Source: Alphaproteobacteria bacterium (GTDB taxonomy: Bacteria; Pseudomonadota; Alphaproteobacteria; Micavibrionales; CSBR16-224). From it: DNA of 32,041 bases. The translations under genes and the position numbers were made by a program. Within the stretch, counting starts at the first letter, position 1. The number at the start of each line of letters is the position of its first letter. The stretch spans positions 1 to 32,041 of the forward strand of contig JAJFGX010000111.1 in assembly GCA_021775895.1 (NCBI GenBank), in the 5' to 3' direction. This document shows, piece by piece, positions 1-32,041 of the stretch. Below the pieces are notes generated by a model, which saw only the letters and a list, made by a program, of their open reading frames with translations, searched no databases and was not told where the DNA came from.

Positions 1-1
1 C

Positions 2-1828
2 CTTGCCTCTAAATATTGCGGGGTTTTTGTTCATACTGATGGTCTTGGTAGCTCTGGTTCGACCTTTGCTCAATTTGGTAGTCGTATTATGACTCAAAAT
101 GGAGAAATAATTTCTGAAGGGATACGTAATAGCTTCAAAGATATGGTTTATACAAGCCAGATAGTCAAAGTTACTCCACCTAAAAACAAAGGTAATGAAC
201 CACATATTATAATAAAACATAGGTTTGCCGATAATTATTCTAAAGCAAAACAAGATGGTGCCGCGAAATGGGAATACGGACAGTTTAGTGAATTTGAAGA
301 AGAAATGCGTAATGAACTATTATGGCTGTTCGATTATGCGAGAAAAAATAATATTCAAGGCTTTACTGAGGCCTTGAGCGGTGGTGCAGATTCTGGTTAT
401 AACTCAACCAAAATCCGTTTGATGGTTGAACTTGCTGTTAGTATTTTAGGAATAAACGGCTTTATAAAAGCAATGCCTCACTTAAAATATAAGCAAAAAG
501 TGCTTGATGTTTATTTAGAGAGTGGAGAAGGTGCCGCAATCAAAGAAATCATGCACAATATATTAGTCTGCGTTTATATGGGGACGGATAATAGCTCTGA
601 TGATACTTTAAGAGCTGCAAAAACTCTCATAGAAGGTGGACAAGATGAGCAAGGCAATAGCTTTGAAGGCATTGGTGGACAGTTTCACTATCGCAATGTA
701 CAAAGATTAGTCGAAGTATATGCAGAGGTTTATTCTGGAGTAAATCCAAACAGTATAAGTGATAAAAAAGACACTGAAATAAGGCAAGAAATTGCTAAAA
801 TTCTACAAACAGATTCAAAAGACATAGACAAGCAAATTGAACAACTAAAAGCAAATTTTGAAGAAATTACTTATAATGTGCTAAGCGTTGCTAAAGAAGA
901 GCATAAGATTCCCTATGAGAATATCCAAGCTCGCTTACGTCAGGTATTAATCATGATGTTTGCAAATGTAGAAAATAAGCTTGCGATATCCAATCCAAAT
1001 TTAGATGAAGGTCGCAATTCTTACGCTACATGGGGTGGAGACCTACATGGCGGAATGATTAGCGGGAATGCTCATAAAAATAAACAACGCCAGCTAGACC
1101 ACATGTATATATTAATGGAGCATGGATTATTAAATGATGTAAAACCTATAAAAGCACTTTATTGGACTTTAAAAAATAAACCTTCAGCGGAATTGCAGCC
1201 TCGGAATAAAGATGGTGAGGTTACTCAATTTGATGAAGAGCAATTAGGTAGAAGCTTTGAGCAAATGGATATAATTTCTTATTATATGCTTTATGATAGA
1301 CCATTAGAGAATAATCAGCGTAAAAATAGTCCAATTGAAGTATTTAAAAAATGCCGTGCAAATCAAGCGTTTATACAAGATAGTCTTGAAATACTACATG
1401 ACCGTATTCGCCTGTCATACGATAAATGGGCACATGCTCAATTTAAAATCCATGGTAGCCCCGTTGCTGCAACATATGGACAGAATATTGACCATCAATC
1501 ATCAATGCGTACGCCAAATATTAGTGCAAATCATAAACCAGAGCTAGCACAGCTAGCTATATATGTAATAAAACAAATAGCTAAAAGAGATGGGACTGAT
1601 TTTGATAAACTTAGTGAAAGTTATAGCTACAATCAATTACTTGAATACGCTCTACTAGATAAAGACTTTGCCAATGCCTTGTCTTCAAAAATGTGGGAAG
1701 CTAACGCAACAGATGGACTGAAAATGAAAATCTCTAAGCTTTATTCATCTATAGAAGAAAATAATTTTGAGCTATTACTAGAAAATTCTACAATGGCTCG
1801 TATATTTAAAAAATGGACTAACGCCTAA
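2..1828 (+). CDS. nadE: Glutamine-dependent NAD+ synthetase, 5' partial (long NadE form)
   Basis: The frame is open to the first base of the window, so the listed ATG at 89 is internal and the gene starts upstream. Codons 1-50 (KYCGVFVHTDGLGSSGST, then NGEIISEGIRNSFKD) match the end of the nitrilase-type glutaminase domain of two-domain NAD synthetases. The synthetase domain follows: PP-loop LSGGADSGYNSTK, IPYENIQARLRQ, the NPNLDEGRNSYATWGGDLHGG region (family GNKSE...YGTLYGD), KPSAELQP, and a typical basic C-terminal end. It makes NAD+ from deamido-NAD+, ATP and ammonia released from glutamine, in the cytosol. The catalytic Cys of the glutaminase lies outside the window. The synthetase half is divergent, for example LAISNPNLDEGRNS where most members have LxTGNKSE. 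The stop overlaps the convergent downstream gene by 4 bp. Function is well supported by the order of motifs. Confidence 0.85.
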   Translation, partial: LASKYCGVFVHTDGLGSSGSTFAQFGSRIMTQNGEIISEGIRNSFKDMVYTSQIVKVTPPKNKGNEPHIIIKHRFADNYSKAKQDGAAKWEYGQFSEFEEEMRNELLWLFDYARKNNIQGFTEALSGGADSGYNSTKIRLMVELAVSILGINGFIKAMPHLKYKQKVLDVYLESGEGAAIKEIMHNILVCVYMGTDNSSDDTLRAAKTLIEGGQDEQGNSFEGIGGQFHYRNVQRLVEVYAEVYSGVNPNSISDKKDTEIRQEIAKILQTDSKDIDKQIEQLKANFEEITYNVLSVAKEEHKIPYENIQARLRQVLIMMFANVENKLAISNPNLDEGRNSYATWGGDLHGGMISGNAHKNKQRQLDHMYILMEHGLLNDVKPIKALYWTLKNKPSAELQPRNKDGEVTQFDEEQLGRSFEQMDIISYYMLYDRPLENNQRKNSPIEVFKKCRANQAFIQDSLEILHDRIRLSYDKWAHAQFKIHGSPVAATYGQNIDHQSSMRTPNISANHKPELAQLAIYVIKQIAKRDGTDFDKLSESYSYNQLLEYALLDKDFANALSSKMWEANATDGLKMKISKLYSSIEENNFELLLENSTMARIFKKWTNA

Positions 1829-2100
1829 TTATTTGATGTTGCTTTTGGCTTAGAATCCTCCTTTTTATTTTCCTCATACTCTTTTTGCATTTCAGCAATT
1901 GATGGATAGTAACCATTTGAAACTGCACAGTTTTTATCTATAGCAATCGAGGTTAAATGTTGATATCTCTGTCTATATGCCTCATATTCTGTTGCCTCTG
2001 TATTCTTGAAATCCATAAAGAACCAAGGGACAAGTAAAAACCAACCAGCGACACCCAAAGCGACATTCTGTCCTGTTTTATCCTTTTTAGGCAAGAGCAA
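1825..2100 (-). CDS. Small conserved membrane/lipoprotein-family protein, probably 5'-truncated
   Basis: A 91-aa ORF with a TTG start. Residues 10-32 (GQNVALGVAGWFLLVPWFFMD) form one hydrophobic segment, followed by a soluble part with YEAYRQRYQHLTSIAIDKNC and an acidic, lysine-rich tail. This resembles a small proteobacterial lipoprotein-like family that I recall only by its KTGQNVALGV...PWFFMDFK core; its members normally carry a lipoprotein signal peptide and about 30 more residues upstream. Here the frame stays open beyond the TTG (QHEIQLLLPKKDKT) but shows no signal peptide and no convincing start or ribosome site. The 5' end also lies against the promoter of the divergent ATPase gene. 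It is probably an N-terminally truncated remnant, or it uses an unusual start. Function unknown. Confidence 0.5.
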   Translation of the reverse strand: MLLPKKDKTGQNVALGVAGWFLLVPWFFMDFKNTEATEYEAYRQRYQHLTSIAIDKNCAVSNGYYPSIAEMQKEYEENKKEDSKPKATSNN

Positions 2101-2146
2101 TTGAATCTCATGCTGTATATTAACGATTAAAAAAACTATAATTTTC

Positions 2147-2174
2147 TTGCAAATATAAAAGTTACCTTTATAAT
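2147..2174 (+). promoter_or_regulatory. Candidate sigma70 promoter for the AAA/DUF4143 gene
   Basis: TTGCAA (2147-2152) and TATAAT (2169-2174) are separated by 16 bp. The expected transcription start is near 2181, giving a leader of about 36 nt before the ATG at 2217. Confidence 0.5.
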
Positions 2175-2216
2175 TTATACACGCATTGTGTGTATATACA
2201 AAGAAAGGGTAGCTAT

Positions 2217-3461
2217 ATGAATCATATTAACAGGCATATAAAAAACAAACTTCTAGGAGCGTTGGAGGTTAGTCCTATTGTATTCTTAAATGGTCCCCGT
2301 CAAGCCGGTAAAAGCACACTTGTACAAAAACTTTCTAAAGACGATTTCCCTGCAGAATATGTAACATTTGATAGTACCTCTCAGATTGCGGCGGCGGTTA
2401 ACTCCCCAAAAACTTATCTCAAAGAACGCAAAGGAGCTTTAATCATTGATGAAGTTCAACTTGTTCCTGAAATTTTTCGTACACTTAAAATTGTTGTCGA
2501 TGAGTTAAGACAAGAACAGATCGAAAAATTAAAAGGTCGCTTTCTGTTGACGGGATCAGCAAATATTATGGCTCTGCCTAAACTTTCTGATCCGTTGGTT
2601 GGACGTATGAATGTTTTAACGCTTTATCCCATCTCAAGTGCAGAGGCATTGGGTGGTACAGGTGATTTTATAGAAAAGCTTTTCAATAAGAGCTTTAAGC
2701 CAGATAAAAGCAAACGTAAACTTAACGATATTATTCGCATGGCAACGTTCCCTGAAATTTCAGGAGCATCAATGCATGAGCGTACAAATTGGTTTGATGG
2801 TTACCTAACAACTATTTTACAAAGAGATGTGCGTGCTTTAGCAGAAATTGAAAAGTTAAGTTCATTGCCAAACTTACTGCGTATTCTTGCTAATCGTGCG
2901 GGTGGGCTTATAAATGATGCAGATATCGCACGTGATGCAGGGCTTAACCCTGTTACATCAAGAAGCTATAAAACGTTGTTAAAAATGCTGTTTTTGACTT
3001 TTGAGCTTACGCCATGGTATCGAAACATTAGTAAACGGCTAGTGAAATCTCCTAAAGGTTACATGATAGATACCTTATTGCTTTGCCATCTTTTGCAATA
3101 TGAACTAGATGATTTAGAAACAAATAGACCTGAATTATTTGGGCATGCATTAGAAAACTTTGTTGCTACAGAGTTACTTAAACTCATGACAATTAGAGAT
3201 GATAGGCTTGATTTGTTTCATTTCAGAACCAGTGATAATAAGGAAGTTGATTTTGTATTAGAAAAGCCAAATGGACAATTAGCAGCTATTGAAGTTAAGA
3301 AACGTGAGTATGTTGACAAATCAGATTTCAAAGGCTTAGAGACCTTACAAAGCATGACAGGTGATGATTTTATCTGTGGTATTGTTTTATATCGTGGGCG
3401 TGATGTTGTGCCTTTTGGCAGAAATCTCTGGGCTGTACCCATGAGTAATTTATGGGAATAA
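2217..3461 (+). CDS. AAA-family ATPase with C-terminal DUF4143 domain
   Basis: A 414-aa protein. The ORF track begins at a GTG (2190), but the ATG at 2217 has AAAGAAAGGG about 7 nt upstream and is the better start. The N-terminal AAA_14-type ATPase has Walker A GPRQAGKST and Walker B ALIIDEVQ; LLTGSANI fits the sensor-1 strand of this family. The C-terminal DUF4143 region ends in EVDFVLEKPNG...AIEVKK, a D...ExK arrangement like restriction-endonuclease-fold nucleases. Such ATPases are widespread, patchily distributed and of unproven function. It is monocistronic, with its own promoter, and lies just upstream of tRNA-Arg. The patchy family distribution and location suggest horizontal acquisition, but no integrase or repeats are visible. 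Confidence 0.85.
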   Translation: MNHINRHIKNKLLGALEVSPIVFLNGPRQAGKSTLVQKLSKDDFPAEYVTFDSTSQIAAAVNSPKTYLKERKGALIIDEVQLVPEIFRTLKIVVDELRQEQIEKLKGRFLLTGSANIMALPKLSDPLVGRMNVLTLYPISSAEALGGTGDFIEKLFNKSFKPDKSKRKLNDIIRMATFPEISGASMHERTNWFDGYLTTILQRDVRALAEIEKLSSLPNLLRILANRAGGLINDADIARDAGLNPVTSRSYKTLLKMLFLTFELTPWYRNISKRLVKSPKGYMIDTLLLCHLLQYELDDLETNRPELFGHALENFVATELLKLMTIRDDRLDLFHFRTSDNKEVDFVLEKPNGQLAAIEVKKREYVDKSDFKGLETLQSMTGDDFICGIVLYRGRDVVPFGRNLWAVPMSNLWE

Positions 3462-3548
3462 ACACTATACAGGTAACAATTAAAAAAAACCTTGCAGTTT
3501 AGATAAAAAATCTATAGCTTTCATTATTGTTATAATCTACGACAATAT

Positions 3549-3625
3549 GCGCCTGTAGCTCAACTGGATAGAGCACTTGACTACGAATCAAGAGGTTAGG
3601 GGTTCGACTCCCTTCAGGCGCACCA
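3549..3625 (+). tRNA. tRNA-Arg (anticodon ACG)
   Basis: The acceptor stem pairs GCGCCTG (3549-3555) with CAGGCGC (3615-3621), followed by discriminator A and an encoded CCA (3623-3625). The D-arm is TAGCTCAACTGGATAGAGCA, the anticodon stem-loop is CTTGA-CTACGAA-TCAAG with anticodon ACG, and the T-arm contains GGTTCGACTCC. ACG is normally deaminated to ICG by TadA and reads CGU, CGC and CGA. A TATAAT at 3531-3536 lies just upstream as the likely -10 element; the -35 is weak. Confidence 0.97.
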
Positions 3626-3643
3626 CTTCTTTAAAATTTTTCT

Positions 3644-4414
3644 CTATTTTTTATTCAGTTTTTTCCTCTGCGATGACCAATCAAGTAGATAATCTGTGAT
3701 TGATACAGGTAGAAATACCATTAACCATGTAAGAATACGCATCTGCCATGGAAATATAATCCGTTTTTTATTTTTAGATAGACCATATTTTATTATCTGG
3801 GCTGATTCTTCAGCCTCAATTAAAAATGGCATTGGAAATGGATTAACATCAGTTAATGGCGTTTTAATAAACCCCGGACAAATCACACTAACATCTATAT
3901 TATATCTTTTAAGCTCTGGTCGTAGGGCATCACCCAAAGCACGCACCGCATTTTTACTTGCACTATATGAAGCAGCACTAGGCATTCCTCTGAAACCAGC
4001 GAGGGAACTCATAATACCAATAGAGCCAGACCTACGTTCTTTCATACGTGCAATCAAAGGATAAATTGTATTCACTACACCATTTATATTAATATTAAGC
4101 ACTTGCTCTACTTGCTCCTGCCCCTCCTCGCCTTTTTGGCTAATGCCTGCATTCGCAATTACCAAATCTATTTTATCTAGCTTATCCCAAGCAATAATTT
4201 GCTTACTCATATCACTTTTTGCAGTTACATCAATGCTGGCAAACTCTACAGATGCTCCTTTTTTAGTGCATATATTGGATATTTCTTGTAATCTATCCTG
4301 ACTCCTACCCATTAGAAACAATTTGATATCATGTCCTGCGTAAAGCTCTGCCAATGCAAAACCAATACCGCTAGATGCTCCTGTAATTAAAATAGATTGA
4401 AATTTCTTATTCAT
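3644..4414 (-). CDS. Short-chain dehydrogenase/reductase (SDR), membrane-tethered type
   Basis: A 256-aa classical SDR. The Rossmann glycine motif is TGASSGIG (res 11-18), followed by NAG (res 90-92), the catalytic Ser in MSSLAG, and YxxxK as YSASK. PGFIKTPL is the usual loop after the active site. The C-terminal 40 residues are hydrophobic then basic (WQMRILTWLMVFLPVSITDYLL...SQRKKLNKK), suggesting peripheral or membrane attachment. The substrate cannot be read from the sequence; it could be a lipid, sugar or polyol. AAGGG lies 7 nt before the ATG. It runs towards tRNA-Arg and is divergent from gmk, with a 67-nt shared upstream region. Confidence 0.85.
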   Translation of the reverse strand: MNKKFQSILITGASSGIGFALAELYAGHDIKLFLMGRSQDRLQEISNICTKKGASVEFASIDVTAKSDMSKQIIAWDKLDKIDLVIANAGISQKGEEGQEQVEQVLNININGVVNTIYPLIARMKERRSGSIGIMSSLAGFRGMPSAASYSASKNAVRALGDALRPELKRYNIDVSVICPGFIKTPLTDVNPFPMPFLIEAEESAQIIKYGLSKNKKRIIFPWQMRILTWLMVFLPVSITDYLLDWSSQRKKLNKK

Positions 4415-4417
4415 GTC

Positions 4418-4446
4418 TTGCCCTTATCTTTAGCACACAGTATAAA
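4418..4446 (+). promoter_or_regulatory. Candidate promoter for gmk-rsmA
   Basis: TTGCCC (4418-4423), a 17-bp spacer and TATAAA (4441-4446). The leader would be about 28 nt before the gmk ATG, with AGGG as the ribosome site about 7 nt before the ATG. Confidence 0.5.
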
Positions 4447-4481
4447 TATAGTGTAGAGTTTCACATCAAATAGGGCAATAA

Positions 4482-5123
4482 ATGTTACCACAAAATGTTA
4501 AACGTAGGGGAGTAATGCTTGCTCTTTCTTCTCCATCAGGGGCTGGCAAAACAACTATTTCTAGGTTGTTGATGGATATTGACCCTGAAATTCATGTCTC
4601 AATTTCTGCAACAACAAGACAGCCACGCCCCGGTGAAATTGATGGAGTGCATTATCAATTTCTAGATAAGGAAACTTTTCAAGCAATGGTCGATAATGGT
4701 GAGTTTTTAGAATACGCAACTGTATTTGAAAACATGTATGGAACTCTAAGAAAGCCTGTAGAAGAAATACTATCTAAAGGTCATGATGTCTTGTTCGATA
4801 TTGATTGGCAAGGAACTCAACAGCTTCGTGATGTTGCTCGTGATGACATTGTGTCTATTTTTATTCTGCCACCAGATTTAAAAGAATTAGAAAATCGCTT
4901 GCGTATAAGAGCTCAAGATAGTGCTGAAGAAATTGACTATCGCATGGGGCGTGCTATGAGTGAAATTTCTCATTATGATGAATATCACTATGTTGTGGTT
5001 AATCATGAAGTAAAAGATAGCCTACAACGTGTGCAAAGCATTCTTGAAGCAGAGAGAATGAAAAGCAGGCGTATGTCAGGGCTAAATGAATTTATTAATG
5101 ACTTTAAAGAAAAAGATATCTAG
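4482..5123 (+). CDS. gmk: Guanylate kinase
   Basis: Converts GMP and ATP to GDP and ADP in the cytosol, an essential step in GTP/dGTP supply. The protein is 213 aa, the usual family size. The P-loop is SSPSGAGKTT (res 16-25), the GMP-binding part contains TTRQPRPGEIDGVHYQF, and the lid region has IRAQDSAEEIDYRMGRA. A short N-terminal extension (MLPQNVKRRGV) precedes the P-loop strand. The gene is followed 4 nt after its stop by rsmA, so the two are probably co-transcribed and translationally coupled. Confidence 0.97.
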   Translation: MLPQNVKRRGVMLALSSPSGAGKTTISRLLMDIDPEIHVSISATTRQPRPGEIDGVHYQFLDKETFQAMVDNGEFLEYATVFENMYGTLRKPVEEILSKGHDVLFDIDWQGTQQLRDVARDDIVSIFILPPDLKELENRLRIRAQDSAEEIDYRMGRAMSEISHYDEYHYVVVNHEVKDSLQRVQSILEAERMKSRRMSGLNEFINDFKEKDI

Positions 5124-5127
5124 GCTC

Positions 5128-5973
5128 ATGGCTTCACTTAATTATGCTTATGATAGCCTCCCCCCCTTAAAAAAAATAATTGACGATTATGGATTGAGAG
5201 CAAAGAAATCTCTTGGACAAAATTTCTTGCTAGATTTGAATCTAACTGGAAAAGTAGCCTCCACTGCAGGCGATATTTCAAATATTAATATAATCGAAAT
5301 TGGCTCAGGGCCAGGTGGATTAACTAGAGCAATTCTAATGGCCAATGCAAAGAAACTCTATGCGTTTGAAAAAGACACAAGATGTATCGCAGCACTACAA
5401 AATATCGTAGATATTGCTGAAAATAAGTTAGAATTAGTTGAGGCTGACGCTCTTAAAATTGATTTAACAGATATTGTTCCAGAACCCAGAGCAATTATAG
5501 CTAATCTGCCGTATAATATCGCTACGGTATTGTTACTTAAATGGTTAAAACAGTCGAAGAATTTTGAGCATATGACTCTGATGTTTCAAAAAGAAGTCGC
5601 AATGCGTATTTGTGCCACACCAAATACCAAAGCATATGGTAGACTTTCAATCATGGTACAGTGGCTATGTGATGTTAGCCTAGTTTTTGATATTCCAGCC
5701 TCCGCTTTTACTCCCCCACCAAAAGTAATTTCTAGTGTTGTTCATTTTAAACCAAAGCAAATGCCAATTGATGCTCCATCATTTGAAAATATGGAGAAAA
5801 TAGTAGCCACAGCCTTTGGTCAACGCCGTAAAATGCTACGTAAAAGCCTTAAACCATTATTAGGCGACAATGTAGAAAATATATTGGAACAAGCAAACAT
5901 CAAGCCCACAGACAGAGCCGAAGATTTATCTATAGATAACTATATTAATTTAGCAAAAATAATTGAGTCTTAA
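5128..5973 (+). CDS. rsmA: 16S rRNA (adenine1518-N6/adenine1519-N6)-dimethyltransferase
   Basis: RsmA/KsgA dimethylates two adjacent adenosines in the 3' hairpin of 16S rRNA late in 30S assembly, using S-adenosylmethionine. The ORF track opens at 5086, but the ATG at 5128, 4 nt after the gmk stop, gives a 281-aa protein beginning MASLNYAYDSLPPL, close to the usual family length. Motifs: KKSLGQNFLLD, SAM motif I EIGSGPGGLTRAI, and catalytic motif IV NLPYNIAT. The C-terminal substrate-binding domain includes SAFTPPPKVISSVV and FGQRRKMLRKSLK. It converges with rsfS, with only 3 bp between the stop codons. Confidence 0.96.
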   Translation: MASLNYAYDSLPPLKKIIDDYGLRAKKSLGQNFLLDLNLTGKVASTAGDISNINIIEIGSGPGGLTRAILMANAKKLYAFEKDTRCIAALQNIVDIAENKLELVEADALKIDLTDIVPEPRAIIANLPYNIATVLLLKWLKQSKNFEHMTLMFQKEVAMRICATPNTKAYGRLSIMVQWLCDVSLVFDIPASAFTPPPKVISSVVHFKPKQMPIDAPSFENMEKIVATAFGQRRKMLRKSLKPLLGDNVENILEQANIKPTDRAEDLSIDNYINLAKIIES

Positions 5974-5976
5974 TAT

Positions 5977-6348
5977 TTACATTTTATCCGATGGGTAAGA
6001 CACATTCCAGATATCCTCAATCGCATAGAACTCACGTACTTCTGGGCGAAATAAGTGAATAATAATATCTCCAGCATCTAGCAAAACCCAATCACCACCT
6101 TGCTTGCCTTCAATGTTGCTATTAAGCCCAATTGCTTTCAATTCTATTGCTACTTTTTCAGCTAAAGCTCCAACTTGGCGTGTAGAACGACCAGAAGCAA
6201 TGACCATATAATCTGCAATACTAGTCTTAGTTGCTAAATCAATTGCTACAATATCTTCTGCCTTACTTTCATCTAAAAATTTAACAACTAAATCTTTAAG
6301 TTCCTCAGGCGTTAATGAAACTTGAGTGCTTTGTTCTTTTTTAGTCAC
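5977..6348 (-). CDS. rsfS: Ribosomal silencing factor RsfS (DUF143)
   Basis: A 123-aa protein with the DUF143 core: EDIVAIDLATKTSIADYMVIASG, then STRQVGALAEKV and GDWVLLDAGDIIIHLFRPEVREFY, ending IEDIW. RsfS binds uL14 on the 50S subunit and blocks subunit joining when nutrients are limiting. The start is a GTG (6346-6348) with AGGAAG 7 nt upstream. In many bacteria rsfS sits beside nadD or rlmH; neither is seen here, so it is relocated. Confidence 0.95.
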   Translation of the reverse strand: MTKKEQSTQVSLTPEELKDLVVKFLDESKAEDIVAIDLATKTSIADYMVIASGRSTRQVGALAEKVAIELKAIGLNSNIEGKQGGDWVLLDAGDIIIHLFRPEVREFYAIEDIWNVSYPSDKM

Positions 6349-6445
6349 GCTTGTGCTTCCTCTTCTAAAATAATTATATCATTATAACTACTCTTATATT
6401 TGGACAAATGCAAGTTTATATAAAATATTTGCCCATAAATAAACC

Positions 6446-6473
6446 TTTTGTAAACTATTACATGTGATATAAT
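6446..6473 (+). promoter_or_regulatory. Extended -10 promoter for the kinase/receiver operon
   Basis: TGATATAAT (6465-6473) is an extended -10 (TG-n-TATAAT) with a poor -35 (TTTTGT, 6446-6451; 16-bp spacer). It lies about 50 nt before the kinase ATG, which has AGGAGC as its ribosome site. Confidence 0.5.
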
Positions 6474-6522
6474 ACAACTTAGGGTGTTTAGTTTAGTGAG
6501 GTTATAATTTAGGAGCATTAAA

Positions 6523-7713
6523 ATGACGGAACAAGAACAAATAAAAAATGAGTTGGATCTACTACCAACAGAAAATAATGATCCAGCCCCAAAACGCTTT
6601 GAAATGCTAGGACATTTTGCCGGTGGAATTGCTCATGATTTTAACAACATACTATCAATTATAGAAGGTTATACAGAGCTTGCTGTAAAGCGGTTAAGAA
6701 ATAATGAGCTAACAGAAGATCATCTATTAAAAATCCTTACCACAACCCAACGTGGTGCAGATATAACAAGGCAGCTATTAGCTTTTGGACGACATAACAT
6801 ATCTTTAAATGAGGTTTTTGATCTTGGAGAAATGATAAGAGAACAAGAACATATTCTAAAAGTTATCTTAGGAGAGCAAATAACTCTAGATATACAACAA
6901 GATAATTCAGAACTATTCGTTGATGCTTGCGAAGAGAATATCGTACAAATACTAATGAATCTTGCTGTAAATGCTCGTGATGCAATGAACCATAATGGAA
7001 AATTCTCTATCAAATTAGAAAGCTCAGAAAACAATAAAAAGTGGATATGTTTAAGAGTGCAAGATAATGGTTGTGGCATGAGCTTTGAAACACAGCAAAA
7101 AATATTTCAACCCTTTTTCACAACCAAAGAATCGGGACAAGGAACAGGACTTGGTCTATCTTTTATTTATGGCATTGTCGAGCAAATGGGCGGGCATATT
7201 TCCGTGCGTTCAAAACAAGGTCTTGGTACATATTTTGAAATAATTCTACCTAGAACCGATGAACTGCCAAAAGAAAAACAAACAATACATAAACAATCAA
7301 ATAACTCTGTAGAATCTGAAGTGCTACAAGGAAAAACTATATTAGTAGCAGAAGATGAACCAGATTTACGCTATGTATTAGAAAACATGTTTGAAGAAAT
7401 GGGAATGAATGTTCTATGTGCCGGTAACGGTAATGAAGCCTTATTAGTACAAGAAGATTATCTAGATCATATTGATTTCCTACTAACAGATGTCGTGATG
7501 CCCGAAATGGACGGAGCTCATTTAGCCGAGCTTTTTCAGTCGTTACGCCCTGATACAAATGTTGTTTTTATGAGCGGTTACCCATCTTTTGGCTATGATG
7601 ACAGGATACACCTGCCAGAAGATGCTTTATTAATTGCAAAACCGCTTAGGGAAGAAAAACTTTCTTTAATTCTGCAACAATCTTTAGCAGGTTTAAAAAA
7701 ACATATTCATTAG
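6523..7713 (+). CDS. CckA-like soluble hybrid histidine kinase (HisKA-HATPase-receiver)
   Basis: A 396-aa protein with no signal or membrane segment. The HisKA domain has the phospho-acceptor box GGIAHDFNNILSIIEGY (res 34-50; His at HDFNN). The HATPase domain shows the N-box LAVNARDAM, G1 VQDNGCGMS, F-box FFTTK and G2 GTGLGLSFIYGIV. A short linker leads to a C-terminal receiver with AEDEPD, phospho-acceptor Asp in LLTDVVMPEMDG and Lys in IAKPL. This layout matches the catalytic part of CckA, which feeds the CtrA cell-cycle phosphorelay in Alphaproteobacteria, but the TM and PAS input part is missing. It is probably a paralogue with a different, cytosolic input. The next gene encodes a lone receiver and is surely its partner or competitor. 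Confidence 0.85.
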   Translation: MTEQEQIKNELDLLPTENNDPAPKRFEMLGHFAGGIAHDFNNILSIIEGYTELAVKRLRNNELTEDHLLKILTTTQRGADITRQLLAFGRHNISLNEVFDLGEMIREQEHILKVILGEQITLDIQQDNSELFVDACEENIVQILMNLAVNARDAMNHNGKFSIKLESSENNKKWICLRVQDNGCGMSFETQQKIFQPFFTTKESGQGTGLGLSFIYGIVEQMGGHISVRSKQGLGTYFEIILPRTDELPKEKQTIHKQSNNSVESEVLQGKTILVAEDEPDLRYVLENMFEEMGMNVLCAGNGNEALLVQEDYLDHIDFLLTDVVMPEMDGAHLAELFQSLRPDTNVVFMSGYPSFGYDDRIHLPEDALLIAKPLREEKLSLILQQSLAGLKKHIH

Positions 7714-7742
7714 GTGATTTAGAAATATAAGGAGGATTGTTC

Positions 7743-8192
7743 ATGCTAACCATAGATCAAAATGATGGACTTAAAGTAAGTCATTCTTCAGCCAGTATCA
7801 AAATGAGTAAAGTAAAAATATTGCTCATAGAAGACCAAGATGAAGCACGAGTAATGATTAGGCAAATGCTCTTGGAAATTGGTGTAACACAAATTTTTGA
7901 AGCTGTAAGTGGCAGAGAAGGCATGGGCTTTCTAGATATGGCAGATGATATGGTCGATGTTGTACTATGCGACTGGAATATGCCATCTATGAGTGGTCTG
8001 GAGTTATTACAACAACTACGTTCAGTGCAAAATGGACTACCATTTATGATGATAACAGGACGAGGTGATAGAGCTTCCGTATTCGAAGCAAAAGGTGCTG
8101 GCGTAGATGGATACATCTTAAAACCATTTTCTATGCGTCAATTAGAAGCAAAATTACGTATTATATGTGCACGCCACGAACTTGGTTTGTAG
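7743..8192 (+). CDS. Single-domain (CheY-like) response regulator
   Basis: The start is placed at ATG 7743 because GGAGG (7731-7735) lies 7 nt upstream; the ORF-track TTG at 7737 is less likely. The 149-aa protein has a leader of about 20 residues and then one receiver domain: LIEDQDE (acidic pair), VVLCDWNMPSMSG (phospho-Asp), MMITGRGD (Thr) and YILKPFS (Lys). There is no DNA-binding output domain, so it would act by protein contact or as a phosphate relay or sink. It lies 29 nt after the hybrid kinase, in the same operon. Which phosphotransferase it meets is not visible here. Confidence 0.9.
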   Translation: MLTIDQNDGLKVSHSSASIKMSKVKILLIEDQDEARVMIRQMLLEIGVTQIFEAVSGREGMGFLDMADDMVDVVLCDWNMPSMSGLELLQQLRSVQNGLPFMMITGRGDRASVFEAKGAGVDGYILKPFSMRQLEAKLRIICARHELGL

Positions 8193-8215
8193 TAAAAATA
8201 TTTAAATATCAAAAC

Positions 8216-8593
8216 CTATAAATTAAAGCTACGATAGTTCTTTTTTGATGGCTTATCAATAAAGCCTTGTTTAATACCGTAATCAATGCAATTGTCAGTT
8301 TCTTTTCCTTGTTCTTTTAATTCTTTAGTTACATTACTAAGGTATTTCTTCTCAATCTCTATTAACTTTGTTCGTGCTTCTTCATACGTAATTTCCTTTG
8401 TTACTTGTGTAACAATATCTTCCTCTGCATACTTATGTTTGGAATAGACAATATACATACGATCATCATTGAGCGCCGGCACCTGTTCGGCCCAACTTTG
8501 ATTACCAGAAAAATTTAATGTTTCCATTTTTTTGGGCTTCTTATTGTCCATAAAAGTTTTTTTAAGATAATTATTAAGATAATTAAATATCAT
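8216..8593 (-). CDS. Hypothetical protein, 125 aa
   Basis: Not recognised. The start is well supported: GGAG lies 7 nt before the ATG. The N-terminus is mildly hydrophobic and basic (MIFNYLNNYLKKTF), but there is no clear signal peptide. The rest is charged and helical with KHKYAEEDIVTQVTKEITYEEARTKLIEIEKKYL, then one Cys and a basic end. It lies tail to tail with the receiver gene (23 nt apart) and divergent from the isochorismatase-like gene. Codon use looks like its neighbours. Probably a real lineage-specific gene. Confidence 0.6.
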   Translation of the reverse strand: MIFNYLNNYLKKTFMDNKKPKKMETLNFSGNQSWAEQVPALNDDRMYIVYSKHKYAEEDIVTQVTKEITYEEARTKLIEIEKKYLSNVTKELKEQGKETDNCIDYGIKQGFIDKPSKKNYRSFNL

Positions 8594-8700
8594 TATTATG
8601 CTCCATTAAATCATACAATATAGCAGTACTGATCTATATGCTACCATGCTTACATTAATAATTAATTTAAAAAAAATCTCTAGAAGCAATCAACAATATT

Positions 8701-8729
8701 TTGACATAATTAAAAGCTTATGATAGAAT
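8701..8729 (+). promoter_or_regulatory. Near-consensus promoter, probably giving a leaderless mRNA
   Basis: TTGACA (8701-8706), a 17-bp spacer ending in TGA, and TAGAAT (8724-8729). The expected start of transcription, about 7 nt after the -10, falls at 8736-8737, the A of an in-frame ATG. No ribosome-binding site precedes either near ATG. Confidence 0.65.
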
Positions 8730-8736
8730 GGTAAGT

Positions 8737-9735
8737 ATGAGTATGATAGAAAAACAGAGTCACCTTAACTCTACTGCCGCTTTGATGGTAGGCATTCAAA
8801 CTTTTGATGGCATGACGACACAAGATGCCTCAGCGTTTGCTAACAGCCTTGCCCAAACTTTAAAACAATTAAGAGAAAATGATATTCCTATAGTTTGGAT
8901 GGTAATAGATTCTAAAAAAGGAAATAAAGCATTAATTCCAAACAACAAACATGCATCTGATATACGAAACATAGATGAGCTTAAAGAAATTGGCTTTGAA
9001 GGATTTGATGAAGACCAATCAAATTATAAAATTTTTAGCAACTTCATACAAAAACATGGCCCCAGAGAAAATGAAGCGTTATTCCGCAAATCTTTTATGA
9101 GTGGATTGGTAGAAGAAGCAGATATAAATCATGCTAACAAAAAAGACCATCAAAAAGCATTATTGCTACAGGCTGGTGTCGTATTTCATAGTGATGAGAT
9201 AACTGGCGACTCAAAGTATTTTTATATAATAAATGAAAAAGATGCAGATATAGAGTTTTCAAAGTTCTTTAAGGGTGAAAAAACAGTACCAGAGCACCTA
9301 AGAGAAACAAACGTTCAAAACACTCTAATTATGGGACAAGTTTCTTATTACTGCATGCTAGAAACTGCAATTAGTGCTGAAGAAAAGGGATTCAACCCAA
9401 CCATTATTGATGATAGATGTCTAAGCTATGTTTTTGCACTAGATCCAACCTCTAAAAAAGAAAGTGGTACGTGTGTATGGCAAGGAACCACAGACATAAA
9501 TGGAAATCATTTGGATGAACAAGTAAATCATAGAACTAAATTAAAAGAACGTATTAATGATATTATATCAAATGAAGCTAATCAAAGGAGCTTATCTCCA
9601 GAAAAAATATCTGCGATTAAAGGTATAAAAATTATGAGGTTTAATGATGCAATGAGAAGTATTTTAGAAAACAAAGAAACTAAGATGAAAACAAATACTT
9701 CCAAAAACGATCAACACATCTCCATAAAAACATAG
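8737..9735 (+). CDS. Isochorismatase-fold (cysteine hydrolase superfamily) protein lacking the catalytic Asp
   Basis: The ATG at 8728 overlaps the promoter -10, so the start is placed at 8737 (332 aa); 8743 is also possible. TAALMVGIQTFDGM aligns with the first strand of isochorismatase hydrolases (TALLVIDMQNDF), but the catalytic Asp is Gly. Other family marks remain: LRENDIPIVWMV, FSKFFKG, and NTLIMGQVSYYCMLETAISAEEKGF, where the Cys occupies the nucleophile position. About 90 C-terminal residues, lysine-rich, extend beyond the usual 180-220 aa domain, and there is an insert near VEEADINHANKKDHQ. It lies 31 nt before glpD on the same strand and may share its transcript. Substrate unknown; with Asp lost it may be inactive or a binding protein. 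Confidence 0.65.
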   Translation: MSMIEKQSHLNSTAALMVGIQTFDGMTTQDASAFANSLAQTLKQLRENDIPIVWMVIDSKKGNKALIPNNKHASDIRNIDELKEIGFEGFDEDQSNYKIFSNFIQKHGPRENEALFRKSFMSGLVEEADINHANKKDHQKALLLQAGVVFHSDEITGDSKYFYIINEKDADIEFSKFFKGEKTVPEHLRETNVQNTLIMGQVSYYCMLETAISAEEKGFNPTIIDDRCLSYVFALDPTSKKESGTCVWQGTTDINGNHLDEQVNHRTKLKERINDIISNEANQRSLSPEKISAIKGIKIMRFNDAMRSILENKETKMKTNTSKNDQHISIKT

Positions 9736-9766
9736 ACGACATTATTTAGTTGTTTTAGAATGCATT

Positions 9767-11347
9767 ATGTTGCAAACATCAGAAAATATAAAATCTATCG
9801 CTACAGAGAAAAATGCAGAGCCTAAATGCTTTGATGTTCTAGTTATTGGTGGCGGTATTAACGGGGCTGGAATAGCTAGAGATTCAGCTGGTCGTGGTTT
9901 ATCTGTACTAATTTGTGAGAAAAATGACTGGGCAAGTGCTACATCTTCTGCCAGCACAAAATTAATCCACGGTGGCCTACGTTATTTAGAGCATTACGAA
10001 TTTAATCTAGTTAAATCTGCATTAATTGAAAGAGAAGTACTCTATAATTCTGCACCGCATATAATTTATCCAATGCGTTTTGTACTACCTCATGATAAAA
10101 CTCAGCGTCCAAAGTGGATGATACGTGCTGGACTGTTTTTATATGATAATTTAGGCTCAAAATATAGGCACAATGTATTTGAGAAATCTCATGCCATATC
10201 TTTAAAAGACCACCCGCTACACAACCAATTTAAAACTGGTTTTGTCTATACTGATTGCTTTGCCGATGATGCTAGGCTAGTTTTAAGTAATGTAATTGAT
10301 GCAAGTGAGAAAGGGGCAATCACTTTATCTAATACAGAATGTGTCCAAATAACGCCTGACAATGAAACAAATCTATGGACTGTTACCCTCTCACATAAAG
10401 CACCGCAATCTAAACGGAGTAAAAAATATACTATTCAAGCAAAAGCAATAGTTAATGCCGCAGGACAATGGGTAAATAACACATTAACTGACAACTTAGA
10501 TGGCTTCAAAAAGAAACACAAAATTCGCTTAGTTAAGGGCAGTCATATTGTAGTGCCTCGCCTTTACAATGGAAAACATGCATATATATTACAGAATGAT
10601 GATAAACGTATTGTTTTTACCATTCCATATCAAAAAAATTACACTTTAATTGGCACAACAGATATCACAATACCTTCTGAAGCTAATAAAGAGGGAAACC
10701 CTGAAATTTCCGAACAAGAAAAAGACTATTTATGCTCCGTAGTTAATCGCTATTTCACCAATGCAATCACTACAAGTGATATTGTTTGGAGCTATAGCGG
10801 AGTGCGTCCATTATTAGATGATGGTGAAGATAGTGCCTCAGATGTTACAAGAGATTATGATTTAGACTTATCATACCATAAAGACCTCCCAATCTTATCT
10901 ATTTATGGTGGAAAAATCACAACTTTCCGCAAATTATCTGAGCAAGTCGTAGATAAATTATCTGATGATATTTTCCCAGATAAAACTCTAAAACCATGGA
11001 CACAGAATGCTATTCTTGCTGGTGGGGATTTATCTGGTACTGCAAATTTTGAGACATTTTTAAGTACTCTAAAACTAGAATTTGATTGGCTACCAGAAAA
11101 ACTTGTTGATAGATATGCCCATGCATATGGCAGTCGTACACGTTTATTATTAAAAAACTGTCACCGTATAGAAGATATGGGTGAAAACTTTGGTGATAAT
11201 ATTTATTCACAAGAAATTACTTATCTACAAAACCATGAAGATGCAACAACCATAGAAGACATTTTATGGAGACGCTCAAAACTTGGTCTGCATATAACAA
11301 CAGAAACAAAAAATAAAATTGAGAATTTCTTAAAGAAAAAGGCATAA
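9767..11347 (+). CDS. glpD: Aerobic glycerol-3-phosphate dehydrogenase
   Basis: A FAD flavoprotein that oxidises sn-glycerol-3-phosphate to dihydroxyacetone phosphate at the inner membrane and passes electrons to ubiquinone. The protein is 526 aa, close to E. coli GlpD (about 500). The N-terminal FAD site is DVLVIGGGINGAGIARDSAGR (res 24-43), followed by SSASTKLIHGGLRYLEH. Further family motifs are NAAGQWVN, GSHIVVPRL, GTTDI and WSYSGVRPLLDDG, then IYGGKITTFRKLSE near the C-terminal domain. The ribosome site is weak. No separate promoter is evident, so it probably depends on the upstream isochorismatase-like gene's promoter. glpK follows after 3 nt. No glpR or glpF is in the window. Confidence 0.96.
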   Translation: MLQTSENIKSIATEKNAEPKCFDVLVIGGGINGAGIARDSAGRGLSVLICEKNDWASATSSASTKLIHGGLRYLEHYEFNLVKSALIEREVLYNSAPHIIYPMRFVLPHDKTQRPKWMIRAGLFLYDNLGSKYRHNVFEKSHAISLKDHPLHNQFKTGFVYTDCFADDARLVLSNVIDASEKGAITLSNTECVQITPDNETNLWTVTLSHKAPQSKRSKKYTIQAKAIVNAAGQWVNNTLTDNLDGFKKKHKIRLVKGSHIVVPRLYNGKHAYILQNDDKRIVFTIPYQKNYTLIGTTDITIPSEANKEGNPEISEQEKDYLCSVVNRYFTNAITTSDIVWSYSGVRPLLDDGEDSASDVTRDYDLDLSYHKDLPILSIYGGKITTFRKLSEQVVDKLSDDIFPDKTLKPWTQNAILAGGDLSGTANFETFLSTLKLEFDWLPEKLVDRYAHAYGSRTRLLLKNCHRIEDMGENFGDNIYSQEITYLQNHEDATTIEDILWRRSKLGLHITTETKNKIENFLKKKA

Positions 11348-11350
11348 TTA

Positions 11351-12829
11351 ATGAGAAAATATATACTAGCAATAGACCAAGGCACGACTAGTAGCAGAGC
11401 AATAATTTTTGATGAACATGCACAAACAGTCTCATTTAGTCAGAAAGATGTAAATTTACACTACCCTAATAATGGCTGGGTTGAGCAAGATGCTCATGAT
11501 ATTTGGAAAAGCGTTAAACATGTTTGTCAGAAAGCCTTAGAAAAAGCGAGTTTAAAACCAACTGATATATCGGCTATTGGTATAGCAAACCAGCGAGAAA
11601 CTATTGTTCTATGGGACAAAGAAACTGGCGATATTATAAAATCTGTAATTGTCTGGCAAGATAGACGTACAGCCGATTACTGCCGTGAATTAAAAGAACA
11701 AGGGCTTGAAAGCACTTTTCAAAAGAAAACAGGCTTGCTGCTTGATCCTTATTTTTCAGGCACAAAACTACGTTGGTTATTACAAAACACTCCTAATGCA
11801 ATGGCTAAAGCCAAAAAAGGAGAGCTTATATGTGGCACAATTGATACGTATTTACTGTGGAAAATGACTGGAGGCACTGTGCATGCTACAGATGCAACGA
11901 ATGCCTCAAGAACTCTATTATATAATATTATCAAGCATGAATGGGATAATGAGCTGTTAGATATATTGGAAATTCCAAAAGAAATACTGCCAGAAATAAA
12001 AGATAATAGTTGCCTATTTGGCGAGACAACAAAAGATTTTCTTGGTGCATCAATTCCAATCACAGGAATGGCTGGCGATCAACAGGCAGCAATGATTGGT
12101 CAAGCTTGTTTTGAAGTAGGTATGATGAAAAGTACATACGGCACAGGTTGCTTTGCATTAATCAATATTGGCGATAAATTTAAAATTTCAAAAAACAAAC
12201 TACTAACTACCGTAGCATACCAACTGAATGGTAAAACAACCTATGCGATTGAAGGTTCGATATTTATTGCGGGTGCCGCAATACAATGGCTACGTGATGG
12301 ATTAAAAATCATTGAGAATGCTTCAAAAACAGAAGAAATAGCAGCAAGAATATCCGATAATGGTGGCGTTTACATGGTACCAGCCTTTACAGGACTTGGA
12401 GCGCCCTATTGGGATCCTAATGCAAGAGGTGCAATCTTTGGTATAACTAGAGACACAACAACAGACCATATTATTCGTGCAGCATTAGAAGCTCAAGGTT
12501 ACCAAACAAAAGACCTAATATCTGCAATGATTGAAGATAGTGGACAACAAATTAATGAAATACGTGTTGATGGAGGTATGGTTGAAAATAATTGGATATG
12601 CCAGTTTTTAGCTGATATTACAAATAATACAGTTAACAGACCACAAATCATTGAAACTACAGCTTTGGGAGTGGCATACCTTGCTGGACTCCATGTCGGA
12701 ATATATAGCTCTTTAAGGCAAATTTCTAATAATTGGCAAATGTCCCGTAGCTTTAAGCCAGATATGATAGATAGCGAACGCGCGGAACTCTATAATGGCT
12801 GGAAAGATGCCGTCAAGCGGGTTTTATAA
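11351..12829 (+). CDS. glpK: Glycerol kinase
   Basis: Phosphorylates glycerol with ATP to glycerol-3-phosphate, the substrate of the preceding GlpD. A 492-aa FGGY-family kinase: ATP site ILAIDQGTTSSRAIIFD (res 5-21), VEQDAHDIW, IGIANQRET, WQDRRTADYC, CGTIDTYLLWKMTGG and TGMAGDQQAA. The C-terminal FGGY signature region includes YMVPAFTGLGAPYWDPNARG and VDGGMVENNWICQFLAD. The ATG lies 3 nt after the glpD stop. Its stop codon is shared with the convergent 214-aa gene through the palindrome TTATAA. Confidence 0.97.
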   Translation: MRKYILAIDQGTTSSRAIIFDEHAQTVSFSQKDVNLHYPNNGWVEQDAHDIWKSVKHVCQKALEKASLKPTDISAIGIANQRETIVLWDKETGDIIKSVIVWQDRRTADYCRELKEQGLESTFQKKTGLLLDPYFSGTKLRWLLQNTPNAMAKAKKGELICGTIDTYLLWKMTGGTVHATDATNASRTLLYNIIKHEWDNELLDILEIPKEILPEIKDNSCLFGETTKDFLGASIPITGMAGDQQAAMIGQACFEVGMMKSTYGTGCFALINIGDKFKISKNKLLTTVAYQLNGKTTYAIEGSIFIAGAAIQWLRDGLKIIENASKTEEIAARISDNGGVYMVPAFTGLGAPYWDPNARGAIFGITRDTTTDHIIRAALEAQGYQTKDLISAMIEDSGQQINEIRVDGGMVENNWICQFLADITNNTVNRPQIIETTALGVAYLAGLHVGIYSSLRQISNNWQMSRSFKPDMIDSERAELYNGWKDAVKRVL

Positions 12830-13468
12830 ATTTGGCATATTCGGCTTTTTTGGTCGTTTCTTCTCATCTCTATTAACTGCAGATACCCCTAAGAAACCAA
12901 GCGCTAAAATTGATAAAGCAGTTTTTAATGCTGCATCATCATTTTTTAGATGTGTCTCATGCATACATGCATTTATATCTAGGCTTGCCTGACTTTTATC
13001 TGATGAATAAGTTGCAGCTATACACTCATCTAGCATTCCTGCATCTACCGATGGCTGATAGTCATATTTATAGGAAGCAATGCGATTAACAGGATTATTA
13101 ACATACTCTAACAATGTTTCAAATTGGCTTTCACTTATTGCAGCCCCCTGCTCTGTCGAGCCTTGCGTATATAAATTAGTCAATACTTGCCTAGTATCAT
13201 CATCAAGTTTTGATGTATCTCCACCATTTAGTTCAAGCGATGTTCTTGTTGACTGTAAAGCACTAAATTGTTCTGTTAATGACTGATAAACCTCTGCTTG
13301 CTGTGCATTACCAATTTCATCTGGTGTTTCTGTAAGAGTATTCTCCACAGTCTGACCTGCTGCAAATCCTAATATTACAACACTACAAAACAATGCAGCC
13401 ATTTTTAAACTTTGCAAACTTGCTTGATTCATATTTTCTTCTGTTGTTTCATCTTTTGCTAATCCCAT
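12824..13468 (-). CDS. Hypothetical two-TM envelope protein, 214 aa
   Basis: Not recognised. There is one membrane segment near residues 21-40 (MAALFCSVVILGFAAGQTV) and a second near 182-200 (LKTALSILALGFLGVSAV), with about 140 soluble residues between. This loop is Ser/Thr/Gln-rich, has few hydrophobics and contains two Cys (LDECIAAT, INACMHETH) that could form a disulfide if periplasmic. The C-terminus is short and basic (RDEKKRPKKPN), which fits a cytosolic end. AGGAGA lies 6-7 nt before the ATG and a perfect-consensus promoter drives it, so it is probably well expressed. Confidence 0.7.
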   Translation of the reverse strand: MGLAKDETTEENMNQASLQSLKMAALFCSVVILGFAAGQTVENTLTETPDEIGNAQQAEVYQSLTEQFSALQSTRTSLELNGGDTSKLDDDTRQVLTNLYTQGSTEQGAAISESQFETLLEYVNNPVNRIASYKYDYQPSVDAGMLDECIAATYSSDKSQASLDINACMHETHLKNDDAALKTALSILALGFLGVSAVNRDEKKRPKKPNMPNL

Positions 13469-13478
13469 AACTATCTCC

Positions 13479-13506
13479 TTGTAATTTTATTATCATCAGC
13501 TACTAT
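13479..13506 (+). promoter_or_regulatory. Candidate anmK promoter
   Basis: TTGTAA (13479-13484), a 16-bp spacer and TACTAT (13501-13506). It overlaps the opposing promoter at 13505-13533, so the two cannot be occupied at the same time. Confidence 0.45.
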
Positions 13507-13533
13507 TATACAATAACTTTAATAATATGTCAA
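13505..13533 (-). promoter_or_regulatory. Perfect-consensus sigma70 promoter for the 214-aa gene
   Basis: On the minus strand TTGACA (13528-13533), a 17-bp spacer and TATAAT (13505-13510). Both hexamers and the spacing are ideal. The leader would be about 30 nt. Confidence 0.75.
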
Positions 13534-13554
13534 CGACAGATATGGGAAATAAAA

Positions 13555-14631
13555 ATGGCTACATATACAGCAATAGGTATGATGAGCGGCACATCAATGG
13601 ACGGTTTAGATGCCTCTGTTATACGCACTGATGGCGAGAATATAGTTGAAGTTATAGATCACTTTATAATTCCCTATGACCCTGCTTTTCATCAAGCTCT
13701 AAAATTAGCAATTAAAAGCCAAGACAAAGAAAAAATTGCTGTAATGGAAGATGTACTTACACGCATGCATGTTTTATCTGTTGAAAGTTTACTCGCAAAA
13801 ACAGGACTTGATAGGACAGAGATTAATGTAATTGGCATGCATGGGCAAACTATTCATCATGCTCCAGACAAGGGCGAAACATGGCAAATTGGCGACGGGC
13901 AAATGTTAGCTGACATGACGGGCATTAATGTTGTTAATGACTTTAGGCAAGCTGATGTTAAGGCTGGTGGGCAAGGAGCGCCTTTAGTACCAATTTACCA
14001 TAGAGCAATTACCTCAAAACTCGAAAAACCTATTATATTGCTAAATATTGGCGGTATAGCAAATATTACTTGGATTAATGGGCAGGGACAAATGCTAGCC
14101 TGCGATACTGGAATGGGCAACGCTCTACTAAATGATTGGATACATGAAAAAACAGGTGCAATGTATGACAACAATGGAGATATATCTGCTAAAGGTACTA
14201 TCAATCAGGTAATTCTTGAGCAATTACTATCTCACCCATTCTTTTCAGAATTACCGCCAAAATCACTTGATAGAGAGGCTTTTAATCTTACTTCATTATC
14301 AGAACTATCCCTAGAAGATGGAGCTGCAACATTAGTGGAGTTTACAGTTGAGGCAATCTATAAAATTATGAGTTTACTGCCAGAACCTCCTAAAGAATGG
14401 CTGGTATGTGGTGGTGGCAGGCATAATAAATATATGATGCAACGCCTGCAAGAACGCTTATCCTCCCCTGTAACCCCAATAGAAAAAATTGGCTATAATG
14501 GTGATACTCTGGAGGCTGAAGCCTTCGCCTATATGGCAGTTAAGCATCTAAAAAAACTGCCGATTAGCTTCACTGGCACAACTGGAGTTTTAGAGCCAAC
14601 ATGCGGAGGAAAATTATATCATAACCATTAA
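13555..14631 (+). CDS. anmK: Anhydro-N-acetylmuramic acid kinase
   Basis: Hydrolyses and phosphorylates 1,6-anhydro-MurNAc to MurNAc-6-phosphate, recycling cell-wall sugar in the cytosol. The protein is 358 aa, slightly shorter than E. coli AnmK (369). Motifs: IGMMSGTSMDGLDAS (res 7-21), MHGQTIHHAP, NDFRQADVKAGGQGAPL, LLNIGGIANIT, ACDTGMGNALLNDWI and LVCGGGRHNKYMM. Its presence implies that the cell makes and turns over peptidoglycan. The downstream ftsK frame begins at the last base of its stop codon, but the likely ftsK start is 90 nt further on. Confidence 0.96.
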   Translation: MATYTAIGMMSGTSMDGLDASVIRTDGENIVEVIDHFIIPYDPAFHQALKLAIKSQDKEKIAVMEDVLTRMHVLSVESLLAKTGLDRTEINVIGMHGQTIHHAPDKGETWQIGDGQMLADMTGINVVNDFRQADVKAGGQGAPLVPIYHRAITSKLEKPIILLNIGGIANITWINGQGQMLACDTGMGNALLNDWIHEKTGAMYDNNGDISAKGTINQVILEQLLSHPFFSELPPKSLDREAFNLTSLSELSLEDGAATLVEFTVEAIYKIMSLLPEPPKEWLVCGGGRHNKYMMQRLQERLSSPVTPIEKIGYNGDTLEAEAFAYMAVKHLKKLPISFTGTTGVLEPTCGGKLYHNH

Positions 14632-14646
14632 TGAAAATGACTATAC

Positions 14647-14675
14647 TTGCCAAAAACAAAAGAACAAGCTACTAT
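14647..14675 (+). promoter_or_regulatory. Candidate ftsK promoter
   Basis: TTGCCA (14647-14652), a 17-bp spacer and TACTAT (14670-14675). The start of transcription would be near 14682, about 39 nt before the preferred ftsK ATG at 14721. This supports that start over the ATG at 14631. Confidence 0.5.
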
Positions 14676-14720
14676 ATAAAGAATACAAATTCTTGTGTTT
14701 TCACATTTTTGGAAAGTTAT

Positions 14721-17126
14721 ATGAGCAATACAGCACGTTCTTACGTAGTTAAGAGTAAAAGCAGAAAAAATAAAACTGATTTTTTACCAGAACATTTTAG
14801 AGTGTTCTTATCTTCTAAAGCTATTGATATTCTGGGTGTATTACTTTGTGTCCTTGGGTTGATTTTTGCTCTATGTTTAGGTAGTTACAGCCCAACAGAT
14901 CCATCATTAAATAGTGCAACAACCATAGATGAAGTGCATAACTTATTAGGACATAGTGGTGCTTATATTGCTGATATATTCCTCCAAAGCTTTGGCATTG
15001 TGTCAATCATATTTCCTTTAGTATTTATCATGTCTGGCTGGCGTATTTTAATGCGTTACGCTCTACCAAAATTATGGTCGAGAGTTACAGCATTAATAAT
15101 TGGAACTATAGGTCTATCCGTAGCTTTTTCTAGTATACCTCCTATCTTTGAAGTATTACCTGAAGTTCATACTGGTGGCAGTGTAGGCATAGTTGTCTTG
15201 AACACTTTAACAGACACAGTCCAGTCTTTTGGAATTAATCCAATCCTACCAATATTTGGGGGTATTGGTGCAATATTAGCCATATTTTGCTTAAGCTATG
15301 CCATAGGAATGAGCTGGCAACATTGGCTACTCATAATTTATAAAGTAGCATCTTCTGCTTATCATGTTTTATTATTTTCTTTTAGAGTTACTTATTCATC
15401 TATTGCAAAAATAATGCGTTTTAGCGGTAAAACAGAAGGTGGAATAAAACCAAAGAAGAAACGTAGCTCTCTAAAAAAACTTACAGAAAGCAACAATATT
15501 AATAGACTGCAAATACCTGCCGTTGTTAAAGAAAGAGAAGTTAAAGAAATTAAACAAAGCTCCAGAGTATCAAAAGAACAACAACCAGAACTACTTCTAA
15601 ACCAAGAAGAATGGTTATTGCCTACTCTTAATTTATTAGATGAGCCACCAACACAAAAGAATGCATCATATAGCCCTGCTTCACTACAACGTAATGCCGA
15701 ACTACTACAAAATGTACTTAATGACTTTGGAGTAGAAGGAAGTATTGTTGCAATTAATCCCGGCCCTATTGTCACTCTTTATGAACTAGAGCCTGCACCT
15801 GGAACAAAATCATCAAGAATTATTAACTTGGCTGATGATATAGCCAGATCAATGAGTACAACAACTGTCCGTGTTGCCGTTATTCCTGGTAAAAATGCTA
15901 TTGGTATTGAATTGCCGAATGCTAATAGAGAAATGGTATTCTTGAAAGAGCTACTATCATCAGAAGAATACGAAAAAACCACAGCAAAACTACCCATAGT
16001 TTTAGGAAAAAATATTGGTGGTCAACCAGTAATTGCTGATTTATCCAAGATGCCGCACTTATTAGTTGCTGGAACTACAGGCTCTGGTAAATCTGTTGGT
16101 ATTAATACAATAATCCTATCTCTGCTATATAAGCTATCACCAGAACAGTGTCGCTTAATCATGATTGATCCTAAAATGCTTGAGCTTTCTGTTTATGATG
16201 ATATTCCTCATTTACTTACTTCTGTTGTAACAGAGCCGCATAAAGCTGTAACAGCTCTTAAATGGGCAGTTGGTGAGATGGAAGATCGCTACCGCTCAAT
16301 GTCAAAACTCGGTGTGCGTAACCTTGATGGTTTTAATAACCGTATTAAAGAGGCTCAAAAAACAGGCGAAGTCCTAATGAACCGTGTGCAAACAGGTTTT
16401 GACCATGAAACAGGTAGACCAGTGTTTGAAGAACAGCCAATACCTTTAGTTGAAATGCCTTATATAGTCATTATTGTAGATGAATTTGCCGATTTAATGC
16501 TAGTTGCCGGCAAAGAAGTTGAAAGCTGTATTCAGCGTCTAGCACAAATGGCAAGAGCAGCAGGTATTCACCTAATAATGGCAACACAACGTCCTTCTGT
16601 AGATGTGATTACTGGTGTTATTAAGGCAAACTTTCCAACTCGTATAAGTTTTCAAGTTACATCAAAAATTGATAGTCGTACAATTCTGGGGGAAAATGGA
16701 GCAGAGCAATTATTAGGTCGTGGTGACATGTTATTTATGCCATCGGGTGAAAAAATAAAACGTGTACATGGGCCTTTTGTTGATGATGCAGAGGTAGAAC
16801 AAGTAGTAAGCTTCCTAAAAGAACAAGGCGAACCTGAATATATAGATAGTGTAACCACTTGTTCTGATAGTGATGGTGACGACATATTCAAGGGTATTGC
16901 TGCAAATAACCGTGATGGATATGATGAGCTTTACGATCAAGCTCTTTCTTTGATATTGCGAGAACAGAAAGCCTCAACAAGCTTTGTTCAACGCCACTTA
17001 CAAATAGGCTATAATCGTGCTGCACGCATTATTGAGCAAATGGAGCGTGATGGTATTATCAGCTCTGCCAACCATGTTGGTAAACGCACAATCCTAATGG
17101 AAGACCACACGGGCGAATTTGAATAA
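14721..17126 (+). CDS. ftsK: DNA translocase FtsK
   Basis: Septal DNA pump that moves chromosome ends through the closing division site. The ORF is open from 14631, but the ATG at 14721 has GGAAAG 5-6 nt upstream and begins MSNTARSYVV; this gives 801 aa. There are four N-terminal membrane segments (within about res 35-210), a short linker, then the alpha/beta motor with LEPAPGTKSSRI, Walker A LVAGTTGSGKSVGIN, Walker B IIVDEFADLM, and MATQRPSVDVITG. The C-terminal gamma winged helix (LILREQKASTSFVQRHLQIGYNRA...) recognises polarity sequences on DNA. The linker is short compared with E. coli FtsK (1329 aa), as is usual in Alphaproteobacteria. It abuts the convergent hypothetical gene with no spacer. 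Confidence 0.95.
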   Translation: MSNTARSYVVKSKSRKNKTDFLPEHFRVFLSSKAIDILGVLLCVLGLIFALCLGSYSPTDPSLNSATTIDEVHNLLGHSGAYIADIFLQSFGIVSIIFPLVFIMSGWRILMRYALPKLWSRVTALIIGTIGLSVAFSSIPPIFEVLPEVHTGGSVGIVVLNTLTDTVQSFGINPILPIFGGIGAILAIFCLSYAIGMSWQHWLLIIYKVASSAYHVLLFSFRVTYSSIAKIMRFSGKTEGGIKPKKKRSSLKKLTESNNINRLQIPAVVKEREVKEIKQSSRVSKEQQPELLLNQEEWLLPTLNLLDEPPTQKNASYSPASLQRNAELLQNVLNDFGVEGSIVAINPGPIVTLYELEPAPGTKSSRIINLADDIARSMSTTTVRVAVIPGKNAIGIELPNANREMVFLKELLSSEEYEKTTAKLPIVLGKNIGGQPVIADLSKMPHLLVAGTTGSGKSVGINTIILSLLYKLSPEQCRLIMIDPKMLELSVYDDIPHLLTSVVTEPHKAVTALKWAVGEMEDRYRSMSKLGVRNLDGFNNRIKEAQKTGEVLMNRVQTGFDHETGRPVFEEQPIPLVEMPYIVIIVDEFADLMLVAGKEVESCIQRLAQMARAAGIHLIMATQRPSVDVITGVIKANFPTRISFQVTSKIDSRTILGENGAEQLLGRGDMLFMPSGEKIKRVHGPFVDDAEVEQVVSFLKEQGEPEYIDSVTTCSDSDGDDIFKGIAANNRDGYDELYDQALSLILREQKASTSFVQRHLQIGYNRAARIIEQMERDGIISSANHVGKRTILMEDHTGEFE

Positions 17127-18065
17127 TTATATCTTTGGTCTTTTTGCACTAGGTTGCCTAGATTTAGTGGCTTCTATCAACTGTTCTGGATTTTTATGAT
17201 CCATATGCTTAGCCATAGGTTCAGGAGCTTTCGCAAACTTACTAGTTACACTACCTACAACATTATCAACAGCTTTCATTATACTGTTTCCAATACTAGC
17301 TAAAGTAATTTCTTGAGATTCAGGTATCCTATCTTTAGGGATTATAATCTTATGTGTACCAAGTTCTATGCCCTCAATCCGCTTTAAAGAAATAGTGTCA
17401 TCTATCCCAAGGTCTGCAAGATTGCTACGGCTATAAGTATCTGGAACTGTGATAACCAAGCTACCATCATCATCGTACTGAAGACCTTTAACATTGCCCA
17501 TTCCAAGAGTGGTTTGTATTTCTGCAAACTCCATACGGTTATTTAAACTTCCTTGAGTTGAAACAGGTTCTTGTTGTGATGGTTCTTGTATATCTACTTT
17601 ATTGCCTGAATTATTCATATCTACAACGCCATTTCTTACACTAACCTGATTATCTTTTCCATTTTCAAGACGCATTAATGCAGCAACAGGCTTGCCTTCA
17701 CTACCATATGCAATAGACTCTCCTTCCATAGTGCTAGCTATATCTTCCAAAGATTTTCCTTGCCTCAATCCTTGCACTAAAATTTTTGACTGTTGCTCTA
17801 TATTATAGCCTTGAATAGGGTCTTGTGGTGTACCATCAGAATTCCATGTTCCAGTTCCACTTCCCCATCCTCTTTCTTTATCCAGAAATAAATTCTCATT
17901 TCCTCCGATAGCATAAACTTCCCAACCCTGCTCCATCAATTCATTAACAGTTTTTTTACTACCACCAACTTGGCTTGTTTCACCAAGCCTATAAGGATCA
18001 ACTGTCCAATTTCCAACGTCAGACTGAACTATATATGCGGATTCACAACCTGACTTCCTTGAAAA
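17127..18065 (-). pseudogene. C-terminal part of a frameshifted hypothetical gene
   Basis: The ORF track starts this at a TTG (17939, 270 aa), but protein-like sequence continues upstream in the same frame to a TGA at 18066-18068: ESAYIVQSDVGNWTV, then DPYRLGETSQVGGSKKTV, running into NELMEQGWEVYAIGG. No start codon with a ribosome site fits that extension, and the upstream 75-aa ORF ends just here in the other frame, so the two are best read as one gene of about 375 aa broken by a 1-nt shift. The visible protein is soluble and Gly/Ser/Asn-rich, with LVQGLRQGKSLEDIASTMEGE, a beta-rich middle (DGSLVITVPDTYSRSN, IELGTHKIIIPKDRIPE) and a basic tail. I do not recognise a family. It abuts ftsK tail to tail. 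Confidence 0.55.
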
Positions 18066-18256
18066 TCAGAGCTACCGCTTACATTTCCAGCAGAACTAGG
18101 TGTAACATCAGAAATACCAGATAGTGTATGTATATTTCCTGTTTTAGGATTGACCATAACAACAAAACCTGTTCCTGACCCTAGACTAGAAGTATCAATT
18201 TCCATTCCTGAGCTTTTAATTAAAATACTATCTCCAGTAATGCTGTTATCTGACAT
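18029..18256 (-). pseudogene. N-terminal part of the same frameshifted hypothetical gene (75 aa)
   Basis: A good start: AAGGGGA lies about 5 nt before the ATG. The protein is Ser/Gly/Thr-rich without a signal peptide (SDNSITGDSILIKSSG, then GSGTGFVVMVNPKTGN), and stops at TAG 18029-18031 after FQGSQVVNPHI. The -1 frame is open from 18065 onwards, so a 1-nt deletion (or frameshifting, or a sequencing error) anywhere in 18032-18065 would join it to the 17127-18065 ORF. It follows prfB on the same strand after about 126 nt; no strong promoter was seen between them. Confidence 0.55.
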
Positions 18257-18382
18257 ATGAATCCCCTTAAACTTAACAATAAATTTTAATTACTTGATTA
18301 TGATTATATATAATAAAGGTTAATGAATTATAAAAACTAACTCTTCCAAACTGAGTATTCTTTTTGTAAGTCACGGTAGTTT

Positions 18383-19493
18383 TTAATTATCAAGCCCTGT
18401 TAGCTTGTGTGCAAGTGATGCATTTAAGAATGGGTCAAGATTACCATCTAGGACGCCTTGACTATTTCCAGTTTCAACCCCTGTACGTAGGTCTTTAACC
18501 ATTTGATATGGGTGTAATACGTAGGAGCGTATTTGATGCCCCCAACCAATATCGGTTTTCTGGGATTCACGATCCGCTTTTTCAGCATCTTGTTTTTGCA
18601 GTTCAAGCTCATAGAGCTTTGCTCTCAACATATTCATCGCAGTGTCTCTATTTTGATGTTGTGAACGTTGATTTTGGCAGGTAACCACAATACCTGTCGG
18701 TGCATGTGTAATTCGTATAGCACTATCCGTTGTATTCACGTGTTGCCCCCCTGCCCCTTGAGCTCTGTAGGTATCAACTCGTAGATCTTTACTATTAATT
18801 TCTATTTCAATATCTTCATCAACTACGGGAGATACCGCAATTGAAGCAAAGCTTGTATGACGCTTGGCATTTGAATCAAATGGTGAAATACGCACAAGCC
18901 GATGCACCCCACTCTCACTTTTCAGCCAACCATAGGCATTCTCACCTGATATTTCCAAAGTTGCTGATTTTATACCCGCTTCTTCACCATCATTTTGCTC
19001 TAGCAATGATATTTTATAGCCATGTTGCTCTGCCCAACGCATATACATTCTAAGTAACATTTCAGACCAATCGCAACTTTCAGTCCCGCCAGCCCCTGCA
19101 TTCACTTCAAGATAAGCATCATTTGCATCAGCTGTACCATTAAGCAAGCTTTCCAACTGCTGTTTTGCTACATCTTCTTGCAGATTGGATAAAATGTTTT
19201 CTGCTTCATTGATTAAATCATTATCATCTTCAAGCTCTGCTAGCTCAATTAAATCTATGTTTTCTTGCAGAGTATTTTCTATGTTTAAGATGTTTTCAAT
19301 TTGTCGCTCTAAACGGCTTTTCTCACGCATAAGCTTTTGTGCCTTGGTGCTATCGCTCCATAACTCTGGATCTTCAGATAATGCTGTTAGCTCATCAAGC
19401 CTAAGGACGGCATTATCCCAGTCAAAGACGCCTCCTTAGAAGCTTTAAAGCATCTCTAATCGCAACTACTATATTGTCTGTTTCTGCTTTCAT
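18383..19493 (-). CDS. prfB: Peptide chain release factor 2, with programmed +1 frameshift
   Basis: RF2 releases peptides at UGA and UAA stops. The ORF track shows only the 315-aa distal part; the gene starts at ATG 19493 (AAGGAT upstream), runs 23 codons to CGT CTT TGA C, and shifts +1 to continue [22 protein letters not shown]. The total is about 369 aa, as in E. coli (365). RF2 marks: the SPF recognition motif in [11 protein letters not shown] and the catalytic GGQ in [14 protein letters not shown]. It is divergent from kdsA. Confidence 0.96.
19421..19436 (-). promoter_or_regulatory. prfB autoregulatory frameshift site
   Basis: On the minus strand AGGAGG (19431-19436), three bases, CTT (19425-19427), TGA (19422-19424), C. 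This has the same geometry as the E. coli RF2 site (AGG GGG TAT CTT TGA C): an internal Shine-Dalgarno sequence 3 nt before the slippery CTT and the weak stop TGA-C. Low RF2 favours the +1 slip and so raises RF2. Confidence 0.95.
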
Positions 19494-19510
19494 TTTTTTA
19501 TCCTTTGTCT

Positions 19511-19539
19511 TTGTAACGTAAATATGCTACATATATAAA
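19511..19539 (+). promoter_or_regulatory. Candidate kdsA promoter
   Basis: TTGTAA (19511-19516), a 17-bp spacer and TATAAA (19534-19539). The leader would be about 20 nt, with AAAAGGA before the kdsA ATG. Confidence 0.5.
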
Positions 19540-19566
19540 ATAAATTCAAATAGAAAAGGATAAAAC

Positions 19567-20421
19567 ATGATAAATCATCACGTAAATATTCAAAATAAAA
19601 TCATTATTGGTAACGATTTACCTTTTGTTTTACTTGCAGGGCCTTGTGCAATGGAAAGCCGTGAGCATGCCTTAGAAATGTCATCTGCATTAAAAGAAAT
19701 AACAGATAACCTTAATATCCCATTTGTCTATAAGACTTCTTTTGATAAGGCAAATCGCACGTCGATTAGTTCTGGTCGTGGTATTGGCATTGAAAAAGCC
19801 TTGCCTGTATTGGCAGAAATTAAAGAAAATTTAGGTTGCCCAATTGTCACAGACATACATACGCCAGAGCAGTGTGTTAGAGCTGCGGAAGTCGCTGACA
19901 TATTGCAAATACCTGCATTTCTATGTCGTCAAACTGATTTATTAGTTGCCGCCGCAAAAACAGGCAAAGTTATTAATGTAAAAAAAGGACAATTCTTATC
20001 GCCTAATGACATGATTAATGTTGCAAATAAAGTAACTGAAAGCGGTAATAGCAATGTAATGCTTTGTGAGCGTGGCACTAGCTTTGGCTACAATACATTA
20101 GTTAATGATATGCGTGCGTTACCAATTATGGCAGCAACTGGTCACCCAGTGGTTTTTGATGCTACACATTCAGTCCAACAACCCGGTGGCGCTGGTAATA
20201 CGACTAGTGGCGACCGTAGTTTCGTTCCACCATTGGCGAGAGCAGCAATAGCAGTTGGTGTTGCATCAATATTTATTGAAACTCATGAAGACCCAGATAA
20301 TGCAACCTCAGATGGCCCTAATATGATGTATTTACATGATATGCCTGCTCTTTTAGCTCAGTTAAAAGAACTAGATCAAATGATTAAGCCACAAACATAT
20401 AAACAAGCAGAAGCAGCTTAG
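19567..20421 (+). CDS. kdsA: 3-deoxy-8-phosphooctulonate (Kdo-8-P) synthase
   Basis: Condenses arabinose-5-phosphate with phosphoenolpyruvate to Kdo-8-phosphate, the first committed step to Kdo of LPS. The protein is 284 aa, exactly the family size. Motifs: [17 protein letters not shown] (res 20-36), [67 protein letters not shown] and [11 protein letters not shown]. It starts 74 bp from the divergent prfB. Its stop overlaps the stop of the last small-family gene by 4 bp. Confidence 0.97.
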
Positions 20422-20615
20422 TTGTTATTTGATGCACCTTTCATCCCAACGTAGCGAGTTGACATTTTTCCTGCATTCTTTTCATCTTGTGCATCAATAG
20501 CATCAAGTCTGGCATAAGCTGTTGCTGTAGCAGCTCTAGTTGAGCGATCAGCATAATAATCATTAAAGTCACTAGCTAATTTTGCTTTCATCATTTCTCT
20601 AATTTCTTTTGACAT
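20418..20615 (-). CDS. Small-family protein A (65 aa), conserved C-terminal tail
   Basis: The second ATG (20615) is preferred because GGAGA then lies 7 nt upstream; the ORF-track ATG (20621) is only 1 nt after it. The N-terminus [18 protein letters not shown] matches those of genes C and D. An Ala/Asp-rich helix follows, and the tail is [16 protein letters not shown], the family tail with substitutions. The nucleotide sequence of the tail differs from B and C at synonymous sites as well, so here the peptide itself has been conserved. There is no signal peptide or TM. Not recognised. It is the last gene of a four-gene same-strand array. Confidence 0.7.
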
Positions 20616-20631
20616 TTTCATTCTCCTTTAT

Positions 20632-20871
20632 TTAGTACTTATTACTATTTGAAGCACCTTTTATCCCAATATGACGAGACGACATGTTATTTTTTCTTTT
20701 CTCATCTTCCTCAATCTCTCTCTGTAGTCTCATAGTCTCTACAAGAGATAAGGCAACATTTGCTTTAGCATTAGTAGCATCATAACCATTACCATTACCA
20801 GATAAACTATTAAAATCATTTTCTAATTCAACCTTTAATCTATCTAATAATTCTTTATCTTTTTCTAACAT
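20632..20871 (-). CDS. Small-family protein B (79 aa), conserved C-terminal tail
   Basis: Start at the second ATG (20871) with AAAGGAT 7 nt upstream. The N-terminal helix MLEKDKELLDRLKVELENDFN resembles the family pattern (acidic/basic, xxLxxxFN). A Gly/Asn-rich loop (GNGNGYDATN) follows, then a charged helix, then NMSSRHIGIKGASNSNKY. The last 50 bp of coding sequence are nearly identical to gene C. It is 16 nt upstream of A in the transcript. Function unknown. Confidence 0.7.
   Translation of the reverse strand: MLEKDKELLDRLKVELENDFNSLSGNGNGYDATNAKANVALSLVETMRLQREIEEDEKRKNNMSSRHIGIKGASNSNKY
20636..20688. repeat. Copy 1 of a 53-bp direct repeat (tail of gene B)
   Basis: 52 of 53 bases match 20888-20940. 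The single difference (C versus G at position 45) is synonymous (Ser). The repeat covers the last 16 codons and the stop region of small gene B. Confidence 0.9.
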
Positions 20872-20886
20872 TTTCATTATCCTTTA

Positions 20887-21108
20887 TTACTTATTACTAT
20901 TTGAAGCACCTTTTATCCCAATATGACGAGAGGACATGTTGCCATTTCGTTTATTACGTTCTTCCTCTTTTGCTTCAAACTTTTCTATCTCCATATATGC
21001 TAAAACAATATTAGATAGAGTTTGCTTCCCATCTGTACCATAAGTGCCTTGGGCATTAAAAGCAGTCTCTAGCTTTTTTTTCATCTTATCACGCATTTCT
21101 TGTGACAT
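20887..21108 (-). CDS. Small-family protein C (73 aa), conserved C-terminal tail
   Basis: GGAG lies 8 nt before the ATG. The N-terminus is MSQEMRDKMKKKLETAFN, a Gly-rich turn (GTYGTDGKQ) follows, then a helix ending in a strongly charged stretch (EKFEAKEEERNKRNGN), then MSSRHIGIKGASNSNK. It has no Cys, no TM and no signal peptide, and looks like a small helical soluble protein with a positively charged tail. Spacing to B is 15 nt. Unknown function. Confidence 0.7.
   Translation of the reverse strand: MSQEMRDKMKKKLETAFNAQGTYGTDGKQTLSNIVLAYMEIEKFEAKEEERNKRNGNMSSRHIGIKGASNSNK
20888..20940. repeat. Copy 2 of a 53-bp direct repeat (tail of gene C)
   Basis: The same unit as 20636-20688, offset by 252 bp. 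Upstream of the unit the two genes are hardly alike at base level. Confidence 0.9.
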
Positions 21109-21122
21109 TTTTATTGCTCCTT

Positions 21123-21377
21123 CTATCTATTATTAGCACTTGTTTTTAAACAATGAGTTGTATTTGCTGTCTCAATAACAGACTTTTCTCCTGATTGTAC
21201 ATCTAAAGCATCAAGCTCAGCATATTGATGTATAATTGCCAACATATCACTATATGTATTCATGCTAAGGACATGATCTTCTCTAATAATTTTGCGAACA
21301 CCGTTTACATACTCCTTTTGCTCGTTAAACATAACCATAAGCTCTGCTTTCATTTCTTCTCTATCTTCTTTTGACAT
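21123..21377 (-). CDS. Small-family protein D (84 aa), divergent tail
   Basis: First gene of the array behind its promoter; GGAGA lies 7 nt before the ATG. The N-terminus MSKEDREEMKAELMVMFN is clearly that of A and C, but the end is HCLKTSANNR rather than SSRHIGIKGASN, so the tail has diverged or was never present. The middle is longer and amphipathic (EYVNGVRKIIREDHVL). It may be the oldest or a different-role member. Unknown function. Confidence 0.65.
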   Translation of the reverse strand: MSKEDREEMKAELMVMFNEQKEYVNGVRKIIREDHVLSMNTYSDMLAIIHQYAELDALDVQSGEKSVIETANTTHCLKTSANNR

Positions 21378-21443
21378 CTTTATTCTCCATTCTTAATTAT
21401 AAAATATTTCTAATAACACCTAAATTAACTAAATGTTAATATA

Positions 21444-21472
21444 AACATATCACAACTTTATATTTATGTCAA
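21444..21472 (-). promoter_or_regulatory. Strong promoter for the small-gene array
   Basis: On the minus strand TTGACA (21467-21472), a 17-bp spacer ending TGA (extended -10), and TATGTT (21444-21449). The leader before gene D is about 60 nt and A+T-rich. Confidence 0.65.
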
Positions 21473-21492
21473 CATAAATATGTAATTATTTT

Positions 21493-21501
21493 TGCTATGA
21501 T
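21493..21501 (+). promoter_or_regulatory. Candidate extended -10 promoter for the 42-aa ORF
   Basis: TGCTATGAT (21493-21501), an extended -10 with no good -35. It is back to back with the array promoter. Confidence 0.35.
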
Positions 21502-21535
21502 GATAGTATTAAAAAATTGAAATATAGTGAGCCAC

Positions 21536-21664
21536 TTGACCAAATATTGGATTAATCCTACACCAATAAAAAAAGTGCCAGATAAAAAAACCAGAGCAAA
21601 AAAAATCGCTGACTTCAGACGCTTTGCCAAAGCACGCAACAAAGCGACTGGGTCAAGGCTCTAA
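21536..21664 (+). CDS. Small very basic ORF, 42 aa (too short for the ORF track)
   Basis: TTG at 21536 (or GTG at 21527, 45 aa) to TAA 21662-21664. The peptide contains KYWINPTPIKKVPDKKTRAK, then KIADFRRFAKARNKATGSRL, with about 17 Lys/Arg in 42 residues. It fills the gap between the small-gene array and the convergent GNAT gene, and its stop overlaps the GNAT stop by 4 bp (CTAA), the same junction style as other convergent genes in the window. Against it: an A+T-rich stretch can produce Lys codons by chance, the start codon is weak, and no clear ribosome site is present. Possible nucleic-acid-binding or ribosome-associated peptide; function unknown. Confidence 0.4.
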   Translation: MTKYWINPTPIKKVPDKKTRAKKIADFRRFAKARNKATGSRL

Positions 21665-22185
21665 AATACATTAGCTCTTCGAGGTTGAACCTTGCCTTTT
21701 TTCTCTTCTTGGCTAACAAGAATTTTTGTTAATTCAATGCCATCTTGTATAGCTGATTTACTAGTAAAATAACCAGATAAAGTCTCTGTTTTGTGGTAAC
21801 CACTGCGATGCAGGACTTTTAATGCATTATCTGCATTTTCAGGCTCTTGAATAGTCATGGCATCAAATCCAGCATTAATTGCAGCTTGCTCAGCTGCGAC
21901 TAACAACATTGGCTCTAACCCTTTATTGGAATAATCAGGATCAATGGCTAGCGAGTCTATATTTGCAGCACTAGGATCATCATTCGAAATATCAACAACA
22001 ACGTAGCCAGCAACTACTCCATCATCTTCTATAACTAACGACATCAGCTCTTTATCTCTAAGCTCTGCTTTTAATTCTTTTTTTGTAAAACGATGCTCTT
22101 CATACATATCATCACTGAAAGCTTCTCTTTCAATAGTTGCTAATGCATTAACATCTTTTTTTTCTGCTTCACGAATTGTAATCAT
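21661..22185 (-). CDS. GNAT-family N-acetyltransferase
   Basis: A 174-aa protein with a single acetyltransferase domain: ITIREAEKKDVNALATIEREAF at the start, the strand VAGYVVVDI, then IDSLAIDPDYSNKGLEPMLL as motif A. The usual Q/RxxGxG/A acetyl-CoA loop is here SNKGLE, so the last small residue is Glu. The NADNALKVLHRSGYHKTETLSGYF region is the usual C-terminal part. It resembles RimI-type protein acetyltransferases, but the substrate cannot be told. The tail KGKVQPRRANVF is basic. It has its own promoter and a ribosome site GGGAG 10 nt from the ATG. Confidence 0.8.
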   Translation of the reverse strand: MITIREAEKKDVNALATIEREAFSDDMYEEHRFTKKELKAELRDKELMSLVIEDDGVVAGYVVVDISNDDPSAANIDSLAIDPDYSNKGLEPMLLVAAEQAAINAGFDAMTIQEPENADNALKVLHRSGYHKTETLSGYFTSKSAIQDGIELTKILVSQEEKKGKVQPRRANVF

Positions 22186-22235
22186 AATCTAACTACTCCC
22201 ATAATGTATTAATAATATAGTAATTCTATTTAACA

Positions 22236-22263
22236 CTTATACAGGATAAAAAATATATGTCAA
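22236..22263 (-). promoter_or_regulatory. Candidate promoter for the GNAT gene
   Basis: On the minus strand TTGACA (22258-22263), a 16-bp spacer and TATAAG (22236-22241). It sits just beyond the ftsA stop. Confidence 0.5.
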
Positions 22264-22270
22264 GCGTATA

Positions 22271-23641
22271 TCACCAGTTTTCTTTAAACCAACTAGCGGC
22301 TTTTCTTAAAATATTATCTGGAAGATGGAGATTAGCTATGCGAGATGCAGGGCGAGTGGTTGCTTGATGATCCACATATTCTGCTGCATATTGCAGCATT
22401 CCCAATGCTGTTGCAAAAACTGGCCCCCCTGTTGATTCTGCCAGCCCTTTAATTACCGATGGTTTTCCAAGTCTGACTTGCTTATCCAACACATGCTTAG
22501 CCAAATCTTGTATTCCCAGTAGTTGACTTGCACCACCTGTTAAAACAACTCTACGCCCTGCGACTTGGCTTAGACCTTCATCATTTAATTTTGCTCTAAT
22601 TAATTCGAATGTTTCTTCTATACGTGGCTGAATAATTCCCGTTAAAAGGGAGCGTGGAACTTTCTTAGTATTAACACTATCATCTTCACCAACCGCAGTT
22701 ACATCAATTGTATCATGATCGCCGTGACCGATATTTGTTGTGCTACCATATAAAATCTTTAAACGCTCTGCATCTGTGACAGACGTTGTTAAGCCTCTAG
22801 CAATGTCATTTGTAACGTGTTGACCACCGACTGGAATTGCTCCTGTATATATTAACGCTCCCTCAAAAAAGACTGCTATTTGGCTAGTACCTGCTCCCAT
22901 ATCAATCACAGTACAACCAAGATTTTTCTCATCTTCAACAAGACAAGATAAACCAGATGCATATGGCGATGCACAAAAGCCAAATACATCTAAATGATTT
23001 GCTGTAACAGCTGTTGTAAAGTTCTGCAATGCTGGCTTTGAGGCTGTAATAGTGCTTATATCCACGCCCATATGATGACCAAACATACCTATTGGTACTT
23101 TAATTCCTGTTTGTCTATCAACGCTATATGATGCTGGAATAACGTGAATAATACTTTCTTCTTTCGGCGATGCGACATGCCTTGCTTGATTAATTGCACT
23201 ATCAATATCACGTTCAGTGATTTGCTGACCTGAAATCTGTACATCAACAGAAAAATGATAAGGCTTTGTGTACAATGCGGGCATATTAACGAATATGTTT
23301 TGTAAGTCTTGACCATTCATGCGTGATCTTGCCATGTTTTCTGCGGTTTGAATAACAGAGCCTACGGCATATTCAACGGCTTTAAGGTCAATAACATTAC
23401 CATTCCTTATACCATCAGAAGCATGGTGAGCCTGACCAATAATTTCAACAGGTGTATTAGTTTTCAAATCAATAATAGCAATCATGCAACAAATCTTGCT
23501 AGTACCAATGTCTAAGACTGCTATTGGTTTTGTTTGTTGCTTCTTTTTAGTTTCTATTTGAATAGTATTTGAATCACTATCTTTTTTATCTAATAAGGGC
23601 TTTAACTTATCCAAAGTAAATAAAGATTCAGTTAGACGCAT
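22271..23641 (-). CDS. ftsA: Cell division protein FtsA
   Basis: Actin-like ATPase that anchors FtsZ filaments to the inner membrane and recruits later division proteins. The protein is 456 aa. A 37-residue N-terminal extension precedes the first phosphate loop, IAVLDIGTSKICCM. The 1C subdomain follows, then VIDMGAGTSQIAVFFEGAL (phosphate 2) and VVLTGGASQLLGI (adenosine motif). The C-terminus NILRKAASWFKENW is an amphipathic helix, the usual membrane-targeting sequence. AGGAGA lies 7 nt before the ATG. It is downstream of ftsQ by 25 nt. No ftsZ follows; a GNAT gene does. Confidence 0.95.
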   Translation of the reverse strand: MRLTESLFTLDKLKPLLDKKDSDSNTIQIETKKKQQTKPIAVLDIGTSKICCMIAIIDLKTNTPVEIIGQAHHASDGIRNGNVIDLKAVEYAVGSVIQTAENMARSRMNGQDLQNIFVNMPALYTKPYHFSVDVQISGQQITERDIDSAINQARHVASPKEESIIHVIPASYSVDRQTGIKVPIGMFGHHMGVDISTITASKPALQNFTTAVTANHLDVFGFCASPYASGLSCLVEDEKNLGCTVIDMGAGTSQIAVFFEGALIYTGAIPVGGQHVTNDIARGLTTSVTDAERLKILYGSTTNIGHGDHDTIDVTAVGEDDSVNTKKVPRSLLTGIIQPRIEETFELIRAKLNDEGLSQVAGRRVVLTGGASQLLGIQDLAKHVLDKQVRLGKPSVIKGLAESTGGPVFATALGMLQYAAEYVDHQATTRPASRIANLHLPDNILRKAASWFKENW

Positions 23642-23666
23642 ATTTCTTTCTCCTAATTATCGTTTC

Positions 23667-24503
23667 TTAATTGTTATTACTTGCAGTATTACTTATTGGC
23701 TTCATGATGACCTGATCATTAAGTCTTAGATCAATATAATCCCAGTTTTTTTCTAAAATATTATCTCTTTTATGCATTTTTAAAAGCAAACTTAAAGCCA
23801 GCTCTGGATCTGTTTCTGGCAATTTCACTCGTGTTTTATTCGATAGTTTTAAATCCCACCTGCGGTCTCCGATACGAATTATACTATCTAAATAATTTGT
23901 TATTTTAGGCTCTGCGTTCAACATGGCAATAATATCATATGCATGTTCTGGAGCTTTTTCTCCGACTAACAAAGGAAGAGAAGCATATTCTTCTAAGTTA
24001 TTTCTTGTTAAAACATTACCATCTTTATCAATCACCGCTAAACCTTGCTTGTTCTGCCATAGAGCCACAGGAGTCCGCTCTTCTAAATTTATCTCAATAG
24101 TATCTGGTAGATGGCGACGAACGTCAGCCCTTTTAACCCAAGTGATTTTTTCAATTAAGCCCGTCGCATCATTAGCATTAAAAGTAAAAATAGGATCACC
24201 ATGCTCTACATTTAATAATGCACGCAATAAATCAGCATCAGTCCGATTACGACCAATGACATTAACTTGATTGATTTTAAAGCCCATTTGAGCTGTAGCG
24301 TGCAACGTAGCCTCACTTATTTTATTCATTGTTTGAGAAAACAGACCTGCGAATGCAACTGTTATAGTTAGCCAGAGTAAAAATGCTCCAACAAAAATAA
24401 GTATAACAGAATTTCTAACTTTATGCTTGCTAGAAGTTTGTACTTTTATTGCTTTTTTTGCCCTAGGCGATATTTTGCGTGTTTTCTTCTTGCGTGAAGA
24501 CAT
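23667..24503 (-). CDS. ftsQ: Cell division protein FtsQ
   Basis: Bitopic inner-membrane protein of the FtsQLB complex. A 278-aa protein: a very basic cytosolic N-terminus (SSRKKKTRKISPRAKKAIK), one TM (about res 31-52, VILIFVGAFLLWLTITVAF), then a periplasmic POTRA domain (INQVNVIGRNRTDADLLRAL) and the beta domain with EINLEERTPVALWQN. The start lies inside ddl, overlapping its 3' end by 41 nt, so translation is probably coupled. Confidence 0.93.
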   Translation of the reverse strand: MSSRKKKTRKISPRAKKAIKVQTSSKHKVRNSVILIFVGAFLLWLTITVAFAGLFSQTMNKISEATLHATAQMGFKINQVNVIGRNRTDADLLRALLNVEHGDPIFTFNANDATGLIEKITWVKRADVRRHLPDTIEINLEERTPVALWQNKQGLAVIDKDGNVLTRNNLEEYASLPLLVGEKAPEHAYDIIAMLNAEPKITNYLDSIIRIGDRRWDLKLSNKTRVKLPETDPELALSLLLKMHKRDNILEKNWDYIDLRLNDQVIMKPISNTASNNN

Positions 24504-25446
24504 GATTGCTATGCTCTCTATTAAAAACTTCTTTTATCATCCATATAACTAATTCAGTAAAAGATATTCCTTTGTATTCTGCTTGTTCTGGAACTAATGA
24601 TGTTGGTGTCATACCGGGTTGAGTGTTTATTTCCAGAAAATAAAGCCCTTCTATTCCATCTTTACTTTCATCATACCGAAAGTCACTACGAGTGACCCCA
24701 GTACAGCCAAGTTTTTTATGAGCAAGTAAAGCTTGCTCCATAACTGCATTATAAATATCTGGATTAATATCAGCTGGCAGAACATGGCTAGAGCCATCAT
24801 TCCCATATTTAGCTGTGTAATCATAAAATTCTGTATTTGGAATAATTTCAGTCACAGCAAGTGACTTATCACCCATAACCGCAACGGTTAGCTCTCGCCC
24901 TGGTATATAGCTTTCAATTAACATTCTACCTGTGCCATAGCCCCATGTTTTATCTTCATCTAATGGTGAATAATTATCTTCTGGCAATACTATTGCAACC
25001 CCAAAAGAAGAGCCTTCAGAATTGGGCTTCACAACATAAGGTGGAGAAATCACCAATTGCCCAGACATATATTCATCTCTGGTCAAAAGTTGTCCTTTAG
25101 GGCTTTTTATTCCATATGGAGATAAAATATCTTTAGTTTTTTGCTTATCCATAGCCAAGGCAGAGGACAAAACATTTGAATGACTATAAGGAATATTCAT
25201 CATTTCCAACAAGCCTTGAATACAACCGTCTTCACCAAAAGGTCCATGCAGCATATTTAGAACAACATCTGGCTTCGTTGTTTCTAGTTGATGAATAAGC
25301 TTGCCAATATCTTTAGTCACATCAATTTTGGTTATTGTGTATGCGGTATCTTCCAGAACTTTAGCACAAGCATTACCGCTGATAATCGACACTTCACGCT
25401 CAGATGACCAGCCACCCATAAGAATAGCAACATGTGGTTTTGTCAT
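24463..25446 (-). CDS. ddl: D-alanine--D-alanine ligase
   Basis: An ATP-grasp ligase that makes D-Ala-D-Ala for peptidoglycan. The ORF track starts at a TTG (25503), which adds a hydrophobic leader not found in this cytosolic family; the ATG at 25446 (MTKPHVAILMGGWSSEREVS) gives 327 aa, within the family range. Motifs: GGWSSEREVSIISG, LHGPFGEDG, PYVVKPNSEGSSFGV (ATP loop), and FLEINTQPGMTPTSLVPEQA (Mg and D-Ala binding). It is the first gene of the ddl-ftsQ-ftsA block; murB and murC are not adjacent. Confidence 0.95.
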   Translation of the reverse strand: MTKPHVAILMGGWSSEREVSIISGNACAKVLEDTAYTITKIDVTKDIGKLIHQLETTKPDVVLNMLHGPFGEDGCIQGLLEMMNIPYSHSNVLSSALAMDKQKTKDILSPYGIKSPKGQLLTRDEYMSGQLVISPPYVVKPNSEGSSFGVAIVLPEDNYSPLDEDKTWGYGTGRMLIESYIPGRELTVAVMGDKSLAVTEIIPNTEFYDYTAKYGNDGSSHVLPADINPDIYNAVMEQALLAHKKLGCTGVTRSDFRYDESKDGIEGLYFLEINTQPGMTPTSLVPEQAEYKGISFTELVIWMIKEVFNREHSNHVFTQEENTQNIA

Positions 25447-25570
25447 GATGACCAACCCTATAAAAACAAATATTAATAAAAAATTCATTGCCAGAAACGA
25501 CAATAATCATACAAACATACTAACACATAAAATTAATGATAGCACTTGTTAATTACATCATAGCTAGTAA

Positions 25571-27343
25571 TTAATGCAACATCGCCTCACGCTCTGGGTC
25601 TAACTCTATGCTAATTTTTTTAATAGCTGGAAGACCTTGTTTTATTTTTTTAGCTAAACGTTGCTTTTCCAATCTATCTGATGTTGCGTTGTATGCTCGC
25701 TTCCATTGAAATTTGGCCTCTGTTCTACGATCCACACGCCAATAAGCATCACCTAAATGATCATTAATTGTCATGTCATAAGGCACTTTCTCTGATGAAT
25801 ATTCTAGCCATTCAACCGCTTCATTAAACTTACCTGTGCGATACATTGCCCAACCATAACTATCTGTTATATAGCCGTCACCCGGACGCAAAGACACAGC
25901 TTTTTTTATCATGGATATTGCTTGCTTTAAATTTATCCCTTTATCAACCCAGCTATAACCAAGATAGTTCAAAATAATTGGATTATCTGGTTGCAACGCT
26001 AAAGCCGCTAATAAATCTTGTTCCGCTTTATTCCACTTGCTTAAACGCTCATTTGACACGCCTCGTGCATAAATAATGAACCAATGTTCTGCCTTTAAAG
26101 TACCTATACGTTGCAAAGCCACATTATATGATTGTATAGCTTTTTCATGTTGTTCATTTCTACGGTAAATATCACCTAGATAAACAAGCGTATCTGAATA
26201 CAGCTTTTCTTCTTTTGACGTGTTTAATAGTAATTCTATTGCTTCACTGCCTCTGCCATTGGCTTCTAATATTTCAGCTGCTTTCAGCTTTGCAAAGCGT
26301 AGCATGCCTGTTTCTTTAGCTACACTGTTATAGCTCATCACAGCTTCATCATAATTACCATGAACAGCTGAGATATCTCCAAGCATAATAGCCACTAGTG
26401 GTGATTCTGGTGATAGTATTTGTGCCATTCGAGCATAAATCAAAGCACTATCATAAGCTTTGCGTTCAAATAAAAGTGTCGATAGTTCAAACATCACTAA
26501 AGATAAAGCTTCTTTAGGCTCTGCCCTAGACTTACCGAACAGTTCCATCATGTTTGGCAATGATAAAGCATTGTAGCTATTGGCTTGCCCACTAATTTGA
26601 TTGTAAATCATCGCAACTTTATCTTCTTGCCCTTGCCGTTGATAATAGCTAGCCACGGTTAAAGCACTGTAGACTGTCAATTCTTTACTATTTAATACCT
26701 TTTGATAAAAAATCTCCGCTTTATCATATTTTTTAGCATACTCACTAATTAATGCCATATGTAGTAAGTACAAAGGGTCATTTTCAAATACACTAATATG
26801 CTTTTCTAAAGACAGCAATGCTACATCTTCACTCCCCAACATTACTAGTATCCACGCCTGCACAATCGGCTGCATGTAATCATTAAATTGGCTATCTTTT
26901 AATCTTTCTGTACGTCTCCATGCCTCTTCTATATTATCTTCAGCAATATCTTTTGCCAGCATCATTATCGTTGCAAGCTCAATATCTCTACCATTTGAAA
27001 TAATTTGTTTTGCTGTATTTTCAGCGTTAACTAAATCCCCACCGCCAAGAGCTAGAAGAAAACTACGGTGCAATAGGCTAGTATTATCTTTATCAGAAAT
27101 AAGGACTTCTTGCATGAAACCATTAGCACTACGCCAATCATTGTTATGTTGAGCAAATCTACCTGCAAGATAATTACCCGTGGCACTATTCTGCTCCGAT
27201 TTCAAAGAATCATGACTAGACAAAATATAATTTAAATCTTCATCATTATAAGCATTATTCGAATCACTATAAGCACAAGCTGATAAAAGGAATAAACAAG
27301 CAAATAGCTGTATAAAAACAATCTTTTTAAATATATATGGCAT
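25571..27343 (-). CDS. TPR-repeat lipoprotein
   Basis: A 590-aa protein. The signal peptide MPYIFKKIVFIQLFACLFLLSAC ends in lipobox LSAC, so Cys23 is probably lipidated. The mature part is built of TPR-like helix pairs: NYLAGRFAQHNNDWRSANGF, VYLGDIYRRNEQHEKAIQSY, LNYLGYSWVDKGINLKQA and GDAYWRVDRRTEAKFQWKRA are clear units, with PDNPIILNYLGYS and PGDGYITDSYGWAMYRTGKF in the usual C-terminal set. This is typical of alphaproteobacterial envelope scaffold lipoproteins with a tetratricopeptide solenoid. AAAGGG lies 5-6 nt before the ATG. It precedes ddl on the same strand with about 120 nt between. Confidence 0.9.
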   Translation of the reverse strand: MPYIFKKIVFIQLFACLFLLSACAYSDSNNAYNDEDLNYILSSHDSLKSEQNSATGNYLAGRFAQHNNDWRSANGFMQEVLISDKDNTSLLHRSFLLALGGGDLVNAENTAKQIISNGRDIELATIMMLAKDIAEDNIEEAWRRTERLKDSQFNDYMQPIVQAWILVMLGSEDVALLSLEKHISVFENDPLYLLHMALISEYAKKYDKAEIFYQKVLNSKELTVYSALTVASYYQRQGQEDKVAMIYNQISGQANSYNALSLPNMMELFGKSRAEPKEALSLVMFELSTLLFERKAYDSALIYARMAQILSPESPLVAIMLGDISAVHGNYDEAVMSYNSVAKETGMLRFAKLKAAEILEANGRGSEAIELLLNTSKEEKLYSDTLVYLGDIYRRNEQHEKAIQSYNVALQRIGTLKAEHWFIIYARGVSNERLSKWNKAEQDLLAALALQPDNPIILNYLGYSWVDKGINLKQAISMIKKAVSLRPGDGYITDSYGWAMYRTGKFNEAVEWLEYSSEKVPYDMTINDHLGDAYWRVDRRTEAKFQWKRAYNATSDRLEKQRLAKKIKQGLPAIKKISIELDPEREAMLH

Positions 27344-27368
27344 AGTAGCCCTTTCATAAATGCACTAA

Positions 27369-27390
27369 AAATCGTTAAATAATACGATTT
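27369..27390 (-). terminator. Weak terminator-like hairpin upstream of the TPR gene
   Basis: On the minus strand AAATCGT/ACGATTT pair (7 bp, 8-nt loop), followed by TTTTAG. The stem has only two G-C pairs, so function is doubtful. It sits about 25-47 nt before the TPR gene start, so it may be a leader element rather than an end. Confidence 0.3.
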
Positions 27391-27457
27391 CCCTATGCTT
27401 CTATGATCTCAAAAAAGTGTTAATAAACATGAAAGAAAACAAAAAATAATGATAAAG

Positions 27458-27496
27458 TAATTTCTATTAAAAATATTACATTATTAATAGAAATTA
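27458..27496. repeat. 13-bp perfect inverted repeat with 13-nt loop
   Basis: The arms TAATTTCTATTAA (27458-27470) and TTAATAGAAATTA (27484-27496) pair perfectly. They are A+T-rich, and no T-run follows directly on either strand. Could be an operator or a weak structure in the leader of the TPR gene. Confidence 0.7.
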
Positions 27497-27577
27497 TAAC
27501 GAGCGACTGCGAAGCTGGCTTTGCCCGAAGCCTTAAGTGGCGTTTGAACGTGGTTTGTAATTCTTATTGCAAACCAC
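27497..27577. other. GC-richer island with stacked hairpins at the end of the Kir-like gene
   Basis: GGCTT-TGCCCG-AAGCC is a small hairpin, and GTGGTTTG (27550-27557) pairs with CAAACCAC (27570-27577) across the stop codon of the Kir-like gene. Base composition here (GCGACTGCGAAGC...) is unlike the A+T-rich surroundings. The second hairpin lacks a U-tract, so it is not a classical terminator. It could be a remnant of a small palindromic repeat; no second copy was found in the window. Confidence 0.45.
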
Positions 27578-28433
27578 TATTGAGGACATATTGCTCAACA
27601 TCAGCTTTATTTTTAACATTCAAAGGCAAAGAGTGAAAATCACCTTTGTGCAAGATAAGCTTATAGCCATTACTGTCCAAACGATCTACCAAAATTTTCT
27701 TATGTTTTACAAATCTAGCATATGATTTAGGTTCAATCCCTGTAATCATTAACTCTAGCGTTCTTTCAATAAATATAGGGTTTTGGTTTTTACGAAAAGA
27801 CTGTATAGAATTCCCATCGATATTAAACTTATAATCTGGATTGATTGAATTACCAATAGGTTGATCAATAGGAATAGCTATACTCCAAGGCATACGTGGA
27901 CGCATAACTAGAACACTTTCTGGAGTTAATTCATGCACTGGAAAATAAGCAATGAAATCATCTAATTCCCCATCTTTTGTTTTAAACCTTTCATGAACCG
28001 CCAAAACACACTTTACCTTCATATCTAAAGTCTCAATATGATGAAAATTCAACAAACGAATTAATATGTGCTTTCTTTCTGTATTCCAAGTCTTGCTTAA
28101 TACACCACGCTCAGATGTGATAATGTCTACTTTAGGATTAATTAGCCTTTCAGTTACTACAGCTTCAAAAATTACATTTATCAACATCAATAACACAGCG
28201 ACTAAAATAACCGCCATAGTTATTACTAAAGATGTCATGCTGTAACTTTTTATTAGCTTTTCTGGTAGCTCCAAGCCAAAAGCCGTAGAAATCGCATTTA
28301 AAACATTAAGTTCAATTTCTGGAACAGCTAACCACAACAAAAGCCAAAGTATTGCAAAAATAGCAAACAATGCCATTACATAGAAAATTAATGGCTGCAT
28401 TAAGTTTTGTTTAAATGAAGAAAAAACAGGCAT
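27564..28433 (-). CDS. Kir-channel-like membrane protein without a K+ selectivity filter
   Basis: A 289-aa protein with two TM segments (about res 13-36 and 68-92), then a C-terminal domain. VIFEAVVTERLINPKVDIITSERGVLSK strongly resembles the end of the inner helix and first strand of bacterial inward-rectifier (KirBac) channels, and the C-terminal part fits the Kir beta-sandwich order: ILIRLLNFHHIETLDMKVKC, ERTLELMITGIEP and a final KHKKILVD strand. The loop between the TMs (PEIELNVLNAISTAFGLELPE...) has no TxGYGD filter; ISTAFGLE is the nearest remnant. It is therefore not a standard potassium channel. It is 18 nt downstream of nrdB, in the same operon. Family assignment is by pattern only. 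Confidence 0.5.
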   Translation of the reverse strand: MPVFSSFKQNLMQPLIFYVMALFAIFAILWLLLWLAVPEIELNVLNAISTAFGLELPEKLIKSYSMTSLVITMAVILVAVLLMLINVIFEAVVTERLINPKVDIITSERGVLSKTWNTERKHILIRLLNFHHIETLDMKVKCVLAVHERFKTKDGELDDFIAYFPVHELTPESVLVMRPRMPWSIAIPIDQPIGNSINPDYKFNIDGNSIQSFRKNQNPIFIERTLELMITGIEPKSYARFVKHKKILVDRLDSNGYKLILHKGDFHSLPLNVKNKADVEQYVLNSGLQ

Positions 28434-28451
28434 TTATATTTACTCTAGTAC

Positions 28452-29435
28452 CTAAGCTGTATTAAATACCTGTGATTCAAATGCTTCTTCCCAAGTACCC
28501 TCGGTCGCTGCTCTTGAGTACTCAGTTGCTCTGCTTTCAAAGAAATTAGCATGCTCAATACCGTTCAGAATAGTATCCATCCACGGCAAAGGATTTTCAG
28601 AAGCATCATATATTTCTTCTAAACCAAGCTGAGTTAATCTACGATTACCAATATAACGAATATATTGCTTAACTTCTTCTGCTTCAAGCCCTTCAATTCC
28701 ACCGTTTTCAAAAGCAAGATCAATGAATGCATCTTCATGTGTCACTATTGTTCTACATGCTGTATATAGCTCTTGCCTTAACTCCTCTGTCCAAACCTCT
28801 GGATTTTCCTCAATAAATGTTTGAAATAGCCTTATAATAGACAAAGTATGCAATGTTTCGTCTCTAACAGACCATGTAATTATTTGCCCCATACCTTTCA
28901 TTTTATTAAAGCGTGGGAAATTCATTAAAATTGCGAAAGAAGCAAATAACTGTAGCCCCTCAGTAAAAGCACCAAATACCGCCATAGTTAAAGCAATATT
29001 GTGCTTGTCCTTCATATCAAAGCCTTGCATATAATCATATTTGTCTTTCATTTCCTTATATTTTAGAAATGCTGTGTATTCAACTTCTGGAATACCTAAA
29101 GTATCAAGTAAGTGGCTGTAAGCTGCAATATGTATAGTTTCAGTATTAGAGAATGCTGCCAACATCATTTGAACTTCTGTTGGTTTAAATACTTGTGTAT
29201 AATGCTTCATGTAGCAATTATTCACTTCAACGTCAGCTTGCGTAAAGAAACGAAATATGTGAGTAAGTAAATGACGCTCATCATCACTTAAATTCTTTTT
29301 CCAGTCTCTAACATCTTCTGCCATAGGAACTTCTTCAGGAAGCCAATGTACACGTTGCTGTGTCAGCCAAGCATCATATGCCCAAGGATAGTGAAATGGT
29401 TTATATACGTGGTTCTCTGTTAGTAGTTTTGACAT
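28452..29435 (-). CDS. nrdB: Ribonucleoside-diphosphate reductase beta chain
   Basis: The radical-generating subunit of class I RNR: a 327-aa di-iron carboxylate protein. Ligands and radical site: EVNNCYMKHYTQVF, then NTETIHIAAYSHLLDTLG, which matches E. coli E115, H118 and Tyr122 (ETIHxxxY), so a tyrosyl radical is expected. Other marks: SVRDETLHTLSIIRLF and a C-terminal tail that docks to NrdA. The N-terminal VYKPFHYPWAYDAW, VPMAEDVRDW and FRFFTQADVEV are typical of alphaproteobacterial NrdB. AAGGAGA lies before the ATG. It is 48 nt downstream of nrdA. Confidence 0.97.
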   Translation of the reverse strand: MSKLLTENHVYKPFHYPWAYDAWLTQQRVHWLPEEVPMAEDVRDWKKNLSDDERHLLTHIFRFFTQADVEVNNCYMKHYTQVFKPTEVQMMLAAFSNTETIHIAAYSHLLDTLGIPEVEYTAFLKYKEMKDKYDYMQGFDMKDKHNIALTMAVFGAFTEGLQLFASFAILMNFPRFNKMKGMGQIITWSVRDETLHTLSIIRLFQTFIEENPEVWTEELRQELYTACRTIVTHEDAFIDLAFENGGIEGLEAEEVKQYIRYIGNRRLTQLGLEEIYDASENPLPWMDTILNGIEHANFFESRATEYSRAATEGTWEEAFESQVFNTA

Positions 29436-29483
29436 TTTATTCTCCTTCTATTATCTATTTATTCTATTTGTCTTATCTCATTT

Positions 29484-31286
29484 CTACTGGCAAGAAAGAC
29501 ATTCATCATAATTATCTTCTTTATCCCCAGCCATGGTATGTTTATTTACGCTATGTGCAGCCTCTGCCCGCTGAATTGACTTTGAACGGCAATAATAAAG
29601 ACTTTTTACACCCTCTTTCCATGCTTTCCAATGAATTTGGTGCAAATCACGTTTATGCACATCAGCAGGCAAAAATACATTAACAGACTGTGCCTGACAA
29701 ATACTTGGAGCTCTATCTGCTGTATGCTCAATTACCCAGCGTTGATCTAATTCAAAGGCTGTTTTAAACACATCTTTTTCAGCCTCAGTTAAAAAGTCTA
29801 AATGCTGAACAGAGCCTTCTCGAGTTACTATATCTGTCCATATTTTTTCAGTGTTCATGCCTTTTTCTTCCAGTAGCTTTTCTAAAGCAGCGTTTCGTAT
29901 CGGAAATGACCCTGATAGAGTTTTATGAGTATATGCATTGGCAACAATTGGCTCAATCCCAGGTGATGTTCCACCACAAATAATAGAAATAGATGCAGTT
30001 GGAGCAATTGCCAATTTATTAGAAAAACGTTCGTCAATACCGTATTCTTTAGCGTCAGGACATGCACCACGTTCTTTAGCTAATTTGATAGAGGCAGCGT
30101 CAGCACCTTTTCTAATATGTTTAAACATACGCTTATTCCAAACTTTTGCCATGACACTTTCAAATGGAATCATTTTGTTTTGTAGGAACGAATGGAAACC
30201 CATAGCACCCAGACCAACTGAACGCTCACGCATTGCAGCATATTTTGCTCGCATCATATTATCTGGTGCTTTACGAATGAAATCCTCTAAAACATTATCG
30301 AGTAAACGCATGACATCTTCAATAAAGTGTGGATGATTCTCCCATTCTTCAAATTTCTCTAAATTCACGGAGGACAAACAACAAACGGCCGTACGCTCTT
30401 GCCCCATATGATCTTTACCAGTTGGTAGAGTAATTTCACAACATAAATTAGACATTTTAACGTCTAAACCAGCCATTTTATGGTGATCTGGAATATTTTT
30501 ATTCACATGGTCGATGAATAATAAATAAGGCTCTCCAGTCTCTACTCTTGCTGTTAAAATACGTATCCATAAATCACGAGCATTAACACGGTCAACCACG
30601 CTTTTATCTTTAGGACTTAACAAAGCCCAATCTTCATTTTTCTCAACTGCACGCATAAATGCATCAGTAATTGCAATGCCGTGATGTAGATTTAATGCTT
30701 TACGGTTAGGATCACCACCTGTTGGGCGACGAAGTTCAATAAATTCTTCAATTTCAGGGTGATGAATAGGGAGATAAACTGCAGCAGAACCACGGCGTAG
30801 TGAGCCTTGGCTAATTGCCAAAGTTAACGAATCTTGCACACGAATAAATGGTATAATTCCAGAAGTTTTACCATTACCACGCACTGTTTCACCTATAGAG
30901 CGTAGATTACCCCAATAACTGCCAATACCACCACCTCTTGAAGCCAGCCAGACATTTTCGTTCCATAAATCAACAATACCGCCAAGACTATCATCAGCTT
31001 CATTTAAAAAGCATGAAATTGGCAAGCCACGCTCAGTGCCACCATTGCTTAAAATTGGAGTCGCAGGCATAAACCATAGCTTTGATATATAATCATACAA
31101 ACGCTGTGCATGTGCTGAGTTATCACCATAATATGTCGCTACTCGAGCAAATAAATCTTGGAAATCTTCATCTGGTGTTAAATATCGATCTTTTAACGTC
31201 TCCATACCAAATTTAGTTAATAACGCATCTCTTTCACGATCAATTGTGACTGTAGTTCCTTTGGCGATTTGCGCTATATCAAACAT
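29484..31286 (-). CDS. nrdA: Ribonucleoside-diphosphate reductase alpha chain (no ATP-cone)
   Basis: Catalytic subunit that reduces NDPs to dNDPs. The ATG at 31286 (MFDIAQIAKG) has AGGAGA 8 nt upstream and is preferred over 31313; the protein is 600 aa versus 761 in E. coli. It begins almost directly in the catalytic barrel, so the N-terminal ATP-cone (overall activity site) is absent. Catalytic residues are clear: Cys in GLPISCFLNE, NLCCEITLPTG (radical Cys and the Asn/Glu pair), AVCCLSSVNL, and the C-terminal redox pair CLSCQ. APTASISIICGGTSPGIEP is the usual phosphate loop. Confidence 0.96.
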   Translation of the reverse strand: MFDIAQIAKGTTVTIDRERDALLTKFGMETLKDRYLTPDEDFQDLFARVATYYGDNSAHAQRLYDYISKLWFMPATPILSNGGTERGLPISCFLNEADDSLGGIVDLWNENVWLASRGGGIGSYWGNLRSIGETVRGNGKTSGIIPFIRVQDSLTLAISQGSLRRGSAAVYLPIHHPEIEEFIELRRPTGGDPNRKALNLHHGIAITDAFMRAVEKNEDWALLSPKDKSVVDRVNARDLWIRILTARVETGEPYLLFIDHVNKNIPDHHKMAGLDVKMSNLCCEITLPTGKDHMGQERTAVCCLSSVNLEKFEEWENHPHFIEDVMRLLDNVLEDFIRKAPDNMMRAKYAAMRERSVGLGAMGFHSFLQNKMIPFESVMAKVWNKRMFKHIRKGADAASIKLAKERGACPDAKEYGIDERFSNKLAIAPTASISIICGGTSPGIEPIVANAYTHKTLSGSFPIRNAALEKLLEEKGMNTEKIWTDIVTREGSVQHLDFLTEAEKDVFKTAFELDQRWVIEHTADRAPSICQAQSVNVFLPADVHKRDLHQIHWKAWKEGVKSLYYCRSKSIQRAEAAHSVNKHTMAGDKEDNYDECLSCQ

Positions 31287-31394
31287 AAAATGCGTCTCCT
31301 TTTTCATTGTCAATTATACTATTTTGTTCTTGTTTATATTGTGTTTTTGAATCTTATTTGCGAGAAATGTGCAACTATATGATTTAGTGTATTT

Positions 31395-31410
31395 ATACTA
31401 TCTATAGTGA
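31395..31410 (-). promoter_or_regulatory. Candidate NrdR box upstream of nrdAB
   Basis: ATACTATCTATAGTGA matches the NrdR consensus ACACTATATATAGTGT at 13 of 16 positions and is nearly palindromic. A second site, CTTGTTTATATTGTGT (31329-31344), matches only in its right half. NrdR represses RNR genes through paired boxes. The box lies 109 nt before the nrdA ATG. Confidence 0.45.
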
Positions 31411-31693
31411 CCTTCTATATAAAAGCATACCAGATATAGATATTCTGTCCATTGTATAAAAGTTAAAAAATCGTTAAAAAATACAAATTTTTGTCTTGAC
31501 GAAGATGTTTTCCCTGAAAAATTCGTGACTTAATCAAAAAACATTTACCACAAGAAAACTTACATATTCTTTGTCTATTTCATTATAAAAAGACAGACAA
31601 CTTTATTGCATAGAGTTACGAAAATTACGACAGCTTTAAATTGCAATATATACGATCAACTATGAAACTCATTACTAGATCTAAAATATTCGA

Positions 31694-31722
31694 TTGACAT
31701 AGTCATAGCGCTGTGGTAGAGT
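31694..31722 (+). promoter_or_regulatory. Near-consensus promoter for the right-edge gene
   Basis: TTGACA (31694-31699), a 17-bp spacer and TAGAGT (31717-31722). The expected start near 31729 leaves about 20 nt before the GTG at 31749. Confidence 0.6.
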
Positions 31723-31748
31723 GGAACTACTTAATTAGATAAATTAAA

Positions 31749-32041
31749 GTGGCTAATGTGTACAAGAAACTGAAAAAACAAAATGGCGAGAAATTCGCAC
31801 GAACAATCAGAGATTACCACAATGGAATCTTGGAGATTCCTAATGTTGATGTAATTTTACGCCACGCAGGGCGAGACGCAGAGCCTTTATTGCCATATCT
31901 TACCAGTCTACTAACTTCTAATGACTTTAAACCAACCACTACACCAGAAGATCCAATAGCTATGCTTGAGCAAGCAGGCTATGAGGCTTTTCACGCAGAT
32001 ACTTTAGAAAAACAAAATAGTATTAAACCGTATTTTAAAAA
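31749..32041 (+). CDS. Hypothetical protein, 3' partial (97+ codons)
   Basis: Open from GTG 31749 (or GTG 31758) to the window end; an in-frame TAA at 31740-31742 bounds it upstream. The protein is helical and hydrophilic, with VYKKLKKQNGEKFARTIRDY, HNGILEIPNVDVILRHAGRD, then AEPLLPYLTSLL and a Pro/Thr-rich linker before DPIAMLEQAGYEAFHADTLEKQ. Codon use and amino-acid texture look like a real gene. Not recognised. It was missing from the ORF track because it is cut by the window edge. Confidence 0.65.
   Translation, partial: MANVYKKLKKQNGEKFARTIRDYHNGILEIPNVDVILRHAGRDAEPLLPYLTSLLTSNDFKPTTTPEDPIAMLEQAGYEAFHADTLEKQNSIKPYFK

Follow-up and report, generated by a model that had tools for sequence, protein, structure and literature searches.

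Tandem arrays of small proteins with predicted helical hairpins and shared basic tails in one order of Alphaproteobacteria

A tandem array of four small genes

The window analyzed here, a 32,041-nucleotide stretch of an alphaproteobacterial contig, contains an array of four co-oriented genes for small proteins (20418-21377), located between kdsA and a GNAT gene (here and below, the names of protein-coding genes were assigned by reading of the sequence). The genes are separated by 14, 15 and 16 nt, from gene 1 to gene 4, and each is preceded by an AGGA/GGAG/AAGGAG ribosome-binding site; the open reading frames and ribosome sites agree with a previous sequence-only reading of this DNA, which had described four same-strand genes with ribosome sites. 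Alternative in-frame ATG codons located 6 nt upstream are possible starts for gene 3 (at 20877) and gene 4 (at 20621), and the downstream starts are favored because of the Shine-Dalgarno spacing. The stop codon of gene 4 overlaps that of the convergent kdsA gene (19567-20421).

Table 1. Coordinates of the array genes and of the candidate regulatory elements in the window
Feature	Position	Strand	Basis
Gene 1, 84 aa, first gene of the array	21123..21377	-	ORF
Gene 2, 73 aa	20887..21108	-	ORF and AlphaFold2 model
Gene 3, 79 aa, start MLEKDKE, tail SSRHIGIKGASNSNKY	20632..20871	-	ORF
Gene 4, 65 aa	20418..20615	-	ORF and AlphaFold2 model
Candidate promoter TTGACA-17-TATGTT, 5' of gene 1	21444..21472	-	consensus scan, 10/12 matches
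Perfect 9-bp inverted repeat ATATTTATG-TTGA-CATAAATAT over the -35 box, candidate operator	21460..21481	undefined	sequence

All four proteins share the motif KxxLxxxFN in the first helix (KAELMVMFN in gene 1), which is the common core of the N-terminal signature; the form MS(K/Q)E, originally attributed to the whole set, is present in genes 1, 2 and 4, whereas gene 3 begins with MLEKDKELLDRLKVELENDFN. The tail (S/T)R(H/Y)(I/V)G(I/M)KGASN terminates the products of genes 2, 3 and 4, as had been noticed, and a diverged form, THCLKTSANNR, is found in gene 1, which also has the longest loop. The description of the middle parts as unrelated in sequence holds for the loop but not for the second helix, which is weakly conserved and Ala-rich (e.g. 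AYAELDALDAQ). Over the tail and beyond the stop codon, the DNA of gene 2 is almost the same as that of gene 3, with a single synonymous difference in 14 codons, suggestive of recent copying. In contrast, gene 4 displays no such identity, and its tail differs from those of genes 2 and 3 by 5 synonymous and 5 nonsynonymous changes, the latter mostly conservative.

Upstream of gene 1, where one strong promoter had been proposed, the sequence contains a plausible promoter with a TG before the -10 box, but a scan of the region detected 7 promoter-like sites against 6.4 expected by chance. The inverted repeat has no second site in the genome at 3 or fewer mismatches. A 45-aa basic ORF (21527-21664, plus strand), which we take to resemble DUF4169-type small proteins, is divergent from the array. 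Elsewhere in the window, two adjacent Gly/Ser-rich ORFs of 270 and 75 aa with no obvious relative (17127-18256, minus strand) adjoin prfB.

Distribution of the family and genomic context

The earlier surmise that the four genes form a real set is upheld by profile searches: a profile of the four genes matched one further copy, the fifth, elsewhere in this genome (E=5.7e-6) along with relatives in other genomes. The fifth copy (G000:C129:144-368; L006, L061) has no KGASN tail. It lies at the start of contig C129, just after the apparent end of an IS1595-type transposase gene, and is followed by one gene and then by a prpB-like one. When profiles were searched repeatedly against 142 genomes of the order, the number of carriers rose from 17 to 22 and then to 23, the last figure, obtained with the final hairpin profile, covering 12 of 54 genera. 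Gene 1 matches the family profile by construction (E=9.3e-35) and the order-wide hairpin profile with E=2.2e-9. The family members usually form tandem arrays of 2-5 genes that differ in copy number, and conserved ends flanking a variable center, first described for the four genes, are a pattern of the family as a whole. Shine-Dalgarno-like sites precede 44 of the 59 family genes, compared to a background of 6%.

Searched against approximately 380 other genomes of the class, outside the order, the final hairpin profile yielded no match at E<=0.001, indicating that the family is, as far as sampled, restricted to the order. With an earlier profile, five weak matches were obtained outside the order (best E=2e-4), three of them within frames of more than 500 aa; we judge all five to be due to chance. 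A GTDB scan with the tail profile returned no relative, and one with FtsA gave a single distant Rhodospirillales MAG at 43%; the 16S rRNA of one relative shares about 86% identity with that of Azospirillum, in keeping with a place in the Alphaproteobacteria. No consistent family match was detected in Pfam, NCBIfam, PHROGs or PADLOC: the PHROGs matches were scattered, each involving at most 2 of 47 members, and the toxin-antitoxin and defense profiles gave no consistent PADLOC match. A profile search of the PDB returned nothing below 0.18, and a Foldseek comparison with the PDB nothing below E=3.6. An origin from phages, plasmids or viruses was rejected, as searches of phages, plasmids and viral contigs gave no homologue. 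A literature search found no description of the family, which appears to be undescribed in the libraries and literature searched, in line with the initial impression that it matches no described family. Lineage-restricted paralogues in tandem are in themselves a familiar arrangement; an order-wide family of small proteins that is missing from every library searched constitutes an annotation gap.

The genomic locations of the arrays vary. Those of G003, G020, G029 and G049 are flanked by mvaB on one side and the 16S rRNA gene on the other, and those of G042 and G054 lie beside 16S; other sites are after rplQ in G004 and after gatB in G017, whereas the G014 locus adjoins rpsL and rpmA, and the G060 locus adjoins rpsB. 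In G001, a genome of the same genus as the one studied here, cysS follows kdsA with no family array, and the profile search did not find the family in that genome. Because the sites differ and G001 lacks the family, the array is accessory and has changed its location, and its absence from G001 implies that the family is not essential to the lineage. The arrays directly upstream of 16S rRNA genes (L045, L046, L050, L056, L059, L060) come from two bacterial families, and many of these array contigs end there because the 16S rRNA gene adjoins. As a separate observation, a relative, G007 (L014), has an apparent DotL-type coupling protein, and a Dot/Icm-like system may exist in the order.

Predicted structure of the proteins

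AlphaFold2 models of the products of gene 2 (mean pLDDT 74, pTM 0.43) and gene 4 (mean pLDDT 76, pTM 0.53), which are monomers based on four sequences and of modest confidence, predict a first helix of some 16 residues, joined by a loop to a second one of about 30, and a disordered, low-confidence tail. In gene 2, the predicted helices span residues 3-19 and 25-56, and the disordered tail residues 57-73, ending with SSRHIGIKGASNSNK; in gene 4, the helices are at 3-17 and 24-50, followed by the tail. Only L13 and F17 are near-invariant among 47 members. The tails carry a mean net charge of +2.1 and are positive in 57 of 59 proteins, whereas the mean charge of the bodies is -2.6. Some relatives in G003, G060 and G126-G128 contain two hairpins per chain, including fused proteins of 138 aa in G003, 128 aa in G060 and 126 aa in G128, which suggests that single hairpins pair. 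In G126 (L057, 4024-5250), genes for double and single hairpins alternate, as though a two-gene unit had been duplicated.

Evolution of the tails and the bodies

For class A, B and C orthologues from three related genomes, dN/dS is 0.03-0.23, with dS saturated for some pairs, compared to 0.07 for the neighboring mvaB; this purifying selection indicates that the relatives of the array behave as real protein genes.

The tails follow the array. Across 12 representative arrays, the mean similarity of the last 14 residues is 0.425 within arrays versus 0.086 between arrays, and that of helix 1 is 0.409 versus 0.290 (p=0.0002 for each, by label shuffles), whereas the loop displays no such difference (0.056 within, 0.061 between). 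For example, NKLEKN is present in 4 of the 5 copies of G042, with NKLDKN in the remaining one; NGMKLPGK is found in 3 of 4 copies of G029 and LSGKGL in 2 of 3 of G003, and MRMAVK ends both single-hairpin proteins of G126 and is carried by these only. Tail sharing is weak within the arrays of G040, G002, G017 and G141. The sequence-only reading had staked the common tail on the existence of homologues in related genomes, and likely ones exist in another genus: the core R[HYR][IV]G.K of the window tail, a pattern picked after the match was noticed, is present in both copies of G004.

The bodies, by contrast, follow the paralogue class. In a tree of the bodies without tails, which is based on a short alignment and has many open forks, the proteins of genera g17 and g21 group by class rather than by genome (class A 99/95, class C 97/90). 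With classes assigned by us from the tree, proteins of the same class from different genomes have a body similarity of 0.46 and a tail similarity of 0.45 (15 pairs), whereas those of different classes from the same genome have 0.22 and 0.64, respectively (8 pairs). The proposal of interchangeable, cargo-like middles is not supported, since orthologues keep their loops and these mark out old paralogue classes. Such decoupling, with bodies sorted by class and tails by array, is unusual and predicts one tail-recognizing partner per genome.

Possible functions of the family

Our preferred reading, which we hold tentatively and at somewhat less than even probability, is that the acidic hairpins pair into four-helix bundles and share a basic docking tail for one lineage-specific partner. 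The proteins have no apparent signal peptide and are presumably cytosolic. Each would consist of an acidic hairpin, formed by helix 1 with its L13/F17 core, a variable loop and an Ala-rich helix 2, and of a basic disordered tail. The hairpins could associate as homo- or heterodimers to form the bundles, and the presumably co-transcribed paralogues would make up a group of related subunits or adaptors, in which the loop, specific to each paralogue, might supply its own contact. The common tail would act as a short linear motif through which all members dock on one partner; this partner and the motif would drift between lineages, such that the tails within one array change together. Speaking against this reading are the modest confidence of the models, the weak tail sharing in G040, G002, G017 and G141, the lack of the family in G001, and the chance that tails became alike in part through gene conversion instead of selection for one partner. 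It seems somewhat unlikely to us that the system is a new type of modular hub, in which hairpin adaptors with old, distinct bodies all dock on a single fast-changing partner through tails kept in step in each genome.

The strongest of the rival explanations, albeit an unlikely one, is that tandem duplication and gene conversion left the common tails as a by-product in a redundant family expanded for dosage, with a tail that lacks a common partner. The nearly identical DNA of genes 2 and 3 from the tail beyond the stop codon and the variable copy number of the tandem arrays speak for this possibility. However, gene 4 retains the tail peptide despite synonymous divergence, the tails are almost invariably basic on acidic bodies, and the tail motif recurs in G004; in two genera the tails agree within a genome although the body classes are old and distinct.

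Two further explanations attach a different role to the tail. Being basic and disordered, it could bind nucleic acid or the ribosome, with a role in translation or ribosome assembly, and the loci upstream of the 16S gene in six genomes (G003, G020, G029, G042, G049, G054) and by ribosomal protein genes in G004, G014 and G060 would fit such a role; we nevertheless consider it improbable, given that the adjacency was noticed post hoc, the rRNA site is probably a single inherited event, the window array and several others are located by kdsA and unrelated genes, respectively, and the family has no match to nucleic-acid-binding families. Very improbable, in our view, is export, with the tail as a C-terminal secretion signal and the body as a small effector. 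A C-terminal signal common to varied bodies would be compatible with export, and the basic tails resemble type IV secretion signals, but the orthologues are strongly conserved, no secretion genes were seen adjoining the arrays, and VirB/D4 type IV effectors were rejected since the VirB4 ATPase (PF03135) is absent from G000, the genome studied here, and from all but two (G029 and G141) of the 23 genomes that carry the family. The original suggestions that these peptides are secreted, phase-separating or nucleic-acid-binding found no support, and the shell of encapsulins was not found either (see below). The docking of paired hairpins on a common partner remains the reading that we favor.

Comparison with known systems

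Encapsulin cargo has a short helical body with a flexible C-terminal peptide. Such cargo, for instance the encapsulated ferritin EncFtn, is described as binding a common shell via a specific recognition sequence (PMC11202242). The array family is similar in its common, putative recognition peptide and in the combination of a helical body with a flexible C-terminal end, but its near-invariant positions are limited to L and F, and metal-binding residues are not conserved. A role as encapsulin cargo was rejected, the shell gene (PF04454) being detected in none of 55 genomes, this one included, in a search that was positive in 3 control genomes. The WXG100/ESAT-6-like proteins are helical hairpins of some 100 aa that lack a leader, have a C-terminal signal and are often encoded by paired genes. 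None of the 47 members has a WXG100 profile match in Pfam at E<=0.1, and the family is distinguished by conserved L/F residues in helix 1 instead of a WxG turn. Arrays of RiPP precursors consist of tandem small genes with a conserved N-terminus and a variable region. This reading was rejected: judged by eye, no modification enzymes are encoded beside the arrays inspected, the neighbors being kdsA, GNAT, ftsA, mvaB, rRNA, gatB and others, and, unlike RiPP precursors, the proteins of these arrays are conserved at both ends, around a variable center.

Follow-up and report, generated by a model that had tools for sequence, protein, structure and literature searches.

Shared gene ends and junctions in tandem arrays of an undescribed small-protein family of Micavibrionales point to short-tract recombination

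The tandem lipoprotein (lpl) gene cluster of Staphylococcus aureus was reportedly treated by Tsuru and Kobayashi in 2008. In excerpts of a further source, the recombination units of the lpl genes span two adjacent tandem paralogues, exchange taking place in a common central block of about 130 nt (PMC9484751). The same excerpts describe the esaG arrays of S. aureus, tandem paralogues in which one homology block is made up of the gene end and the downstream intergenic DNA, and the tipC arrays of streptococci, with homology blocks at both gene ends; genes of both kinds are gained and lost by recombination between the blocks (PMC9484751). Gene conversion between diverged bacterial paralogues, leading to partial homogenisation, is also described in excerpts of the reports on RF1/RF2 (PMC4530459) and on a PE_PGRS pair (PMC1762029).

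The array considered here lies in a stretch of 32,041 nucleotides, hereafter the window, and has in common with the lpl, esaG and tipC arrays both head-to-tail paralogues with diverged bodies and a DNA block consisting of a gene end and a spacer. Judged by analogy, it would belong to the same class of block-recombining tandem arrays, within a family not described before. Whereas exchange among the lpl genes is placed in the central block by the excerpts cited, the common block of the window array is tail plus junction. The esaG and tipC genes are given there as T7SS toxin immunity genes, whereas the window array has no identified toxin or secretion gene next to it and no sequence relation to them was found; membership in these immunity families is not supported by sequence comparison. 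Named lipoprotein families gave no match to the window family. The RF1/RF2 and PE_PGRS cases, as excerpted, also concern diverged paralogues that are partly homogenised, whereas in the window family this is limited to gene ends and junctions and is repeated in several genera.

The window spans contig C15 from end to end, in a 2.0 Mb genome (G000, 137 contigs) which an alpha_tmRNA located elsewhere assigns to the Alphaproteobacteria. Four small minus-strand genes, each identified as an ORF with a match to the family HMM, lie between kdsA on the plus strand and a GNAT-type acetyltransferase gene on the minus strand, in the transcription order D, C, B, A. The preliminary description of this DNA named genes A to C, to which gene D is to be added.

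21123..21377, minus strand: gene D, 84 aa, first gene of the array, with a divergent tail (KTSANNR)
20887..21108, minus strand: gene C, 73 aa, tail NMSSRHIGIKGASNSNK
20632..20877, minus strand: gene B, 81 aa, tail NMSSRHIGIKGASNSNKY
20418..20621, minus strand: gene A, 67 aa, last gene of the array

Gene A and kdsA overlap by 4 bases at the 3' end of the latter, and a promoter-like TTGACA-17-TATGTT, a consensus match only, is found upstream of gene D at 21472-21444. Between gene D and the acetyltransferase gene there is also a possible TTG-start ORF of 42 codons (21536-21664, plus strand) with a strongly basic product (TKYWINPTPIKKVPDKKTRAKKIADFRRFAKARNKATGSRL). Elsewhere in the window, two minus-strand ORFs (17127-17939 and 18029-18256) have no Pfam match above the cut-off, and prfB (release factor 2; 18383-19500, minus strand) contains the classical in-frame CTT TGA C programmed frameshift site, an ordinary one with its TGA at 19422, about 23 codons in, and AGGAGG ahead.

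The preliminary description had reported a near-identical 53-bp repeat in the tails of genes B and C with a single, synonymous change. This was borne out, as 52 of the 53 bases agree and the one difference, at position 20680 (C/G on the plus strand), gives TCG or TCC, both encoding Ser. The repeat comprises the last 17 codons common to C and B and two more bases. The similarity extends beyond the tails, to which the preliminary description had restricted it: when a 4-nt gap is allowed, the match runs on through the stop codon, a Shine-Dalgarno-like spacer and the start ATGAAAATG of the next gene, with 72 matches in 75 aligned bases between the two junctions. As the identity spans the region from the tail to the start of the next gene, the repeat unit is the junction module. 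The 4-nt indel shifts the stop, because of which gene B ends in an extra tyrosine.

20888..20940, minus strand: 53-bp tail copy in gene C
20636..20688, minus strand: 53-bp tail copy in gene B
20866..20940, minus strand: C-to-B junction module, with tail, stop, spacer TAAAGGATA and start ATGAAAATG of gene B
20610..20688, minus strand: B-to-A junction module, with tail, stop, spacer ATAAAGGAGA and start ATGAAAATG of gene A

Gene A, which had been said to encode an identical peptide in spite of numerous silent changes, agrees in only 10 of 16 tail residues, its codon agreement being at chance, and the D-to-C junction lacks the B/C module. A scan of the genome for further 53-bp copies, as had been proposed, gave no third copy, the next-best DNA match having E=0.39. 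An exact 25-nt pattern of the 53-mer was absent from viral contigs and from GTDB-220 contigs, among which the species of the window was perhaps left out. A phage or plasmid origin was considered and rejected, with no tblastn match and no relative on viral contigs.

The tails of B and C are identical in 17 of 17 residues, and 15 of 16 degenerate codons are the same where 6.8 are expected from local codon usage, i.e. that of the genes in the window (P=7.6e-6). The corresponding figure for the bodies, 11 of 16 codons against 8.8 expected, is at chance level. None of 5000 shuffles of codon columns gave an identical run as long as the longest one of the codon alignment (42 nt); a stricter shuffle, limited to columns with identical residues, reached this length in 155 of 5000, about half of these columns being in the tail, which leaves little room. 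Synonymous differences amount to 0.10 in the tail and 0.77 in the bodies. The bodies of B and C have diverged to synonymous saturation, and the array is old.

On sequence grounds, genes A to D are members of a protein family not described before and, in the genomes searched, restricted to this order. A one-sequence search gave no relatives outside G000, and the idea of a species-restricted family was overturned by stepwise-built profiles (A2, A3 and A4), which revealed relatives. A 50-member profile matches 26 of 142 genomes of the order at E<=0.05, of which the sound ones fall in families f1, f3, f4 and f7, while several of the weakest, single matches located within longer ORFs, are doubtful. 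Samples of 385 genomes of the class and 399 of the phylum contained no match at E<=0.001 except G000, and the sole genome of the same genus compared (G001) had no match to the family. Delimited members have 61-127 aa (one of 144 in G003) and mostly lie in tandem, two to five per array, the copy number varying over this range between species of the order, a between-species comparison only; a fifth member in G000, E, is solitary (C129:144-368). No consistent family match was obtained in Pfam, NCBIfam, PHROGs, PADLOC or PDB sequences, and the first four gave no consistent sequence match to known immunity or defence families; their scattered weak matches, to one or two members each, were judged to be chance.

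AlphaFold models of the four window proteins show, at modest confidence (pLDDT 67), two helices (3-22 and 26-56) followed by an unstructured tail. A fold search of the PDB with such a query model returned nothing at E<=0.001, and the matches at E>=5 were rejected as chance. The body is net negative in 48 of 57 members under 110 aa, and the last eight residues are net positive in all 57, a feature seen in 56% of 160 longer proteins encoded at these loci. The products are predicted to be small, mostly acidic helical hairpins; their C-terminal tail is basic and probably flexible. Orthologues within genus g17 have a dN of about 0.03-0.10 in the body and a dS of about 0.4-1.0, and the members are therefore selected proteins. 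The array follows a gene resembling, by eye, that of HMG-CoA lyase in G003, of family f1, and in several genomes of f3 (loci L087, L037, L075, L077, L078, L080 and L081), and is placed elsewhere in G000, G004 and G017; the site behind this putative HMG-CoA lyase gene may be the ancestral position.

Each array tends to have a tail of its own, for instance SSRHIGIKGASNSN in G000, EQREAKERGxNKLEKN in G139, NTHxLSGKGL in G003, xLPGK or xMPGK in f3 and ANDRRxGNKS in G004, and tails group by array more strongly than the similarity of the bodies would lead one to expect (0 of 5000 permutations). When paralogue pairs whose tails are similar are pooled, codons agree 1.63 times as often as expected in tails, against 1.08 times in heads and 1.10 times in middles, pairs from one array not being independent. 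Spacers are likewise more similar within arrays than between them (P=3.6e-6). In G003, the first and second spacers are identical (AGGGAAGTAAA), the tails of copies 1 and 2 agree in codons (P=9e-4) and the module reaches 19 bases into the next gene, a geometry like that of B and C in an unrelated sequence. The five copies of G139 have similar spacers and tail P values down to 8e-4, and in G004 14 of 16 tail codons agree against 8.0 expected (P=1.3e-3). These P values refer to single pairs and carry no correction for the 216 tests; B/C survives correction, and the other pairs singly do not. Some long exact matches, at about -3..12 relative to a gene start, and several of the pairs were discounted as physical overlap of neighbouring genes.

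Array-specific tails homogenised at the DNA level recur in four genera (G000, G003, G004 and G139), and copying of gene ends seems to have occurred separately in several relatives. Conversion of tails is not universal in the family: in genus g17 and in the G029_1/2, G118 and G020 arrays, tails are alike as peptides without DNA homogenisation, which suggests that the tails are also kept alike by selection on the protein. A single X-Y pair is present in G119 and G120 of genus g50, and G118 of the same genus carries X-Y-X-Y (L088 against L120 and L121); both Y tails of G118 read KMRMAVK where G119 and G120 have KMRLPVK, without homogenisation at the DNA level.

The tail/body contrast in synonymous differences is large among homogenised paralogues, in G003 (0.20 against 0.77) and G139 (0.25-0.36 against 0.61-0.92) as in B and C, and it is absent between orthologues, for which pooled pairs of genus g17 give a pS of 0.35 in tails and 0.42 in bodies. 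Since the RNA folds of the junctions are ordinary as well, the preferred interpretation is that the module was copied recently. In agreement with the proposal of recombination or gene conversion of a 3' module in the preliminary description, the likeness of B and C is probably best explained by short-tract recombination or gene conversion of the junction module, comprising tail, spacer and next start; the similarity includes the spacer, and independent arrays behave alike. A comparison of tail-minus-body identity between paralogues and orthologues was marginal (P=0.066).

Of the other explanations, the insertion or swapping of a gene body between copies of a recently duplicated junction, the tails not being converted at all, would leave an identical pattern, since a body swapped behind a fixed tail looks the same. 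Discordance of body and tail is known elsewhere in the family: G133b and G138b, from different genera, have bodies that are 58% identical and tails that are 12% identical (L079 1652-1882 and L122 941-1246). No donor body close to B or C was found in the genome, however, and such a replacement is considered unlikely.

A nucleotide-level function at the stop region, also put forward in the preliminary description, would preserve silent sites through RNA structure, translational coupling or a protein-binding site, and the module does hold the places at which coupling signals would be expected, namely the stop codon, the ribosome-binding spacer and the start of the following gene. Folding of the B/C junctions is nevertheless unremarkable (z of -1.1 and +0.7), and Rfam has no family there. 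Module sequences are unrelated between arrays, and the D-to-C junction lacks the one common to B and C. As the tails of orthologues are not slow at synonymous sites, constraint on the nucleotides is disfavoured; tails evolving about like bodies between species argue, at the level of sequence, against constraint and not against recombination. This explanation is accordingly very improbable.

Selection on the tail peptide alone, with the codon agreement of B and C arising by chance or codon bias, accounts for the tails alike in peptide and unlike in DNA (G020, G118) and for the basic ends of all 57 members. It does not account for the codon agreement of B and C (P about 8e-6 against local codon usage), for the pooled excess in tail codons or for a likeness that extends to the non-coding spacer, and carries hardly any weight. 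An assembly artefact at a short repeat, conceivable in so fragmented a genome, is scarcely credible, as the copies, which lie in intact ORFs, are set apart by substitutions and by a 4-nt indel, and a like pattern is found in other genomes, one of which (G003) is in about 10 contigs.

In the preferred reading of module copying, an old tandem array of paralogues would have seen its bodies drift apart to synonymous saturation, while homologous exchange between tandem junctions, by gene conversion or unequal crossing-over, would recently have equalised the B and C modules. Under selection for one common basic tail per array, exchanges between tails may persist and those between bodies disappear; such selection might exist because every member docks on a single partner or the members dock on one another. 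Whereas the array, the repeat with its extent, a low synonymous divergence that only the module shows, tails specific to each array and the recurrence in further genera are observed, we infer the exchange itself, its direction, the enzyme and any docking role. On the basis of charge and architecture, the tail may perhaps serve for docking, either to a common partner or to the acidic bodies of the sister proteins, a suggestion made tentatively. It is a more speculative idea that this order-specific family uses interchangeable basic tails as lineage-specific address tags, in a constant-tail, variable-body arrangement in which junction recombination would keep the tails common.

The arrays would represent a natural and replicated case of concerted evolution limited to bacterial gene ends, in a family that none of the searched libraries describes. 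Its recurrence in several genera makes the question of why tails are common and bodies are not testable by comparison of species, and the common basic tail may hint at one binding partner for the members of an array.
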